Assembly: GCF_014696105.1 (NCBI RefSeq) | Contig: NZ_JACJPO010000020.1 | Coordinates: 1-64,000 of the forward strand | Reading direction: 5' to 3' | DNA length: 64,000 bases | Source: Microcoleus sp. FACHB-1515 | Lineage (GTDB): Bacteria; Cyanobacteriota; Cyanobacteriia; Elainellales; Elainellaceae | Shown here: piece after piece, positions 1 through 64,000 of the stretch | How positions within the stretch are numbered: position 1 is the first letter of the stretch | Layout of the letters: the number at the start of each line of letters is the position of its first letter | Notes under the pieces: model-generated | The model's database searches: none | What the model was told of the DNA's origin: nothing | What the model saw: the letters and a program-made list of their open reading frames with translations, nothing else | Made by a program: the position numbers and the translations under genes

Positions 1-90
1 AAGACACTCTCGTTCTCAAAGAAGCTTGCTAACCATATTGGAGCAATTTGGTACTTCATCCACCACTACAATGCGAGTTTACAACCCTGA
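1..90 (+). pseudogene. C-terminal end of an IS1-type transposase (partial at window edge)
   Basis: Reading from base 1, frame 1 encodes 29 residues and then a TGA stop at 88-90. The residues FSKKLANHIGAIWYFIHHYN match the C-terminal end of IS1-family InsB-like transposases as I remember them from cyanobacteria. The rest of the gene lies outside the window, so it cannot be said whether the element is intact. The place, about 220 bp from a tRNA gene, is a common setting for mobile DNA. The terminal inverted repeat was not identified. Confidence 0.6.
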
Positions 91-308
91 ATCATTACTT
101 CTACATCTCTACCCAAACTAGTACGGGCTGCGATCGCAGCAGCAAACCCAAAATTTAGCGCTCAAAATCTAAATTTGGACAGCAGTTGATTGTGCCACTA
201 AGTTTCCGACCTAGGCTCGATCGCTTCAGTCAATTATAATGACGATCAAAAGCAACTGCTTAGTGTTCGCTGTTTCAGAGGAAAAATGCAAATTTTTGAA
301 CCTTTAAA
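91..308. other. Intergenic stretch between the IS end and tRNA-Asp
   Basis: No coding region of convincing length is visible. The right end of the insertion sequence should lie in the first part of this stretch, but without the left end no inverted repeat or target duplication can be assigned. One HIP1 octamer (GCGATCGC) lies near 131. Confidence 0.4.
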
Positions 309-382
309 CGGGACTGACGGGGCTCGAACCCGCAACTTCCGCCGTGACAGGGCGGTGCTCTAACCAATTGAACTACAGTCCC
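309..382 (-). tRNA. tRNA-Asp (anticodon GTC)
   Basis: The reverse complement starts GGGACTGTAGTTCAATTGG and ends in CAGTCCCG, giving a perfect 7-bp acceptor stem (376-382 with 310-316). The D-loop TTCAATTGGTTAGAGC, an anticodon loop CTGTCAC with GTC at its centre, and the T-arm GCGGGTTCGAGCCCCGT are all present. The length is 74 nt with a G discriminator base. CCA is not encoded. Confidence 0.95.
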
Positions 383-425
383 TTAATTGGCGCAATTCCT
401 ATAATGCCTGAATTTTTCAGAACTG

Positions 426-1271
426 TCAATCGATCGCGGCATCTTTTTGCGGAGCAGCCTGACAGACCGGACAGTAGTAGTAGCGGCGTCCGCCCGAAAA
501 TGCTTTGACGATCGCCGTTTCACAAACGAAACAGGGTTTTCCTTCGCGGTTGAAGACCCAGTGGCGATAGCTGCTGCGGTGATAGCCTCGGGCTTTGAGC
601 GTTTCGGCAAGCTGCAAATCGTTGGTGATGCCTGCGGTGTTGTAGGACTGCCAAGGTAGAGCGATCGCGGCTTCAGAGAGTCGAGCAATTTGGTCGGGAG
701 TGCAGTCGATCGGGCGCAGGCTCGGATGCAAACGGGCAACAAACAAAATTTCGCTGCGTAAATAGTTGCCCAATCCGCCTAAGAAGCCTTGATCGAGCAG
801 CAGGACGAGAAAATTGCGGCGGTAGAAGCGCTTGTCGGTGAAGCGATCGATCACCTGCTCTATTGTGGTTTCGGGGTCGAGTACGTCCAAGCCGAGGCGA
901 TTGAGGAACGGGTGGAGGGCGATCGCTTCTGGGTCTAAAACTTGAATGTCTGAGGCGCTGTAGAGCAGAGCGGATTTTTTGGCGGTGTGGATGGCGAGGC
1001 GCAACTGTCGTTTGGTTTCGGGGTAGCGGTAGGCCGATCGAATTTCCCAGCGGCCATAAAGCTGATTGTGGCTGTAGATGGTCAGGTCGTTGTCGAATCG
1101 GGTGAGGAGGGCTTTGCCTTTGGGCTGGACGGCGATCACGGTTCGTCCGCTGAGCAGGGACTCGAAGGGTTTGAGGCGATCGAAGGCAAAAAATACTTCG
1201 ATCGCTTGCTGGTTGACGAGGGCGCGGGCGATGCGATCGGCGGCGCGTTTGATTTCGGGACCTTCGGGCAT
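426..1271 (-). CDS. nei: Endonuclease VIII / Fpg-type DNA glycosylase
   Basis: Base-excision repair glycosylase and AP lyase acting on oxidised bases. The 281-residue protein starts MPEGPEI; in this family the proline left after Met removal is the catalytic nucleophile and the glutamate next to it is essential, so the start is placed at this ATG although the frame stays open upstream. A conserved Lys lies in the PKGKALL segment. The C-terminus carries the zinc finger as two Cys pairs (CFVC and CPVC) about 20 residues apart with the family Arg-rich turn (SGGRRYYY). The segment YSHNQLYGRW favours Nei over Fpg. It lies convergent to nothing nearby and ends about 45 bp from tRNA-Asp. The gap between it and hisB holds a dispersed repeat. 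Confidence 0.9.
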   Translation of the reverse strand: MPEGPEIKRAADRIARALVNQQAIEVFFAFDRLKPFESLLSGRTVIAVQPKGKALLTRFDNDLTIYSHNQLYGRWEIRSAYRYPETKRQLRLAIHTAKKSALLYSASDIQVLDPEAIALHPFLNRLGLDVLDPETTIEQVIDRFTDKRFYRRNFLVLLLDQGFLGGLGNYLRSEILFVARLHPSLRPIDCTPDQIARLSEAAIALPWQSYNTAGITNDLQLAETLKARGYHRSSYRHWVFNREGKPCFVCETAIVKAFSGGRRYYYCPVCQAAPQKDAAID

Positions 1272-1338
1272 TGGGTAGATCTTTTTAGGGTGATGTGGCT
1301 CGATTGCCTTTTGAATTACTTTTGGTTTCCGAACCATT

Positions 1339-1499
1339 GGAGGCTAGGGGTTTCACCCCTCCTCCAAACCTCCAACCCCACAGGGGGGGAGTGCCTTCCC
1401 CCTGACCCCCACGCAAGGGTCGATCGGTGAGAGGCGTTAGAGCGCTTCGCATCGGCTTTTCCGCCGCGTCCCTCGTCTCCGAACCTCTGCCTCCTGCTC
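1339..1499. repeat. Dispersed intergenic repeat, copy A
   Basis: Two blocks are shared with 30771-30920. The left block starts GGAGGCTAGGG and continues with CACCCCTCCTCC and a run ending CCAACCCC. The right block (about 1464-1485) contains CGTCCCTCGTCTCCGAACC and matches copy B base for base. The centre differs between copies. The left block can fold on itself (AGGGG against CCCCT). Open reading frames across it look like artefacts of the repeat. It is probably a dispersed non-coding element of this genome. Confidence 0.65.
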
Positions 1500-1520
1500 T
1501 CTGCTTTCTACCTCCTGCCC

Positions 1521-2144
1521 TCAAAGAACGCCTTTGGAACTGGGGATGGTGTGGGCACGGCGCGGATCAATCTCGACGGCCATGCGGAGGGCGCGGGCGA
1601 AGGCTTTGAAGGTGGCTTCGATGATGTGGTGGGAGTTGATGCCGTCAAGCTGGCGAATGTGGAGCGTCAGTTGGGCGTGGTTGACGATCGCCACGAAAAA
1701 TTCGCGCACCAGTTGGGTGTCGTAGGTGCCGACGCGATCGGTGGGAATTTGTAGGCCATAGCTGAGGTGGGGACGCCCGGAAAAGTCGAGCGTCACCTGC
1801 ACCAAGGCTTCATCGAGCGGGGCGAAAAAGTGGCCGAAGCGGACGATGCCTTTGCGATCGCCCAGTGCTTTCCCCAATGCCTGACCGAGCGTAATGCCGA
1901 CATCTTCGTTCGTGTGGTGGTCGTCGATCTCAATGTCGCCCACTGCCTGCACGTCCAGATCGATCAGGCCGTGTGAGGCGATTTGGTGCAGCATATGGTC
2001 GAGGAAGGGAACGCCCGTTTTGGCTTCACAGCGGCCTTGTCCGTCGAGGTTGAGGCTCACCTGCACGTCGGTTTCTGAGGTTTTGCGGCTGACGCTGGCC
2101 GTGCGCTGAAGGTCAAGGGTAGGGGGGCGATCGTGAATCTGCAT
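1521..2144 (-). CDS. hisB: Imidazoleglycerol-phosphate dehydratase
   Basis: Catalyses dehydration of imidazole glycerol phosphate to imidazole acetol phosphate in histidine biosynthesis. The 207 residues match the monofunctional plant/cyanobacterial form. The manganese-binding histidine motifs are clear: [11 protein letters not shown] near residue 50, DDHHTNED near residue 75, NHAQLTLH near 155, and [17 protein letters not shown] near 170. It ends in the usual PSSKGVL tail. The gene lies 53 bp downstream of fabI on the same strand, so the two may be cotranscribed, although their pathways are unrelated. There is no phosphatase domain fusion. Confidence 0.96.
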
Positions 2145-2197
2145 AGGGCGGAGGAGATCAAATACTTCCTCATCCTACTGCTCACGCTTCACACTGC

Positions 2198-3001
2198 TCA
2201 CGCTTCACTCTTGGGTGCGCCTCCGGTCATGCCCATAATTTCATATCCCGCATCGACATAAACCACCTGTCCGGTAATGCCGCTGGCGAGATCGCTGCAC
2301 AAGAAAGCGGCGGTGTTGCCGACTTCGGTTTGCGTGACGGTGCGGCGCAAGGGCGCAACGGCTTCAACATGGTGGATCATGTCGAGAATGCCGCCGATCG
2401 CGCTGGATGCTAATGTCCGAATTGGACCTGCTGAGATCGCATTGACCCGAATATTTTGTGGCCCCAACTCGGAAGCGAGATAGCGGACGTTCATTTCTAG
2501 GGCAGCTTTGGCGATGCCCATGACGTTGTAGTTGGGAATCACCTTGACGCCGCCCAAATAGGTCATCGTGATGATGCTGCCGCCCTCGGTCATCAGCGGT
2601 TTGGCAAAGTGGCTCATTTGAATCAGCGAATAGGCGCTGACATCCAGTGCCAGGTTGAATCCCGATCGACTCGTGTTGCTAAAGTCGCCTGTCAAATCGT
2701 CGCGGTTGGCAAAGGCGAGGCAGTGAATCAAAATGTCGAGCCGTCCCCACTTGTCGCGAATCGCATCGAAGACGGCTTGGTGCTGCGCGTCGTCTTGCAC
2801 GTTGCAGGGCAAAAACAAGCTGGGCGACAGCGGTTCAACCAGTTCTGCGACTTTCTTTTCCGATCGCCCCTTGTCGTCCGGCAAATAGGTGATCCCCAGA
2901 TTTGCACCTGCTTTGTGAAGCTGCTGCGCGATGCCCCAGGCGATCGATCGATTGTTGGCAATGCCCGTTACCAGGGCGTTTTTTCCAGTCAGGTCTAGCA
3001 T
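2198..3001 (-). CDS. fabI: Enoyl-[acyl-carrier-protein] reductase (NADH)
   Basis: Last reductive step of each fatty-acid elongation cycle. The start is placed at ATG 3001 because the protein then opens MLDLTGKNALVTGIANNRS, the standard FabI N-terminus. The 50 residues available upstream in frame have no family character. The mature 267 residues carry the divergent Rossmann motif GIANNRSIAWGIA and the catalytic YNVMGIAK (Tyr-x6-Lys) typical of FabI, as well as the SAGPIRTLASSAIG substrate loop. It is transcribed away from ntcA, and the region between the two start codons (3002-3294) must hold both promoters. Confidence 0.96.
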   Translation of the reverse strand: MLDLTGKNALVTGIANNRSIAWGIAQQLHKAGANLGITYLPDDKGRSEKKVAELVEPLSPSLFLPCNVQDDAQHQAVFDAIRDKWGRLDILIHCLAFANRDDLTGDFSNTSRSGFNLALDVSAYSLIQMSHFAKPLMTEGGSIITMTYLGGVKVIPNYNVMGIAKAALEMNVRYLASELGPQNIRVNAISAGPIRTLASSAIGGILDMIHHVEAVAPLRRTVTQTEVGNTAAFLCSDLASGITGQVVYVDAGYEIMGMTGGAPKSEA

Positions 3002-3212
3002 AATGTCTTTAGCTGTTGAAACGCTGCTTTGCCACTTGAGAATACTGAAAAATGGAGACCGGGGATAGGGTGTCGGGGCTTGGGGATCGCATGTCCGCAG
3101 GATGTGAGCGGTGAGATGGCAAGAGTTTGAAGCGATTTCTGGGAATTGCAAGGCGGTGCGATCGCAATTTGTGACGGTCGATACAAAAACTGCGCCCGCA
3201 GTTACGTTTTAG

Positions 3213-3227
3213 TGTACTAGAGTTACA
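3213..3227 (+). promoter_or_regulatory. NtcA-like palindrome upstream of ntcA (one base short)
   Basis: TGTA-N7-TACA lies 68 bp before the ntcA start. The NtcA consensus is GTA-N8-TAC, so the arms are perfect but the spacer is 7 instead of 8. Autoregulation of ntcA is known in cyanobacteria. A spacing change of one base would rotate the half-sites, so binding is uncertain. No convincing -10 element is seen at the usual distance. Confidence 0.35.
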
Positions 3228-3294
3228 AAATCGTTGCGGCAACCTGTCACTATGCCAACGATCGAAACTTGAAAACCAGCGGAGTAGAGCGGGT

Positions 3295-3966
3295 ATGGTT
3301 GTGGTGGAAGATAGACCGCTAGCAAGTGTATTTCGGCAAATCGGCGGCGGCGCGTTTCCGCCCGTTGTCGAAACGTTCGATCGCGGCAAAACCATTTTCT
3401 TTCCCGGTGATCCGGCTGAGCGCGTTTATTTTCTGGTCAAAGGCGCAGTCAAGCTTTCGCGTGTCTACGAAGCCGGAGAAGAAATCACGGTTGCCCTCTT
3501 GCGCGAAAATTCGGTCTTTGGCGTGCTGTCGCTGATTACCGGACAGCGAGCCGATCGCTTCTATCACGCCGTTGCCTTCACTCCAGTTGAACTGCTCTCT
3601 GCTCCAATCGAGCAGGTCGAAAAAGCGCTCAAAGACAATCCCGACCTGTCGATGATTCTGCTGCAAGGTTTGTCTTCGCGAATTTTGCAGACCGAAATGA
3701 TGATCGAAACCTTGGCGCATCGCGATATGGGGTCGCGCTTGGTCAGCTTCCTACTCATTCTCTGTCGCGATTTTGGCGTGCCCAGCAACGAAGGCATCAC
3801 GATCGATCTGAAGCTGTCCCATCAGGCAATTGCCGAGGCGATCGGCTCCACACGAGTCACCGTAACGCGACTTTTGGGCGATCTGCGTCAGGACGAAATG
3901 ATTTCAATCCACAAAAAGAAAATCACCGTCCACAATCCTGTCGCCCTCAGTCAGCAGTTCACGTAG
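3295..3966 (+). CDS. ntcA: Global nitrogen regulator NtcA
   Basis: CRP/FNR-family activator that senses 2-oxoglutarate and turns on nitrogen assimilation genes by binding GTA-N8-TAC sites. It is 223 residues, the usual NtcA length. The N-terminal cyclic-nucleotide-binding fold includes [21 protein letters not shown]. The C-terminal helix-turn-helix [21 protein letters not shown] is the diagnostic NtcA recognition helix. Its likely targets in this window are an amt gene and nrtABCD, both with exact NtcA boxes. The gene is divergent from fabI. Confidence 0.97.
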
Positions 3967-4014
3967 ATCTCTCAAAACATCCGATAATCGAAAGCGCTGC
4001 ATATTCGATCGAAC

Positions 4015-5832
4015 ATGATGAAAGGCTTAGCGTGGCTGGCATTTGGCGGCATGACGGTGATTGGAACTCCAGCAGCGATCGCCCAGACAGAGCAGCCGCT
4101 CGGCGTGGTCTATCCGCCGGATGGTCACGAAACAACGGCAGCGCAAATTTTTCTGATCGGCACGGCTGCACCAACCGGAGAAGTCACGGTGAACGGGCAG
4201 CAAATCGATCGCTCTCCCGCCGGACATTTCGCGCCGAGCTTTCCGCTTGCGCTTGGCGAAAATACGTTTACACTGCAACACGGCTCAGAAACCGTTGTAA
4301 TCCGCGTGATCCGCAATCCGAGCGAACCGCCCGCCCCGGTTGGTGTTTCTTTCGGTGAAGGATCGCTCTCGCCTGCTGTGGATATTGCCCGAATGCCCGG
4401 TGAAACCGTTTGCTTTGGGGCGATCGCGCCTCCTAACGCGACGGTTTCCGTACAGATTGCCGGAGCGCAAATTCCCTTATTGCCGCAATCGGGGGCGATC
4501 GATCTGCCGCCAAATTCCGCCGTTCTCACCAGTCAAAATCAGCCGATTTCCCTGACGGCTCAGCAATATCGCGGTTGCGCTCCACTCAATGCACCATCAG
4601 GAGCGCTGTTCTACGGCAACAATTTAGCGGCGATCGCTCCTGCCACATCCGGCGATTTGGGACAGCCCGAATTTCAATTGCGGTTGAACGGCGAAACGGT
4701 GACGCAAACCGGAACAGGTCGCGTTGAACTGCTCTCGCCTGTGAATCCACCAGTGATTGAAGTGACGGCGGCATCGGGAACAGCGCGATCGGGCGCAAGC
4801 ACCGATTTTTCCCGCCTGACCCCGCTTCCGCAAGGCACCAGAGCCAGCGTGACAGGACGCGAAGGCGAATGGCTGCGCCTCGACTATGGCGCGTGGATTC
4901 GAGCCAGCGAAACCCGCACGGTGGAGAGTGCCGCCCTGCCGCGATCGATTATCCGCAGCGTCACCACTCGACAGGCAAACGGCTGGACAGAAGTGGTTTT
5001 CCCCTTGCAGGTTCCGGTTCCCGTCAGCGTCACTCAGGGCGATCGCACCTTCACCCTGACGCTGCACAACACGATCGCGCAGACCGACACGATTCGCGCC
5101 GATGCGGATGTGGTGATCGATCGACTCGACTGGCAGCAAATCGCGCCCGATCGCGTGCAGTACACTTTCAACCTCAAATCCGCTCAGCAGTGGGGCTACA
5201 AGCTGCGCTATGAAGGAACCAGCCTCATCCTCTCACTGCGGCATCCGCCCCAACCCGGAACTCGCCAACAGCCTCTTGCCGGAATGCGAATTTTGCTTGA
5301 TCCCGGTCATGGTGGCCCCGAAGATTTTGGCGCACGTGGCCCCACCGGATATCCCGAAAAGGCACAAACGCTCGCGATCGCCAATCTAATTCGCCCGCGT
5401 CTGGAAGCTTTGGGCGCAACGGTCTTGATGACGCGAGAAGACGATGCCGATCTGCTTCCGCAAGACCGCGTGAACTTAATCAACGAATTGGAGCCGACGA
5501 TCGCCCTCAGCCTCCACTACAACGCCCTGCCGGATGAGGGCAACGCCGAAGACACCGCAGGCATCAGCACCTTCTGGTACAACGCTCAAGCGCACGATCT
5601 GGCGCAGGTGATCCACGATCAACTGGTGCAGCGGCTCGATCGCCCTTCGTATGGCGTGTACTGGAACAATCTTGCCCTCACTCGTCCCACCGTTGCCCCC
5701 AGCGTTTTGCTCGAATTTGGCTTCATGATCAACCCGGAAGAATTCGAGTGGATCGTCGATCCGCAGCAGCAAGAACGCCTTGCCGATGCCCTCGCGCAAA
5801 GTTTGGTCGATTGGCGCAGATCGATCGAATAA
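4015..5832 (+). CDS. N-acetylmuramoyl-L-alanine amidase with AMIN domain
   Basis: Periplasmic zinc amidase that cuts the bond between MurNAc and the stem peptide; cyanobacterial AmiC-type enzymes act in cell separation and septal junction pores. The 605 residues begin with a signal peptide (cleavage likely after AIAQ). Two beta-sandwich-like segments follow, then an SH3-like stretch (about residues 260-300), an AMIN-like region (about 310-400) and the Amidase_3 catalytic domain from about residue 425. The zinc and catalytic residues are visible: LDPGHGG (His), GYPEKA (Glu), SLHYNA (His) and LEFGFMINPEE (catalytic Glu). It lies 48 bp downstream of ntcA on the same strand. Confidence 0.92.
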   Translation: MMKGLAWLAFGGMTVIGTPAAIAQTEQPLGVVYPPDGHETTAAQIFLIGTAAPTGEVTVNGQQIDRSPAGHFAPSFPLALGENTFTLQHGSETVVIRVIRNPSEPPAPVGVSFGEGSLSPAVDIARMPGETVCFGAIAPPNATVSVQIAGAQIPLLPQSGAIDLPPNSAVLTSQNQPISLTAQQYRGCAPLNAPSGALFYGNNLAAIAPATSGDLGQPEFQLRLNGETVTQTGTGRVELLSPVNPPVIEVTAASGTARSGASTDFSRLTPLPQGTRASVTGREGEWLRLDYGAWIRASETRTVESAALPRSIIRSVTTRQANGWTEVVFPLQVPVPVSVTQGDRTFTLTLHNTIAQTDTIRADADVVIDRLDWQQIAPDRVQYTFNLKSAQQWGYKLRYEGTSLILSLRHPPQPGTRQQPLAGMRILLDPGHGGPEDFGARGPTGYPEKAQTLAIANLIRPRLEALGATVLMTREDDADLLPQDRVNLINELEPTIALSLHYNALPDEGNAEDTAGISTFWYNAQAHDLAQVIHDQLVQRLDRPSYGVYWNNLALTRPTVAPSVLLEFGFMINPEEFEWIVDPQQQERLADALAQSLVDWRRSIE

Positions 5833-5857
5833 AATTTGCTGTCACATAAGAGCCGCA

Positions 5858-6301
5858 CTAGCTGCGTAAATTCGGCTTGAGCAGTTGCCCCCAAACGCGA
5901 TTGTAGGGGTGAACCTGCTGCACAATCTCACCGTTGCGATACACAGGCCGCCCTTCGTTTGCCCATTGAAAAATCGAGCCTTCCAAGTTTACCGCCTGCG
6001 TGTAGCCCGCCTGCTGCAAGCGATCGACCAGTCGCGACGATCGATAGCCCACCGAACAGTAAGCCACGATCGGCGTATCGAGCGGCAAATCCAAGCTAGA
6101 AAAATCCTCGATTCTCGGATTTATTTGTCTTGCATCTAAAAGATGACTGACAGCAAATTCGGCCTCAGTTCGCACATCGAGTAAAACAGGCGGTTTCGTT
6201 TCGATTTGTTTCGCAAGTTCCTCAGTTGAAAGCTGCTTAACTTGTGGAAACTTGGTGCGAATTTGACGTTTGAGAAGTTGCCAAAAGAGCGATCGAAACA
6301 C
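5858..6301 (-). CDS. Rhodanese-domain protein
   Basis: Single rhodanese domain of 147 residues, likely handling sulfane sulfur or serving as a persulfide carrier; the real substrate is unknown. The active-site loop is CSVGYRS around residue 85, with the cysteine in place and a following arginine, as in catalytically active members. The LLDVRTEAEF motif lies near residue 40. The first 25 residues (FRSLFWQLLKRQIRTKF) are basic and could bind membrane. The start codon is GTG. The gene converges on the amidase, with a gap of about 25 bp. Confidence 0.85.
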   Translation of the reverse strand: MFRSLFWQLLKRQIRTKFPQVKQLSTEELAKQIETKPPVLLDVRTEAEFAVSHLLDARQINPRIEDFSSLDLPLDTPIVAYCSVGYRSSRLVDRLQQAGYTQAVNLEGSIFQWANEGRPVYRNGEIVQQVHPYNRVWGQLLKPNLRS

Positions 6302-6397
6302 ATTCGTACCGATATGATTGTTAGTGACATTCTAAAAGTCTGCGCTGAAAATTCAGCATCATTCACTAGGTAGACGGCAGCCAATCATCAACTCCTA

Positions 6398-7135
6398 ATG
6401 TCGATCCAACGTAACGATCTATCCTTTTACGATCGCATGGCTCCGCACTGGTGGAATCGATCGGCCAAAATCTTTGCGCTCAATCATTTGAATCCGCTCC
6501 GGTTTGAGTATTTCGATCGATTCGTTCCCGATTGGCAGGGGCTGCGCGTTCTTGATGTCGGCTGCGGTGGCGGCTACACCTGTGAGTTTCTAGCGAGTCG
6601 GGGGGCGATCGTGTCAGGAATCGATCAGTCACAAGCCTGCATCAACAGCGCGATCGAACATGCGAAGCAGGATTATTCGATCGAGTATCAACAGGGATTT
6701 GCAGAGAAATTACCTTATTTGGATGACAGTTTTGATGTCGTGATTTGTGTGGATGTGTTGGAGCATGTCGATAATGTGGAAAAATCGATCGCTCAAATTC
6801 AGCGCGTCCTTAAACCCGGTGGCATCTTTTTATTTGATACGATTAATCGCACCTGGAAATCAAAAGTTGTGATGATTTGGCTGCTGGAGAATTTGCTTGG
6901 TGAAATTCCGCGTGGTGTTCATGATTGGCATCAGTTTATTTTGCCGCAAGAATTGAGGAATTATCTGGAGCGATCGCAGTTTTCAGAAATTACTTTGCAC
7001 GGCTTCAACCTGTTAGGAGAAACGATTCCCGAACAAATTGAAGCCTATCGCTACTACCGCAAAACCAAAAATTTTCGCGCTTCGATCAGCGACGATCTAT
7101 CTGTGATGTACATCGGTAAAGCGATTCTAAAGTAG
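6398..7135 (+). CDS. UbiG-like SAM-dependent methyltransferase
   Basis: Class I methyltransferase of 245 residues. Motif I is VLDVGCGGGYTCEFLA near residue 50, the acidic motif is VSGIDQS, and post-motifs VICVDVLEHVDN and VLKPGGIFLFDTINR are all present. The layout resembles UbiG (3-demethylubiquinol O-methyltransferase). Cyanobacteria make plastoquinone, not ubiquinone, so the substrate should not be taken from the name. Its last 9 bases overlap the end of the convergent chloride-channel gene. Confidence 0.85.
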   Translation: MSIQRNDLSFYDRMAPHWWNRSAKIFALNHLNPLRFEYFDRFVPDWQGLRVLDVGCGGGYTCEFLASRGAIVSGIDQSQACINSAIEHAKQDYSIEYQQGFAEKLPYLDDSFDVVICVDVLEHVDNVEKSIAQIQRVLKPGGIFLFDTINRTWKSKVVMIWLLENLLGEIPRGVHDWHQFILPQELRNYLERSQFSEITLHGFNLLGETIPEQIEAYRYYRKTKNFRASISDDLSVMYIGKAILK

Positions 7136-9139
7136 CGCGGCTTCCGGTTCGATCGCCTCTTCTAAATCGTCCGCTTCGACGGCAAGCTGCGAGCGCAACA
7201 GTTCGCCTGTGCGGTGCAGACCTTGCGCCAGAGTGATGCCTTCTTGAGTCAGCACGCCGATCGCCTGATTGGGAGATTCGCGAGTCACGATCGGCAACTG
7301 ATGCAGGCCGCGCGTTGCCATCCGTGCGATCGCCTCACTCAGCAGTTCATCGGGGTAGGCCAGCAAAATATCAGTGGTGCAAAGCTGGGCGATCGGGGTT
7401 TCCAATAGCGCTTTGGTTTCGCCTTCGGATTTGGCTCGCATCAGCAGGCGATCGACATCGTGCAGCGTCACCAGTCCGACCAGTCGATCGTCCGCCATCA
7501 CAAACGCCGTGTGGCAGCGCTGTTCCACCAAGGCAGTCCCGACGCTTGCCAGCGTCGCGTCACCAGCAACTTGCAGCGGCAAAGGTTGCAGCGCAGCGGC
7601 CACCTGCAAGGGCGGCAGTTCGTCCCAAGCGGAATGCAAATCTGACCGGAGCGGCAACGGCTCAGGCGCAGGACGAGGCGGAACCGATTCACGGACAGGT
7701 TCACGAAGCTCGGCAGAATCGGATTCAGGCAGTTCTGTGGCAGGGTCGATCGCTCCGGCAGGCAAAACGACAGACTTGCTCGGCTCACTTCGTTTGACAG
7801 GCTCCAGCCATTCCACCAGCCAAACGCTCAGTCCGACCGCAGCCATCAGCGGCAGCACAATTCGATAGTCCTGCGTCAGTTCAAACAAAAGCAAAATTGC
7901 CGTCAGGGGCGCACGGACGCTGCCCGCCAGCACAGCCGCCATCCCGACCATTGCATAAGCAGGGGGTGAAGCCATGTAGGGGTGAAGCATGGGAAGCGCG
8001 ATCGCCAACACCTTGCCGTAAGTCGCGCCCAATGAGGCACCGAGAAACAAAGCAGGCGCAAAAATCCCGCCGACAAAGCCGCTGCCATAGCTCACAGCCG
8101 TCATGATCAGCTTCACGACCAGCAGGGCGATTACCAACGACAGCGAAAACTGTACATCTTGCAGCATCGATTCGACCGTCTCATAGCCGACGCCCAAGAT
8201 CTGCGGGAGCCACAGGGCAACGATTCCCAGGCACAAACCACCCAAGACCGGATGCAGCGGTTGGGGAATGCGAACCAGCCACGCGAACGCGGGAACTTGC
8301 CCCTGAAAGCACTGCTGCGATCGCCGCAACGCCTGCACATACAGCCGCGACACTAAACTTGCCAACACGCCCAAACCCACATACAGCGGTAGTTCCAGCA
8401 GGCTACGCACCTCGTAAGCAGGCAGGGCAAAGGCAGGCTGTGAACCCAGTCCAATCTGCGCGATCCAAGCGGCCACAACAGCAGCCAGCAGCACAACGCT
8501 GACGGCAGACGTGGCGAACGTCGTGCCCAAAACCACTTCGAGGGCGAAAAACACTCCGGCGATCGGCGCATTGAACCCCGCTGCCAATCCTGCCGCCGCG
8601 CCTGCGCCCAGCAAAAGCCGCTGCCGTTCCTGCGAAACTTGCAAAATCTGTCCCAGCAGCAGGCCGAACGTTGCGCCAATTTCCACGCTGGGTCCTTCGG
8701 GGCCGAGGGAAGCACCGCTGCCGAGCGAGATCGAGGCAGCGACCATCTTGGCGATCGGCTTGAGCGGCAAAAATTCCCGTCCGCTCTGGACGGCTTCCAT
8801 CAGCGTACTCAGTCCAGGGCCAAAGTCGCGAATCCGCCAGCGCAACAGGCAAATTACCAAGCCGCCCAAAATTGGAATGAAGGCCAGCGTCCACGCGCCC
8901 CAAACGGAAAGGAAGCTCAGCACTTCCCCCAGCATCAAATTGTGAATGAGGTGAATCAGCGCTCGAAACACGACAACGCCGACGCCTGCACCTGTGCCAA
9001 TTAACACAGCCAACAGCAGCACGACGGATTCGGGCGACGGTTGCAGGCGCGTGAGAAGATGCTTCAAACGTGAAGCTGGATTGCTGGGCGCAACAGGCTC
9101 AGGCGAAACCAGCCCCTTAGCGGCGGGGGTGGAAGTCAT
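7127..9139 (-). CDS. ClC-family chloride channel/antiporter with CBS pair
   Basis: Membrane chloride transporter of 670 residues. The ClC pore occupies about residues 35-460 with the anion-selectivity motif GPEGPSVEIG, which keeps the gating glutamate, and GFVGGIFAPALFLGA. A Pro/Glu-rich linker (about 465-510) leads to two CBS modules (about 520-570 and 585-640) that in this family bind adenine nucleotides and tune gating. Whether it is a channel or a proton-coupled exchanger cannot be told from the sequence. The prokaryotic members most studied lack the CBS tail, while many cyanobacterial ones have it. Confidence 0.92.
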   Translation of the reverse strand: MTSTPAAKGLVSPEPVAPSNPASRLKHLLTRLQPSPESVVLLLAVLIGTGAGVGVVVFRALIHLIHNLMLGEVLSFLSVWGAWTLAFIPILGGLVICLLRWRIRDFGPGLSTLMEAVQSGREFLPLKPIAKMVAASISLGSGASLGPEGPSVEIGATFGLLLGQILQVSQERQRLLLGAGAAAGLAAGFNAPIAGVFFALEVVLGTTFATSAVSVVLLAAVVAAWIAQIGLGSQPAFALPAYEVRSLLELPLYVGLGVLASLVSRLYVQALRRSQQCFQGQVPAFAWLVRIPQPLHPVLGGLCLGIVALWLPQILGVGYETVESMLQDVQFSLSLVIALLVVKLIMTAVSYGSGFVGGIFAPALFLGASLGATYGKVLAIALPMLHPYMASPPAYAMVGMAAVLAGSVRAPLTAILLLFELTQDYRIVLPLMAAVGLSVWLVEWLEPVKRSEPSKSVVLPAGAIDPATELPESDSAELREPVRESVPPRPAPEPLPLRSDLHSAWDELPPLQVAAALQPLPLQVAGDATLASVGTALVEQRCHTAFVMADDRLVGLVTLHDVDRLLMRAKSEGETKALLETPIAQLCTTDILLAYPDELLSEAIARMATRGLHQLPIVTRESPNQAIGVLTQEGITLAQGLHRTGELLRSQLAVEADDLEEAIEPEAALL

Positions 9140-9272
9140 GGACGAGACCCTAGGGCAAGCGGCACGATCGCGTTCCGTAAGCTGCGCGATCGAAAGTAGC
9201 AGTGCTGTTTTCTATTGTCGGGGATACTGCCCTGGATGTTGCCACTGATTCCAGAAAAAGTGGCACGATCGA

Positions 9273-10337
9273 CTACACCGAAGCTTCGATCGGCGCGGTC
9301 AATCGCTGCAAGGCGGCAATCAGCTTTTCGACGCTGGCCGGATCGGTATCAAACGCCGTCACAAGTCGCGCCGTTGTGGTGTTGCCTGTTTGATCAGGGT
9401 AGAAATCGGCGTAGAACTGGAAGCCTTCAGATTGCAAAGATTGAGCGATCGCAGTCGGAAACTGCACAAACACTTCATTCGCCTCAACCGGAAAACACAA
9501 GCGCACATTCGGCAATTCGGCAAATCCCTGCGCCAATCGTGCCGCCATCTGATTCGCGTGAGCGGCGTGACGCAGCCACAAATCGTTTTGCAAATAAGCT
9601 TCAAGCTGAGCCGACAAAAAGCGCATTTTCGAGAACAGATGCCCGCCCCGCTTGCGGCGATACTCAAAATCTTTTGCCAGGTCGCGATCGAAAAACACAA
9701 CCGCTTCTGCGGCCATCGCGCCGTTTTTCGTCGCGCCAAACGACAACACATCCACGCCCGATCGCCAGGTAATGTCAGCCGGAGAACAGCCCAAGCTGAC
9801 GATCGCATTGGCAAATCTCGCCCCGTCCATGTGCAGCTTCAGGCCGTGTGACTGCGCCACCTGTGCGATCGCCGCCACTTCCGATCGCGAATAGACGGTT
9901 CCCGCCTCGGTTGCCTGCGTAATGCTGATTGCCGCTGGCTGCACGTGATGCACCACGCCTGCTCCGGCTTTTGCCAGGACAACCGCGAGATCGTCCCCAG
10001 TGAGTTTGCCGTTGGGGGTCGATCGCGTCGCCAGCTTTGCGCCTCCGGTGAAAAATTCGGGTGCGCCGCATTCGTCCACGTGAATATGCGCGTCGCTGTG
10101 GCAGTAGATCGCGCCGTAGACCGGGGAAATGGCTGAAAGGGCGATCGCATTGGCTGCCGATCCCGTCGCAACGGGGAAAACGGCGACCGGAGTTTCAAAT
10201 AAGTCGCTAAATTGCGTTTCAAGCCGCTGGGTAATTTCGTCGTTGCCGTAGGGCATGGCCGCGCCCGCATTGGCCTGTGCGATCGCCGCCAAAATTTCCG
10301 GTGCGATGCCCGTGACGTTATCACTGCAAAAATTCAT
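9273..10337 (-). CDS. ltaE: Low-specificity L-threonine aldolase
   Basis: PLP enzyme splitting L-threonine or allo-threonine into glycine and acetaldehyde. The 354 residues begin MNFCSDNVTG, the usual aldolase N-terminus. The PLP-binding lysine lies in SFGATKNG near residue 210, preceded by the LHMDGARFANA motif that contacts the cofactor. Related beta-eliminating lyases share the fold, but the HIHVDECGAPEFFTGGAKL segment is characteristic of threonine aldolases. It lies on the same strand as the ClC gene with a gap of about 130 bp. Confidence 0.93.
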   Translation of the reverse strand: MNFCSDNVTGIAPEILAAIAQANAGAAMPYGNDEITQRLETQFSDLFETPVAVFPVATGSAANAIALSAISPVYGAIYCHSDAHIHVDECGAPEFFTGGAKLATRSTPNGKLTGDDLAVVLAKAGAGVVHHVQPAAISITQATEAGTVYSRSEVAAIAQVAQSHGLKLHMDGARFANAIVSLGCSPADITWRSGVDVLSFGATKNGAMAAEAVVFFDRDLAKDFEYRRKRGGHLFSKMRFLSAQLEAYLQNDLWLRHAAHANQMAARLAQGFAELPNVRLCFPVEANEVFVQFPTAIAQSLQSEGFQFYADFYPDQTGNTTTARLVTAFDTDPASVEKLIAALQRLTAPIEASV

Positions 10338-10396
10338 GGAACTGCTTCAAGCTCCCGCTACAGGTTCTTTTCCCAGTATGAACGGTCGATCGAAAT

Positions 10397-11344
10397 CTAG
10401 GGTTCAGCCGGAGCAGTTGCCGCTGGTTGCGGAGATTCTGCTGCACTGGGCGAGGCAGCGGGCGAACTTGGTGTAGTCGGAGCAGCTTCTGGCGCGGTTC
10501 CGGGTGAAGGCGAGGCAGTGGGAGACGGTTGACCTTGGGCGAGTTGCTGAATTTGATCTTTATATTGAGCGGGGGCGAGTGCTTCGGCTTGGTTAAAGAG
10601 CGATCGCGCCTCTTCGTTTTTGTTCTGCGCCTGCAACACCAAAGCTTTTGCTAAAACCGGACGAAAATCTTCGGCATCGCCTTTGATCGCTTCGTCGTAA
10701 ACAGCGATCGCCTCGGCATCGCGCTCTTGAGTGGCATAGACGCGACCGAGCAGCAGGCGAACTGAGGTTACGTCGATGCTGCCGGGCTGAGCTTTGTTGG
10801 CGGCATCTGCCGATCGCAGCGTGTCTTGCAACAGGCCAACGGCGGCTTCGGGTCGGTCTTGCTGAAGCTGCAATTCCACAAAGCCTTGCAGCGCCCCGAT
10901 ATCGCCCGGACGCTTGCTGAGAATTTCCCGATAGGCTTGGGCAGCACCTTCGCGATCGCCCGACCGCAGCAGCACTTGCGCCAGCAAAATCGTGTAGCTC
11001 GAATCGGTCGGATTCAGTTCAGCCAGCTTTTTGATCGGGTCGATCGCACCTTTGAGATCGCCCATTTCGATGCGCGTATCCACCAAGCCGCGCAATAGCG
11101 TTTGATTATTTGGTTCGCGCTCTAGCGCCAGTTCATAGCCGCGTGCTTGCGTTTCAAGTTCGGCTTGGCGAGCGGCAGGACTGCTGGTGGCGGTTGGAGT
11201 GCGGCTGCTTTCGCGCCATGCTTCAACGGCGGGATAGATCGCCACGCCGATAAAGGCGAGAACGGCAACGATCAAAACACTATTGATGAGCCAGCGGTTG
11301 CGTTTATCGAATAGCACGGGCGATCGCTCCCAAATAACTGTCAT
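10397..11344 (-). CDS. Membrane-anchored TPR protein with Pro/Ala/Ser-rich tail
   Basis: Function unknown. The start is placed at ATG 11344; a TTG three codons upstream is also in frame. One N-terminal transmembrane helix (about residues 18-38, LINSVLIVAVLAFIGVAIYP) is followed by about five TPR-like helix pairs (about 65-260), for example AQAYREILSKRPGDIGALQG. The last 55 residues consist almost entirely of Ser, Pro, Ala and Thr. The topology suggests an inner-membrane or thylakoid anchor with TPRs on one side, as in assembly factors. The low-complexity tail resembles those of several other proteins in this window. Confidence 0.75.
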   Translation of the reverse strand: MTVIWERSPVLFDKRNRWLINSVLIVAVLAFIGVAIYPAVEAWRESSRTPTATSSPAARQAELETQARGYELALEREPNNQTLLRGLVDTRIEMGDLKGAIDPIKKLAELNPTDSSYTILLAQVLLRSGDREGAAQAYREILSKRPGDIGALQGFVELQLQQDRPEAAVGLLQDTLRSADAANKAQPGSIDVTSVRLLLGRVYATQERDAEAIAVYDEAIKGDAEDFRPVLAKALVLQAQNKNEEARSLFNQAEALAPAQYKDQIQQLAQGQPSPTASPSPGTAPEAAPTTPSSPAASPSAAESPQPAATAPAEP

Positions 11345-11696
11345 CTTAACCAATGCCTATTATTAACGACATTGACTCGATCGCAAGACTCGTTTTGTAA
11401 AATTCAGCAACGCAATTCGACTGCCAATCATAAGCATTGCGTGAATTTGCCTGACGTTGAAGATCTTGTCTGTATAAACAAACTGAACCGTGATTCAGGG
11501 AAACGATGGCCGTCTTTTTATGGAGACTCGGTAAAATTCTGGCGGATGCTAACCTAGTGTGTAACCTGCGTTGGTATTCTGCTGTAAAGAGAAGCAAACA
11601 GCGTTTGCCTGTTGCGATCGAGGCCATCGCCTCAGCTTTGTCATGGTCATCTGCTTATCGCCCAGCGGTGAGTGGACAGTCTCGCTAGGAGGTTGA
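11345..11696. other. Intergenic region between divergent genes
   Basis: About 350 bp between two divergent start codons. No reading frame with family character was seen. The right end holds a clear ribosome binding site (AGGAGG near 11689) for the gene at 11697. Promoters for both genes are expected here, but no element can be assigned with confidence. Confidence 0.4.
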
Positions 11697-12701
11697 ATGA
11701 GTTCCGCTCAGAACCAAGTTCCCCAACCCGGACGGTCGCCGTCATCTGCCGCTAGTTCGTCCTCGCAGCAGAACGATTCTAATTCTGCTGCTTCATCCGC
11801 AGACTCTTCCGTCGTTCCGAATTCGCCACCTATGATTTCGCCGCCATCACCTTCCGCCGAGCGCATTTTGTCCAACCTCGATGCGACCGCACCCCAGCCC
11901 GCACCCCCACCGACACCCATTACGCCCGCGCGATCGCCCAGTTCAACGCCCAGACAGCAGCCGATTCCGCCCGCTAGCGAACCCATGCAGTATCGCGCGA
12001 TCGGGCTGATTCAAGGCCGCTATGAAGCGTCACCAGAACAGTTTACGCGCGGAATGCTGCACACCGACGACGGCACTGCGATCGACGCCGTGCTGCTCGG
12101 TCGCGTCATGAGCTTGGTGCGTAAACATATTGATCTTGAACAAAATCATTTGTGGGTGGTGTATCCCCGCACGCGCGAGAAAAGCGAGAATCTCCACATG
12201 CAGGTGGTCGGCGTGTGGGAACCCGAAAAGCTAGCGCCCGTTGAATCGGAAACGCCCGAACCCGAAGCCGCCGATGTCAATCAAGACGGCTACTTTTCAA
12301 TTCGTGGCGAAGTCTTGTTCTATGCTGCCGAAAACCAGCGGCTAATCGTGAAAATTCAGCAGTCGCCGCGTCCCGGTTCGCAAGAAGGCAAAGTCTTTAA
12401 GCTCAACTTAATTGGCGAACTTCCGGGCAACAAGTCGGTCGGCTATTTCTGGGATCTGCATGTCGAGCGCAAGGACAACACGCTAGTCGTGCGCGAAGCC
12501 AACGTCATCGGCTTAGTGCCGCCCAAGAAGCGCAAAGCAGGCGATCGCAGCCAAGACCGTCGCCGCCCCACCGGAGGCGGACAACGCCGCCCCGCCGCTG
12601 GCCGCCCGCAACGTCCCGATCGTCCCGCTGCTGTGACGCCTCCTGTCCGGCGGGAACCGATCTCGAAGCCGATCAAGAAACCCAAAACTGACTCAGTTTA
12701 G
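11697..12701 (+). CDS. Conserved cyanobacterial protein, unknown function, with disordered ends
   Basis: 334 residues. Residues 1-95 are rich in Ser, Pro and Ala with no secondary-structure pattern. Residues 96-275 form a compact part starting MQYRAIGLIQGRYEA, with several beta-type segments and the motif GYFSIRGEVLFYA. The last 55 residues are basic (Arg, Lys, Pro), which suggests nucleic-acid or membrane contact. The core looks like a family I associate only with cyanobacterial hypothetical proteins. AGGAGG lies 7 bp before the ATG, and a strong intrinsic terminator follows the stop, so it is a single-gene unit. Confidence 0.7.
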   Translation: MSSAQNQVPQPGRSPSSAASSSSQQNDSNSAASSADSSVVPNSPPMISPPSPSAERILSNLDATAPQPAPPPTPITPARSPSSTPRQQPIPPASEPMQYRAIGLIQGRYEASPEQFTRGMLHTDDGTAIDAVLLGRVMSLVRKHIDLEQNHLWVVYPRTREKSENLHMQVVGVWEPEKLAPVESETPEPEAADVNQDGYFSIRGEVLFYAAENQRLIVKIQQSPRPGSQEGKVFKLNLIGELPGNKSVGYFWDLHVERKDNTLVVREANVIGLVPPKKRKAGDRSQDRRRPTGGGQRRPAAGRPQRPDRPAAVTPPVRREPISKPIKKPKTDSV

Positions 12702-12741
12702 GTTGGGCGATCGACAGGCCGAACGGAGTGTCTGATGGTGA

Positions 12742-12773
12742 GCAGGGCGATCGAGTTGATCGCCCTGCTTTTT
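12742..12773 (+). terminator. Intrinsic terminator after the 11697-12701 gene
   Basis: GCAGGGCGATC pairs perfectly with GATCGCCCTGC (11 bp) around a 5-base loop and is followed by five T residues. It lies 40 bp after the upstream stop and just before the convergent carA end. Part of the stem is built from HIP1-like sequence. Confidence 0.85.
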
Positions 12774-12777
12774 GCCG

Positions 12778-13920
12778 TCATTTCTTCTGCTCGCGCATCG
12801 TTTGCACAAACTGATCGAACAGATAGTCGGCATCGTGCGGCCCCGGACTCGCTTCAGGATGGTACTGCACAGAGAACAGCGGCAGCGTTTTGTGGCGGAG
12901 TCCAGCAACGGTGCGATCGTTCAAGTTGAGATGCGTGATTTCAACATCTGCATTCGGAATTGAATCGACTGTCAGCGCGAAACCGTGATTTTGACTGGTA
13001 ATTTCCACCTGTTGACTTAGGCCGCAGGGCTGATTCAGTCCGCGATGGCCGAACTTGAGCTTAAACGTTTCCGCGCCCAGCGAAAGACCGAGGATTTGAT
13101 GACCCATGCAAATGCCAAACAGCGGTTTGTCGCTCGAAAGTAGAGCTTTCGTCGTTTCAATGCCGTCGATATTGGCAGCCGGATCGCCAGGGCCGTTCGA
13201 CAAGAAAATGCCGTCGGGGTTGTAGCTGAGGATCGTTTCGGGCGGCGTATCGGCTGGAACAACAATCACGCGACAGCCATAGCTTGCCAAACGACGCAGA
13301 ATATTGCGCTTAATGCCAAAATCGATCGCCACAACGGTCAATGGTTCTACATCAGAATCCGCGAGCGTCGGGCGATATTCCCAGGTGGAATCGGTCGGGT
13401 CTGACCATTCATAGATCGATCGCGTCGTCACTTCCCGCACCAGGTTCAATCCGGCCATGCTGGGCGCTTCTTGAACCCGCAACAGCAGTTCTGCCGGATC
13501 GAGAACTTCTGTCGAAATTGCCCCGTTCATCGCCCCGCTCGATCGCAATTTGCGCGTCAGGGCGCGCGTGTCAATGCCGTAGATACCCGGAATTTTATGC
13601 GCTTTGAGATAGTCGGGCAGCGACTGGGTCGATCGCCAGTTGCTCGGACGATGACAAATGTTGCGGGCGATCGCACCGCGCACCTGAGGAGCGATCGATT
13701 CTTCGTCGTCGGGATTCACACCCGTATTGCCCAGTTCAGGATAGGTGAAGGTGATGATCTGGCCGCGATAGCTCGGATCGGTGAGAACTTCTTGATATCC
13801 GGTCATCCCGGTATTGAAGACGACTTCACCGATCGTCGTTCCCGAAGCGCCAAACGACCAGCCTCGATAGGCTGTACCGTCTGCCAAAACCAACAAAGCA
13901 GGAGCAGAAGAAGGCAGCAT
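12778..13920 (-). CDS. carA: Carbamoyl-phosphate synthase small (glutaminase) subunit
   Basis: Supplies ammonia from glutamine to CarB for carbamoyl phosphate, the precursor of arginine and pyrimidines. The 380 residues hold the CPSase small-chain N-domain ([28 protein letters not shown]) and a class I glutamine amidotransferase domain with the nucleophile in GICMGHQ (near residue 270) and the His/Glu pair in [12 protein letters not shown]. The tail [13 protein letters not shown] is typical. carB is not in the window, as is usual in cyanobacteria. Confidence 0.97.
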
Positions 13921-14150
13921 GATCTTTAGAACAACTTTACGAAAAGGGCGTCCATCAACAGACAGAATAAGGGAATAATTGGATCATCCGCAGTGGGTGC
14001 GCGATCGAACCTTCAAGCATTGTGGCATCTGCTCCGGGTTTGCTTCCGTTCAATCAGAAACAATTGGGTGTCAAAGATCGGTGGTTGGATGTCGGCTTTT
14101 GCTGCCCCAACCTTGATCCTCCATCCCCAGATCCTTATTTCCCTCTTTCC

Positions 14151-15002
14151 ATGCGTCAGTTTTCTCTTCGAGCCGTTGTGCTAACCGGATTCGCCTTATG
14201 CGGCTGTAGCACTTCAGTCACTCCGCCTGCACCGCCTGCACCAGTCGCGTCTCCGGTTGCGGCGATCGCCCCGACACCTGCTCCGGCTGCACCCACACCC
14301 ACCGCACCCGATCCGTTTCAGCAAGGCTTGCGGCGAGCGATGAGTGCCGCAACGATGGCGCAGGCGGCTCAGTCGCAAGATGATTGGCGCTTGGTGGTGA
14401 GCCGCTGGCAGCAGGCGATCGACCAAATGAAAGCGATTCCAGCCGGAAATCCGCGTCGCGCCCAGGCACAAACCAAAGTGGCAGAATATCAGCGCAATTT
14501 GGCTTACGCTCAGCGGCAGGCCAATCGATCGACCGCCCTGCAAAATCCGGATGGCGTCGTGCGCGTTACAGCAGACATCATTCCCGTCGCCGCACCCGCG
14601 CCAGAACCTGCGATCGCTCCCGCACCCGCAAACACAATATTTCGAGCACCCATTCTCCGACGAGTCGGCGGCATTCCGGTAATTGCCGTCACGTTCAACG
14701 GCACTCAGCAGTATGAAATGATCGTCGATACCGGAGCGAGCGGCACGCTGATTACGGCAAACATGGCCGCCGCGCTGAATGTGGTTCCGGTCGGGCAGGC
14801 CACCGCAAGCACGGCTAGTGCCCGCAACGTCATATTTCCGCTGGGCTATGTGCAGTCGGTCGAAGTGGACGGCGCGATCGCCTCTGACATGCTGGTGGCG
14901 GTTGCTGGTCCCGAACTCGACATTGGTTTGCTAGGACATGATTTCTTTGGCAATTTTGACGTGCTCATTCGCCAAGATGTCGTGGAATTTCACCCCCGAT
15001 AG
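14151..15002 (+). CDS. Lipoprotein with retropepsin-like aspartic protease domain
   Basis: 283 residues. The start is placed at ATG 14151 because it opens a lipoprotein signal, MRQFSLRAVVLTGFALCGCS, with Cys at residue 20 as the probable lipidation site. A Pro/Ala/Thr-rich linker follows, then a helical segment (about 55-130), a second linker, and a retropepsin-like domain (about 165-283) with the catalytic motif MIVDTGASGTLI and the later LGHDFFGNFDVLI. Single-domain members act as dimers. The target is unknown. Cell-envelope location is inferred from the lipobox. Confidence 0.8.
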   Translation: MRQFSLRAVVLTGFALCGCSTSVTPPAPPAPVASPVAAIAPTPAPAAPTPTAPDPFQQGLRRAMSAATMAQAAQSQDDWRLVVSRWQQAIDQMKAIPAGNPRRAQAQTKVAEYQRNLAYAQRQANRSTALQNPDGVVRVTADIIPVAAPAPEPAIAPAPANTIFRAPILRRVGGIPVIAVTFNGTQQYEMIVDTGASGTLITANMAAALNVVPVGQATASTASARNVIFPLGYVQSVEVDGAIASDMLVAVAGPELDIGLLGHDFFGNFDVLIRQDVVEFHPR

Positions 15003-15077
15003 AGGTGGACGGTTCGCGATCGCGCAATTGTTGTAACTTGCTACGATCGAGCCATACGAAGCCAAGGAGTTCACCGC

Positions 15078-15653
15078 ATGGGCGTGTTTGAAGATTTCAG
15101 CAACTTCCTCGAAGCGCGACTCGAAGAATTTTTGCGCGACAATCCGGATCTTGAACTTCAAGCCTTGGCCGAAAAGTTGCGCGAACAAGAAGAAGAAACC
15201 GTCCGCCTGCTGGCCGAACTGCGCCGCCGCGAACGCCAGCTTCAAGACGAAATCCTGGCTACAGCCCAAGAAGTGCAGCGCTGGCACGTCCGCATTGACA
15301 AAGCCAAAGCAGCCGGACGCACCGATCTGGTCACGCCTGCCGAAGAACGTGAAGCCGCCCTGCTGCGTCAAGGCAACCAGCTTTGGGGACAAATGGAAGC
15401 CGTTAAAGACCGCATCAAGCAATCGATCGACCTCAACGCCCAAATTCAACTGAAGCGCAAAGAAGTCACTGCCAAAGTCGCCGAAGCTCAAGCTGCCAAA
15501 GCCAAAGCGAAAGCACAACAGGCTAGCCAAGCTTGGCAAAACACAAACTGGAACCCCACCTTCACCAATCCCACCGACCCGCTAGAGCAAACTTTTCGTC
15601 GCTGGGAAATGGATGAAGAACTCGATCAGCTCAAGCGACAAATGGGCAAGTAG
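15078..15653 (+). CDS. Coiled-coil protein, TIGR04376-like
   Basis: 191 residues, mostly charged helix. The first 20 residues (GVFEDFSNFLEARLEEFL) resemble the amphipathic start of PspA/IM30-type proteins, followed by long coiled coil (about residues 25-165) and a short C-terminal segment with FRRWEMDEELDQLKRQM. I recall a cyanobacterial family TIGR04376 with these features, but this rests on memory. AAGGAG lies about 8 bp before the ATG. A role at membranes is only a guess from the N-terminal helix. Confidence 0.65.
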   Translation: MGVFEDFSNFLEARLEEFLRDNPDLELQALAEKLREQEEETVRLLAELRRRERQLQDEILATAQEVQRWHVRIDKAKAAGRTDLVTPAEEREAALLRQGNQLWGQMEAVKDRIKQSIDLNAQIQLKRKEVTAKVAEAQAAKAKAKAQQASQAWQNTNWNPTFTNPTDPLEQTFRRWEMDEELDQLKRQMGK

Positions 15654-15813
15654 GAGTGAGGAATTGAAGAAAAGCAAGCCCCCTGGATGACCCACCGATC
15701 TGACTGACAGCTTCGGATGCACCCGACCGCCAAGGTCGATCGAATTGCGGTCGCCCTAGTAGATCCTGTGTTGCATATCAAGAGTCACGGCATTGCCACG
15801 CCCCGACGACAAT

Positions 15814-16761
15814 TTATGGCGTGCCAAATAGATTGTCGATCGAAGCGATCGACTGCGCCGACAGCTTTTTGCCCGCTGCTTCCACGTTTTCTTCAACCTG
15901 AGCAGGTTTGGTTGCGCCGATGATCACGCTGCTCAGGGCGGAATTGCGAAGACACCAAGCAAGGGCAAGCTGGCTCATGCTCAAGCCTTCGGACTGCGCG
16001 ATCGATCCCAGCTTTTGCACTCGTGTAAGCTGCTCGTCATCCAGTCGCATAAACGCATTTTGACGCGGATCGCTGGCGCGAGAGCCTTCGGGCAACGCTT
16101 CACCTGGCTTGTATTTTCCGGTCAGGATGCCTTGCGCCAGAGGTGACCAGTTGATGATGCCGATGCCTTCGCGCTGACAGAGCGGCATCACTTCCGCTTC
16201 AATTTTGCGCTCCAAAATGCTGTATTGCGGCTGGTTAGAAGCGATCGGATACAGTCCGGCTACTCGCGTCAGGTCGGCAGCATGAGCAATTTGACTCGCG
16301 CTCCACTCGGACACGCCATAGTAAAGAATCTTGCCTTGCCGCACGAGATGATCGAACGCCATCAAGGTTTCGGACAGGGGCACGGTCGGATCATAGCGGT
16401 GCGCCTGATACAAATCGATGTAGTCCACACCCAACCGCTTGAGGCTGGCATCACACTGTTCGAGAATATGTTTGCGCGACAAGCCGCGATCGTTGGGTCT
16501 GTCTCCCATCGGAAAGTACACCTTGGTCGCCAGCACATAAGAATCGCGGGGATATTGGCGCAGCACTTCGCCCACAATTTTTTCTGCTGCCCCCCGCGCA
16601 TACACGTTCGCGGTATCAAAAAAATTCACGCCCAAATCATACGCTTGCTCAATGCAGCTTCGGGCAGCATCTGAAGCAGTTGCGCCGCCATACGTGAGCC
16701 ACGACCCTAGACAAATTTCCGAAACGCGAACGCCGTGCTTACCCAACTGCCGATATTCCAT
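15814..16761 (-). CDS. Aldo/keto reductase, Kv-beta/YghZ type
   Basis: NADPH-dependent carbonyl reductase of 315 residues. The start at ATG 16761 gives MEYRQLGKHGVRVSEICLGS, the standard beginning; about 100 upstream residues in frame have no family character and run antisense to the kinase C-terminus coding. The catalytic set is present: Asp-Thr-Ala-x-Val-Tyr in FFDTANVYARG, Lys in LATKVYFP and His in YQAHRYD. The cofactor loop INWSPLAQGILTGKY is clear. It lies 94 bp downstream of the kinase gene, on the kinase's transcription exit side and the same strand, so read-through is possible. Confidence 0.9.
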   Translation of the reverse strand: MEYRQLGKHGVRVSEICLGSWLTYGGATASDAARSCIEQAYDLGVNFFDTANVYARGAAEKIVGEVLRQYPRDSYVLATKVYFPMGDRPNDRGLSRKHILEQCDASLKRLGVDYIDLYQAHRYDPTVPLSETLMAFDHLVRQGKILYYGVSEWSASQIAHAADLTRVAGLYPIASNQPQYSILERKIEAEVMPLCQREGIGIINWSPLAQGILTGKYKPGEALPEGSRASDPRQNAFMRLDDEQLTRVQKLGSIAQSEGLSMSQLALAWCLRNSALSSVIIGATKPAQVEENVEAAGKKLSAQSIASIDNLFGTP

Positions 16762-16855
16762 TTCCGGCTCCTTCGATCGATTGCTTCGTGAGTGTATCGA
16801 TCGAGCCTGAGCGCATCCCCTAGCCTGAGATGGAATTGCTGTCAAGTTCGCGACA

Positions 16856-19800
16856 TCAGAGCAAACTGCGATCCGGCAGGATGACGCTGAAGCAACTGCC
16901 TTTACCCAGTTGACTTTCAACGCTGACGCTGCCCTGATGCAGTTCCACAATCTGCTTGACGAGGGCGAGTCCCAATCCTGTGCCGTCGTGATGGCGCGAT
17001 AGGCTGCTGTCGATTTGCACAAACGGCTGAAACAGCAAGGTTTGGTCGTCAGGTGCAATGCCAATGCCCGTATCGCTGACCGAGAAGCGAATGCTGCTTT
17101 GCGGATCGACTTTCACGCTGAGCGTTACGCGACCACCGGGAGGCGTGAATTTGACGGCGTTGCTCAAAAGATTAATCAAAACCTGGCAGATGCGGCGTTC
17201 ATCCAAGACGGCGAGGCAAGAGGAAGGCGGCAGATGAGCATCGATCGCAATATTTTTTTGTTCGGCCAGCGGTTGAACAAAAGCCAAGCTGGTTTGGCAC
17301 AAGCCGTAGATCGGGACGGCGGCCAATTCAAGCTCAAATCTGCCTGAGCCAATTTTGGCAAGGTCGAGGATGTCGTTGATTAAGGCGAGGAGGTGATCGC
17401 CACTGCTGGCGATCGTTTCGACAAATTGCCGCTGCCTGTCATTGAGCGAGCCAAACGTTTCTTCTTGCAGCGCTCTGGACAAGCCGAGCATGGCGCTCAG
17501 CGGCGTGCGTAACTCGTGGCTCATGTTGGCTAAAAATTCGTCTTTGAGGCGGTTGGCTCGCGCCAGTTCCAGGTTGGCAATCGCCAACGTTTCATTGGCC
17601 TGTCGCAATTTTGCTTCGGCCTGCCGCTGCACGCTCACATCGATGTTGATGCCGATCATGCGGTGCGATTCGCCTGTCTCGTTGCACTGCACGATCGCGG
17701 ATGACCTGATAAAGCGGATACTGCCATCTGGCAAAACAACGCGAAATTCTGTCTCATAATCCTGTTCGTTCTGAAGCGCTTTTTGCGTGGCGGCTTCGGC
17801 CTCCGGCCAGTCGTCCGGATGAACGCGCTTGCTCCAATCTGAGAAAGTTCCGGTGAAGTTGGATCGATCGACACCATACAGTTCGCAAACGCGATCGTCC
17901 CAAATCAGCGCGTCCGCCGCAATGTCCCATTCCCAAACGCCGATCGCGCCGGATTTGAGCGCCAGCGATAAGCGATCGGACAAGTCAAGCAGTTGTTCTT
18001 CTGCCCGCTTGCGAGCCGTAATGTCGGTGAGCATTCCTAACGCACCCTGATAAATTCCTGCTGCATCAAAGATCGGCGTGGTTTCTAAAATTACCCACAG
18101 ATCCGATCCGTCAGCCCGCTTGAATTTGAAGTCGTGCTGCTCTCCAATTCCCTGACGGCGGCGATCGAGATTTCTTCTGGCAATGTACTGGCCTTCGGCA
18201 TCGGTGAAATCAAACATTGATTTGCCAACCATTTGAGCAACCGTTAGCCCAAGCATTTGTGCCATCCGCTCATTCACAAAGGTTGTAGTTCCCTCTGCAT
18301 CAATCATCCAAATGCCTTCCCCTGCGGTTTCGACGATGCGACGATAGCGGGCTTCGCTTTCTTGCAGGGCGGTTTCGATCCGTTTGCGATCGGTAATGTC
18401 GAACAAGATGCCGTCTACCCAAAGCACCGTGCCATCCGGCGCATAGCAGCCGCTTCCATATTCAGCGACCCAGCGAACTTCGCCGTTGGCATGAACAATG
18501 CGGTACTGGTTTTGGTAGCAGCCATCGCGATCGATCGCGGCTTGGGTTTCGCTCCAAATCGGTTCAACATCGTCGGGATGAATGATGCTGCCAAAGCTGC
18601 GTTTGCCTGAAGCCGTCAGTTCGCTGGCAGAATAGCCCGTCAGTTCAAAGATGCGATCGCTCAGATAGTGCGCTGTCCAGGCTTGGTCGTTCTTGCAGCG
18701 ATACACCACTCCCGGCAGATTATCAACCAGGGTGCGATAGCGCTCTTCACTTTGGCGCAGCGATCGCTCTGCGATTTTGCGATCGGTAATGTCAATGCCG
18801 ATCGCCCAGCCTGCCCAGCCCGGAATTGGAAATTCTTGCGACACGTTTGACCAAAGGATTGTTCTGCGACTGCCGTCTTTGCAGGTAATGTCCCATTCCC
18901 AATCGCGAAAGTTGCCCGCGTGCTGTGTCCACTGCCGCAGCATTTGGGCGCGATAGTCCGGGTCAGGATACAGCAGTTCTAGCGAGTTGGGGTTGTGCGT
19001 AATTTCTTCGGCACTAAAACCCGTCACACGTTCACATTCGCGGTTCCACACAATCAAGTTGCCGTTAGCGTCATAGGCATCAAGCATCACGGGCATGTTT
19101 TGCACAACGAGCCGCAGCGTTTCTTCACTGTGCCGCAGGGCGGCTTCTGCCGCGATTCGATCGGTCACATCCAGCGCAATTCCAATCAAATGGGTGGCCG
19201 TTCCGTCTGCATCTTTGAGTTGCGTTTTGATGACTTCAAGCGTGTGTTCTCGTCCATCTGTCAGCACCAGCGTTTCGATCGATCGCACAGGCGTATCCGC
19301 TGCCCAACAGACCGCATCCGATTCGATGCAGGGCTGCGCTGACGCTCCCAACAGGTCTACATAATCATCCGCTGCTAAAAACGCTGCTTTGGTGACGCCG
19401 ATATCTTGAGCCAGCATTTTGTTGACCAGTTGCACTTTGCGATCGCGATCGCACATCCAGATCCACAGCGGCGCATGATCAATAATGGCTCGCATTGTTT
19501 GCTGCTGCTGCTCCAGCAATAGCTCGGTTTGTTTGCGATCGCTGATGTCGGTAAACAGGCCAATGATTTGCTGAATTTGATTGTTTTCAACGATGATTTT
19601 GGTTTTGTCTTCAATCCAAACAAATCGTCCGTCTGCGGCTTGCATTCGATATTCATGCACATGATCGAGATGAGCTTCGATGCAGCTTGTGCAGTAAGCG
19701 ATCGCGCGATCAAAATCATCAGGATGCACATGGGCTGACCAAAAATCCGCTTCATACCAGCGATCGCGCGGATAGCCGAGAATTCGCTCGGCCTGCTGCG

Positions 19801-22105
19801 ACACAAACGTAAACTCAAATTCTGAACCGTGCAGTTCACCTTGCCAAACGATCGCATCGATCGAATTGACCAGCATTTGATACTGCTGCTGCGAGTGCTG
19901 CAACGCGCTTTCAATCTGCTTGAAAGAGGTGATGTCGGCAGCAATTCCGGCGATGCGATAAATTTCGCCTGCGGCATTGCGAATCGGAAACGCGCGATCG
20001 CGAATCCAGCGAATTTCACCATCAGGGCGAACAATTCGGTACTGCTCGTCATAGCCTGTCAAGACTTGCTGTTCGTAGGCTAGCCGCAGCGTGGAGCGAT
20101 CGTCCGGATGAATCGTTTCCATCCACAGAAAAGGCGATGCATAGAGCGCATCGCAGGGATAGCCCCAGATTTGCTCGAACATCGGGCTGATGTAGATCAC
20201 TTCGTTGCTAGTCGGAGTGCTCATCCAAACGACATCTTGAATGCTTTCGGCAAGCTGTCGGAAGCGTTCTTCGCTTTGTTGCAGCGCGAGTTCAGCCCGT
20301 TTGCGCTCGGTGATGTCGATCGAATTGCCAACAACACCCTGCACTTGTCCCTGCGGATCAACAAACGGCTTTAGTGTCACTTGATACCAGCGGTCTTGCC
20401 CCTGCACAGTGGAGATGCAGTCTTGTTTGACCAAAGGCTGTTTGGTCTGCATGACCTGACAATCTTCCACCTCAAACTGTCTGCGCTGGGCAGAACTCAG
20501 ATGCGAAGCGAATTCGGTGATTCGTTTGCCGAGAACATCTTCGACCGTCGTGCCGTATAGCTCAGCCGTTGCCAAATTCGCAACCTGCAAAATACCCTGC
20601 GTATCTTTGACAAAAATGCAGCCTGGGACAAAATTAATCACCCGCTGAAGAAAATCTTTTTGAGCTTGCAGTTCAAGCTGTGCCTGCTGGCGATCGACTT
20701 CGAGCCGTTTGCGATCGGTGATGTCCGTACTCACACCGACGACGCGCCAGCAGTCCGCTGCGTCGTCGCGTCGAGCCGTGTAAACAGCAGAAATCCAGCG
20801 GATCGAGCCATCCAAATGATGAAAGCGATATTCGATCGTCGTGGTTTCTTCGGTAAACATCCGATCGATCGCAGGCAGAATGAGCAACTGCATATCTTCG
20901 GGAACGACTCGCGCCGACCACAAGGACGGATCAGCCGAAACTTCGGCAGGGGTGTAGCCAAACACGACTTCGCACCCGATCGAAATCGTGTCGTATTTCC
21001 AGGTGCGATCGGCAAACAAAAAGCAGCTAAAAATCGACGTGGTGATCGCGCCGTTCAAAACATCTTGCAGTTTCGCTTCGCTCTGCTGAAGCTGTTGGGT
21101 GCGATCGATCACTTTCGCTTCGAGTGCATCATTGAGTTGTTCCAGCGCAGTCGTTGCACGTTGTCGTTCCAGTTCAATAGCGGCACGAGTTGCAAACACG
21201 CGCAAAATTTCTTCTGTCCGCTGCGACGGCTCAATCGGTTTTGTGTCAATCAAGCACAGTTCACCGATCGTGTGTCCCTGCGCGTTTTTGAGCGCGATGC
21301 CCAAATAGCTTTCCGCCTGCATTTCGACCAAATCAAGATCTGCGGGAAACGCCGCCTGCACGTTTGCCGAACAGCAAAAAAAACCTTGAGCGATCGTGAT
21401 TTCGCAAGGCGTATTTTGCACCGGATAGCTGAGATTTGGATGCAGTTCGCCCTGTGCCCAAAATGCCAAGGTCTCCAGGGTTGGAGCGCGATAGTGTTGT
21501 GGAACGCCGCGATCGATCAGTTTTGAGACGGCGACAAAAGCCACATCCAGCGCAGCGGCGATATGCTGCGTTAGGGCGGAAAAAAAATCTTCGCTCGTGA
21601 CGATGGCCGTTCCCGCAATCAAGCTTTGCAGTTGCGCTTCAAGCTGAGCGATCGCGTCAGCCTGTTGCTGTTCAATCTGCTTGCAGTCCGTGATTTCAAC
21701 CGCGATTCCCGTTGCGATCCAGCCGTCTGCGCTGTGGCGAAAGGTGAGGTTTTCCCGCAGCCAGCGCACGCTGCCATCGGCATGATGCACACGATAGTCT
21801 CGCGTCATCGATGAACCGTTGGCTTGCAGCGATCGATCAATTGCCGTTTGATTTGCCGTTTGATGAGCGAGCCAATCTGCCGGATGCAGCCGCGATCGCC
21901 ACAGCGCTTGATCGGCAATGAGTTCGTCTGCGCTGTATCCGTAAATCGGGGCACAGGCAGGTGAAAGAGCGCTGACCTGCCAGCAATCGGAATGGGAGTT
22001 TGGCGATCGCCCAGCCTTGATTTGATAGGTGGAAATGAGGGCGATCGACTGGTTGAAAAGTTCGTTCAGCATTGCTTCGCAGTCGGCAGGGGCAGAAAGC
22101 TTCAT
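16856..22105 (-). CDS. Giant orphan sensor histidine kinase, GAF plus about ten PAS domains
   Basis: 1,749 residues from ATG 22105; a TTG two codons earlier is possible. Order: PAS (about 35-145), GAF (about 165-320), a short coiled coil, then about nine PAS/PAC units, each ending in ITDRK- or ITARKR-type linkers, then HisKA with SHELRTPL (phospho-His near residue 1530), and HATPase_c with NLLSNAVKF (about 1649), DTGIGIAPDD and GTGLGLALVKQIVE. No transmembrane helix and no receiver domain are seen, so it should be a cytosolic kinase that needs a separate response regulator, not found here. Ligands are unknown; no cysteine of a bilin-binding GAF could be assigned. Confidence 0.93.
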   Translation of the reverse strand: MKLSAPADCEAMLNELFNQSIALISTYQIKAGRSPNSHSDCWQVSALSPACAPIYGYSADELIADQALWRSRLHPADWLAHQTANQTAIDRSLQANGSSMTRDYRVHHADGSVRWLRENLTFRHSADGWIATGIAVEITDCKQIEQQQADAIAQLEAQLQSLIAGTAIVTSEDFFSALTQHIAAALDVAFVAVSKLIDRGVPQHYRAPTLETLAFWAQGELHPNLSYPVQNTPCEITIAQGFFCCSANVQAAFPADLDLVEMQAESYLGIALKNAQGHTIGELCLIDTKPIEPSQRTEEILRVFATRAAIELERQRATTALEQLNDALEAKVIDRTQQLQQSEAKLQDVLNGAITTSIFSCFLFADRTWKYDTISIGCEVVFGYTPAEVSADPSLWSARVVPEDMQLLILPAIDRMFTEETTTIEYRFHHLDGSIRWISAVYTARRDDAADCWRVVGVSTDITDRKRLEVDRQQAQLELQAQKDFLQRVINFVPGCIFVKDTQGILQVANLATAELYGTTVEDVLGKRITEFASHLSSAQRRQFEVEDCQVMQTKQPLVKQDCISTVQGQDRWYQVTLKPFVDPQGQVQGVVGNSIDITERKRAELALQQSEERFRQLAESIQDVVWMSTPTSNEVIYISPMFEQIWGYPCDALYASPFLWMETIHPDDRSTLRLAYEQQVLTGYDEQYRIVRPDGEIRWIRDRAFPIRNAAGEIYRIAGIAADITSFKQIESALQHSQQQYQMLVNSIDAIVWQGELHGSEFEFTFVSQQAERILGYPRDRWYEADFWSAHVHPDDFDRAIAYCTSCIEAHLDHVHEYRMQAADGRFVWIEDKTKIIVENNQIQQIIGLFTDISDRKQTELLLEQQQQTMRAIIDHAPLWIWMCDRDRKVQLVNKMLAQDIGVTKAAFLAADDYVDLLGASAQPCIESDAVCWAADTPVRSIETLVLTDGREHTLEVIKTQLKDADGTATHLIGIALDVTDRIAAEAALRHSEETLRLVVQNMPVMLDAYDANGNLIVWNRECERVTGFSAEEITHNPNSLELLYPDPDYRAQMLRQWTQHAGNFRDWEWDITCKDGSRRTILWSNVSQEFPIPGWAGWAIGIDITDRKIAERSLRQSEERYRTLVDNLPGVVYRCKNDQAWTAHYLSDRIFELTGYSASELTASGKRSFGSIIHPDDVEPIWSETQAAIDRDGCYQNQYRIVHANGEVRWVAEYGSGCYAPDGTVLWVDGILFDITDRKRIETALQESEARYRRIVETAGEGIWMIDAEGTTTFVNERMAQMLGLTVAQMVGKSMFDFTDAEGQYIARRNLDRRRQGIGEQHDFKFKRADGSDLWVILETTPIFDAAGIYQGALGMLTDITARKRAEEQLLDLSDRLSLALKSGAIGVWEWDIAADALIWDDRVCELYGVDRSNFTGTFSDWSKRVHPDDWPEAEAATQKALQNEQDYETEFRVVLPDGSIRFIRSSAIVQCNETGESHRMIGINIDVSVQRQAEAKLRQANETLAIANLELARANRLKDEFLANMSHELRTPLSAMLGLSRALQEETFGSLNDRQRQFVETIASSGDHLLALINDILDLAKIGSGRFELELAAVPIYGLCQTSLAFVQPLAEQKNIAIDAHLPPSSCLAVLDERRICQVLINLLSNAVKFTPPGGRVTLSVKVDPQSSIRFSVSDTGIGIAPDDQTLLFQPFVQIDSSLSRHHDGTGLGLALVKQIVELHQGSVSVESQLGKGSCFSVILPDRSLL

Positions 22106-22575
22106 GAACAATGCTCAACTTAAAATTGACGGGATTGATCCGAATTATCTAACGCTATTTTACTTTCAGGTTTAGTAAATTCTTTGAGAGAGTATGTAAT
22201 TTTTAATACGTTAAGCCGACCAACCTCAAATCATCGAATTCGATCGCACTCTTGTAGCCATGTATTCACAGCTTGCCAGTTCCGATTGCAAGCGTTCGCT
22301 TGTTCCTTTTGAGTTTGCCCACTCACAGCTTGCTATTCACAGGCTCAAAAGACAACCATGCAGGAGCAAGTTTGGCACATGAAAATTAGAGCATGTTTTC
22401 AAGAGCTATGATCCTCGTCCGACTAAATGCTAAATAATATTAACGTGGAAATTTTCGATCGCCTTAGTTCCGTCTACAAGAACTACACTTCAAACTCAAA
22501 GCAGTGTAGTTCTTGTAGCGGCACAGGCGCAGCAAGACAAGCGATAGGTCAGAAACGAGTTCCGGCGCGATCGCC
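22106..22575. other. Non-coding region between the kinase gene and obg
   Basis: About 470 bp, more A+T-rich than its surroundings. It holds the kinase promoter and the perfect inverted repeat described at 22474-22518. No reading frame with recognisable character was seen. Confidence 0.4.
22474..22518. repeat. Perfect 15-bp inverted repeat downstream of obg
   Basis: CTACAAGAACTACAC (22474-22488) and its exact reverse complement (22504-22518) flank a 15-base loop. It lies about 57 bp past the obg stop. There is no T-run on either side, so it is not a standard intrinsic terminator. It may stabilise the obg mRNA 3' end or be a remnant of a mobile palindrome. Confidence 0.75.
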
Positions 22576-23616
22576 CTAAAAGTCGCCCGCATATAATTCA
22601 GCCGTGCCGACGAATACAGGCGGTTCAGCTTCCTCCAGCATTTGCCAGAGTTCTTGCAGCAGCGTATCCAGTCCGGTTTGAGCAACGGCAGAAATCGCGA
22701 AGACCGAGGCAGACGTGATCGATCGCAATTCTGCGCTGAGAGCGGCGATCGTGTCAGGATCGATCGCGTCGATTTTGTTGAGCGCGACGATTTGGGGGCG
22801 ATCGATCAAGCCACGTCCATAAGCTTCGAGTTCAGATTGAATGGTGTGATAGGCGGCGATCGGGTCGTCTTGCGTTGCATCGATCAGATGCAGCAGCAGG
22901 CGCGTCCGCTCAATGTGCCGCAAAAAGTCGTGTCCCAATCCGGTTCCTTGATGGGCGCCTTCGATCAATCCGGGAATATCAGCGAAAACCGTGCCGTCTC
23001 CTGTCGGCTTGCGGACGACGCCCAAATTGGGGATCAGCGTGGTGAACGGATAGTCGGCCACTTTAGGACGGGCAGCAGACAAAGCGGAAATCAACGTTGA
23101 CTTTCCGGCGTTGGGCAAGCCAATGATGCCGACTTCTGCTAGCAGCTTGAGTTCGAGCCGCAAGAGCCGATGTTCTCCGGGCAATCCGGGCAGCGCATGT
23201 TCCGGAGCGCGATTGCGGTTGCTCAAGAAATGCTTGTTGCCCAAGCCGCCTTTGCCGCCTTGCGCCACGACGAGCCGCTGACCCGATCGCGTCAAATCGC
23301 CCAAAATCTCGTCGGTTTCGGCATCATAAACGACGGTGCCGCAGGGCACTTGCACGAGGCGATCGCGTCCTGCTGCTCCGGTCATGTTTTTGGGGCCACC
23401 GCGATCGCCATCTTCGGCCTTGAAGATGTGGGCATAGCGAAAGTCGAGCAGCGTTTGCAGATTTTCTGCCGCTTCTAAAATGACGGAGCCACCGTTGCCG
23501 CCATTGCCGCCCGCAGGTCCGCCCGCAGGCACATATTTTTCGCGCCGAAAGGCCACCATGCCATCGCCGCCTTTTCCGGCTTGCACTTCAATTTCGGCCT
23601 GATCGATAAACTGCAT
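22576..23616 (-). CDS. obg: GTPase Obg
   Basis: Ribosome-associated GTPase needed for 50S maturation and stress control. The 346 residues show the glycine-rich Obg fold (about 1-158, [21 protein letters not shown]) and a G domain with G1 GLPNAGKS, G2 region DYPFTT, G3 [13 protein letters not shown]4 NKID and G5-like SAVAQ. The extra C-terminal OCT domain of longer homologues is absent, as in many cyanobacteria. It is monocistronic by spacing. Confidence 0.96.
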
Positions 23617-23888
23617 GAATTTTTCGTGAAATCTTATCTTGATCCTAGGCGATCGTACGGATTCTCAACCTCCCTTACAGATCAAAGCTTTCTCCGGCTA
23701 ATTTCGCCCGCCAACGGGGAATTTACCGAGCAGCTTTGTGAAGTTACGGCAAAGAAGGAGTTATGAAAAGATTATGTTTAGATTTGCTACGTTAAGCTGT
23801 TGCAACTTGAAACGCCAAAAGGCTCATTCCATCGATTGAGACTGCTTGTCCAAATTTTTAGCTCACAGCTTTCACGGGGGTTGATGTT

Positions 23889-24614
23889 ATGCAAAGCAAA
23901 AAAGCAACAGTTTTAGCAATGCTCAACTTGAGTCACTGGGGAGTTGTTCTTCTCTTTTTGCTGCTTGCTACAGATGTTGGATTTATTGCTTTGCATCTGA
24001 TTCACGCTCACACTTCCCTGCTGACGCTAGATAAAATGATTCCGGCTAGCGTTTTTTCGCTGGAAACAGACCGGGGATATGCTGAACTGTTTCAGTACAT
24101 CAAGCAATATTGGATTGTGCTGCTTTTGGGTTTGTTTGCTCTCCGAAATCGATCGCTGCTGTATCTAAGCTGGTCGCTGCTGTTTGCATTTTTACTGCTG
24201 GATGATGCGGCGGAACTGCATGAAAAACTTGGATTTTCGATCGGTCAAAAGTTCGCGTTTGGCAGTTTGTTTGGACTGCGACCCACTGATTTTGGCGAAC
24301 TTTGCGTTGCTGCAACAGCCGGAGTTTGCTTTTTTGCGGCGATCGCAACCACGCATCGTCGTAGCGATCGCGCTGCTCGCAAAGTTTCTAAAACATTAGC
24401 AATGCTGCTGTTGGCGCTGGTCTTTTTTGGCATTGGAATCGACATGCTGCACGTTGTGCTGATGTTCACTTCTCTCAATTCACTGCTGATTGTGCTGGAA
24501 GACGGCGGCGAACTGATCGTGATGAGCATCATTACTAGCTTTGTCCTTTCCCAAGCGCTGCTTCGCAAAGCCGAAACGCTTGTGCCCGCACGCGAGTTGG
24601 TTCGCCCCTTCTAG
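23889..24614 (+). CDS. Polytopic membrane protein with acidic/His intramembrane motifs
   Basis: Unrecognised; 241 residues with about six or seven hydrophobic helices. Acidic and histidine residues sit at helix ends: LLDDAAELHEKLGF near residue 105, GIDMLHVV near 185 and LEDGGELIVMS near 205. Two such acidic/His clusters could bind metal or cofactor, but this is inference. AAGGAG-like Shine-Dalgarno sequence is not obvious; GGGGG lies about 10 bp upstream. It stands alone between obg (divergent) and a zinc-ribbon gene on the same strand. Confidence 0.65.
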   Translation: MQSKKATVLAMLNLSHWGVVLLFLLLATDVGFIALHLIHAHTSLLTLDKMIPASVFSLETDRGYAELFQYIKQYWIVLLLGLFALRNRSLLYLSWSLLFAFLLLDDAAELHEKLGFSIGQKFAFGSLFGLRPTDFGELCVAATAGVCFFAAIATTHRRSDRAARKVSKTLAMLLLALVFFGIGIDMLHVVLMFTSLNSLLIVLEDGGELIVMSIITSFVLSQALLRKAETLVPARELVRPF

Positions 24615-24767
24615 CTTGAAAGTTGCATCTGAGGCAGTTTGGTGGCGCGATCGCCCTCAAGCATATCGCCCTCAAACATTACGAAGCGTGGAGATAATGG
24701 CGATCGCCCTCCACAAAGCCAAATCAAATCTTTAAGATCAAAATCACCCCCGACTCGATCTTGCTTC

Positions 24768-25781
24768 ATGTTTCCTTCTGTTCGCTGCCCCTCCTGCTCT
24801 CGATCGCTAGGGCAGATCAACACTGACGGTCAGTTGCAGATCGACTGTCCGGCTTGCCGTCGCAGCTATGGCATCGTTTACGGTAAAGTTTCCGGGCGGG
24901 CTTCTCGCTGGGAGGCCGTTCTGTATCTAACGGCAAAGCTGCCCAGCCTCTACAAGCGGCGCTATGAACTGCGAATCACCACGCCCGGACGCGACCTGAA
25001 AGTGCTGAAATTTTCGACTTTGGGACGGGGCGATCGCGTCCCCGTCCGGCTGGGCGATCGAATTTCGCTGCTGTATGCGATGCGCGGCAGCATGATGAAA
25101 AAGCTGATTTCGGTCAGCAATCACACCGTTGGCAAAACCTATCGTCTGCCACGACCGATTCCCACAACGGGCACGACATTTCGGGCGTTGAGCGTGCTAT
25201 CGATTGCTTTGTTTTTCTGTGTGCGCTTTTCCGGCTACGGCTTTTGGCTGACAACGGCATTGGGCGGAATTGCCTTTTTGGTTGCGACTCGCGTTATGGA
25301 CAACGCCGAACTGAGCACGCCGGAATTGCAGCCGCACGATCGCCAAGAAGCCCGACTGATCGAGGAGCGCAATTTGCTCGGTCAAAAGCTGCTGATTCAA
25401 GAGCGGGTGGAAGCTTTGCGGCAGGAAGGCCAGGAAAATCAATCGCTGATCAAGCAGTTGCGATCGCTCCAGGAAAAGATGCGTCGCTTTGATTCGCAAA
25501 TTTATGCGACGCGAATTCAGCGGATCGATCGCGCCGTTGTGCTGTTGCAGCAGCGGACGCAGCACGATCGCGATTTGGTCGAACAGTATGAGCAGACCAG
25601 CCGCATGATCGAAATTGAACTGGAAACGTCCTATCTGGCCGATCAGCTACCGGACGCACACGACTTTACGGGCACAATTCTCACCAAAATTTCGGAACTA
25701 CGATCGATCGAAGAGCGCAATCGCCATTTTCGCCAGGAACTCGAAGCGAATGAAGAAGTCCGCCGCCTCAGTTTGGGTTAG
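24768..25781 (+). CDS. Zinc-ribbon, membrane and coiled-coil protein of unknown function
   Basis: 337 residues from ATG 24768, chosen because it opens directly into a zinc ribbon: CPSC then CPAC about 20 residues later. A beta-rich domain follows (about 40-130), then a hydrophobic pair of helices (about 145-180) and a long coiled coil (about 190-330). The layout suggests a cytosolic zinc ribbon and beta domain tethered to membrane. I do not recognise the family. It lies 153 bp after the upstream membrane protein and might share its message. Confidence 0.6.
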   Translation: MFPSVRCPSCSRSLGQINTDGQLQIDCPACRRSYGIVYGKVSGRASRWEAVLYLTAKLPSLYKRRYELRITTPGRDLKVLKFSTLGRGDRVPVRLGDRISLLYAMRGSMMKKLISVSNHTVGKTYRLPRPIPTTGTTFRALSVLSIALFFCVRFSGYGFWLTTALGGIAFLVATRVMDNAELSTPELQPHDRQEARLIEERNLLGQKLLIQERVEALRQEGQENQSLIKQLRSLQEKMRRFDSQIYATRIQRIDRAVVLLQQRTQHDRDLVEQYEQTSRMIEIELETSYLADQLPDAHDFTGTILTKISELRSIEERNRHFRQELEANEEVRRLSLG

Positions 25782-25812
25782 CAGTGGCGATCGGTTTCTC
25801 ACCAAGCTCTCA

Positions 25813-25829
25813 CCTGATACACTGTCAGG
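25813..25829. promoter_or_regulatory. Imperfect palindrome, possible operator of the ribbon-helix-helix gene
   Basis: CCTGATA-CAC-TGTCAGG is a 7+3+7 palindrome with one mismatch, 19 bp before the start of a ribbon-helix-helix gene. Such regulators often bind short palindromes in their own promoters. No other copy was noticed in the window. Confidence 0.35.
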
Positions 25830-25848
25830 CAAAACTTGAACGGAATTT

Positions 25849-26052
25849 ATGGGAAAGCGATCGATTCGATTTGACGACGACGTAGAAGAAGCGCTGCAAA
25901 AAGCAACTGAAGCGACCGGAATGACTTTCACTCAACTGGTGAATGAAGGAATGCGAGCTTACCTTTTGAACGATGAGGACAAGCTATCTTTGTACAACCT
26001 CAATCGTAGGCTTCAAGCAGTCGAAGAACGACTAGGTATGGCGGCTGAGTAG
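25849..26052 (+). CDS. Ribbon-helix-helix (CopG/antitoxin-like) protein
   Basis: 67 residues. KRSIRFDDDVEEALQKATEA fits a beta strand plus helix A, and GMTFTQLVNEGMRAYLL fits the turn and helix B of the ribbon-helix-helix fold, followed by a helical tail (about 42-62). Proteins of this kind are small DNA-binding repressors or antitoxins. No toxin gene adjoins it on the same strand. A small ORF converges on it and overlaps its last 21 bases. Confidence 0.65.
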   Translation: MGKRSIRFDDDVEEALQKATEATGMTFTQLVNEGMRAYLLNDEDKLSLYNLNRRLQAVEERLGMAAE

Positions 26053-26193
26053 CTGCTGTAAATCCGTAAGTAGGTCAATGAGTCTTTTCACATTTTCTTC
26101 GGCGGCTTCCGGTTGATCCGCCTCAACCTTGATGATGCGATCGATCGTAATGTTCAAATCGATTATGGCGACTACATTGTTGGATGTGGACAT
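26032..26193 (-). CDS. Possible 53-residue protein converging on the ribbon-helix-helix gene
   Basis: An open frame from ATG 26193 to TAG at 26032 encodes 53 residues with a plausible protein character: a hydrophobic strand (NNVVAIIDLNITIDRIIKV) and an amphipathic helix (ENVKRLIDLLTDLQQLLS). It fills the gap after the ribbon-helix-helix gene and overlaps its 3' end by 21 bp. No strong Shine-Dalgarno sequence is visible. It is not a known toxin to me and could be a chance frame. Confidence 0.4.
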   Translation of the reverse strand: MSTSNNVVAIIDLNITIDRIIKVEADQPEAAEENVKRLIDLLTDLQQLLSRHT

Positions 26194-26247
26194 AACCTAA
26201 ATTTGCTCTTTTGGGTTCTCACATCTTACCGATCTACTCCAGACTTG

Positions 26248-26814
26248 TCAAAGCCTTTTCCAACCGCTTAGGCTGGCATCGCGGCAGGCGTCCAGCAAAT
26301 TGTGAAGCTGACGAACCGTTGCGATCGGGTTCCGTCCCAGCAAAGGAGCTGCGATCGCCGCCTCATAGGGATTTCGCTTCTGTTGACGGACGGTGGCGAT
26401 CGCCTGTGCATTCGAGAACCCGTGTCGAACGACGAGCCAAGCGGCCAATACCTGTCCTGTCCGCCCAATGCCGCCGCCACAGTGAACAAGGACGCGATTG
26501 CCTGCTCGATCGGCCTCGATCAGAAACGGCAGAATTGTTTCAGTCAATTGATTGCTGTTGGCAATGCGAAAATCCTCGATCGAACTCCAGCAGACGCGAT
26601 CGAAGGTTTGCTCGTAAGCCGTTCGTAAATCCAGTTCGTAGCGGGCGATCGATCGAGCTTCGAGCAAACAACAAACGCGGCGAATCTGCTGCGCCTGCAT
26701 GAAGGAGAGCCACGCTTGCAGTTCGCTGGCTTTGTATCCGGGTCGAGCCGCGCCAAAGACAGATGCACTCAAGACAGTGGAATCGATCGGGCTGGCAGCG
26801 GCAAAGCGATACAT
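26248..26814 (-). CDS. Dual-specificity/tyrosine-type protein phosphatase
   Basis: 188 residues from ATG 26814; a TTG at 26862 would add 16 residues but overlap the upstream gene. The P-loop HCGGGIGRTG near residue 120 carries the Cys-x5-Arg signature, and the general-acid region lies in the WSSIEDFRIANS segment. The N-terminal ASPIDSTVLSASVFGAARPGY resembles cyclin-dependent-kinase-inhibitor-like and DSP phosphatases of cyanobacteria. Substrates are unknown. It starts 17 bp after the PIN/TRAM gene stop and is probably cotranscribed with it. Confidence 0.85.
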   Translation of the reverse strand: MYRFAAASPIDSTVLSASVFGAARPGYKASELQAWLSFMQAQQIRRVCCLLEARSIARYELDLRTAYEQTFDRVCWSSIEDFRIANSNQLTETILPFLIEADRAGNRVLVHCGGGIGRTGQVLAAWLVVRHGFSNAQAIATVRQQKRNPYEAAIAAPLLGRNPIATVRQLHNLLDACRDASLSGWKRL

Positions 26815-26830
26815 TGCTTGGAGGCCGCCT

Positions 26831-27910
26831 TTAGGCAACGACAGAAGTTTGTGGACGAGCAAAAATCATCCGTCCCGCCGAAGTTTGCAGCGCTCCGGTT
26901 ACAACAACCGCCAACTCATCGCCAATATATTCGCCGCCTTCTTCCACCACAACCATCGTGCCGTCATTCAGGTAGCCAACGCCCTGAGCGGGTTCTTTGC
27001 CCTGTTTGAGAATTTTGAGGGCAAGGCTGTCTCCGGGCAAATAGGTCGGACGAATGGCCTGCGCGAGATCGTTAATGTTGAGGACGGCGACTTTTTGCAG
27101 ACTGGCGACTTTGTTGAGGTTGTAGTCATTCGTCAGCAATGTGCCGTTGATGTCTTGTCCCAGTCGGACGAGTTTGGCGTCAACGGTTGCCACGTCTTCG
27201 TAATCGGCAGGGTGGATGACGATGCGATCGGGAAACGCTTCTTGAACGCGATTGAGCACGTCCAGACCGCGCCGTCCGCGCACTCGCTTCTGGTCGTTGG
27301 AAGCATCAGCAACCTGCTGAAGCTCTTGCAAGACAAACTGCGGCACGAGAATTTGACCTTCCAAAAATCCGGTTGCTAGCAGATCTTCAATTCGCCCGTC
27401 AATGATGCAGCTTGTGTCCAAAATTTTGGTGCTGGATGGCTTTAGTGTTCCTTCCGCCAACAGCATTGATTCTACGCTGTTGGGATTAATCAGCCGCAGC
27501 AGCGATCGCCCATGTGTATCAGCAAGGCTGACGCCAGAAAACGCAAAGATAATGCTGCCCACAACGGCAACCAGCGGCTTGATGAACGCAACTTCGCTGG
27601 GAATTGGCAGCAGAAACAGCGGAGCCAGCATCAAATTGGCGACCAGCAGTCCGATGACCAGCCCGATCGATCGACTCAGCAGCACATCAACAGGCATTTC
27701 GCTGACCTGCCGCTGCAACCGCCGATAGGTGGTTTGAGCCGTCAGACCGATTGCGAAGCCGATCAGCGCACCAAATGCAGCGACGACGGTGCTGAGAGCT
27801 TCCAAGTTGCTGACCTGTGACAGCGCTTGACTCGGCAGCAGGTCTACGCCATAAAAGCCGATCCCCGCTCCCGCTATGATGAAAGAAAGAATGATAATTG
27901 CGTCGAGCAT
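26831..27910 (-). CDS. Membrane PIN/TRAM-domain protein (YacL type)
   Basis: 359 residues. Four N-terminal hydrophobic helices (about 1-135) are followed by a PIN ribonuclease-like domain (about 160-285), with acidic residues in ILDTSCIIDGRIEDL, VLQELQQVAD and LLTNDYNLN, and a C-terminal TRAM domain (about 295-350) that binds RNA. This is the YacL layout of Gram-positive bacteria and cyanobacteria. The RNA target is unknown. It is followed by the phosphatase gene. Confidence 0.88.
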   Translation of the reverse strand: MLDAIIILSFIIAGAGIGFYGVDLLPSQALSQVSNLEALSTVVAAFGALIGFAIGLTAQTTYRRLQRQVSEMPVDVLLSRSIGLVIGLLVANLMLAPLFLLPIPSEVAFIKPLVAVVGSIIFAFSGVSLADTHGRSLLRLINPNSVESMLLAEGTLKPSSTKILDTSCIIDGRIEDLLATGFLEGQILVPQFVLQELQQVADASNDQKRVRGRRGLDVLNRVQEAFPDRIVIHPADYEDVATVDAKLVRLGQDINGTLLTNDYNLNKVASLQKVAVLNINDLAQAIRPTYLPGDSLALKILKQGKEPAQGVGYLNDGTMVVVEEGGEYIGDELAVVVTGALQTSAGRMIFARPQTSVVA

Positions 27911-28146
27911 AATTTTCGACTCGGATATGGATGGATGGCTAGAATTCAGCTAGCTGCCGGAAGTCGATCGAGAGGCGATGTGCAAAGGCAGCCGTCCGAA
28001 CCGCGCTGGCCTCATTATATCCTTCGCGATCGATTGATTTGAGCGCGATCGCGGATTTGCAGAAGCTGAAAACCATGCAAATGACGGTATTTTCCGAACC
28101 AGATCTTGACAAATTCTTATTTGTACCCTTTTCAATTTCTTAAGTA

Positions 28147-29364
28147 ATGGCCTGGCCGACCGCTTCCGCTGCATTTTGTTCCACCACCCCAGCCAATTTG
28201 CCGATCGCTGCCTACATCCACATTCCATTCTGTCGGCGACGCTGCTTTTACTGCGATTTTCCTGTTTCGATTTTGGGCGATCGATCGCGGGGCGACCAGT
28301 CCGGCACGATGCGTGCATATGTCGAAGCGCTCTGTACGGAAATTGCGGCAACGCCGCGATCGAATCAACCGCTGCAAACCGTCTTTTTCGGGGGTGGCAC
28401 ACCCTCACTGCTGTCAGTCAGCCAGCTTGAGCAAATTTTGACGGCACTCGATCGGCAGTTTTCAATCGCACCCGATGCCGAAATTTCCCTAGAGATCGAT
28501 CCGGACACGTTCGATCGCGCTCAGCTCCAAGGCTATAGGTCAGCAGGCGTGAACCGTGTCAGCCTGGGCGTGCAATCGCTGGATGCTGATTTATTGCGGA
28601 TCTGCGGTCGAACTCACACACCAGATGATGTGTATCAAGCCGTCGAAATAATTCGCACTGTGGAAGTGCCATCGTTCAGCCTCGACTTAATTTCTGGACT
28701 GCCCAAACAGTCGATCGACCAGTGGAAAACTTCTTTAACGGGTGTAATTGCGATCGATCCGCCGCATCTGTCGGTCTACGATCTTGTCCTCGAACCTGTT
28801 ACGGCTTTTGGTCGGCAATATCGTCCTGGTGAATCTCCACTGCCCGACGATGAAACAACGGCACAGATGTATCGACTGGCTCAGCAAATGCTCACGGATG
28901 CAGGCTATGAGCACTATGAAATTTCAAACTATGCGAAATCGGGATACCAGTGTCGCCATAATCGCGTTTATTGGGAAAATCGATCGTATTACGGCTTCGG
29001 GATGGGCGCAGCTAGCTATGTGAATGGGCAGCGGTTTACTCGTCCACGCAAACGCAATGAATATTTTGAGTGGGTAAAAGATTACGTGGCGAATGGAGGC
29101 GCGATCGATTGCCCGCCAACCCCTGCTGAAGAACAGCTTCTGGATACATTGATGCTGGGTTTTCGCTTAGCAGAAGGATTGAATCTAGAGCGGTTGGGCG
29201 ATCGAATCGATCAATCAACGCTCACTCAAATTCTTAAAATTTTGCAGCCCTATGAACAGCAAGGCTGGTTGATTCGTGATGAGAATTGTTTACGGCTTAG
29301 CGATCCCGAAGGCTTTTTGTTCTCTAATGTTGTGCTGACGGCTCTATTTGAAAAACTGTCTTGA
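28147..29364 (+). CDS. hemW: Radical SAM heme chaperone HemW-like protein
   Basis: 405 residues. The radical SAM cluster motif CRRRCFYC lies near residue 28 in IHIPFCRRRCFYCDFPV, followed by VFFGGGTPSLL, LEIDPDTF, NRVSLGVQS and the C-terminal HemN-like domain with YEISNYAKSGYQCRHNRVYWE. This is the HemW pattern; such proteins are often mislabelled oxygen-independent coproporphyrinogen oxidase but lack the fourth N-terminal features of HemN. It transfers heme to target enzymes in characterised cases. Its stop is one base before the start of the next gene, so the two are cotranscribed. Confidence 0.9.
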   Translation: MAWPTASAAFCSTTPANLPIAAYIHIPFCRRRCFYCDFPVSILGDRSRGDQSGTMRAYVEALCTEIAATPRSNQPLQTVFFGGGTPSLLSVSQLEQILTALDRQFSIAPDAEISLEIDPDTFDRAQLQGYRSAGVNRVSLGVQSLDADLLRICGRTHTPDDVYQAVEIIRTVEVPSFSLDLISGLPKQSIDQWKTSLTGVIAIDPPHLSVYDLVLEPVTAFGRQYRPGESPLPDDETTAQMYRLAQQMLTDAGYEHYEISNYAKSGYQCRHNRVYWENRSYYGFGMGAASYVNGQRFTRPRKRNEYFEWVKDYVANGGAIDCPPTPAEEQLLDTLMLGFRLAEGLNLERLGDRIDQSTLTQILKILQPYEQQGWLIRDENCLRLSDPEGFLFSNVVLTALFEKLS

Positions 29365-29365
29365 A

Positions 29366-30700
29366 ATGAGTTTGTACGATTCAATTGTTTACGATCGCAC
29401 TTTGCCGATTCAAAGCTATTGGGAAACGACAATTCCACCACTTCGATTTGAATCGCTGACGCGAAATCAAAGCTGTGATGTCGCAATTATTGGGGCAGGT
29501 TTCACCGGGCTATCTGCTGCTTTGCATCTGGCGCGATCGGGTGTGGAAGTGGCCGTTTTAGAAGCAGGTGTTCCGGGTTGGGGCGCGTCTGGTCGCAATG
29601 GCGGATTTTGCTGCATTGGCGCGACCAAACTATCAAATGAAACTTTAGTTCGTCGCTTTGGATTGCCACAAACGCAGCGATTTTTTCAAGAACAGCAGCA
29701 GGCGATCGAACTGGTTAGACGCCTTGCGGCTGAAGAACAAATGGAAATCGACATTCAGGGCGATGGCTGCATTCAGGTGGCGCATCATCCTTCTCGCTGG
29801 CAAGCGCTCGAAAATGAAGCGGAATTTTTGAGTGCGATTCCCGGCTACAAATGCGCCCTTTGGCCTGCTGTGGAACTGCGCGATCGAGGCATCTCACACA
29901 GCGCCTACGGTGCACTACATGTTAGCGTCGGCTTTGGCCTCAACCCCGCCAAATACGGTCGCGCTTTGGCTCTGGCGGCGATGCGGCAGGGTGCGAAGCT
30001 GTATGCTCATAGTCCCGTACAAACCTGGGAAAAAGTTGGGGATCAGCATGTGCTGCACAGTCCGAGCAGTACAGTGAAAGCCCGATCGATTGTGGTTGCC
30101 ACGAATGGCTATACCGAAGATTCACTGCATCCAAATTTGCGCGATCGGCTTCTGCCCGTCCTGTCTAGCATCATCACGACGCGCCCGCTGACCGAGGCGG
30201 AACTGGCCGCACAAGGCTGGCATTGTGAAACGCCTGTTTGGGATACGCGCAATCTGCTCTTTTACTATCGACTGCTGAACGATCGACGGTTTTTGTTAGG
30301 GGCGCGGGGCGGCACAACGGGAAGTTTGGCGGAGCGCGATCGCCGTCTGCGCCAAATGCGCGATCGATTCGCTCAAATTTTCCCAGGCTGGAAAGACATT
30401 GAAATCACGCATTCTTGGAGCGGACTGGCGGCACTTTCAGCGAACTTGACGCCGCATATCAATCAGTTTCCAGATGATTCCAGCGTGTTTTATGGATTGG
30501 CATATCACGGCAATGGAGTGGCGATGGGGACTTGGACAGGGCGGACGATCGCTCACCTGATCACGGGCAAGACGACGATCGATCGGCTTTGTCCGATTGT
30601 GACGCAGCCGCTAAAACAATTTCCGCTAGCGAATTTGCGACTGTGGTATTTGCGATCGAGCTATTTGGCGTATCAGGTTCAAGATGCGCTGCCTTGGTGA
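29366..30700 (+). CDS. FAD-dependent amine/amino-acid oxidoreductase (DAO family)
   Basis: 444 residues from ATG 29366, one base after the hemW stop. The Rossmann motif DVAIIGAGFTGLSAALHLA lies near residue 38, and the second FAD motif WGASGRNGGFC follows. The C-terminal YGLAYHGNGVAMGTWTGR is typical of PuuB/OrdL-type gamma-glutamylputrescine or related secondary-amine oxidases. The true substrate is unknown. Tight coupling with hemW is unusual, since FAD oxidases of this type do not use heme. Confidence 0.85.
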   Translation: MSLYDSIVYDRTLPIQSYWETTIPPLRFESLTRNQSCDVAIIGAGFTGLSAALHLARSGVEVAVLEAGVPGWGASGRNGGFCCIGATKLSNETLVRRFGLPQTQRFFQEQQQAIELVRRLAAEEQMEIDIQGDGCIQVAHHPSRWQALENEAEFLSAIPGYKCALWPAVELRDRGISHSAYGALHVSVGFGLNPAKYGRALALAAMRQGAKLYAHSPVQTWEKVGDQHVLHSPSSTVKARSIVVATNGYTEDSLHPNLRDRLLPVLSSIITTRPLTEAELAAQGWHCETPVWDTRNLLFYYRLLNDRRFLLGARGGTTGSLAERDRRLRQMRDRFAQIFPGWKDIEITHSWSGLAALSANLTPHINQFPDDSSVFYGLAYHGNGVAMGTWTGRTIAHLITGKTTIDRLCPIVTQPLKQFPLANLRLWYLRSSYLAYQVQDALPW

Positions 30701-30770
30701 TGGGATCGATCGGAGTGATGGATTGATCGAGATTTTGCTTTCTCTTGCTTTTTCGATCCGCCGAGCCAGT

Positions 30771-30920
30771 GGAGGCTAGGGCCACCCCTCCTCCACACCT
30801 CCAACCCCGACCAAAGGGTTCCACCCTCTGGACTCCCAAAGGTCATATCTGTGGGTGTCAATGTGCGCCACATCGGTGTGCCGTCCGCGTCCCTCGTCTC
30901 CGAACCGCTGCCTTCTGCTC
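30771..30920. repeat. Dispersed intergenic repeat, copy B
   Basis: Counterpart of 1339-1499. The left block GGAGGCTAGGG plus CACCCCTCCTCC differs from copy A at about one position over its C-rich part. The right block (about 30885-30906) is identical. The centre is unrelated in sequence. Both copies lie just past gene ends. Confidence 0.65.
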
Positions 30921-30942
30921 GTTTGCCTTTTGCCGACAGCCA

Positions 30943-31806
30943 CTACTCCAACAACATTCCTATCATCCGATCGCTCTGCGCTTCATAGCTGCCGCCGAAC
31001 TGATTGTAGTGATTGAGAATGTGATAGAGGTTGTAGAGGATTTTGCGGCGATCGTAGCCCGGATCGAGCGGCCATGCTTGTTCGTAGGCGCGATAGAAGT
31101 TGGGTGGAAAGCTGCCAAATAATTCGCTCATCGCGAGATCGACTTCGCGATCGCCGTAGTAAGTGGCGGGATCGAAAATCACGGGTTCTTCGGTTTGCGT
31201 AGCGGCGGCGTTGCCTGTCCAGAGATCGCCATGTACGAGGGACGGTTGCGGCTGGTGGTTGGCGAGGATGGCAGGGATTGCGGCGAGGAGGCGATCGCCT
31301 TTGGGAAAGCGTCCGCCCCGCTTGCGGGCCAGTTCAAGCTGATAGCCAATGCGCTGTGTAGTGAAAAATTCTGTCCAGTCCGCTGTCCATTCGTTGCGCT
31401 GTGGAATGAAGCCGATCGTGTTGTTTTGATGCCAGCCGAAGCCGTTTTCGCTGGTGACACGATGCATTGCCGCCAGATTGCGCCCCATTGCTTCCCAAGC
31501 GGAATGTGTGCCATAGGCAAAATCAAGCCATTCGAGAACGATGTAGGCTGAGTTGTCGGTGAATCCCCAGCAGATCGCTTGAGGGACGCGAATCGTTTGC
31601 GTGGCGGCAATTTCGCGCAGTCCGATCGCTTCGGCTTCAAACATGGCAAGGCGGCTGGCCTGATTGAGCTTGACAAAATAGGCTTGAGCGCCATCAACGA
31701 TCGCATAGGCTTGATTGACGCTGCCTCCCCCGATCGATCGCTGATGCTGAACCCGAAAGGCTCGTCCGGTCGCCGCTTGAATTCGGTTGGCAATCTCGTT
31801 CCACAT
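30943..31806 (-). CDS. Fructosamine kinase family protein
   Basis: 287 residues of the FN3K fold. It phosphorylates protein-bound or free fructosamines (or ribulosamines) so that they fall off, a repair of glycation damage. The N-lobe GGGSVNQAYAIVDG and YFVKLNQ (ATP-binding Lys), the catalytic LVHGDLWTGNAAA and the metal-binding IFDPATYYGDREVDLAMSEL are all present. The C-terminal YNLYHILNHYNQFGGSY is the usual ending. Physiological substrate is unproven in cyanobacteria. Confidence 0.93.
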   Translation of the reverse strand: MWNEIANRIQAATGRAFRVQHQRSIGGGSVNQAYAIVDGAQAYFVKLNQASRLAMFEAEAIGLREIAATQTIRVPQAICWGFTDNSAYIVLEWLDFAYGTHSAWEAMGRNLAAMHRVTSENGFGWHQNNTIGFIPQRNEWTADWTEFFTTQRIGYQLELARKRGGRFPKGDRLLAAIPAILANHQPQPSLVHGDLWTGNAAATQTEEPVIFDPATYYGDREVDLAMSELFGSFPPNFYRAYEQAWPLDPGYDRRKILYNLYHILNHYNQFGGSYEAQSDRMIGMLLE

Positions 31807-31912
31807 GACTCACTCACCCGATCGCGCCACTGTAAGCTATCGGACAGTATCCTATCGGACAAGTTGACTGGCGATTGTAACAATTTGGTGCTGCGGAGAA
31901 CACCGTTGCTGT

Positions 31913-33700
31913 TTATGAAGGCGAAGGTCTTGGCGGGGGCGGTGGAGCCGGAAGCGCTGTCGGAGACGCAGCGGGCGTAGGTGAAGCGGTTGGCGCAGCG
32001 GCAGGCGATCGAGTCGGAGCAACAGCGGGAGCCGTCTGCACAGGATTGGCGGTCGGGCTGACGGCTGGACTCGTGGCAGGCGTGGGAGAAGCGGGAGCCG
32101 TTGCGGGCGGCGTTGCGGCGGGTGTGCCGAGGATGCTGGCGTTTCCCGTATCGAACACTCCGGCGATGCAGGCGATCATGTAGGTCGCCAATGTGCCAAC
32201 GAACAGCGCTTTCCAGCCGAGATCTGAAATTTCGCGGCGGCGGGAGGGAATGAGAGCAGAGGTTCCACCGACGAAGATGCCAACTGAAGCGAGGTGCGCG
32301 AAGCCGGAAAGGGCATAGCTGATGATCAAGACGGCACGATCGCTCATCACCCGTTCACCAACTGGCAACGCTGCTGCCGCACCCAGCGTTTGATAGGGCG
32401 GGATCGCCGTTTCAAACAAGCGACGCCCGATGATGACGGAAGACTGCCAAAGCTCTTGCCAGTCAAGCGAAACGCCCGTTAAAGCTGTCAAGGGCAGAAA
32501 TAGCGCACCGAGAATGTTTTGCAGCGTAACAACACTGAAGACCGCTCCGATGCCGTTGAGCAGCGGTAGTAGCGGCACGACTATCAATCGCACCCACCCA
32601 GGAAATTGTTCAGGTCTTAAGTTTTGCAAACTCGCGAGGCCAGCAAAAAGCTGGTTGATCAGGTAGACCAAACCGAGAATCAAGATGAGAACGGCAGCGA
32701 TCGCCACCGCCATTTTCACGCCGTCCAGCGCACCGACGATCGCTGCATCCAAGGGACTCATGCGCTGCATCACTTCGCCGCCAACGGTTTCGCCTGCTGC
32801 ATCCTGATCAGCGTCGTCAACGGCACGATCAACGCGATTGCCTTGCGCTCCCGGAACGGTATCGTCTTCGCGCAAATTGCGATCGCTGGGAATGCCGCCT
32901 GCCGTCAGCGGAACTTCCGTTTCGGGAATCAAGATTTTGGACAGGACGAAGCAGGCAGGAATCGCCAGAATCGAAGCGGAAACAAGGTGTCCCAAAATGT
33001 TTGGAAAAACCGGACGCAAAAAGTTGACGTAGATCGCCAGCGTGGACGATGCCGCTGTTCCAAAACAGCAAGCCAAAATCGCGCAAAGTTCGCTGCGGGT
33101 CATTTTGGCGAGGTAGGGTTTGACGACGATCGCCGCCTCAATTCCCACAAAAATATTCGCCGCGCCGCTGAGTGCTTCTGCGCCGCTCAGCCGCATCACG
33201 CTGTAGAAAATTTTGGCAAAAATATTGGTGATGAACTGAATGATCCCCAGCGCGTACAGCAGTCCGATGAAGCCGGAAAAGAAAATCACCGCAGGCAAAG
33301 CGCGAAATGCAAAAATATAGCCTAGCTGAATGCCGCAAAATCCGGGAACCAGTTCGCCTACAGTGTTTGGGGCGCAGGTTCCTCCAGGGGCAACGGGCGA
33401 CAAGATCAGCGGCTCTTGACCGGGAACGGGAACAATATTGCGACCAAAGACAAATCTTGCTCCAGCATCAGCGGCGTCAAATACAACATTCAATAAGTTG
33501 CTAAAAACCTGAAGCGCGTCGCGAGTCGGCGGCAGCAAAAAGACGAGTGCGCCTAACGCCAATTGCAGCAAAATTCCCATGATTACGACGCGCCAAGGGA
33601 AATATTTAAAGCTGCGATTTTCCGAAAACAACCAAGCGATCGCGCACAGTCCAAAAATTCCAAGAAACGAAATCGCGTTTAAGGGAATGTCAAGGTTCAT
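31913..33700 (-). CDS. NupC-type concentrative nucleoside transporter with Pro/Ala/Ser/Thr-rich tail
   Basis: 595 residues. The N-terminal helices, gate domain and core match the CNT family, with SGAEALSGAANIFVGIEAAIVVKP, LACCFGTAASSTLAIYVNFL and SYALSGFAHLASVGIFVGGTSAL. CNT proteins take up nucleosides using sodium or proton gradients. Two additions stand out: a 50-residue acidic insert (about 270-315) in a cytosolic loop, and an 85-residue tail of mainly Ala, Pro, Ser and Thr after the last helix. The tail could be disordered and located in the periplasm or cytosol. Confidence 0.9.
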   Translation of the reverse strand: MNLDIPLNAISFLGIFGLCAIAWLFSENRSFKYFPWRVVIMGILLQLALGALVFLLPPTRDALQVFSNLLNVVFDAADAGARFVFGRNIVPVPGQEPLILSPVAPGGTCAPNTVGELVPGFCGIQLGYIFAFRALPAVIFFSGFIGLLYALGIIQFITNIFAKIFYSVMRLSGAEALSGAANIFVGIEAAIVVKPYLAKMTRSELCAILACCFGTAASSTLAIYVNFLRPVFPNILGHLVSASILAIPACFVLSKILIPETEVPLTAGGIPSDRNLREDDTVPGAQGNRVDRAVDDADQDAAGETVGGEVMQRMSPLDAAIVGALDGVKMAVAIAAVLILILGLVYLINQLFAGLASLQNLRPEQFPGWVRLIVVPLLPLLNGIGAVFSVVTLQNILGALFLPLTALTGVSLDWQELWQSSVIIGRRLFETAIPPYQTLGAAAALPVGERVMSDRAVLIISYALSGFAHLASVGIFVGGTSALIPSRRREISDLGWKALFVGTLATYMIACIAGVFDTGNASILGTPAATPPATAPASPTPATSPAVSPTANPVQTAPAVAPTRSPAAAPTASPTPAASPTALPAPPPPPRPSPS

Positions 33701-33957
33701 TGCGCCTTCCTAAGATAAGACGTGAAGGGTGAAATGAGCAGTTGGTGTCTCGGTCTATCAAGTTGCCTGCTTCGACAATCGTTTCAATCAACAATGAACA
33801 CTGGCATCTGATGAAGCGACCAAGTATTCAAAACGACAGGCCGATTTTAGCCTAATGCACGCGGGAACTTGCGTCTAGTGATGATTTGTTAAGCAGGGTC
33901 GATCGCCACCCTTCAAACCGCCATTGATAATAAAAGAAAGCGCTACGAGGATTTCGC

Positions 33958-34242
33958 ATGGATGCCTTTGCTCCGATTCCGCCCAACTGGACACAAGCGG
34001 CAGTTCATGCCCACAATTTCTGCTGTCCTTCCTGCCGCGCCACCGCGACCGAAGCTCAGCAAGTTTGGATCAATCGGCGATCGCCTGTCTTCACCGAAGA
34101 CCACCGCCGCAAATGGCAAGAGTTCTATCAGTGTCAGTGTGGCAATGTCTGGTGGGCATGGAGTACTGATCGCCCACCCAATGATTTCACCAAGATCGAT
34201 CCGCCGCCGCTGCCTTGGGGCGATCGTGATTTTGATTTCTGA
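33958..34242 (+). CDS. Small zinc-ribbon-like protein
   Basis: 94 residues. CCPSC near residue 23 and CQCG near residue 60 would form a four-cysteine zinc site. The C-terminal half is rich in Trp and Pro (WWAWSTDRPPNDF, PPPLPWGDRDFDF). Function unknown; I believe it is conserved in cyanobacteria but cannot check. Overlapping frames on both strands (such as one at 33962) lack these features. Confidence 0.6.
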   Translation: MDAFAPIPPNWTQAAVHAHNFCCPSCRATATEAQQVWINRRSPVFTEDHRRKWQEFYQCQCGNVWWAWSTDRPPNDFTKIDPPPLPWGDRDFDF

Positions 34243-34282
34243 AATTTTGATGAGAAACTGAAACAAAACTTAAAAGAGTCGT

Positions 34283-34331
34283 CTCTCGATCGAGGGATTT
34301 GTGAGCAATTCACAAGTGCATCGATCGAGAG
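34283..34331. promoter_or_regulatory. Nested inverted repeat upstream of the two-repeat protein
   Basis: Outer arms CTCTCGATCGA (34283-34293) and TCGATCGAGAG (34321-34331) are exact complements of 11 bp. Inside lies a second palindrome, TTGTGA-N5-TCACAA (34299-34315). The inner part resembles a CRP site (TGTGA-N6-TCACA) with one spacer base missing. It lies 75 bp before the start codon and is likely to be either an operator or a leader hairpin. Confidence 0.6.
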
Positions 34332-34406
34332 AGGAAATAAAACTGTGTCGCTTTTAATCTTGCTAACTATGCAGTTTGTATTTTTTGCAACACAGGACTC
34401 ATAAAA

Positions 34407-35189
34407 ATGGTTAAGAGCGGCGACAACCAATCGACTCAAGAAAATCAACAGCAAACGCCAGATATTTCAGAACTGATTGAGGTGCTGCACGGCGATGTCA
34501 CCTCGATCGATCCCGAAGGCGCAAGCGCGTCGATCGACGAGTGGATTGCAGCGATCAAAAGCTCCGGTGCTGAAGGCTACGAAGAAATTTCCACGCACCT
34601 GAAAGAACTCAAGAAATTGCTGGGTCGCAAGAAGGCGAAAGCCTCGGAAATTGGCGCAGTGATGATTCAGCTTGGCGAAGAAACCAACAAGGCAGGCGAC
34701 GAAGCCGAACGCGGCCACAAAGGTCATCTGCACAACTTGGGCAAAGCGCTCAGCAAAATTGGCAAGTCCCTAGAGTCGATGGAAGAAGGCGAGCAAGAAT
34801 CCAAGGCGAGCAGCAAGCACGCGGATTCCGAAACGGATGAAGTCGAAGGCGGTCCCGACATCGCGGGTCTGATTGAAATTTTGCACGGTGACGTGACTTC
34901 GATCGAACCCGAAGCTGCGATCGAATCGATCGACGCATGGCAAGGAATCCTCAAAGGCTCCAAAGATGAAGGCTCGAAAGCAATCTCGGCCAGCCTCAAA
35001 GACCTCAAGCATCAGCTTGGCCTCAAGCGCGGCAACCCCGAAAAGATTGCCGAGATCCTAACGCAACTGGGCGACCAAACCGACGAAGCGGCTAACGAGG
35101 CTGAACGCGGCACAAAAGGCCAACTGCGCGATTTGGGTAAAGCGCTGCACAAGGTGGCGAAGTCGATCGAAAAATCCAGCGAAGGCTAA
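34407..35189 (+). CDS. Acidic protein of two 105-residue tandem repeats, unknown function
   Basis: 260 residues. Residues 18-122 and 150-254 align without gaps at a constant offset of 132. Shared positions include PDI, LIE-LHGDVTSI, ID-W, a Lys/Leu-rich helix, LG-T at 89 and 221, EAERG-KG at 99 and 231, and LGKAL at 111 and 243. The two copies are joined by a Glu/Ser linker. The pattern suggests helical bundles. No signal peptide or enzyme motif is seen. The family is unknown to me. A hairpin follows the stop as a likely terminator. Confidence 0.75.
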   Translation: MVKSGDNQSTQENQQQTPDISELIEVLHGDVTSIDPEGASASIDEWIAAIKSSGAEGYEEISTHLKELKKLLGRKKAKASEIGAVMIQLGEETNKAGDEAERGHKGHLHNLGKALSKIGKSLESMEEGEQESKASSKHADSETDEVEGGPDIAGLIEILHGDVTSIEPEAAIESIDAWQGILKGSKDEGSKAISASLKDLKHQLGLKRGNPEKIAEILTQLGDQTDEAANEAERGTKGQLRDLGKALHKVAKSIEKSSEG

Positions 35190-35211
35190 ATTAAAGCTGT
35201 AGCAAAATGCG

Positions 35212-35259
35212 ATCGCCCGTAACTTTAGGTTGTTCGTAACCTTGGTTGCGGGCGATTTG
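35212..35259 (+). terminator. Probable terminator after the two-repeat protein gene
   Basis: ATCGCCCGTAAC (35212-35223) pairs with GTTGCGGGCGAT (35245-35256) with one G-U pair. The loop is 21 bases. A short T-rich stretch follows (TTTGTC). It begins 22 bp after the stop codon. Confidence 0.55.
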
Positions 35260-35331
35260 TCATTTGGTAGAGGTTGATTCACAGTCAAGATCGCTACACT
35301 CGAAAATGAAGAAATGTGAAGGAAGCGACCC

Positions 35332-36288
35332 GTGCAAACCACCACTCAAAGCATCACCTTAGGCAACACCAACGTCAGCACCGCACCCTTGGGAATCGGC
35401 ACTTGGGCATGGGGCGACAAGCTATTTTGGAACTACGGCAAAGACTATGACGAAAATCAGCTTCGCGATGCGTTCAACACTGCGATCGAGGCTGGCATTA
35501 CGCTGTTTGATACGGCAGAAATCTACGGCACAGGCGATTCTGAAAAGCTGATTGGTCGCTTTATGAAAGAGCGCAATCAGCCTGTACAAATTGCCACCAA
35601 ATATTTTCCGTTTCCCTGGCGATTCAATGGCGATGCGGTTGCGGATGCTTTGAGCGGCAGCTTAAAGCGCTTGCAGCTTCCTAGCGTCGCGCTGTACCAA
35701 GTTCACATGCCGTTTGATTTTTTCATGGGCAAAAAAACGCTGATGAATGCTTTGGCGGATGAAGTGCAGCAAGGCCGCATCCAGGCGATCGGTGTCAGCA
35801 ACTACACAGCCGAACAGATGCGCTATGCTCACTCGGTTTTGAGCGATCGCGGCGTTCCCTTGGCCGTCAACCAGATGCCCTACTCGCTCTTGGGTCGCCA
35901 AATCGAAACCAATGGCGTGATTGAAACTGCACGAGATCTGAACATTACAATCCTGGCGTACAGTCCGCTCGCCCAAGGTCTGCTGACCGGAAAGTACGCG
36001 CCCGAAAACGAAGTGCGCCCGTCTGGAGCAAGACGCTTGAATCCGCAGTTTAGCCGCGAGGGGCTAGAGAAAATTCAGCCGATCGTTGCCCTCCTGCGCG
36101 AAATCGGTCAGAAATACGATCGCACTCCCGCCCAAGTTGCGCTCAACTGGCTGATTGCTCAGGGCAACGTTATCCCGATTCCCGGTGCAAAAAATGCCGA
36201 CCAGTCGCGCCAAAATGCCGGAGCGCTCGGCTGGCTGCTGACAGCAGATGAAGTGGACGCGATCGATCGCCTGACGCGAAAACCATAA
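35332..36288 (+). CDS. Aldo/keto reductase
   Basis: 318 residues, starting at GTG 35332 with GAAGGA about 8 bp upstream. Active-site residues are in LFDTAEIYGTG (Asp, Tyr), QIATKYFPF (Lys) and YQVHMPF (His). The cofactor segment ILAYSPLAQGLLTGKYAPENE is typical. It differs from the AKR at 15814-16761 (different loops), so the two are not recent duplicates. Substrate unknown. An inverted repeat after the stop serves as a bidirectional terminator. Confidence 0.9.
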   Translation: MQTTTQSITLGNTNVSTAPLGIGTWAWGDKLFWNYGKDYDENQLRDAFNTAIEAGITLFDTAEIYGTGDSEKLIGRFMKERNQPVQIATKYFPFPWRFNGDAVADALSGSLKRLQLPSVALYQVHMPFDFFMGKKTLMNALADEVQQGRIQAIGVSNYTAEQMRYAHSVLSDRGVPLAVNQMPYSLLGRQIETNGVIETARDLNITILAYSPLAQGLLTGKYAPENEVRPSGARRLNPQFSREGLEKIQPIVALLREIGQKYDRTPAQVALNWLIAQGNVIPIPGAKNADQSRQNAGALGWLLTADEVDAIDRLTRKP

Positions 36289-36295
36289 CTTCTAG

Positions 36296-36347
36296 AATCA
36301 GTGATCCCGCCACCAAACGATCGTATCAGGTCGCGGGATCATTGATT
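36296..36347. terminator. Bidirectional hairpin between convergent AKR and GNAT genes
   Basis: AATCAGTGATCCCGC (36296-36310) pairs with GCGGGATCATTGATT (36333-36347) with a single G-U pair, around a 22-base loop. It lies 7 bp past the reductase stop and includes the stop of the convergent gene. T-runs are weak on both sides. Confidence 0.6.
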
Positions 36348-36776
36348 CCAGTAGTACGCGATGTTGGGCTGGCCGTTGATTGGATTGACCCCTGTTTCTC
36401 CTGAAACAAAACCGTGCTTTTCATAAAATCGACGCGCCTGCTGATTTTGTTGCAGCGTGGTTAGTCGTAAACCGTCTGGATTCATTTGCTTCGCTTGACT
36501 GAGTAGCGCGGCTCCGATTCCGTTTCGTTGAGCATCACCTGCTACAAAAAGCTGCTCGATCGCGCCTGCACCCACCACGATAAACCCCAGGATTCGATCG
36601 CCATCCGCCGCAACCCAAATCGCCGCTTGTCCAACATATTCTTGCTCAAAGCGCAGTTTCCACTGCTCGATCGACTGCGGATGATGCAGGTTTGGAAAGG
36701 TCTGTGTCCAACTGCGAAACCATAGAGTGACCACTTGATCAAGGTCTCGATCGAGAAAACGCCGAATGACTACCAC
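36339..36776 (-). CDS. GNAT-family N-acetyltransferase
   Basis: 145 residues from GTG 36776. The acetyl-CoA site is IEQLFVAGDAQRNGIGAALLSQAKQ near residue 75 (Q/R-x-x-G-x-G/A form), and the C-terminal ARRFYEKHGFVSG closes the fold. Single-domain GNATs like this act on amines of small molecules, antibiotics or proteins; the substrate is unknown. Confidence 0.85.
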   Translation of the reverse strand: MVVIRRFLDRDLDQVVTLWFRSWTQTFPNLHHPQSIEQWKLRFEQEYVGQAAIWVAADGDRILGFIVVGAGAIEQLFVAGDAQRNGIGAALLSQAKQMNPDGLRLTTLQQNQQARRFYEKHGFVSGETGVNPINGQPNIAYYWNQ

Positions 36777-36788
36777 GACTGAGCCAAT

Positions 36789-37679
36789 TTATTTTTCAAG
36801 CTCCATCTGACTGTAAAGCTGAAGCGCAGTTCGCCAAACGATGTAGCCTTCAGCGCTCAGGTGCAGCCCGTCGGTGCTGAGGGCAGGTCGCAGGTTGCCT
36901 TCAGCATCGGCAAACAGCGGATTGAGGTCGAGAAAATAAACGTTTTCTTCGCGGGCGATCGCCTCCAGTTCCCGGTTCACCTGACGGATGCGATCGTTCG
37001 TCACGGCCAAAAGGCGATCGCGCCCTTCCCACGTCACCTGATCAACGCCGTGCGGCAAAATCGACTGAAGCACAATTTGCGCTCCGGGATGCTGACGGCG
37101 CAGATCTTTGAGGATCTGTCGCTGGTTTGCCACGATCGTTTCTGGGTTGATTTGGCGGATCAGATCGTTGATGCCGATTAGCACAAGAATTGTTTGCGGC
37201 TGCGTGTCTTTGAACAGATCAAGACGGCGCAAAAGTCCTGCTGAAGTTTCGCCCGATATGCCTTGATTGAGCCAGGCGCGATCGGATGGCAGCAAATCGG
37301 GCGGAAACCACAAGCTGAGCGAATCACCTGCCAAAACCGTCAATCGCTGAGGAGGATTGGCCGCCACAGCGCGAGCTTCTTGCTGCAATAAATCCAGCCA
37401 TTGCTGATAGTTAAGCTGCTGTCGCTCTCCAAAGCTGGCCGATTGAGCGGTGTTCGTAACAGGCATGGCGGCGATTGCAGACGGTGGCGGAACAGCAGGC
37501 GGTGCAGTCGTAGACAGGCTGTGATCGCGCAGGGCGATCAGCATCAAAATGGCGAGCAAAAAGCCATTGACCAGCAGCGAAACCAGCACCCATAGCGGTT
37601 GAGACTGCCAGCGCGACGGCTTGGCCGATCGCAACCTGGGTTTGAGCGGACGTAGCGGGCGATCACGCATCGATTTCAT
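36789..37679 (-). CDS. Membrane-anchored SGNH/GDSL hydrolase
   Basis: 296 residues from ATG 37679; a GTG nine codons upstream and an ATG three codons in are alternatives. A basic N-terminus precedes one transmembrane helix (about residues 29-50, LWVLVSLLVNGFLLAILMLI). The SGNH blocks are GDSLSLWF (Ser), NQGISGETS (Gly), LIGINDL (Asn) and STDGLHLSAEGY (Asp-His). Members cleave esters of lipids, peptidoglycan or polysaccharide acetates. The single N-terminal helix points to an extracytoplasmic enzyme. Confidence 0.87.
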   Translation of the reverse strand: MKSMRDRPLRPLKPRLRSAKPSRWQSQPLWVLVSLLVNGFLLAILMLIALRDHSLSTTAPPAVPPPSAIAAMPVTNTAQSASFGERQQLNYQQWLDLLQQEARAVAANPPQRLTVLAGDSLSLWFPPDLLPSDRAWLNQGISGETSAGLLRRLDLFKDTQPQTILVLIGINDLIRQINPETIVANQRQILKDLRRQHPGAQIVLQSILPHGVDQVTWEGRDRLLAVTNDRIRQVNRELEAIAREENVYFLDLNPLFADAEGNLRPALSTDGLHLSAEGYIVWRTALQLYSQMELEK

Positions 37680-37702
37680 AGCGGGTATCGTCGCCAAAAC
37701 AG

Positions 37703-37732
37703 ACACCAGCCCGAATTGCTTCAGACTGGTGT
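37703..37732 (-). terminator. Probable terminator after amt (37773-39227)
   Basis: In the direction of transcription, ACACCAG pairs with CTGGTGT (7 bp) and is followed after two bases by TTTT. It lies about 40 bp past the amt stop and just before the hydrolase start. The stem is short, so termination may be partial. Confidence 0.45.
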
Positions 37733-37772
37733 ATTACAGTGTAGGCGCAAGTTGCACAAGATGCGATCGAGT

Positions 37773-39227
37773 TTATCGTAGTTCTGCGGAAGGTCCGCTT
37801 AAGCCCAGATCACCTTCCAACCGTGAACCCAAGCCGATTTCTTCGCCATAGCCTTCTTCGCCATGTTCGTTGATGTCGAGTCCTTGGAACTCACATTCCT
37901 CCTGAACGCGCAGGCCAACGGTAGCATCGAGAATTTTGAGGATGACGAACGTGCCAACCGCTGCCAGGATGTAGGCAATCAAGACCCCAGCGATTTGCAG
38001 GAAAAGCTGGCGGAAATTGCCAAACAGCAAGCCTTCGTGTCCTTCGATCGCTGCATTCACCGTTTTCGTTGCAAAAATGCCAGTCAGCAGTGCGCCGACC
38101 GTGCCGCCAACGCCGTGAACCGGAAACACATCGAGTGAATCATCAAACTGAAGCTTGGCCTTGAGGCTGACGGCATAAAAGCAGCAAACCGCGCCAATGC
38201 TGCCGATCAAAATTGCACCGATCGGATCGACAAAACCCGCAGCAGGCGTGATCGCCACCAGACCCACAACAGCGGCAGTCGCAGCTCCCACTGCGGTCGC
38301 CTTGCCACGCAAAACCGTCTCCAGAATCAGCCAGGTGAGCGTAGCCGCACCTGCGGCAGTGTTGGTGGAGACAAAAGCCGCCGTTGCCAACGAGCCAGCG
38401 GCCAACGCGCTTCCGGCATTAAAGCCAAACCAGCCAAACCAGAGCAGACCTGCACCCAGCAAAATGTAGGTGACGTTATGCGGCGGCGCGGGCTGATTGG
38501 GATAGGTTTTGCGAGGACCAATCACGAACGCGGCCACGAGCGCAGAAACGGCAGAAAGGATGTGAACGACCGTGCCGCCTGCAAAGTCCAGCGAGCCGAT
38601 GCCGCCATACAGTCCCAGCAGGCCACCATTTCCCCAAACCATATGCGCCATTGGGGAGTAGATGAAGGTAGACCACAGCAGCACAAACAAAGCGTAAGCC
38701 CGAAAGTTAATCCGCTCGACGATCGCCCCCGAAATTAAAGCCGGGGTGATGATCGCAAACATGGCCTGATAGATCATGAATGTCTGATGCGGAATCGTTG
38801 GGGCATAGCTTGCCACCGTTCCGGCTCCCGCAGTCTGCATGTAGTCGGTGGTTTCATAGCCGACGTTGTGCAGAAACAGCCATTCTAAGCCGCCAATCAG
38901 CGGGTTTCCCGGTGCAAAGGCGAGGCTGTAGCCCCACAGCACCCAGGTCACGCTGACAATGCCCATGAGCAAAAAGCTCATCATCATGGTGTTGAGAACG
39001 TTGCGCGATCGCACAAAGCCGCCATAAAAGAATGCCAAACCCGGAGTCATCAGCAGCACCATTGCCGCACAGGTCAGCATATATCCTGTATCAGCGGATA
39101 CCTGAGCATTGGCGGCTGCCGCTGCGACTGATTCAAGCGTCGGTGCATCTTGAGCGAAAGCGCTGTTCATGATGAACAAGCTCAAGCCGCACGCGATCGC
39201 ACCAGCAAATAAGAATTTTTTCAGCAA
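37773..39227 (-). CDS. amt: Ammonium transporter Amt (first of two)
   Basis: Ammonium channel/transporter of 484 residues. The start is a TTG at 39227, preceded by AAGGGG at good spacing; the resulting N-terminus is a signal peptide (LFAGAIACGLSLFIMNSAFAQ), as in other Amt proteins. Eleven helices are expected, with FFYGGFVRSRNVLN, the conserved Asp region FIYSPMAHMVWGNGG, DFAGGTVVHILS (pore His) and VFPVHGVGGTVGALLTGIF (pore His). The C-terminal tail ECEFQGLDINEHGEEGYG is the PII-contact region. A degenerate NtcA site lies about 70 bp upstream. Confidence 0.95.
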   Translation of the reverse strand: MLKKFLFAGAIACGLSLFIMNSAFAQDAPTLESVAAAAANAQVSADTGYMLTCAAMVLLMTPGLAFFYGGFVRSRNVLNTMMMSFLLMGIVSVTWVLWGYSLAFAPGNPLIGGLEWLFLHNVGYETTDYMQTAGAGTVASYAPTIPHQTFMIYQAMFAIITPALISGAIVERINFRAYALFVLLWSTFIYSPMAHMVWGNGGLLGLYGGIGSLDFAGGTVVHILSAVSALVAAFVIGPRKTYPNQPAPPHNVTYILLGAGLLWFGWFGFNAGSALAAGSLATAAFVSTNTAAGAATLTWLILETVLRGKATAVGAATAAVVGLVAITPAAGFVDPIGAILIGSIGAVCCFYAVSLKAKLQFDDSLDVFPVHGVGGTVGALLTGIFATKTVNAAIEGHEGLLFGNFRQLFLQIAGVLIAYILAAVGTFVILKILDATVGLRVQEECEFQGLDINEHGEEGYGEEIGLGSRLEGDLGLSGPSAELR

Positions 39228-39297
39228 GTTCAGTTACCCCTTGACGCCGAAAGTTGCTTCAACTTTGCATTGCATCAATTTCGATCGGGGTAAAACT

Positions 39298-39311
39298 GTA
39301 TGGGCGATAAC
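39298..39311 (-). promoter_or_regulatory. Degenerate NtcA site upstream of amt (37773-39227)
   Basis: On the coding strand GTT-N8-TAC, one mismatch from GTA-N8-TAC, ends 71 bp before the TTG start. A TGCAAT hexamer follows 23 bases further on, the same geometry as at the second amt gene. The match is suggestive but not exact. Confidence 0.45.
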
Positions 39312-39423
39312 AAATTATTTTCTTTCAAGGAACCGTAATAAAGCTTTTATATCTCTATTGGCATAGGTAAATCTGCGTAGAGTTTAATGAAGTTTGCTCT
39401 ATATTTCTTGATGGTTAAAGGCA

Positions 39424-39453
39424 AACAGCAGCCCCCGTTTGGAAGCTGCTGTT
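39424..39453 (-). terminator. Probable terminator after amt (39474-41069)
   Basis: AACAGCAGC and GCTGCTGTT form a perfect 9-bp stem around a 12-base loop, 21 bp after the stop. On the transcribed strand it is followed by TTTGCCTTT, an interrupted T-run. Confidence 0.65.
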
Positions 39454-39473
39454 GAGTTCTCAGAGTCGATCGA

Positions 39474-41069
39474 CTATGGATTGCTATCCACAATGCGAGC
39501 GCTAGAAGACGGGTAAGACATGCCTGATGCCATGCCCGTTGCGTCTTTGGTGAAGCCTGCGTAAGCTTCCATGCCGTGTTCGCCGATGTCGAGGCCGATC
39601 ATTTCCTCTTCTTCGGTGACGCGGATGCCCATGATCGCCTTGAGCGCATACCAGAAGATCGTCGAGAGCAACACAGTCATGCCGCCCACAGCCAAGCTGC
39701 CTGCAAACTGGTGCCACAGTTGAGCAATGCCGCCGCCATAAAGCAATCCAGCATTTGGACCTGCGGAGTAAAGTGCGCCTTCTGCGTCACTGGGACCGAG
39801 GGCAAACAAGCCAACTGCCAGCGTTCCCCAGAAACCATTGACCAAGTGAACTGAGATCGCGCCGACCGGATCGTCGATCTTGAGGCGATCGAAAAATCCA
39901 ACTGCGAACACCACAAGAATTCCAGCAATGATGCCGATCACTGCTGCACCAAAGCCATCCACAAAAGCACAGCCTGCCGTAACGCCTACCAAGCCAGCCA
40001 GAACGCCGTTGATGATCATCGACAGATCCGGCTTGCCCAACAGCAGCCAAGCGGTAATCGTGGCTGCAAGACCGCCGAATGCGCCTGCGGTGTTGGTGGT
40101 GAGGGCGATGTGGGCGATGTAGCTGCCGTCGCCAACAGCCATCGTCGAACCGGGGTTAAAGCCAAACCAGCCCAGCCACAGAATCAGAGCGCCCAAGGTG
40201 GCAATGCTCATGTTGTGAGCGGGAAGCGCGTTGGCTGTGCCGTCTGAGTTGTACTTGCCGATGCGGGGGCCAAGAATGGCCGCGCCCATCAGTGCTGCCC
40301 AGCCGCCGACTGCGTGAACAACCGTCGATCCGGCAAAATCCCAAAAACCAGCGCCAGCCAGCCAACCGCCGCCCCAAATCCAGTGTCCGGTGATTGGGTA
40401 GGCAATTCCGACGAGCAGCAAGCTGAAGATCAAAAAGTCCACAAACTTGATGCGTTCAGCAACCGCACCCGACACGATCGTCGCTGCGGTTCCGGCAAAC
40501 ACAAGCTGGAAGAAGAACTTCGCCGCTAGGGGAACGCCAGTCCAGCTTAGCGAGCTGAAAATGCCCTGGTAGGCGTCGCCCGTTGCGGGGCTGTTGTCTG
40601 CGCCTGCGAGGAACATGCCGCCCAAGCCGCCGATGAAGCCATTGCCTGTGCTGAACATGAGGCTAAAGCCGATCGCCCAAAATGCGATCGTCGAAAGCGC
40701 AAACACGATTAGGTTTTTCGCCAGCACGTTGACCGCATTTTTCTGGCGGCACATGCCCGTTTCCAACATGCAGAAGCCCGCGTTCATGAAGAACACCAGC
40801 ATTCCTGCAACCATCACCCACATCGTATCCAGGCCGACTTTGAGTTCTGCCAAGCTCTCTTCCGTTGTCGGGGCGGCATCTTGGGCAGAAGCCGAGAAGC
40901 AGGCCACCAAAACGATTAGAACGGCGAGCGGAATGCAAGCTTGCCAAGTGGGGGTGAGTCGAGCGATCGCATTCACGTCGCCCAGCTTGCGGACAGTGGC
41001 GATCGACGGCACAACCGCCCGCAAATCGAGAGGCCGCTTACCTCTCCTTCGATACAAAAACCTAGACAT
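39474..41069 (-). CDS. amt: Ammonium transporter Amt (second, NtcA-box promoter)
   Basis: 531 residues, longer at the N-terminus than its neighbour: a basic segment ([16 protein letters not shown]) and a hydrophobic stretch (about 45-62) precede the mature start [12 protein letters not shown]. Amt hallmarks are [49 protein letters not shown] (pore His), [11 protein letters not shown] and [16 protein letters not shown] (pore His). The tail [18 protein letters not shown] is the PII-contact type. The two Amt proteins are clearly different subtypes. An exact NtcA box lies about 220 bp upstream. Confidence 0.95.
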
Positions 41070-41261
41070 AGCAATGGGTTCCTTGAGGAAAAAGCATCAA
41101 AGCAAGCCGCTTAACCGACGACAGCTAGCAGCACAACGGTAGAGCAACCTGCAAGAAAAGGCTTGAAGGCTCAGATGCCAGAAATTCAGCTAGCCAGCGA
41201 TCGATTAACGTCGCGAAAAGCAAGAATTTAGACAGCGTTGATCTTAGATGGAATGCTTAAG

Positions 41262-41305
41262 ATTTCATCAATTCTTATTAAGCTCATTCTGTAATCTCTT
41301 ATACA
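41262..41305 (-). promoter_or_regulatory. NtcA-activated promoter of amt (39474-41069)
   Basis: TGTA-N8-TACA at 41290-41305 is a full match to the NtcA consensus including the outer T/A pair. In the direction of transcription, a TGAAAT hexamer (41262-41267) follows after 23 bases, near the 22-base spacing and TAN3T form of class II NtcA promoters. The predicted start near 41255 would give a leader of about 190 nt. Confidence 0.8.
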
Positions 41306-41407
41306 TTTCACCTAAATCAGTGAAAGGGATATATTAAAGATTCTAATAATTCCTGTAGAAACTATTGATTTTTTTGACTTGACAAATAACAGTTTGTGGA
41401 TTGTTCT

Positions 41408-41767
41408 TCAATAAACCGTTTCATCTTCCTGCCGCCAAGCCGGATCAACAATGCAAATAAACACCAGCGGCTCGTTTTCAGTATTCGTAATCCGCTGTTT
41501 CGCGTGGGGCGGAATGTAAATTGCGTCTCCAGGTTCCACGATTTGGCGATCGCTATCAATCTCCATCTCGCCCCGTCCGCTCAAAATGTAGTAGACCTCA
41601 CTGGTTGTGAGCGAATGCAAAATTGAAGTTTGCCCAGCCGCAACGATCGCATGAGCCAAACTGTAGCGCAGGTCGATCGGCTGCTTGTCGGGATGCAGCA
41701 ATTCGCGCAATTGCGTTCCATCTCCCGCCACAAATTCCGGGCAATCATTCAGCTTTTTAATCAGCAT
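41408..41767 (-). CDS. Small cupin-domain protein
   Basis: 119 residues from ATG 41767; the frame is open about 30 residues further upstream but without family character. Single cupin barrel: motif 1 HSLTTSEVYYILSGRGEMEID and motif 2 PGDAIYIPPHAKQRITN. The motif 1 His-Glu set and motif 2 His point to a metal site. Proteins like this include mannose-6-phosphate isomerase-like cupins and dioxygenases; no specific activity can be named. It shares strand with the gene upstream (41790-42077), 22 bp away. Confidence 0.83.
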   Translation of the reverse strand: MLIKKLNDCPEFVAGDGTQLRELLHPDKQPIDLRYSLAHAIVAAGQTSILHSLTTSEVYYILSGRGEMEIDSDRQIVEPGDAIYIPPHAKQRITNTENEPLVFICIVDPAWRQEDETVY

Positions 41768-41789
41768 TCGTTTATTGAATTGATTGAAG

Positions 41790-42077
41790 TTAGAACGGCT
41801 CGTAGTCGCGACAGCCGATCGCCGATTCTGACAAGGCAATATCCGGACGAACTGCACATTTCAAGTGATAATCCCCTGTAAAAAACTGACAGTTTGCACA
41901 GGGAATCTGGTGCATTCGTCGCGTGTTTTTAACACCATCTCGACAGGCAGACCAGACACTCCAAACCGACATGCCAACTAGTCCCCAAGCGAATAAAAAA
42001 CACAGTGGCACAATAATCGGCTGAAGCAGGTTTACAAGCCACAGCGCTAGACTAATCACGAACTCAAACAAAATCAT
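41790..42077 (-). CDS. Small membrane protein with a conserved cysteine C-terminus
   Basis: 95 residues. Two hydrophobic helices (about 3-20 and 22-45) are followed by a cytosolic-type part with CANCQFFTGDYHLKCAV and GCRDYEPF. The four cysteines could bind metal. I believe this C-terminal pattern is conserved among cyanobacterial hypotheticals. Function unknown. The gene precedes the cupin gene and is probably cotranscribed. Confidence 0.6.
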   Translation of the reverse strand: MILFEFVISLALWLVNLLQPIIVPLCFLFAWGLVGMSVWSVWSACRDGVKNTRRMHQIPCANCQFFTGDYHLKCAVRPDIALSESAIGCRDYEPF

Positions 42078-42292
42078 TACGGCATGAGAATCAAATTAAG
42101 TTTATTCTCGCGAATCGAATCGCGATCGCACCTCAACCGATCGATAGGTTGTCATCCTACTATCAGGTGAATCGATTGACAGAATTTCACCTGAAATCAT
42201 TCGTCCAAAAGAGAACAAAAACTTTACAAATTGCTGCAAAATTCAATACAGCGATTGCCCCGCTTCAAACTACCACTTCAAACAGGATACCA

Positions 42293-43261
42293 ATGCCGCT
42301 TCATCAAAACTCTGGCCGCTGGCGTTTGGGCTTAGCGCTCGCGCTAGTGACTGTTTCATTTTGGGGTGTTTTGCCGATCGCCCTCACGATTGCTTTACAG
42401 GCGATCGATCCCTACACCGTCACTTGGTTTCGCTTTCTGGTTTCGTTTCTGTTGCTGTTTGGATTTTTGGGACTGCGCGGCCAGTTGCCAAGCTGGAAAA
42501 TTCTCAAAGCTGCACGCCTAGAACTGCTGGCGATCGCCACTGTTTTCCTAGCAGCAAACTACCTGCTATTTGTGCTGGGTTTAATTAACACTTCGCCTGC
42601 AAATTCACAGGTGATTATTCAGCTTTCGCCTGTCTTCTTGGCAATGGGCGGACTGGTGATTTTCAAGGAGCGCTATACGCGATCGCAATGGCTTGGACTC
42701 AGTTTGCTGATTGCTGGAATGAGCTTATTTTTCAACGATCAGCTTCGCGAACTAGCCGTTGCTTCGCCCAACTATTTGCTAGGCAGCGGAATTCTAGTTT
42801 TAGCCGCAGCAACTTGGGCGATCTATGCGCTGGCGCAAAAACAGCTTTTGCAACAGCTACCTTCTGCCACCATTATGTTAGTAATTTACGGTGGAAGTGC
42901 GCTGATATTTACGCCATTAAGCTCGCCAGAACAGCTACTAGATTTAACGCCGTTTCAGTGGGGAATGTTGATGTTTGCTGCTTTGAATACCCTGCTGGCT
43001 TACGGCGCGTTTGCCGAAGCGCTCAATCATTGGGAAGCGTCTCGCGTCAGTGCCGTGATATCGCTAACGCCGATCGTGACGCTGGGCGCAGTTGCGATCG
43101 CGGCCAAGCTGCTGCCCAATTCGATCGCTGCCGAGCAAATTACCCGATTGGGATTTGCAGGCGCAGTTTTGGTGGTGGCGGGGTCGTTCACGATCGCACT
43201 GGGACAGCGACAGTCCGCGCCGAAAGTTGTTGAGCGGAGTGTCAATCGATCGCTGCGCTAA
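42293..43261 (+). CDS. EamA/DMT-family transporter
   Basis: 322 residues from ATG 42293, preceded by AGGA; the frame is open for 48 more codons upstream with no family character. Ten hydrophobic helices in two EamA repeats are seen: WGVLPIALTIALQAIDPYTVTWFRF begins the first and WAIYALAQKQLL the second. Members export metabolites, amino acids or drugs; the substrate is unknown. A nested hairpin terminator follows. Confidence 0.87.
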   Translation: MPLHQNSGRWRLGLALALVTVSFWGVLPIALTIALQAIDPYTVTWFRFLVSFLLLFGFLGLRGQLPSWKILKAARLELLAIATVFLAANYLLFVLGLINTSPANSQVIIQLSPVFLAMGGLVIFKERYTRSQWLGLSLLIAGMSLFFNDQLRELAVASPNYLLGSGILVLAAATWAIYALAQKQLLQQLPSATIMLVIYGGSALIFTPLSSPEQLLDLTPFQWGMLMFAALNTLLAYGAFAEALNHWEASRVSAVISLTPIVTLGAVAIAAKLLPNSIAAEQITRLGFAGAVLVVAGSFTIALGQRQSAPKVVERSVNRSLR

Positions 43262-43268
43262 AATAGCA

Positions 43269-43325
43269 AAGTGCCATACTCCAATCGGAAAACTGGAGTT
43301 AAGGCACTTGCTCGCTTCTTTTTGT
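43269..43325 (+). terminator. Nested-hairpin terminator after the EamA gene
   Basis: Outer arms AAGTGCC/GGCACTT and inner arms ACTCCA/TGGAGT form a two-step stem, followed by CTTCTTTTTG. It lies 8 bp past the stop codon. Confidence 0.75.
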
Positions 43326-43398
43326 GGGATGATATCTCGGTAAGCTTCAGCATTTTTTGCTTTTTGAGATTGTACTAGAGGTTACAGGAAGTCAGAAC

Positions 43399-44034
43399 AT
43401 GGCACTTCGACTAGGCGATACAGTTCCCAATTTCACGCAAGATTCTTCCGAAGGCACGATCGACTTTTACGATTGGGCAGGCGATAGCTGGGTAGTGCTG
43501 TTTTCGCACCCCGCCGACTATACGCCCGTTTGCACGACTGAGCTTGGCATGGTGGCTAAGATCAAGCCCGAATTTGACAAGCGCAATGCCAAAGTGATTG
43601 CGCTAAGCGTGGATACCGCCGAATCGCACAAAGGCTGGATTGGCGACATCAACGAAACGCAAAGCACCACGCTCAACTATCCGATCTTGGCCGACCCCGA
43701 TCGCAAAGTGTCGGATCTCTACGACATGATTCACCCGAACGCCAACAATACGCTGACGGTGCGATCGGTGTTCATCATCGACCCGCAAAAGAAACTGCGC
43801 CTCACCTTCACCTATCCGGCCAGTACAGGACGCAATTTTGACGAAATTCTGCGCGTCCTCGATTCGCTTCAGCTTACCGATGGCTACAGCGTGGCAACTC
43901 CGGCCAACTGGGAAGATGGCGGCGACTGCGTCGTTGTGCCGTCGATTCCGACCGACCAAGCTCGCGAGAAATTCCCCAAAGGCGTCACGGAAATTAAGCC
44001 CTATCTGCGGATGACGCCGCAGCCGAACAAGTAA
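43399..44034 (+). CDS. 1-Cys peroxiredoxin (Prx6 type)
   Basis: 211 residues from ATG 43399 with AGGA about 12 bp upstream. Peroxidatic cysteine in HPADYTPVCTTELG near residue 45. The C-terminal half follows the Prx6/1-Cys pattern (PANWEDGGDCVVVPSI, LRMTPQPNK). It reduces hydrogen and alkyl peroxides. A second cysteine near the C-terminus (DGGDC) is typical of the subgroup but not a resolving residue in the 2-Cys sense. A strong terminator follows. Confidence 0.94.
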   Translation: MALRLGDTVPNFTQDSSEGTIDFYDWAGDSWVVLFSHPADYTPVCTTELGMVAKIKPEFDKRNAKVIALSVDTAESHKGWIGDINETQSTTLNYPILADPDRKVSDLYDMIHPNANNTLTVRSVFIIDPQKKLRLTFTYPASTGRNFDEILRVLDSLQLTDGYSVATPANWEDGGDCVVVPSIPTDQAREKFPKGVTEIKPYLRMTPQPNK

Positions 44035-44055
44035 TTTGTGCTGACTTGATTGGCT

Positions 44056-44086
44056 AAGCCCAGTGAGCGATCGCTGGGCTTTTTTG
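44056..44086 (+). terminator. Intrinsic terminator after the peroxiredoxin gene
   Basis: AAGCCCAG pairs with CTGGGCTT (8 bp) around a 10-base loop containing HIP1-like sequence, followed by a T-run. It lies about 22 bp after the stop. Confidence 0.9.
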
Positions 44087-44108
44087 CATGAATTGTCCTT
44101 GCCTTCTT

Positions 44109-45074
44109 CTAACTTCCAATCCCTGCTTCTGCCAAGGTTTGTTCAGTGCGGCGGGGAATGCTGTAGGTGAGGAAGTCGTGCGCCATGATCGTGTTGGGAA
44201 AGATCGATCGCGCTTCGGTCAGCAGATCTTCAAGCTGGATAGCATTGCCGGGAGCATAGCGCGGACTGAAGTGGGTCATGATCAATTGCTTCACCTGAGC
44301 GAGGAGGGCGACTTGGGCGGCCATTGTGGAGGTGGAGTGTAAGCGCTGGTAGGCGAGTTCAGCGTCTTGGTGGGCGAAGGTCGCTTCGTGGACGAGAACA
44401 TCGGCATCCTGGGAGAGCGGGATGGCGTTTTCGGTGAAGATGGTGTCGGTGCAGTAAACGAATTTGCGTCCGATTTCGGTTTGGCCGCAGAGGGTGGAGC
44501 CGTCGATCGATCGACCGTCCGGTAAAGTGACAGTTTCGCCGCGCTTCAGTTTGCCGTAGAGGGGGCCAGAAGGAATGCCAAGTTCGATCGCTTTTTCGAC
44601 GTTGAAGCGTCCAGGTTTGTCTTTTTCGGTGACGCGATAGCCAAAAGCGGGGACGCGATGTTCCAGGGCGGCACAGCTTACGGTGAATTCGTCATCTTCA
44701 AACACGATGCCGGGCTGAACGGTGTGCACCTTGACAGGGTAGCCAAAGTGAGTTTGGGAAAATTTTCCGGCTGCCCGCAAGTAGTCTTCAAGGCGGGGCG
44801 GACCGTAGATGTCGATGCGGCTGGGATTTCCGGCGAGTCCGCAGCTTGCCAGCAGTCCCATCAGGCCGTAGATATGGTCTCCGTGCATGTGGGTGATGAA
44901 GATGCGGGTGATTTGACTGATGCGAACGTCGCTGCGTAGAATTTGGTGCTGTGTGCCTTCGCCGCAGTCAAACAGCCACACCTCCGATCGCTGCGGCAGC
45001 CTCAGCGCCAAGCTGGAGACATTGCGCGATCGCGTCGGCACGCCAGAACTGGTTCCCAAAAACGTAATTTGCAC
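44109..45074 (-). CDS. rnz: Ribonuclease Z
   Basis: Endonuclease that removes the 3' trailer of tRNA precursors. 321 residues from GTG 45074. The beta-lactamase fold carries [10 protein letters not shown], the metal motif [13 protein letters not shown], and later metal ligands in [16 protein letters not shown] and the family [12 protein letters not shown] ending. The gene converges on the peroxiredoxin terminator. Confidence 0.96.
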
Positions 45075-45334
45075 GGTTGACGCTGATTAAATCACCTTTT
45101 TCCATAGTAGTTCGTGGCAATTGCAGCGCAAACATCGCGGAAACATCCAAGCGATCGCCTCAGTCTCGGCATTCGGTGATTCACAATTGCCAAACTTTCA
45201 ATGCAAAATTCGCCGCAAGTTCACAGAACTTGCAGTAGATTGATTAAGATTGCAACGAAATTGTGAACTTGACACCTGGCGATCGACAGACAATCGCTGC
45301 ACAACCACAGCTTCTTTAGGAGGAGTGAAGATTC

Positions 45335-46564
45335 ATGACGGCTGCACAAACCGCTATCCCCTCGTCCCGCTGGCTGCAAACCGTTTTGCGTTTGGGCAAA
45401 CAATCTTGGTGGCTGACGCTGCTGCTCTGGCTGGTTTCCCTCACACCTGCCAAAGCCGCAGAGCTAGAGTTGCGCGTGGCGATCGAGCAGGATGCCAGTT
45501 CGGTTGTGGTCGGCAGTTCCACGCCTGCCGTTGTCAAAGATGCCCAAGGTCAAGTGCTGGCAAGATTGGGAGCCAGTCAAGCCGTCGAAGCGCGATCGGA
45601 CGGCAATGGCGCAATCTTGATCGACAACGGCCAGCAAAGCTATCGCACTGGGCAGCTTTGGGTTGAGCCGAGCGGTGAAAGCGGATTGGTTTCGATCGGA
45701 ACTCAGGTCAGCAACAGCAAATGGTATCGCGGACGCACCCTCGTGGTTCCCACCGCTGACGGCTTGACAGCAGTAAACTACGTTGATCTTGAAGAATATC
45801 TTTACAGCGTTGTTGGCGGCGAAATGCCCACCAACTGGAGCCTAGAAGCGCTCAAAGCCCAAGCCGTTGCCGCCCGCTCCTACGCGCTCTATCAGCGACA
45901 AAGCGGCGCAAACAGCGTTTTTGATATGGGCGACACGACCCGCTGGCAGTTTTATCAAGGCGTGGAAGAAGAAGCACCCAGCACGATCGCCGCCGTCAAT
46001 GCCACAGCCGGACAAGTCCTCACCTACCAAGGACAAATCATCAACGCCGTCTTCCACTCGTCTTCGGGCGGCCACACGGAAAACTCAGAAGATGTCTGGG
46101 TGCAAGCTCTTCCTTACCTCAGAGCCGTTGAAGACTACGACACCGACGCTCCCGTTTTTCAATGGCAAGAAACCTTTAGCGCCGACCAAATGAGCGCTCG
46201 CATTACCGGAATCGGCACGGTTTTGGAGTTTCGACCTGTGCAAATGATTGGCGATCGCCGCGTCCGCCGCATGCTGGTTGTCGGCAGTGCCGGAACTCGC
46301 GAAATGACGGGCGACCAAATCCGCCAAGCCCTCAACCTCCGCAGCACCTATTTCCGCATCGCCCCCAACCTGGGATCGATCGCCAGCACTGAATCCGTCC
46401 CCTCCACTCCCGTTGGCTTTCAAGTCGTTGGACGCGGTTTCGGACACGGCCTCGGCATGAGCCAGTATGGAGCCTATGCCCTCGCCCGCCAAGGCAACAA
46501 CTATCAGCAGATTCTCGCTCACTACTACCAGCGCACTCAGCTTTCTCGAATCCAAGTGCGTTGA
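45335..46564 (+). CDS. SpoIID/LytB-domain protein
   Basis: 409 residues. AGGAGG lies 9 bp before the ATG. The signal peptide (about 1-42) ends LTPAKAAEL. A beta-rich segment precedes the SpoIID domain (about 130-400), with VNYVDLEEYLYSVVGGEMPTNWSLEALKAQAVAARSYA split over the start, HSSSGGHTENSEDVW, and the end motif GRGFGHGLGMSQYGAYALA. Bacillus SpoIID is a lytic transglycosylase; cyanobacterial forms are uncharacterised and likely act on peptidoglycan in the periplasm. Confidence 0.87.
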   Translation: MTAAQTAIPSSRWLQTVLRLGKQSWWLTLLLWLVSLTPAKAAELELRVAIEQDASSVVVGSSTPAVVKDAQGQVLARLGASQAVEARSDGNGAILIDNGQQSYRTGQLWVEPSGESGLVSIGTQVSNSKWYRGRTLVVPTADGLTAVNYVDLEEYLYSVVGGEMPTNWSLEALKAQAVAARSYALYQRQSGANSVFDMGDTTRWQFYQGVEEEAPSTIAAVNATAGQVLTYQGQIINAVFHSSSGGHTENSEDVWVQALPYLRAVEDYDTDAPVFQWQETFSADQMSARITGIGTVLEFRPVQMIGDRRVRRMLVVGSAGTREMTGDQIRQALNLRSTYFRIAPNLGSIASTESVPSTPVGFQVVGRGFGHGLGMSQYGAYALARQGNNYQQILAHYYQRTQLSRIQVR

Positions 46565-46608
46565 GGAGTATCGAGGCGTCGGTAGAAAAGCGTTCGGGGG
46601 TTAGGGTC

Positions 46609-46752
46609 TAGGGTGTGTTTTCAAACCTCTTGGTGGTTAGATTTCTCGACTGAGATCCCCCTAAATCCCTCTTGATAAGAGGGACTTTGAGGATGACTCC
46701 CTCCTTTGGAAGGAGGATTGGGGAGGATCATGCGGTTTGAAAACACGACCTA
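46609..46752. mobile_element. MITE-like element with terminal inverted repeats and TA flanks
   Basis: GTGTTTTCAAACC (46615-46627) and its exact complement (46734-46746) form the ends; extending outward, the two arms match over 20 bp with two mismatches. TA lies at both outer edges (46609-46610, 46751-46752), as with IS630/Tc1-type insertions. The inside holds two smaller palindromes rich in CCCTC/GAGGG and no gene. The length is about 140 bp between the flanking TAs. It sits between two convergent genes. Confidence 0.7.
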
Positions 46753-46844
46753 GGGATTTAGGAAGCCAAGCAACAACAGAAGGTCTTAGACAGCGCACCG
46801 AGCAATCCCTTTGGAAGTACAGAGGGTGAAATCCTTGCAAAAAC

Positions 46845-48041
46845 TTACCCCTCACTATCCACTCCGCGCAGGCGAAACAGCAGTAATTGTGTCACTTGCT
46901 CATCATTAAAGTTGTCGTCACTCACCAAAATCAAACTAATCGATCGATCGTTCAACTGCGGCCCGATCGCCATCCCCTCCAAATTATCTAGCTCAATTCC
47001 TAATGTCCCCAAATCGAGCACAAGCTGCTTGCGAATCGGATTAATGCCCGTTAGATCGCTTGGCAGCCGCACAATTCCTGAAGTATCCGTTGCGCCGCCT
47101 GTGGCAATCTGATAGATTCTCGCGCCCGATCCCGCCAATCCATAAGAGCGCTCTAGCGTCAGAAAATGTCCGGCCTGATCGAGAACGACCAGTTCAGTTA
47201 AGCCATTGGTGGCTGCACCCAGCGGCGGCGGATCGATCGGATAGAGATGTTCCGAAATCAGCGTCGTTTGCGGTTCACCGATTAAATAGTGCAGAAAGCG
47301 GCTGTAGCGGGGGCGATACCGTTCCGGGAGCGCTTCGCGATCGACCTCCTCCGAATCGAGATCCTGCACCAAAATATCTTCCGTCGCCGCAAACAACCGA
47401 AACGGCTCTAGCCAAGCGGTACTGTAGCCACCTGGATTAATCGTCAGCGCTTCAAAGCCAAGGTTATCTTGAACGCCCTGCGGCTGGTCGTTCACGGTTT
47501 TGGGCAAAAATCGATCGCCAATTCGCAGTTGCTCTCGCCGCTCTCCGGTTGCCAAATCAAATTCATCGATAAACGGCGCAACACCGTCTCGTGCTACGCC
47601 CTCACTGGAGATGAACACGGATTGACGGGGAGAAAGCGCGATGCCCTCCGGATCGATCGACCCCCTGGCAAAACTTTCCCCATCCGCCTGCAACGTCGTC
47701 ACCTGCTCAAACTCGACGCTGGCAATTTGCGGCGACTCCGCAGTTTGATCGAGGTTGAGCTTCATCGTGTAGAAGCGGGCGGGAGCTTGATCGCTGCGAT
47801 CGTCCGACAGCACATAAAAGCGATCGCGCTGGCGATCGTAAGTGATACCTGACAAACCGCGCACAGGCGTTCCCTCAAAATCCGTGCGCGGCAGTTCGTA
47901 GGCTGAAAGGAAATCGATCGACAAATCAAGAAACAATCGCTCCTCGGCGCTCACACGCGGCAAACTGCAACCGGAGAGGCCAATTAGCAACAGCAGGGGC
48001 AGCAGCGATCGCAGCACAACACGCAGGAATCGGGCAAACAT
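46845..48041 (-). CDS. Lipoprotein of the phytase-esterase-like family
   Basis: 398 residues from ATG 48041. The signal (about 1-25) ends LLLIGLSGCS, a lipobox with Cys near residue 24. The rest is a beta-propeller-like domain with GLSGITYDRQRDRFYVLSDDR, IDPEGIALS, NLGFEALTINPGG and NLEGMAIGP, the pattern of secreted esterase-like/phytase-like proteins (PF13449). The enzymatic role is not shown for cyanobacteria; phosphate release is possible but not supported by other genes here. Confidence 0.8.
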   Translation of the reverse strand: MFARFLRVVLRSLLPLLLLIGLSGCSLPRVSAEERLFLDLSIDFLSAYELPRTDFEGTPVRGLSGITYDRQRDRFYVLSDDRSDQAPARFYTMKLNLDQTAESPQIASVEFEQVTTLQADGESFARGSIDPEGIALSPRQSVFISSEGVARDGVAPFIDEFDLATGERREQLRIGDRFLPKTVNDQPQGVQDNLGFEALTINPGGYSTAWLEPFRLFAATEDILVQDLDSEEVDREALPERYRPRYSRFLHYLIGEPQTTLISEHLYPIDPPPLGAATNGLTELVVLDQAGHFLTLERSYGLAGSGARIYQIATGGATDTSGIVRLPSDLTGINPIRKQLVLDLGTLGIELDNLEGMAIGPQLNDRSISLILVSDDNFNDEQVTQLLLFRLRGVDSEG

Positions 48042-48107
48042 AACAGCGCTCAAGCATCGATGCTGATTAGATTACCGCTTGCAGGTCATCCTGGCTTGAT
48101 TCGATCG

Positions 48108-49070
48108 TCAGATTTTGGCTGGCAGACTGTCTCGCAGCGTGGCCTCGATCGATCGCGGTTGCCAGCCGAGTTCCCTTCTGGCCTTGCTGCCATCGACGCG
48201 GACACAGCGATCGTAAAGATAATGCACTCGTTCGCGGCTGATTGGCGGTTGCCAGTTGAAGATGCGCCCGATCGGGTCGAGCAGATTGCCGATCGATCGG
48301 ACGATCGGTTCTGGAATTTCACGAGGAGCCGGAATTCCCGTTTGCTGACTGAGAAAGTCGAACATCTCGCGCGTCGTCATGTCGGCAGTCGAGGCGATGT
48401 AGTGCGCTCCGGCTGGTGCTTTTTCCGCTGCCAGAATCATCAGCAAGGCCAAGTCATCGACATGGACAATTCCCGTAATGCGATCGCCGCCCGCCCACAC
48501 TTTCAGCCCGCCTTTGCAAAACTGCGCCATGACAGGACCAAAATGCGGATCGTCTGCGCCAAAAATGCCCGACGGCATGATGCTGACAACGGGTAAACCT
48601 TGGGCGACGGCTTGATTGACCAACTGCTGCGCTCGAAATTTGGTGCGATCGTAAGCCGAAGAAAAATCGGTTTGGCGGCGCTTAAAGGTTTCGTCGATCG
48701 TTTCGCCTTGCGTATCGCCATAGACGCCGATCGTGCTGCAATACACGACTTTCGCCACCTTGGCCGCCGTTGCCGCTGCCAAAACTGCCGCCGTGCCATC
48801 GACGTTGGTGCGCTCCATCTTGGCGGCATCCACCAAGCCCAACTCGACATAGGCGGCAGTGTGAAACACCCAGTCGATTCCCTGCATCGCAGTTTCGAGG
48901 GTGGTGCGATCGCAAATGTCGCCGTAGGCAAATTCGATCGGCAAATTGGCGATGCGATCGATCTGGCTCGACTTCCTCACGAATGCCGTAACCGTGTGGC
49001 CGCGATCGAGCAGCGCTTTGACCAAGTGCGATCCGGTGAAGCCGTTCGCTCCGGTGACGAGTGCTTTCAT
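48108..49070 (-). CDS. NAD-dependent epimerase/dehydratase (extended SDR)
   Basis: 320 residues. Cofactor motif VTGANGFTGSHLV, the YxxxK pair in YDRTKF, the Ser in YCSTIGVYG and the substrate-side IVHVDDLA are clear. The family includes dihydroflavonol-reductase-like and 3-beta-hydroxysteroid-dehydrogenase-like enzymes, among them CerR, a bacterial ceramide reductase. Its ATG overlaps the TGA of the upstream acyltransferase-like gene (ATGA, 49067-49070), so translation is probably coupled. Confidence 0.85.
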   Translation of the reverse strand: MKALVTGANGFTGSHLVKALLDRGHTVTAFVRKSSQIDRIANLPIEFAYGDICDRTTLETAMQGIDWVFHTAAYVELGLVDAAKMERTNVDGTAAVLAAATAAKVAKVVYCSTIGVYGDTQGETIDETFKRRQTDFSSAYDRTKFRAQQLVNQAVAQGLPVVSIMPSGIFGADDPHFGPVMAQFCKGGLKVWAGGDRITGIVHVDDLALLMILAAEKAPAGAHYIASTADMTTREMFDFLSQQTGIPAPREIPEPIVRSIGNLLDPIGRIFNWQPPISRERVHYLYDRCVRVDGSKARRELGWQPRSIEATLRDSLPAKI

Positions 49071-50209
49071 AGATTTTTTTCGTAAGCGCGATAGGTTTTG
49101 TAGATCGTGGCTCCGGTCGCTTCGATCACTTTGCGCGACGGCCAGTTATCTTCATAGACAAAGCCGAGTTCTGCCCATTGGTACGGCTTTTTGCGCTGGA
49201 TGCCGCCGTTCATGCCCAAGTGAATCAGCGCAAGTGGAACCATGCGGCGACGATGTTCCGGCAAAGAGGCGATCACTAAGACACGGGCGCGATCGATCGA
49301 GCGGCGATACCACAACAGCTTGAGAATTCCGATCAAGTCCAGCTTGCCGCCGACTCGCTTCAGCGCAATGTTGTAGTCCGGCAAGGCCATGAATAAACCG
49401 ATCAGCTTGCCTTCATATTCGGCTAGCCAAAAGATTTGCGGATCGACAACGGACTGGAGCGATCGCGCCTCTTCCATAAATTCTTCCAGCGTTCGCGGGG
49501 CAGAACTCCAGTTGTTGGCAAACGCCTCATTGAACAGGGTGTAGATCGCTTCCACATCAGCGGTAAACGCTTCGCCTTTGAGATTGAGCGGGCGAAACTG
49601 AACGCCGGACTTGCTGGCGATCCGGTAGCCCTTCTCGAATTCTGGCGGCAAAGGTCGATCGAGCGGCAGCTTGTAGGCATACGCATCTTTCGCTTTCTCC
49701 CAGCCGTCCCGCTCCAAAAATTCTCCGTAGTAGGGCGGATTGTAGGGCATCATCAGCAGCGGCGGCGAGTCGAAGCCTTCGGCCAGCAGCAAGCAGCGAT
49801 TGTGAGTGGATAGATCAATTGGCCCCCGCACTCTGGTCATGCCCTGCGATCGCAGCCAGTCACAAGCTGCCGCGAAAAGAGCCTGCGCGATCGCAAAATC
49901 TTCGATGCACTCGAAATAGCCAAACACACCGATCGATTGCTGTTCGCGATCGACTAAGCGCTGATTCACAGCGGCCACAATTCGCCCGACCGGAACGTTA
50001 TCTTGAACGGCGATGAACGCTTGCAGCCGTCCGTATTCGCGAAAGCCATTGTCGGGCGCTAGCTCTTTGGCGATGCTGCTGCGGATCGGCGGAACCCAGT
50101 TGGGATCGGTTTGGTAGACGCGCTGCGGAACATCGAGAAAGCGATCGAGATCAGCAGATTCGATCGCTTGAATTTGAATTGAGGCAGAAACGGCTTGAGT
50201 CGCATCCAT
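49067..50209 (-). CDS. GNAT-like protein of the DPNWVPP family
   Basis: 380 residues from ATG 50209. N-terminal YQTDPNWVPPIRSSIAKEL and VGRIVAAVNQRLV define a large bacterial family with a GNAT-like fold, followed by GPIDLSTHNRCLLLAEGFDSPPLLMMPYNPPYY and the C-terminal WAELGFVYEDNWPSRKVIEATGATIYKTYRAYEK. From memory, the bacterial ceramide synthase of Caulobacter belongs here; most members are uncharacterised. The gene overlaps the epimerase by 4 bp. A perfect 9-bp inverted repeat lies at its 5' side. Confidence 0.75.
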   Translation of the reverse strand: MDATQAVSASIQIQAIESADLDRFLDVPQRVYQTDPNWVPPIRSSIAKELAPDNGFREYGRLQAFIAVQDNVPVGRIVAAVNQRLVDREQQSIGVFGYFECIEDFAIAQALFAAACDWLRSQGMTRVRGPIDLSTHNRCLLLAEGFDSPPLLMMPYNPPYYGEFLERDGWEKAKDAYAYKLPLDRPLPPEFEKGYRIASKSGVQFRPLNLKGEAFTADVEAIYTLFNEAFANNWSSAPRTLEEFMEEARSLQSVVDPQIFWLAEYEGKLIGLFMALPDYNIALKRVGGKLDLIGILKLLWYRRSIDRARVLVIASLPEHRRRMVPLALIHLGMNGGIQRKKPYQWAELGFVYEDNWPSRKVIEATGATIYKTYRAYEKNL

Positions 50210-50228
50210 AATCTTAAAAACGCGAAAT

Positions 50229-50259
50229 GGTAGAGACACTATAAACCAGCGTCTCTACC
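50229..50259. repeat. Inverted repeat between the WGxxGxxG gene and the GNAT-like gene
   Basis: GGTAGAGAC (50229-50237) and GTCTCTACC (50251-50259) are exact complements around 13 bases. GTAGAGAC palindromes occur widely in cyanobacterial genomes. In the direction of transcription the stem is followed by ATTTCGCGTTTTT, so it could terminate the WGxxGxxG gene transcript. Confidence 0.6.
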
Positions 50260-50326
50260 AGCAGATTCTACCTGGATTGCGATCGTTCCCGTTCGCCATT
50301 ACTTCGCCGGGAGCGATCGAGCGAAC

Positions 50327-50803
50327 TTAGTAGCGGTTCGTCGTGGTCGATCGAACAGCCGGATCTTCGTAAGCGGTCACGGTGCGCTTGCGGCGACCGA
50401 ACAGACCAAACAGACCGAGCAGACCCAACAGACCCCAATCTCCATCCGAGAAGTTGTTGTCGGTGGTTTCATCAACCGCCTCATCTGCAACTTGTCCAGC
50501 ATCGTTAGCAGCATTGCCAACAGCGGCTCCAGCATCATTCGCAGCATTGCCAGCGGCTTGTCCGGCGTCGTTCACGGCGTCACCAACGGCTTGTCCGGGT
50601 GCAGCAGGGCTGACGGTGGCGTCAGGAGAAGGCACAGTTGCCGGATCGCTGGTGGCAGGATTTGTGTTGGTAGTTGCAGCGCTGCCGCCTGCGTTGCCCG
50701 CAGGAGCGGTGGTGGTGGCCGAAGCGGAAAGAGTCGCGGGCACAACGGCCAAGCCAAGCGTCAATGCAGCCGCACCAGCCAATTTGCTAACAGAGCGTTT
50801 CAT
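50327..50803 (-). CDS. Secreted Ala/Asn-rich WGxxGxxG-CTERM protein
   Basis: 158 residues. Signal peptide about 1-30 (SKLAGAAALTLGLAVVPATLSASA). The middle repeats an Ala/Asn/Asp/Gly module (GNAANDAG, about 11 residues) four or five times. The C-terminus has DWGLLGLLGLFGLFGRRKR, a Trp-Gly, short hydrophobic stretch and basic cluster, the layout of WGxxGxxG-CTERM sorting signals, followed by a 20-residue tail. Likely anchored at the envelope and processed. Function unknown. Confidence 0.75.
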   Translation of the reverse strand: MKRSVSKLAGAAALTLGLAVVPATLSASATTTAPAGNAGGSAATTNTNPATSDPATVPSPDATVSPAAPGQAVGDAVNDAGQAAGNAANDAGAAVGNAANDAGQVADEAVDETTDNNFSDGDWGLLGLLGLFGLFGRRKRTVTAYEDPAVRSTTTNRY

Positions 50804-50982
50804 AATTTTGGTTCCTCATTAAGTATTTGTACGCTTTGTCTCTACGTTAACGATCCCCGATTGCAGTCAACTCACTCAAGAGAATGAATCGATCGATTCA
50901 CCTCCTCCTGCCATAGGTAGATCGTGAAAAAATTCGCGGCAATCGCCTGCTCAACTCAGTTGCAGTTGAGCGATCGAATCAT

Positions 50983-51855
50983 TCAAGGATTGCAGAATGC
51001 ACAGTGCATCGGGTCAGCAGTCTGCACCCCATCAGGAAACAAAGTCTCTTGCGAAAATTCGCAGCGCTGGCAGCGGGCACGAATCGATCGCGTCAAACTC
51101 GTCGGCTGACCACACCATCCGCAGGGCAGTCCGGGAAGTCGATCGATCGCTGCAAATCCGGGCGCACTGCATTTTGGGCAAATCTGTTGCAGCTTGCTGA
51201 CCAAGTCTTGAGTAGCACGAGCGATCGCCAGCATTCGCGTCGGATTGTAGAGCGCTCGCATATCCGTTTCCAGCATGACAATTCCATCTTGCTGCAAGCA
51301 GCGGTCAACGGCGGCTCGTAGATCTCTACAGCGCGTAATTCCTTTGAAGACTTCGCCTCCGGGCGTTTTGACAATCACGGCATGGCTGGGATATCCGACC
51401 TGCTGCAAAAAGGCTTCCACTTCATCTGGCGATCGAATCGTCTCGCGGCGAAAATTTGTCTCGACCGTGAGATCTTCACCCACGACAATAAATTCCTGTC
51501 CGTCACGGCGATCGAGCAGCACCACCATCTCGCGATCGCAGGGCAGATACGGCATAACAGGATGGGGGCCAAAGCTGCCTTCGCTCGCGATCGCCAAATC
51601 GCCGCCTACTAGTTCTAGCCCAGCCCGCGCTTTGATCAAAGCAGTGGTGCGCTGGTCGGCAGGGCGCGGCCAATTTCCGGCAAACGTGCCAAAGCGATCG
51701 CTATCAAAGCCCTCTGGGAGGACGACTTGCACTCCCAGCGCAGCTTCAACAATTGGTGCGATCGCTTCTTCTTTGCGGTGCATCGTTGCCAGAACGAGTG
51801 GCCGCGCCTTGAACCAGGTTTTGAGCAACTGTGAAGCCTTACTCGGCGTCATCAT
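50983..51855 (-). CDS. DUF6671-like protein with C-terminal zinc ribbons, end of the nrt operon
   Basis: 290 residues. An N-terminal domain (about 15-205) has ATMHRKEEAIAPIVEAALG and ASEGSFGPHP, which I associate with DUF6671. The C-terminus has four CxxC pairs (CPKC, CGWC, CQRC, CAFC), enough for two zinc ribbons. Function unknown. Its start lies 17 bp inside the end of nrtD, so it is cotranscribed with and probably translationally coupled to the nitrate transporter. There are two adjacent ATG codons; the first is used here. Confidence 0.75.
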   Translation of the reverse strand: MMTPSKASQLLKTWFKARPLVLATMHRKEEAIAPIVEAALGVQVVLPEGFDSDRFGTFAGNWPRPADQRTTALIKARAGLELVGGDLAIASEGSFGPHPVMPYLPCDREMVVLLDRRDGQEFIVVGEDLTVETNFRRETIRSPDEVEAFLQQVGYPSHAVIVKTPGGEVFKGITRCRDLRAAVDRCLQQDGIVMLETDMRALYNPTRMLAIARATQDLVSKLQQICPKCSAPGFAAIDRLPGLPCGWCGQPTSLTRSIRARCQRCEFSQETLFPDGVQTADPMHCAFCNP

Positions 51856-52702
51856 CGTGAGCGTAGCGACGATAGAGGTAATCTAGCGCGTAGTTGCGGA
51901 GGTTGTAGAATTCCGGGTCTTCCATGATCCGGGCGCGATCGCGCGGACGCGGAAAGGGAATATCGATGATTTCACCGATCGTCGCGGCAGGACCGTTCGT
52001 CATCATGATCAGGCGATCGGCCAGGAACAGCGCTTCGTCAATGTCGTGCGTGATCATCAGAACGGTGCACTTGTGGTCGTTCCAGATTTTCAGCAGTTCT
52101 TCTTGCAGTTCTTCCTTGGTGATCGCGTCGAGTGCGCCAAACGGTTCATCCAGAATCAGCACTTCCGGACGGATGGCAAGGGCACGCGCGATCGCAACCC
52201 GCTGCTTCATTCCACCCGATAGCTGCGGCGGCTTTTTGTCGGCAGCATCGGCCAAGCCCACCATTGCCAGGTGTTCCCGCACGATCGCGGCCTTTTCGCC
52301 TTGCGACTTGTTCGGGAAGACCTGATCGACGCCGAGGTAGATATTCTCGAAGGCAGTCAGCCAGGGCAGCAGGGCATAGCCTTGGAAGACAACCATGCGA
52401 TCGGGACCGGGTTTCGTGATGCGCTGACCGCGCAGACGCACTTCTCCCGTCGTCGGAATGTTGAAGCCCGACACCATGTTCAGCAGGGTGGTTTTGCCGC
52501 AGCCAGAGTGTCCGATCAGGCAGATGAATTCGCCTTCTTTAATCTCAGTGCTGATATTTTCAAGAACGGTGTAGCTGCCTGTCGGTGTGGGATAGACTTT
52601 ACTGACGTTATCGATCGCCAAAAATTCGCTGCGATCGACGGTTGCGGAAGCTTGAGTTTGCGCGATCGATTGGGTCATGTCGGTCGTTTTGATAGTCTGC
52701 AT
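51839..52702 (-). CDS. nrtD: Nitrate ABC transporter ATPase NrtD
   Basis: 287 residues from ATG 52702, preceded by AAGG; the frame is open 25 codons upstream through the hairpin, which is not protein-like. Walker A GHSGCGKTTLLN, signature LSGGMKQR, Walker B VLILDEPFGALD and the switch His in THDIDEALFL are present. No extra domain. It forms the heterodimeric ATPase with NrtC on the NrtB permease. The related bicarbonate transporter Cmp has the same layout; the NtcA box on nrtA favours nitrate. Confidence 0.93.
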   Translation of the reverse strand: MQTIKTTDMTQSIAQTQASATVDRSEFLAIDNVSKVYPTPTGSYTVLENISTEIKEGEFICLIGHSGCGKTTLLNMVSGFNIPTTGEVRLRGQRITKPGPDRMVVFQGYALLPWLTAFENIYLGVDQVFPNKSQGEKAAIVREHLAMVGLADAADKKPPQLSGGMKQRVAIARALAIRPEVLILDEPFGALDAITKEELQEELLKIWNDHKCTVLMITHDIDEALFLADRLIMMTNGPAATIGEIIDIPFPRPRDRARIMEDPEFYNLRNYALDYLYRRYAHDDDAE

Positions 52703-52749
52703 GGTTAGCCTTATGCTTCTTAATTTCGCATGAGTTCCGAATCCTTGAA

Positions 52750-52780
52750 AGGGTGGATGAAAAATTCGTTCATCCACCCT
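52750..52780 (-). promoter_or_regulatory. Perfect hairpin between nrtC and nrtD
   Basis: AGGGTGGATGA and TCATCCACCCT are exact complements of 11 bp around a 9-base loop, starting 14 bases after the nrtC stop. In the direction of transcription it is followed by TTCAAGG, so it lacks a full T-run. Likely an RNA element for stability or partial termination. Confidence 0.75.
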
Positions 52781-52794
52781 TACTTTGTCGTTCG

Positions 52795-54795
52795 TTAAAC
52801 CGCGACTCTGGGCGCGTCAAGATGGACTTCGGCCATGTAGATGTCGTGCTTGATCTTGAGGCTGTTGAGGTAGCCGATCGGGTCATCGGTGTCGAACTGA
52901 ACGCCGTCAAACAGCTTGATCGGACCGCGCTTGTAGCTGACATCGAATGTACCGAGTTCACGGGCAGCGGTGCTGAACACACCGACGCGACAAACGCGCT
53001 CTAGCACTTCCACCCAGTTGCGCGGGAACGGCGTATCGCCCCAACGTGCCATCTGCGTCATGATCCACAACTGCTCGGTGCGGCTCGGACGATTCACGCC
53101 AACGCCGTGAAACTGGTGGTGGGCAAATTCGCGCATCGGGTGGTCAAGCGTGCAGACGTTCGGATTGTCGTCGCCAAGCTGGATGTAGCTCAGGTCAGTG
53201 CTGAGATATTCGCGCTGGGCAAGAATTCGGCGGACTTCCTCAGCATTATTCGGATCGGCGCAGAACTGGCAAGCTTCCAGCAATGCTTTGACAAGAGCGA
53301 TGTGCGTATTTGGATAGGCGTTTGCCCAATCTTCGCGGACGCCCAGCACTTTACCGGGGTGGCCGAGCCAGATTTCCAGGTCGGTGGCGATCGTAAACCC
53401 AATGCCTTCCACCGCTGCCCGCAAATTCCAGGGTTCCCCGACGCAGTAGCCGTCGATGTTTCCGGCTTGCAGGTTCGACACCATCTGAGCAGGCGGAATC
53501 GTCGTCAGGTTCACGTCCTTATCTGGGTTGATGCCGCCCGCTGCCAGCCAGTAGCGCAAGAGCAAATTGTGCATTGAGGCCGGATGCACCATGCCGAACG
53601 TGTGTCGCTGATCCGGCGTTTCTAGCAGCATTCGCTTCAGGGCAGGCAGGCTGTGAACGCCTTGATCATAGAAGCGCTTGGCGAGGGTAATGGCGTTGCC
53701 GTTGCGCGTCACGGTCAAGGAGGTAACAACAGGCATCGGCTTATTGTCGTTGCCGCCCAAGGTCATCCACAGCGGCAGACCAGAAGGCATTTGGGCTGCA
53801 TCGAGGTAGCCGCCTGCAATTCCGTCCCGGATACCGCGCCAGCTTGCTTCCCGCACTAGCGAGACTTCTTCAAGACCGTGCTTGACGAAGAAGCCTTTTT
53901 CCTTAGCGATCGCCAGCGGTGCACAAGCCGTCAGCGGCACAAACCCGATTTCCAAATTCACCTTCTCCAAGCCGTGACGCGCGATCGCCCCTTGCTTGCG
54001 TGCCCGAAGCTGCTTGATCCGCTTCTGTTGATTCAAGAAGTAGATAATTTCGCTGCGATAGCTGTAGTAGCTGGGATGGTTGACGACTTCCATGCGCTGA
54101 CGCGGGCGGGGAATGTCGATTTCGAGAATCTGGCCGATGTTCGATTCGGGGCCGTTCGTGAGCATGACGACGCGATCGCTCAGCAGCAGCGCTTCATCGA
54201 CATCGTGCGTCACCATTACGGCTGTGACGTGGTTCTCGTCGCAGATTTTCATCAGTTGCTCTTGCAGATTGCCTCTGGTGAGCGCATCGAGAGCGCCGAA
54301 CGGCTCATCGAGCAGCAGCAGTTTCGGACGGATAGCAAGGGCACGAGCGATCGCCACCCGCTGCTTCATCCCCCCCGAAAGCTGTCCGGGCGGCTTGTCG
54401 GCAGCGTGACCCAAACCGACGAGCTTAATGTGCTTTTCAACCACATCGCGGCGCTCTTCCGGTGAGAGATCCGAGAGGACTTCATCAACGGCCAGCGCGA
54501 TGTTTTGGCGGACGGTCAGCCAAGGCAGGAGCGAATAGTTTTGGAAGACGACCATGCGATCGGGTCCGGGACGCTTCACCTGCTCACTTTCGAGCAAGAC
54601 GGTTCCCTCGGTCGGCAAATCCAAACCTGCAATCATGTTCAGGAGGGTGGACTTGCCGCAGCCAGAGTGTCCAATTAGCGAGACAAATTCACCTTTGCGA
54701 ATTTGTAAATCAATGCCTTTGAGGGCGATATACTCTCCGCCTCCCGCGAGCGGAAAGGTTTTTTCGAGTTGGTCTACAGCGACGAATGCAGTCAT
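52795..54795 (-). CDS. nrtC: Nitrate ABC transporter ATPase fused to a binding-protein-like domain, NrtC
   Basis: 666 residues. ATPase domain about 1-255: GHSGCGKSTLLN, LSGGMKQR, LLLLDEPFGALD, THDVDEALLL. From about residue 280 the protein resembles NrtA (GFVPLTACAPLAIAKEKGFF, GYCVGEPWNLRA, VRRILAQREYLSTD). In Synechococcus the C-terminal domain of NrtC mediates inhibition of uptake by ammonium; this role is inferred here. It is the second ATPase together with NrtD. Confidence 0.95.
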   Translation of the reverse strand: MTAFVAVDQLEKTFPLAGGGEYIALKGIDLQIRKGEFVSLIGHSGCGKSTLLNMIAGLDLPTEGTVLLESEQVKRPGPDRMVVFQNYSLLPWLTVRQNIALAVDEVLSDLSPEERRDVVEKHIKLVGLGHAADKPPGQLSGGMKQRVAIARALAIRPKLLLLDEPFGALDALTRGNLQEQLMKICDENHVTAVMVTHDVDEALLLSDRVVMLTNGPESNIGQILEIDIPRPRQRMEVVNHPSYYSYRSEIIYFLNQQKRIKQLRARKQGAIARHGLEKVNLEIGFVPLTACAPLAIAKEKGFFVKHGLEEVSLVREASWRGIRDGIAGGYLDAAQMPSGLPLWMTLGGNDNKPMPVVTSLTVTRNGNAITLAKRFYDQGVHSLPALKRMLLETPDQRHTFGMVHPASMHNLLLRYWLAAGGINPDKDVNLTTIPPAQMVSNLQAGNIDGYCVGEPWNLRAAVEGIGFTIATDLEIWLGHPGKVLGVREDWANAYPNTHIALVKALLEACQFCADPNNAEEVRRILAQREYLSTDLSYIQLGDDNPNVCTLDHPMREFAHHQFHGVGVNRPSRTEQLWIMTQMARWGDTPFPRNWVEVLERVCRVGVFSTAARELGTFDVSYKRGPIKLFDGVQFDTDDPIGYLNSLKIKHDIYMAEVHLDAPRVAV

Positions 54796-54834
54796 GGCAC
54801 TTGAGGAATGAGGAGTTGGCGATTAGGAGTTAGG

Positions 54835-54871
54835 GATGTTTGGGAGGCATCGATCGCACCTCCCAAACATC
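54835..54871 (-). promoter_or_regulatory. Perfect hairpin between nrtB and nrtC
   Basis: GATGTTTGGGAGG and CCTCCCAAACATC are exact complements of 13 bp around an 11-base loop, beginning 7 bases after the nrtB stop codon. No T-run follows. Together with the nrtC-nrtD hairpin it forms a pattern of stems right after stop codons in this operon. Confidence 0.75.
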
Positions 54872-54878
54872 ATCGGAA

Positions 54879-55703
54879 CTAGCGGCGATCGCTTGCCACA
54901 ATTTTGTTTTGCAGCCAAGCCATCGATCGATCGAGAATCAAACCCACCGCACCGATGTAGAACAGCGCCAAAATAATTTCGCTGACGAAGTTGTTTTGGT
55001 AGGCATCCCAGATGAAAAAGCCAATTCCCACAATTCCCGACATCACGATTTCAGCGGCGATAATTGCCAGCCAAGCCAGACCGATCGCAATCCGCAAACC
55101 TGTGAAGATGTAAGGCAGCGCAGAGGGCAACAGAATCTTGAAGAAGAACTTTTGGTTCGAGAGTTGCAGCACGCGGCGGACGTTGATGTAGTCTTGCGGA
55201 ATTTGCTGAACGCCGACTGTCGTGTTAATCAGAATCGGCCAGATCGCCGTAATGAAAATCACGAACAAAGCAGCGGGTTCGTTTTGCTGCAAAGCAGCCA
55301 GCGCGATCGGCACCCAGGCCAAAGGCGGAACCGTCCGCAAAAATTGGAAGATCGGGTCAAGGCCTTTGTTAATCAGCGGATTGAGGCCGATGACGATGCC
55401 GACCGCGATGCCCACGATCGCCGCCAACGAATAGCCGATCGCAACGCGCTGCAAGCTCGCCAAGGTCTGCCAGAACAAGCCTTTGTCCAAACCGCCGCGA
55501 TCGAAGAACGGATACAGCAGCATTTCGCGGGTGCGCTCATCGGTGATCAAGCTGGCAGGTCCCGGCAGGCGGGTCAGGCCAGAGCTTGAGAAAAGCTGCC
55601 AGATGATAAGGAACAGAGCGATCGCAACCAGGGGCGGCAGTACGTTGTTGACTACCTTGCGAAAGTCGATCGAGCGTGAGGGGCGGCGTGAAACGGCAAC
55701 CAT
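54879..55703 (-). CDS. nrtB: Nitrate ABC transporter permease NrtB
   Basis: 274 residues, six to seven hydrophobic helices. The EAA loop that contacts the ATPases is IGLAWLAIIAAEIVMSGIVGIG near residue 205. The N-terminus (about 1-20) is basic. It forms the membrane part of the nitrate/nitrite transporter with NrtA, NrtC and NrtD. A 68-bp gap separates it from nrtA. Confidence 0.94.
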   Translation of the reverse strand: MVAVSRRPSRSIDFRKVVNNVLPPLVAIALFLIIWQLFSSSGLTRLPGPASLITDERTREMLLYPFFDRGGLDKGLFWQTLASLQRVAIGYSLAAIVGIAVGIVIGLNPLINKGLDPIFQFLRTVPPLAWVPIALAALQQNEPAALFVIFITAIWPILINTTVGVQQIPQDYINVRRVLQLSNQKFFFKILLPSALPYIFTGLRIAIGLAWLAIIAAEIVMSGIVGIGFFIWDAYQNNFVSEIILALFYIGAVGLILDRSMAWLQNKIVASDRR

Positions 55704-55771
55704 TTTCTAAGTTCTCCAGTAATTAAGCAGTGAGGAAGCGCGATCCAGGTGAATGAGTGTGAATTTCAGAG

Positions 55772-57133
55772 TTAAACGCGCTTGATTTCCAAGCTTTCGA
55801 GATAGGCCTTCGGATTGGCCGGATCGAATTCCTTACCGTCGAAGAAGCGCTCGACACCTCGCGAGGTGCTGGTGGGAATATCGGCGGCGGCAACACCTAA
55901 AGACTGAGCCGCTTCTTTCCACAAATCTTCGCGGTTGACCGCGTTGATGATGCGATCGGCGTTGTCCAAGGTGCTTTCTGGCATGAAGCCCCAGCGGACG
56001 CTTTCGGTGATGAACCAGAGGTCGTGGCTCTTGTAGGGATAGGAGACGCTGCCGCGACCGTCTTTCCAGTAGAGGGGGCCGCTCTGGAAGTTGTTCACCT
56101 CCGGCTTGCCGTCGCCCATTTTGTAGACACCTTTCAGCGGTCCTTCCAAAACTTCTTTGGGCAGGTTAAAGAACTCACGGCCAGCAAGAATGGTTGCCAG
56201 TTCAGCGCGATTGGCCGGATCATCGCACCACTGCTGCGCTTCCATCACAGCCTTCAAAACGGCCTGAGTTGCTTTGGGGTGCTGATCGACCCAGTCACCT
56301 CGAATTGCCAGGTATTCTTCAGGGTGGAACTGCCACATTTCTGCGGTCAAACCTGCCAAAAAGCCAATGTTGTCGTTGACAATTCGGTAAGGCCAGGGGT
56401 CGCCTGTGCTGAAGGCATCCATTGTGCCCGTCTGCATGTTTGCCACTGTTTGAGCAGCCGGAACAACCAGCAGTTGCACATCAGTATCCGGATTAATTCC
56501 GCCTGCGGCAAACCAATAGCGAATCCAAAATTCTTGGTTGGCTTGAGGGAAAGTATAGGCAGCTTTGAAGGGAGTTCCAGCCGATTTGAGTCCGAGAATG
56601 TAATCTCTGGCGTTCGTCAGGTCGAGACCGATATTTTTGCCTGTGTGCTTGTTGGCGATCGCAATGCCATTACCCTGCGTATTCAGTTGCGCCAGCACAT
56701 ACATTGGGAGTTTGCGATTGCCCTTTGTGATCAAGCCTTCGCTAATCAAGTGCGGCATCGGCATTTGCCACAGTCCGCCATCAATGCCGCCGCCTGCTGA
56801 GCCGATTTCGACGTTGTCACGCGCTGCACCCCAGTTTGCCTGTTTCGCAACTGTGGCTCCGGTCATGCCATATTTGGCAAAGAATCCTTTTTCTTGAGCG
56901 ACAATCAGCGGCGCACCTTCAACGATCGGAATGAAGCCGAGTTGAATGCTGGTCACTTCAGGCGCATCCGCAGGATTGACGTTCACAGCGGGAGCCGCAG
57001 CATTGTTGGTAGGCGCGGCGCTGTCAGTGTCCGAAGGCGGATTGCCAACGCAGCCCTTGAGCAAAACGGAGCCTGCAACGGATGCGCCAGCAGTTGCCAA
57101 GAATTTCCGACGAGAATACTGAGAAAACGACAT
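55772..57133 (-). CDS. nrtA: Nitrate-binding lipoprotein NrtA
   Basis: 453 residues. The N-terminus [20 protein letters not shown] has a twin-arginine motif, and LLKGC is a lipobox with Cys near residue 28, so it should be exported folded and lipid-anchored. The linker is Ala/Asn/Pro-rich. The binding-protein domain (about 60-440) includes [33 protein letters not shown] and [11 protein letters not shown]. CmpA (bicarbonate) has the same fold; the exact NtcA box upstream supports nitrate. Confidence 0.93.
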
Positions 57134-57639
57134 AAAACCCCCTCAAAACAAGCAAAAGAGCGAACTTCAAGCAGCACAAAATCAACCCGGTTTTGATGCA
57201 ATAAAAAATATGCAAAAAACCATCGACACTCACTAGAACTCTGAACTTACGCAAAGGTGCGAAGTAAGGCAGGCGAGCAGTATAGAAATTGAGTGAATAC
57301 TTGTGAGTGAATTGTTTGCAGTCGATGATTTACTCGACTTAATGGGTAAGTATTACAGTCTTCCGGGTCGCTAGCAATAGGAAAATAAAATGATTCTTAA
57401 ATAGAGGTAATAAGTTTGGTTGTTAGTATCAGCTTTTACAGTCGAAAAATAGCAACTTATCAGCAACTTGCTCTATGGAGTATTGCGAGGTTCATCTATA
57501 ATCTTCTATTTTCTTCTCAAAACTTAAAATGCAAAATTGCTAGAACCGTGATTCTACCGTTGACTTTAAGTTTTCTCATTACGATTGGTTATGACAATAT
57601 GAATTACCAATGGTAAGGATAGAAGTTAATAGAGTTTTA
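57134..57639. other. nrtA promoter region and long leader
   Basis: About 500 bp between nrtA and the end of the HEAT-repeat gene, more A+T-rich than the flanks. It holds the NtcA site and -10-like element near 57400-57439 and an expected 260-nt leader to the nrtA start. A weak stem CTTAC/GTAAG lies at 57246-57268. Short frames here have no protein character. Confidence 0.5.
57398..57439 (-). promoter_or_regulatory. NtcA-activated promoter of nrtABCD
   Basis: GTA-N8-TAC at 57426-57439 matches the NtcA core exactly. In the direction of transcription a TATTTA hexamer (57398-57403) follows after exactly 22 bases, the class II NtcA promoter geometry, although the last base departs from TAN3T. The predicted start is near 57391. 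Confidence 0.75.
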
Positions 57640-58548
57640 TCAGGGTGAAGTCGATCGATCGCCCAAAACGGATTCAGACACCGAATTTTGTAGCAACACG
57701 GTTGCATCTTCTGGTGCGGTTGCGCTATGGATGCGGTTGAGTTGATTGATTGCCCAGCGAGCCGTTTCCTGCACTTCCGCATCGCTATCATTGACAGCAT
57801 GAGCTAAAAGCTGGCTGGTTTGGGCGATCGAGTCGTAAATCCGTGTCAAATCGCGAATTGCATTTTTTCGCACGTCGGCGCTTTCGTCTTGCAAAGAAAT
57901 CATCAGTGCTTGCTGCATGGGTTTGAGCGTCCGCGAACCGATTTCGGCGATCGCTGCCAAAATTAAGCTGCGCTGCTGCGAATCTGAATCGATCATCAGA
58001 TCCACCAGCGGCTGGATTGCCTGCGACTCGCCGCGCTGACCGAGTTCCCAAATTGCTTTGCGGCGCAGCATCGGATCAGGACTGTGCAGATCTTTGAGCA
58101 GTTCGGCAGCCAAATCAAATTTGGGCAAGCGCGTGGTTTCCGGAACGGCTGATTCAGAATCGATCGCGAAGCGCTCCCCGCAGGGTATCGCCTCTGAGGT
58201 GCGATCGCGATGCCCATTCATCTGCATCATGTTGTTCCCATCTAGGCCTTCTGAAACTGTCGCCTGTGGTGCCCCAGCAGTCACAGCGGCCAATCGAGGC
58301 TGCCGTCTGCTGATGATGAAATACAGCGCTCCAGCAATGCCCAGCGTAATCAGCAACAGCACCCAGCGATGGCTCACGGGCGAAACCGGAGCGGCAGATG
58401 AATTTGCCGCAGGTGCAGACGGCGCGATTGTCGTCGCGGAAGCAGGCTGAATGGCATGGCTCCACGACGCTGCACTAGAACTGAAAAACGGCGCTGCACT
58501 CCACGCAGGCGTGCAGACAAGCAGCAGTAGTGCAAGACGATGGAGCAT
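57640..58548 (-). CDS. Membrane-anchored HEAT-repeat protein
   Basis: 302 residues from ATG 58548, which opens a signal peptide (LHRLALLLLVCTPAWSAAP); an ATG 14 codons upstream is possible. A Ser/Ala/Pro linker leads to a transmembrane helix (about 60-80, WVLLLITLGIAGALYFIIS), then about four HEAT-type helix pairs (about 145-280, for example DPMLRRKAIWELGQRGESQAIQPLVDLM). Phycobilin-lyase-like HEAT proteins exist in cyanobacteria, but no catalytic residues were recognised. Probably a protein-binding scaffold at membrane. Confidence 0.72.
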   Translation of the reverse strand: MLHRLALLLLVCTPAWSAAPFFSSSAASWSHAIQPASATTIAPSAPAANSSAAPVSPVSHRWVLLLITLGIAGALYFIISRRQPRLAAVTAGAPQATVSEGLDGNNMMQMNGHRDRTSEAIPCGERFAIDSESAVPETTRLPKFDLAAELLKDLHSPDPMLRRKAIWELGQRGESQAIQPLVDLMIDSDSQQRSLILAAIAEIGSRTLKPMQQALMISLQDESADVRKNAIRDLTRIYDSIAQTSQLLAHAVNDSDAEVQETARWAINQLNRIHSATAPEDATVLLQNSVSESVLGDRSTSP

Positions 58549-58781
58549 GTGAAGTGAAGAGGATGCTAAAAGATAGCTCGCACCGAACATCGCGATCGAG
58601 GCCGATCACATCTAGAGACTATCTGAAAATCTGCTCAGACGGGTAAATTGGCCGCGATCGAACCTGAATTGCGATGCACAGAAGTTGAATTGTGCTGTGA
58701 CACAGTCGAGCAGCTTGCCTAATTTTCCGAAAAATTTTCCGAAAGCTGAATAAAGCAAGCTGAACTAGGCAGGCGTGTTGC

Positions 58782-59870
58782 TTAATCTTGAATGAGCTGA
58801 TTTGCTTTGGGTTCAGCAACTTCCACCGAGGCGATCGCAAAATCCGATTCTGGCGGCTGTGACGATCGCACTGGCTCAAAAGTTTCCGATGCAAGTTTGG
58901 CAAGCCGCCAATTTTTGATTTGTGCAGCGAGGGTATCGCGCTGATTGATCAGGTAAATGCTCACCAGAGTTAAGCTGACGCCAATCCACTGAAGCGGGCT
59001 GAGCACTTCTGCTAGAAATAGATTGCCAAACAGCAAGGCAAAAATCGGCGTGAGAAATGTCAGCGAACTGAGGCTGGTTAAGCTGCTAGATGAAGCGAAG
59101 TAGAAGAACAGTCCGTAGGCGATCGCGCTGCCGAAAATCGTCGAATAGCTCAGTGCTATCCAGTCGGTGAGCTGCAAATTCGTTACTTGATTTGTTTCAA
59201 ACAGGCCAGACAGAGCCAGCAAAGGCAGCCCGCCAACAATCATGTGCCAGCCCGTCGCCACAACCGGATCGGCATGACGACTAACAGCGCGAACCATCAC
59301 CGTTCCGATCGCCATTGACAAAGCAGCCAGCAGCATCAGCCATTGACCGTTCTGGAAAAGTGCGGCGATCGAGTCTGAGTCAACGACTGCGTTGAAGTTG
59401 CCGTGCAGCAAATTCACGATCCAGCCTTCCGGCAAGCCCAACAAGCTGATGCCGACGACGCCAAACGCCAAGCCGAGCCAGCCCCACAGCCCGACCTGTT
59501 CGCCGTAGAGAAACCGCGCCATCAGTGCGACCGCTAAGGGCTGCGAGTCGATCATGACCGAGCCTAGTCCGGCTCCCGTGCGGACTAAGCCTTCGGCCAA
59601 AAATCCTTGGAATAGTGTGCCGTCCACCAAGCCAAACAGCGCGATCCACAGCCACGCCTGCCAGCTTTTCGGCTGAGGCCGATTCATCAACATTGTGCTG
59701 CCCAAAATCAGCAGACCCGCAGGCAGCAATCGCACACTGGCAATCAGCAGCGGCGTCGTGTGTGGCACCACGCCTTTCATTGCGACCATTGCCGTTCCCC
59801 ACAGGAAGAACGGAGCGATCAGCAGCAGGGGAGCAAAGGGCAGTTTGGCTTCAGTCGGTTGTTGCGGCAC
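58782..59870 (-). CDS. EamA/DMT-family transporter
   Basis: 362 residues from GTG 59870. Ten hydrophobic helices in two EamA units; PFFLWGTAMVAMKGVVPHTTP opens the first and YSTIFGSAIAYGLFFYFASSSSLTSLSSLTFLTP lies in the second (quoted in parts). A charged 60-residue C-terminal tail is cytosolic. Different subtype from the EamA gene at 42293. Substrate unknown. Confidence 0.87.
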   Translation of the reverse strand: MPQQPTEAKLPFAPLLLIAPFFLWGTAMVAMKGVVPHTTPLLIASVRLLPAGLLILGSTMLMNRPQPKSWQAWLWIALFGLVDGTLFQGFLAEGLVRTGAGLGSVMIDSQPLAVALMARFLYGEQVGLWGWLGLAFGVVGISLLGLPEGWIVNLLHGNFNAVVDSDSIAALFQNGQWLMLLAALSMAIGTVMVRAVSRHADPVVATGWHMIVGGLPLLALSGLFETNQVTNLQLTDWIALSYSTIFGSAIAYGLFFYFASSSSLTSLSSLTFLTPIFALLFGNLFLAEVLSPLQWIGVSLTLVSIYLINQRDTLAAQIKNWRLAKLASETFEPVRSSQPPESDFAIASVEVAEPKANQLIQD

Positions 59871-60032
59871 GGCTGGAAAACTCTGAGGGACGGTGGATGC
59901 GGGACTGTGACTATCTTAAACAAATTGTATATTTATATGAAGTATAGTGAAATGCCAATGCGATCGCTTGTCAGCCGATGATCGATCGAATAAGGCACAC
60001 TAGATCTAGATTCCCTTTTGCTGAGTGTGACC

Positions 60033-60860
60033 ATGATTTGGCCTTTTAATCGCTCCCGCAAACAAATTGCCCGCATCGAGATCAACGGGGCGATCGCTGG
60101 ACAAACCCGCAAGCGCGTTTTGGAAGCGCTCGAAACGATCGAGGAGCGCAAATTTCCTGCCTTGTTGCTCCGCATCGACAGTCCGGGCGGCACAGTGGGC
60201 GACTCGCAAGAAATTTACAGCGCGCTCAAGCGATTGCGCGACAAAGTGAAAATTGTCGCCAGCTTCGGCAATATTTCAGCATCAGGCGGCGTCTACATTG
60301 GCATGGGCGCAGAGCATATCATGGCGAATCCCGGTACGATTACGGGCAGCATCGGCGTGATTTTGCGCGGTAATAATTTAGAAAGACTGCTTGACAAGGT
60401 GGGCGTGTCGTTCAAGGTAATCAAGTCCGGGCCATACAAAGATATTTTGGCGTTCGATCGCCAGCTTACCGAGCCGGAAGAGCATATTTTGCAAGAACTG
60501 ATTGACGTGAGTTACAGCCAGTTTGTCGGGACGGTGGCAGAAGCGCGAAATCTTCCGGTTGAGACGGTGAAAAGCTTTGCCGATGGACGGATTTTTACCG
60601 GACAGCAAGCGCTGGAGTTGGGCGTGGTCGATCGACTGGGCACCGAAGAAGATGCGCGTCGCTGGGCTGCGGAACTGGCCGGACTCGACCCCGATAAGGC
60701 CGAAACCTATACGTTTGAGGAGCGCAAAAGCGTTGTGAATCGCTTCTTCGGCGGATCAAGCCTGCAACAAAGCATTGCTGCGGAATTCAAAACCGGAGCC
60801 GACTGGCTAGAGTTTGAGCTATCCACCAGCGGGCTTCCGCTTTGGCTGTATCGGCCTTGA
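60033..60860 (+). CDS. sppA: Signal peptide peptidase SppA
   Basis: 275 residues from ATG 60033, a short (36K-like) S49 serine protease without the duplicated half of E. coli SppA. Conserved features: IDSPGGTVGDSQEIY, catalytic Ser in ISASGGVYIGMGA and catalytic Lys near IKSGPYKDI. There is no clear transmembrane helix at the N-terminus (IWPFNRSRKQIARIEI), which sets it apart from membrane-anchored members. It digests cleaved signal peptides or membrane-associated proteins. Confidence 0.9.
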   Translation: MIWPFNRSRKQIARIEINGAIAGQTRKRVLEALETIEERKFPALLLRIDSPGGTVGDSQEIYSALKRLRDKVKIVASFGNISASGGVYIGMGAEHIMANPGTITGSIGVILRGNNLERLLDKVGVSFKVIKSGPYKDILAFDRQLTEPEEHILQELIDVSYSQFVGTVAEARNLPVETVKSFADGRIFTGQQALELGVVDRLGTEEDARRWAAELAGLDPDKAETYTFEERKSVVNRFFGGSSLQQSIAAEFKTGADWLEFELSTSGLPLWLYRP

Positions 60861-61037
60861 GTGGGCGATACCGTACCGAGAGCGCTGACGCGATCGACTT
60901 TTGGTAAAGTTTGGACTGGAAAATTGTGAAAGTCAGTCATCGTCAAGATTTGCGCGTGGATTGTCCTTCCGACCCACACTCGGATTCGCGTAGGATAGCG
61001 AAAGGCACACTTCGCTAATCTTGAGGAGGCAAACAAC

Positions 61038-61421
61038 GTGGGCTGGAAAGTTCGGGCAATTCGAGGCGCAACGACGGTTTCCGACAATTCGATCGCGGCC
61101 ATTCGCGAAGCTGTGACCGAACTATTAGATGAACTCGAAAGCCGCAACTCGATCGATCCGGACGAAATTGTCAGCGCCACGTTTTCTGTCACCCGCGATT
61201 TGGACGCAATTTTTCCCGCTGCGATCGCCCGTGAACGTGCCCACTGGCAAAATGTGCCGCTGCTTGATGTGCAGCAAATGCATGTTGAGGGCAGTCTCGA
61301 TCGCTGCATTCGCTTCCTCATCCACATCAACACGCCCGAAGTGGCTCCGCCCATTCACCATCCTTATCTCAGAGGAGCAAGGCAATTGCGACCCGATTGG
61401 GCAGTTGGAATACGAAACTAA
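61038..61421 (+). CDS. aroH: Chorismate mutase, AroH type
   Basis: Converts chorismate to prephenate for Phe and Tyr. 127 residues from GTG 61038 with GAGGAGG about 10 bp upstream. AroH fold features: WKVRAIRGATTVSDNS (active-site Arg near 8), DEIVSATFSVTRDLDAIFPA, ARERAHW and CIRFLIHINT, with the C-terminal HPYLRGARQLRPD. It is followed by the decayed ArsA gene on the opposite strand. Confidence 0.95.
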   Translation: MGWKVRAIRGATTVSDNSIAAIREAVTELLDELESRNSIDPDEIVSATFSVTRDLDAIFPAAIARERAHWQNVPLLDVQQMHVEGSLDRCIRFLIHINTPEVAPPIHHPYLRGARQLRPDWAVGIRN

Positions 61422-61442
61422 TTCGGGCGATTCAAAACAGCA

Positions 61443-61948
61443 GACCTGAGCAATCGGCGCGATCGAAGGCAAGCGGGGCAGGCGGACGATCGCCGGATTT
61501 GTGCTGCTTTGTGCTGCAAAGTCTTGATTCTCGTAGCAATTATGGATCGAATAGCGCTGATGGATTTCGAGGTGATTGAGTGCCTGTGCCAGCCGATCGG
61601 TTTTGGCAAGAATGGCAGATGTGGCACGAAACACCGAGATAAATTCGGTGCGTTGGGAATCTTTGAGGCCGCGTTGCGATCGCACCACTTGCTGCCGTAA
61701 AGCCCGCAACCGCTCCATCAAAGCAGTTCGCCCACAGCATCTTGATACTTCAGCCACAGCTTAAAAATCCAGCCAATCCAGTCGGCCAGCGCAGTTGGCA
61801 TTTCTAGAAATCGCAGCAGGTGTCCGGTTGGAGCAGTGTCGAGAATGATCAAATTTTGGCTGTTGGTTGCAAGCAGATCGATCCCGTTGAGCAGGGCGAG
61901 CATTTCGTCGATTCCCGGCAGCGCTTGGCCTGCAATTTGCCGCCATGC
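61443..61948 (-). pseudogene. Truncated, frameshifted ArsA-family ATPase
   Basis: Two frames carry consecutive pieces of a cyanobacterial ArsA/GET3-type ATPase. The first (about 61948-61718) reads WRQIAGQALPGIDEMLALLNGID, then LIILDTAPTGHLLRFLEMPTA and ends in a stop after KYQDAVGELL; these peptides are quoted in part. The second (from 61727) continues MERLRALRQQVVRSQRGLKDSQRTEF and runs to about 61443 (IVRLPRLPSI). The shift is one base around 61718-61735. The N-terminal half with the P-loop is missing where the sequence runs into gas-vesicle remnants. Confidence 0.75.
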
Positions 61949-62217
61949 TTGCGGACGCCAATCTGCTGAGTGATGCAGAACTCGATCGCGCTGCTGAAAG
62001 CCTCCGCAAGTTAGAGGAACAAGCGGTTGAACTGTGCCACGTCTTTGAACTCGATCCGGCTGATCTCAATATCGATTTGGGCGCGATTGGCACGTTATTA
62101 CCGTCAGCAGGTGGGTACTATCCGGGTGAAACTTCTCAAAATCCTTCGATGTTGGAACTGCTCGATCGCCTTCTTCATACAGGCATTGTTCTAGAAGGCG
62201 ATGTGACCTCGGCCTAG
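61945..62217 (+). pseudogene. Gas-vesicle remnant: GvpK C-terminus joined to a GvpA/J-like start
   Basis: The frame from 61945 encodes 90 residues. The first half (LLSDAELDRAAESLRKLEEQ, DLNIDLGAIGTLL) matches the C-terminal part of GvpK. The end (SMLELLDRLLHTGIVLEGDV) looks like the first helix and strand of GvpA/GvpJ-type proteins, then stops. The GvpK N-terminus is missing at the junction with the ArsA remnant. So two gas-vesicle genes are fused and truncated; neither is likely functional. Confidence 0.7.
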
Positions 62218-62281
62218 CACAGTTGAATTTGATTCACGCCAAACTCCGTCTTGTCCTAACCTCTCAAGCGATCTAAAGCTC

Positions 62282-63007
62282 ATGTCAATCTACCTTTATG
62301 GCATCGTTCCCGCCCCTGCCACTGACCTAGCGCTACAGGGACTCGATCAGCAGCCTGTGCAAACGCAGCAGGTCGATGATTTTGTTTTCCTGTATTCCGA
62401 AGCGCAACAATCGCGCTATGTCGCCAGTCGCCGCAATTTGCTCGGCCATGAGCGCGTTTTAGAACAAGCAATGGAAGCGGGATTTGAGCCGATTTTGCCG
62501 CTTCAGTTTGGCCTGACGATCGACACTTGGCAAAGCGTCCGTGAGCAGTTGCTTGACGCGAAAAGCGATCGCCTCATCCAGCTATTTGACAAACTGAGCG
62601 GACGGCGCGAAGTCAGCATTAAGCTTTTTTGGGAACCGCAAGCAGAACTGGAGATGCTGCTGGCCGAAAATGAATCGCTGCGAGTCGATCGCGATGCGCT
62701 CAAAGGCAAAACCCTCAGCAGCGATGAAACAATTCGGATCGGACAGGCGATCGAACGCGCTATGCAGATTCGCCAGCAGCAAATTATTCAGGCATTTCAA
62801 GCAATGCTCAATCCACTCGCTGTTGAAGTCGTCGAAAATGATTTGCTCTCCAAAGCGATGATTTACAACTGTGCCTATTTAATTTCGGGCGAGACAGAAC
62901 CACTGTTTAGCGAACTGGTTGAACAACTCGATGAACAGTTCGATCGACGGCTACGAATTCGCTACAACAACTTCACTGCGCCGTTCAATTTCGCTCAGTT
63001 GAACTAG
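62282..63007 (+). CDS. Gas vesicle protein GvpF/GvpL
   Basis: 241 residues of the GvpL/GvpF family, accessory proteins needed for gas vesicle assembly. Hallmarks: IYLYGIVPAP at the N-terminus, a ferredoxin-like domain to about 100 (EPILPLQFGLTID), VSIKLFWE, then a helical part with DLLSKAMIYNCAYLI and the C-terminal YNNFTAPFNFAQL, which is highly typical. The frame is intact, but neighbours on the left are remnants and no gvpA, gvpC or gvpN gene is seen in the window, so it may have no partners or a partial cluster elsewhere. Confidence 0.88.
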   Translation: MSIYLYGIVPAPATDLALQGLDQQPVQTQQVDDFVFLYSEAQQSRYVASRRNLLGHERVLEQAMEAGFEPILPLQFGLTIDTWQSVREQLLDAKSDRLIQLFDKLSGRREVSIKLFWEPQAELEMLLAENESLRVDRDALKGKTLSSDETIRIGQAIERAMQIRQQQIIQAFQAMLNPLAVEVVENDLLSKAMIYNCAYLISGETEPLFSELVEQLDEQFDRRLRIRYNNFTAPFNFAQLN

Positions 63008-63576
63008 GTTGATTCACCTGAATCGATCGCTTCCATCGCGTCAGCGGCACTCGATCGCGGTACAGCTTTCACGTCTCAATTCCGCTTGGGGTCGCGCATC
63101 TGCCGCTGCTTCGCAGTTCGATCAGCTACGCGCTCAGCAAGTCGGCTTTCAGCCGCATCTCGTCAAACCGACCCCGATGCGCTCACAGCAGCAGTTTCCA
63201 GCTTAGTGCGATCGCAAATCGGCCAGCCTGCTCGATTTTGAGCAAAAAAAATTCCCCAACGCTCAGTGAGTGCCGGGGAATTGAATCAGGGTGCATCTAC
63301 CACTCCCTTGTTCCATGCAATCGACCTGTCATCCGGAAAAATTTGCGGCAAAGTAGCAGTAGGGGTCAAAATTTAGGCAACATGCCAGCGGCTGTAACTT
63401 TTCGATCCGATCGATCGTCTACATATTCGATCGGATCGAGCGGCGCGATCGCTGCTAGGTTGCTGGCAAACTCGCCGGATTCGGTTTGGGCACGCTTGAA
63501 CAGTACAAACAGCTTGGGTCTTTGACGCGATCGAGATTCACACTGCAAACTACCTACTTGAGGAGAATCGGGAACG
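63008..63576. other. Region between gvpF/L and the CHAT gene
   Basis: No convincing gene. A minus-strand terminator lies at about 63249-63281. A minus-strand frame ending at 63366 (up to 76 residues from 63596) has some protein-like character near its end (FVLFKRAQTESGEFASNLAA) but overlaps the CHAT start. A palindrome-rich stretch of GATCG units lies near 63403-63445. Confidence 0.4.
63249..63281 (-). terminator. Intrinsic terminator on the minus strand
   Basis: In the minus direction AATTCCCC pairs with GGGGAATT around a 17-base loop and is followed by a run of T residues (the A-run seen around 63242-63249 on the plus strand). This is a standard terminator facing left, yet no clear minus-strand gene lies just to its right. 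Confidence 0.7.
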
Positions 63577-63596
63577 GTGACGCAGGAGTTCCACAT
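63366..63596 (-). CDS. Doubtful small protein upstream of the minus-strand terminator
   Basis: A frame of up to 76 residues ends at 63366, about 85 bp before a minus-strand terminator. Its C-terminal half (FVLFKRAQTESGEFASNLAA, DPIEYVDDRSDRKVTA) looks more protein-like than chance. Its start region overlaps the CHAT gene start on the other strand. No family was recognised and no Shine-Dalgarno sequence was found. It could be a remnant or chance. Confidence 0.25.
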   Translation of the reverse strand: MWNSCVTVPDSPQVGSLQCESRSRQRPKLFVLFKRAQTESGEFASNLAAIAPLDPIEYVDDRSDRKVTAAGMLPKF

Positions 63597-64000
63597 CTCT
63601 GTAACCCCAGTTGGCAATGATACATACCTGGTGCGAACCGAACGAGTCGCGCCCGGAGTGCCGCTGGCCGAAGAACAAGTCGTCTGGCCGATCGACGACT
63701 GGCTGGCGATCGCGCAGCCGCTAATGGATGACCCGCTCAACGGGCTTTTGCAGGGTAATCCGCGCATCGGCAGCTTTGAACCGCCGAGCGATGCTGGCGT
63801 TCAGCCGACAATGACCTTAGTGGAATTGGGGCGGCAGCTTTATCAAGCGCTGTTTCAAGCTACCCTGCGCGATAGCTGGCTAACCGCGCAAGGAGTCGCG
63901 CAGCACCGAGGTGAAGCGCTCAGGCTCAGGCTCGGTCTGAAGGGAATGCGGCTGCCGCTGCTGCCTTGGGAAGTGCTGCAAAATGATGTGGCGATCGAAG
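63577..64000 (+). CDS. CHAT-domain protein, N-terminal part (cut by window end)
   Basis: Open from GTG 63577 (GAGGAG about 12 bp upstream) to the window end, 141 residues. It begins TQEFHISVTPVGNDTYLVRT and continues VAPGVPLAEEQVVWPIDDWL. The segment LVELGRQLYQALFQATLRDS, RLRLGLKGMRLPLLPWEVL is the usual lead-in of cyanobacterial CHAT (caspase-HetF-associated with TPR) proteins, a caspase-like protease family. The catalytic His-Cys pair and the C-terminal part lie beyond the window. Confidence 0.75.
   Translation, partial: MTQEFHISVTPVGNDTYLVRTERVAPGVPLAEEQVVWPIDDWLAIAQPLMDDPLNGLLQGNPRIGSFEPPSDAGVQPTMTLVELGRQLYQALFQATLRDSWLTAQGVAQHRGEALRLRLGLKGMRLPLLPWEVLQNDVAIE

Follow-up and report, generated by a model that had tools for sequence, protein, structure and literature searches.

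The Caulobacter ceramide system comprises a serine palmitoyltransferase (SPT, CC_1162), AcpR (CC_1163), CerR/epi (CC_1164), AasR (CC_1165) and bCerS/aca (CC_1154). CC_1154 and its E. coli counterpart yghO/ECD_02850 encode the acyl-CoA N-acyltransferase of dihydroceramide synthesis, and CC_1164/ECD_02852 the dehydrogenase; the N-acyltransferase is listed alongside spt, acpR, aasR and epi (PMC9386255). CerR is homologous to NDUFA9, and in Caulobacter acylation has been proposed to precede reduction (PMC11087976). Sphingolipid production by cyanobacteria has been uncertain so far. Reports of cyanobacterial ceramides are limited to two isolated compounds, from Scytonema julianum and Moorea producens; to the authors' knowledge, sphingolipid biosynthesis had not yet been studied in any cyanobacterium (PMC8895605). 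The same work compared 60 AONS sequences (29 cyanobacterial) of 313-409 residues and found that the only AONS of Nostoc punctiforme, Npun_R3567, belongs to the BioF group and is inactive as an SPT, yielding no 3-ketosphinganine (PMC8895605).

Here we describe two genes in a 64,000-nucleotide window of Microcoleus sp. FACHB-1515 (NZ_JACJPO010000020.1, contig C13 below), which probably encode the second (N-acylation) and third (reduction) steps of a ceramide-type lipid pathway in cyanobacteria. Both are on the minus strand. The upstream gene (49067..50209, ATG at 50209) encodes a 380-aa GNAT-like N-acyltransferase of the bCerS/YghO family that contains TDPNWVPP, and the downstream gene (48108..49070, ATG at 49070) a 320-aa extended SDR, a candidate 3-keto reductase. 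The plus strand reads TCAT at 49067-49070, so the stop codon of the GNAT gene and the start codon of the SDR gene overlap as ATGA (49067..49070, minus strand), and translational coupling would be expected. An earlier sequence-only reading had reported this overlap, and both open reading frames and the overlap can indeed be read in the sequence. It had placed the pair at 49067-50209, an interval that covers the GNAT gene and the overlap and leaves the rest of the SDR gene outside. A small, unrelated protein gene (50327-50803, minus strand) lies 117 bases upstream of the GNAT gene, and a Phytase-like esterase gene (48053-46845, minus strand) follows the SDR gene on the same strand; with these neighbors, GNAT and SDR form a bicistron of their own. 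The small protein is of a Gly/Leu-rich type, with a Gly/Ala/Asn-rich stretch, a C-terminal WGLLGLLGLFGLFGRRK motif and no Pfam match.

The window GNAT matched Pfam PF00583 (Acetyltransf_1) above the cut-off in the second half of the protein only, and the NCBIfam profile search returned no specific model. Over its full length it is homologous to proteins of the bacterial ceramide synthase (bCerS)/YghO family, at 29-34% identity, in a comparison set in which Sphingomonas, E. coli and Pseudomonas homologues took the place of the Caulobacter proteins. Identity to E. coli YghO was 30.0%. Against the protein in the bCerS position of Sphingomonas parapaucimobilis it was 28.9% (384 aa aligned); there, the acyltransferase gene and an SDR-ACP-SPT cluster share a replicon at a distance of about 6 kb. 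The nearest non-cyanobacterial GNATs, from Streptomyces, Nonomuraea and Rubrobacter, reached 33.6-34.3%, and tblastn against plasmids retrieved full-length relatives in 44 plasmid records. In the GNAT tree, the cyanobacterial clade was sister to one that combines bCerS, YghO and the operon GNATs with proteins that have no AONS gene nearby. Homologous GNATs with no neighboring AONS occur in Roseomonas, Diaphorobacter and a Chloroflexota plasmid. A GNAT structure prediction from eight sequences was too poor for use (mean pLDDT 53). By homology and context, the window GNAT is a member of the bCerS/YghO family and a candidate N-acyltransferase; the full-length homology and the AONS context described below uphold its original placement in the ceramide synthase family.

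Several relatives had surroundings of their own. The bCerS/YghO-family genes of Roseomonas and Diaphorobacter (L026 2822-7925 and L223 4499-9915) have an LptF/LptG permease and no AONS nearby; these loci also hold CDP-alcohol phosphatidyltransferase or sterol-desaturase-family genes, and the Roseomonas copies are frequently annotated as dATP pyrophosphohydrolase. The window genome carries a second GNAT-like gene of the same superfamily (contig C27; L010 1318-2289; 323 aa), located in an apparent polysaccharide gene cluster among glycosyltransferase-type and flippase-type genes. It showed 25% identity over 202 aa; we rejected it as a partner in view of this location and of its grouping with other proteins in the tree.

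The window SDR matched PF01370 with 135 bits. It scored 205 bits against TIGR03466 (HpnA; cut-off 368) and 158 bits against SdmB (cut-off 600), below the threshold in both cases. With the Sphingomonas CerR-position SDR it shared 28.7% identity over 223 aa; the Streptomyces SDR was a closer match, and its likeness to the CerR-position protein was no better than to other extended SDRs. A specific resemblance to CerR was therefore not supported: it is an ordinary extended SDR, nearest to HpnA and SdmB, with a weak relationship to every extended SDR. Since sequence alone does not make it a CerR, its assignment as a ketone reductase draws on genomic context.

As the sequence-only reading had stated, the window lacks an SPT gene: none appears in the ORF list of positions 44000-56000, and AONS-family searches of the genome found two AONS genes in all, one on contig C3 and one on C7. 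The C3 gene is BioF, with a BioC-like gene adjoining it. The C7 gene (164419-165804), which comes immediately after a gene for a Rieske oxygenase, is the candidate partner, so that an AONS-family gene of the kind that reading envisaged is present outside the window. The best solved relative of the C7 AONS is the Sphingobacterium SPT (E 1e-36). Against three NCBIfam SPT models it scored 177, 168 and 116 bits (cut-offs 640, 500 and 670). In quick trees, the cyanobacterial AONS proteins formed a clade whose branch measured 2.1-2.5 changes per site, and a separate clade united the SPTs of Proteobacteria and Bacteroidota with the AONS from the Streptomyces, Rubrobacter and Aureispira operons (SH-aLRT 97-99). 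A single clade of cyanobacterial AONS and SPTs was weakly rejected (AU p 0.038), a result made uncertain by the long cyanobacterial branch. The NCBIfam scores and the tree position rule out a plain SPT, and BioF is ruled out by the separate BioF beside the BioC-like gene, from both of which the C7 AONS is far removed.

The catalytic His, Asp, His and Lys and the carboxylate-binding Arg are invariant. The PLP-phosphate motif reads NAW, versus STG[YF] in SPT (AW for GY), the loop before the carboxylate-binding Arg reads SPIWFIAKP, versus PPATP (the PAxP loop of SPT), and there are two insertions. The predicted structure (pLDDT 88) has the AONS fold and fitted the S. multivorum SPT best (Z 47.3; 381 residues at 1.8 Å), and the fits of KBL and other AONS enzymes came within Z 1; fold comparison of the model did not separate SPT from KBL, ALAS and BioF. 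By family score and tree, the cyanobacterial AONS proteins stand apart from the known SPT clade as a long-branched lineage of their own.

We analyzed the distribution of the three families in a phylum sample of 291 cyanobacterial genomes, using the same draw for GNAT, SDR and AONS. GNAT orthologues were present in 23 of the 291 genomes (57-68% identity, E <1e-143, next best 1e-50). SDR orthologues occurred in exactly the same 23 (57-71% identity, E <1e-119, no match from there to 1e-60), and this identical distribution indicates that the pairing is not due to chance. AONS orthologues (69-83% identity, E <1e-203, next best 1e-48) were found in 22 of the 23 GNAT carriers and in none of the 268 other genomes, corresponding to 17 of 18 carrier genera versus 0 of 95 others. 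Fisher p-values for GNAT-AONS co-occurrence, 4e-32 by genome and 3e-19 by genus, are indicative only because genomes are not independent. The carriers span 18 genera and 14 families, and three families (f2, f18 and f23) mix carriers with non-carriers, a pattern that simple descent does not fully explain. These results indicate that AONS, GNAT and SDR behave as one functional module.

The single carrier without the module AONS (G290) possesses GNAT, SDR and Rieske genes. The gene next to its GNAT was considered as another first enzyme and rejected, being unrelated and methyltransferase-like by eye. The same genome contains an AONS-like domain (C55:24269-25330; L238/L239) in a 2760-residue frame, probably a polyketide-synthase/AONS fusion.

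GNAT and SDR lie near each other in 12 of the 23 carriers, and the 4-base overlap recurs in five genomes besides the window genome (six in all). AONS is directly upstream of GNAT in 13 genomes, with SDR next in several. A scan with generic AONS motifs yielded at least 10 named carriers, including Leptolyngbya sp. Heron Island J, Symploca sp. SIO2C1 and SIO2E6, Nostoc sp. WHI and Cyanosarcina radialis. Of 10 further named cyanobacterial loci among the matches listed, 6 had AONS and GNAT side by side on one strand and 7 had them within 9 kb of each other; for other AONS genes, again among the matches listed, a bCerS/YghO-family GNAT was nearby in 0 of 70.

Two additional families recurred in these neighborhoods, a Rieske oxygenase and an MFS transporter. 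Rieske orthologues were found in 16 genomes and MFS orthologues in 18 (the weakest MFS match being close to the threshold), all within the 23 carriers. In the window genome, the MFS and Rieske genes (L028 6788-7984, minus strand, and 8186-9334, plus strand; C7:161790-164330) adjoin the AONS gene on C7, and GNAT and SDR stand alone on C13. The Rieske gene scored 231 bits against SdmA, under the curated cut-off. The dedicated ACP envisaged in the sequence-only reading was not found near the module: across 31 neighborhoods of up to 20 kb (ORFs of at least 70 aa), no ACP-size or AMP-ligase family was conserved, and the neighborhood survey likewise revealed no conserved PKS or NRPS gene beside it. 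In one carrier (G027), a GH3-family acyl-acid amido synthetase gene (L090 12836-14536, minus strand) adjoins the module MFS gene, and another genome (G054, L092) has two ORFs similar to it; a further tailoring or fatty-acid-activating enzyme is possible.

In the pathway that we propose, the C7 AONS would join an amino acid and a fatty acyl thioester by Claisen condensation, giving a 3-keto long-chain base. The window GNAT would then N-acylate this base with a second acyl chain, and the window SDR would reduce the 3-keto group to a hydroxyl, presumably in that order. Cyanobacteria use mainly acyl-ACP, which makes acyl-ACP donors likely, and the donor for the AONS step is probably acyl-ACP as well. 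The module is compatible with serine, alanine, glycine or cysteate as the amino acid. Judging from family and linkage, our guess is that the Rieske oxygenase, whose gene is often a neighbor of the AONS gene, probably hydroxylates the product and the MFS protein probably moves it; we know of no Rieske oxygenase in any sphingolipid pathway. More tentatively, at somewhat short of even confidence, scattered cyanobacteria may make an N-acyl long-chain-base membrane lipid of their own, tailored by the Rieske oxygenase, for which the AONS became SPT-like independently. With an AONS partner that exists and a set that acts as a module, the earlier sphingolipid-like reading is substantially strengthened. 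Its support lies in the GNAT family and in an AONS partner that co-occurs and is adjacent in most carriers; the parts that fell away are an SDR of CerR type and an AONS within the SPT clade. What is left is fairly summed up as sphingolipid-like or other N-acyl lipids.

The product may be a long-chain-base lipid built on an amino acid other than serine, for example of the 1-deoxy type (alanine or glycine) or a cysteate sulfonolipid. This would involve the same three reactions and is a sub-case of the ceramide-type explanation, so that our confidences in the two overlap. The distance of the AONS from all characterised SPTs would fit such a lipid, as would the deviation of its PLP-phosphate motif and of the loop before the carboxylate-binding Arg from SPT, and the near-equal fit of KBL, ALAS and cysteate enzymes to the AONS model. 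Set against this, the S. multivorum SPT is the closest solved protein in both sequence and structure, with ties within Z 1, and we regard a non-serine lipid as quite possible, if on balance doubtful. A short- or medium-chain acylated aminoketone secondary metabolite would require an AONS that takes small or polyketide acyl groups, a Rieske enzyme for tailoring and an MFS protein for export. Rieske genes together with drug-efflux-like MFS genes are a typical feature of metabolite clusters, the distribution is patchy (23 of 291 genomes), and a condensation-domain gene follows the Streptomyces operon. Yet the module has no conserved PKS or NRPS gene beside it, its five families are scattered over loci in the manner of primary lipid pathways, and its acyltransferase comes from the lipid family of bCerS and YghO, which together render a secondary metabolite unlikely.

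GNAT and SDR might act on something unrelated, their link to the AONS being a marker of the clade that reflects descent and not function. The distance of the pair from the AONS in the window genome and the occurrence of GNAT relatives away from AONS genes would agree with this. We consider it highly unlikely in view of the spread over 18 genera and 14 families with presence and absence inside f2, f18 and f23, the repeated adjacency in varied gene surroundings, and the independent AONS-GNAT-SDR operons in Actinomycetota. A role in hopanoid or sterol metabolism, in which the SDR would be a sugar epimerase of HpnA type or a sterol decarboxylase of SdmB type and the Rieske protein an SdmA-type sterol oxygenase, is suggested by the HpnA, SdmB and SdmA scores (205, 158 and 231 bits). 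All of these fall under the curated cut-offs, and the linked AONS and N-acyltransferase would be left unexplained. This reading of the SDR and Rieske proteins was dropped as extremely improbable because neither a squalene nor an oxidosqualene cyclase was detected in the window genome. The ceramide-type pathway remains our preferred explanation.

In searchable published work, we found no description of the module in cyanobacteria; the original bCerS survey, which lies outside that body of work, may list cyanobacteria. A gene set present in about 8% of sampled cyanobacterial species points to the strains worth testing and the genes worth deleting. Furthermore, ceramide-type lipids may be reached through this module by a second evolutionary route, in hosts without a eukaryotic or proteobacterial SPT.

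Compared with known systems, the module AONS (about 426 aa) is a second cyanobacterial protein, distinct from Npun_R3567; as its length lies outside 313-409 residues, it was probably not among the 60 sequences of PMC8895605. The Streptomyces sp. NBC_01001 and Rubrobacter radiotolerans plasmids carry AONS-GNAT-SDR operons whose genes overlap or lie close together; GNAT and SDR follow each other as in the window, at nearly equal spacing. Unlike in cyanobacteria, the AONS of these operons groups with SPTs and is accompanied by neither a Rieske nor an MFS gene. In Aureispira, AONS and GNAT are adjacent with an SDR close by, and the AONS again groups with SPTs. On the Streptomyces plasmid (L027 4733-9259), a condensation-domain gene follows AONS-GNAT-SDR without a gap, and this operon is possibly sphingolipid-like with an unusual fourth enzyme. 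On the Rubrobacter plasmid (L222 4677-8044), the three genes are followed by an LTA synthase family gene, which suggests head-group transfer to a ceramide-type lipid. The spt-epi-yghO island of E. coli B and Pseudomonas veronii encodes a YghO that is a 30-32% full-length homologue of the window GNAT, located in P. veronii near an SPT scoring above the NCBIfam cut-off; this island differs from the cyanobacterial module in its gene order and in having a true SPT. The rhodobacterial sphingolipid cluster pairs SPT with a specialised ACP and an acyl-ACP synthetase, neither of which had a conserved counterpart in the 31 cyanobacterial neighborhoods. Relative to Caulobacter, the cyanobacterial AONS falls outside the SPT clade, the SDR is not specifically CerR-like, no ACP or acyl-ACP synthetase is conserved beside the genes, and the Rieske and MFS proteins are extra. 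What the module shares with Caulobacter is an AONS-family enzyme, a GNAT-like N-acyltransferase of the same family and an extended SDR predicted to act as the reductase.
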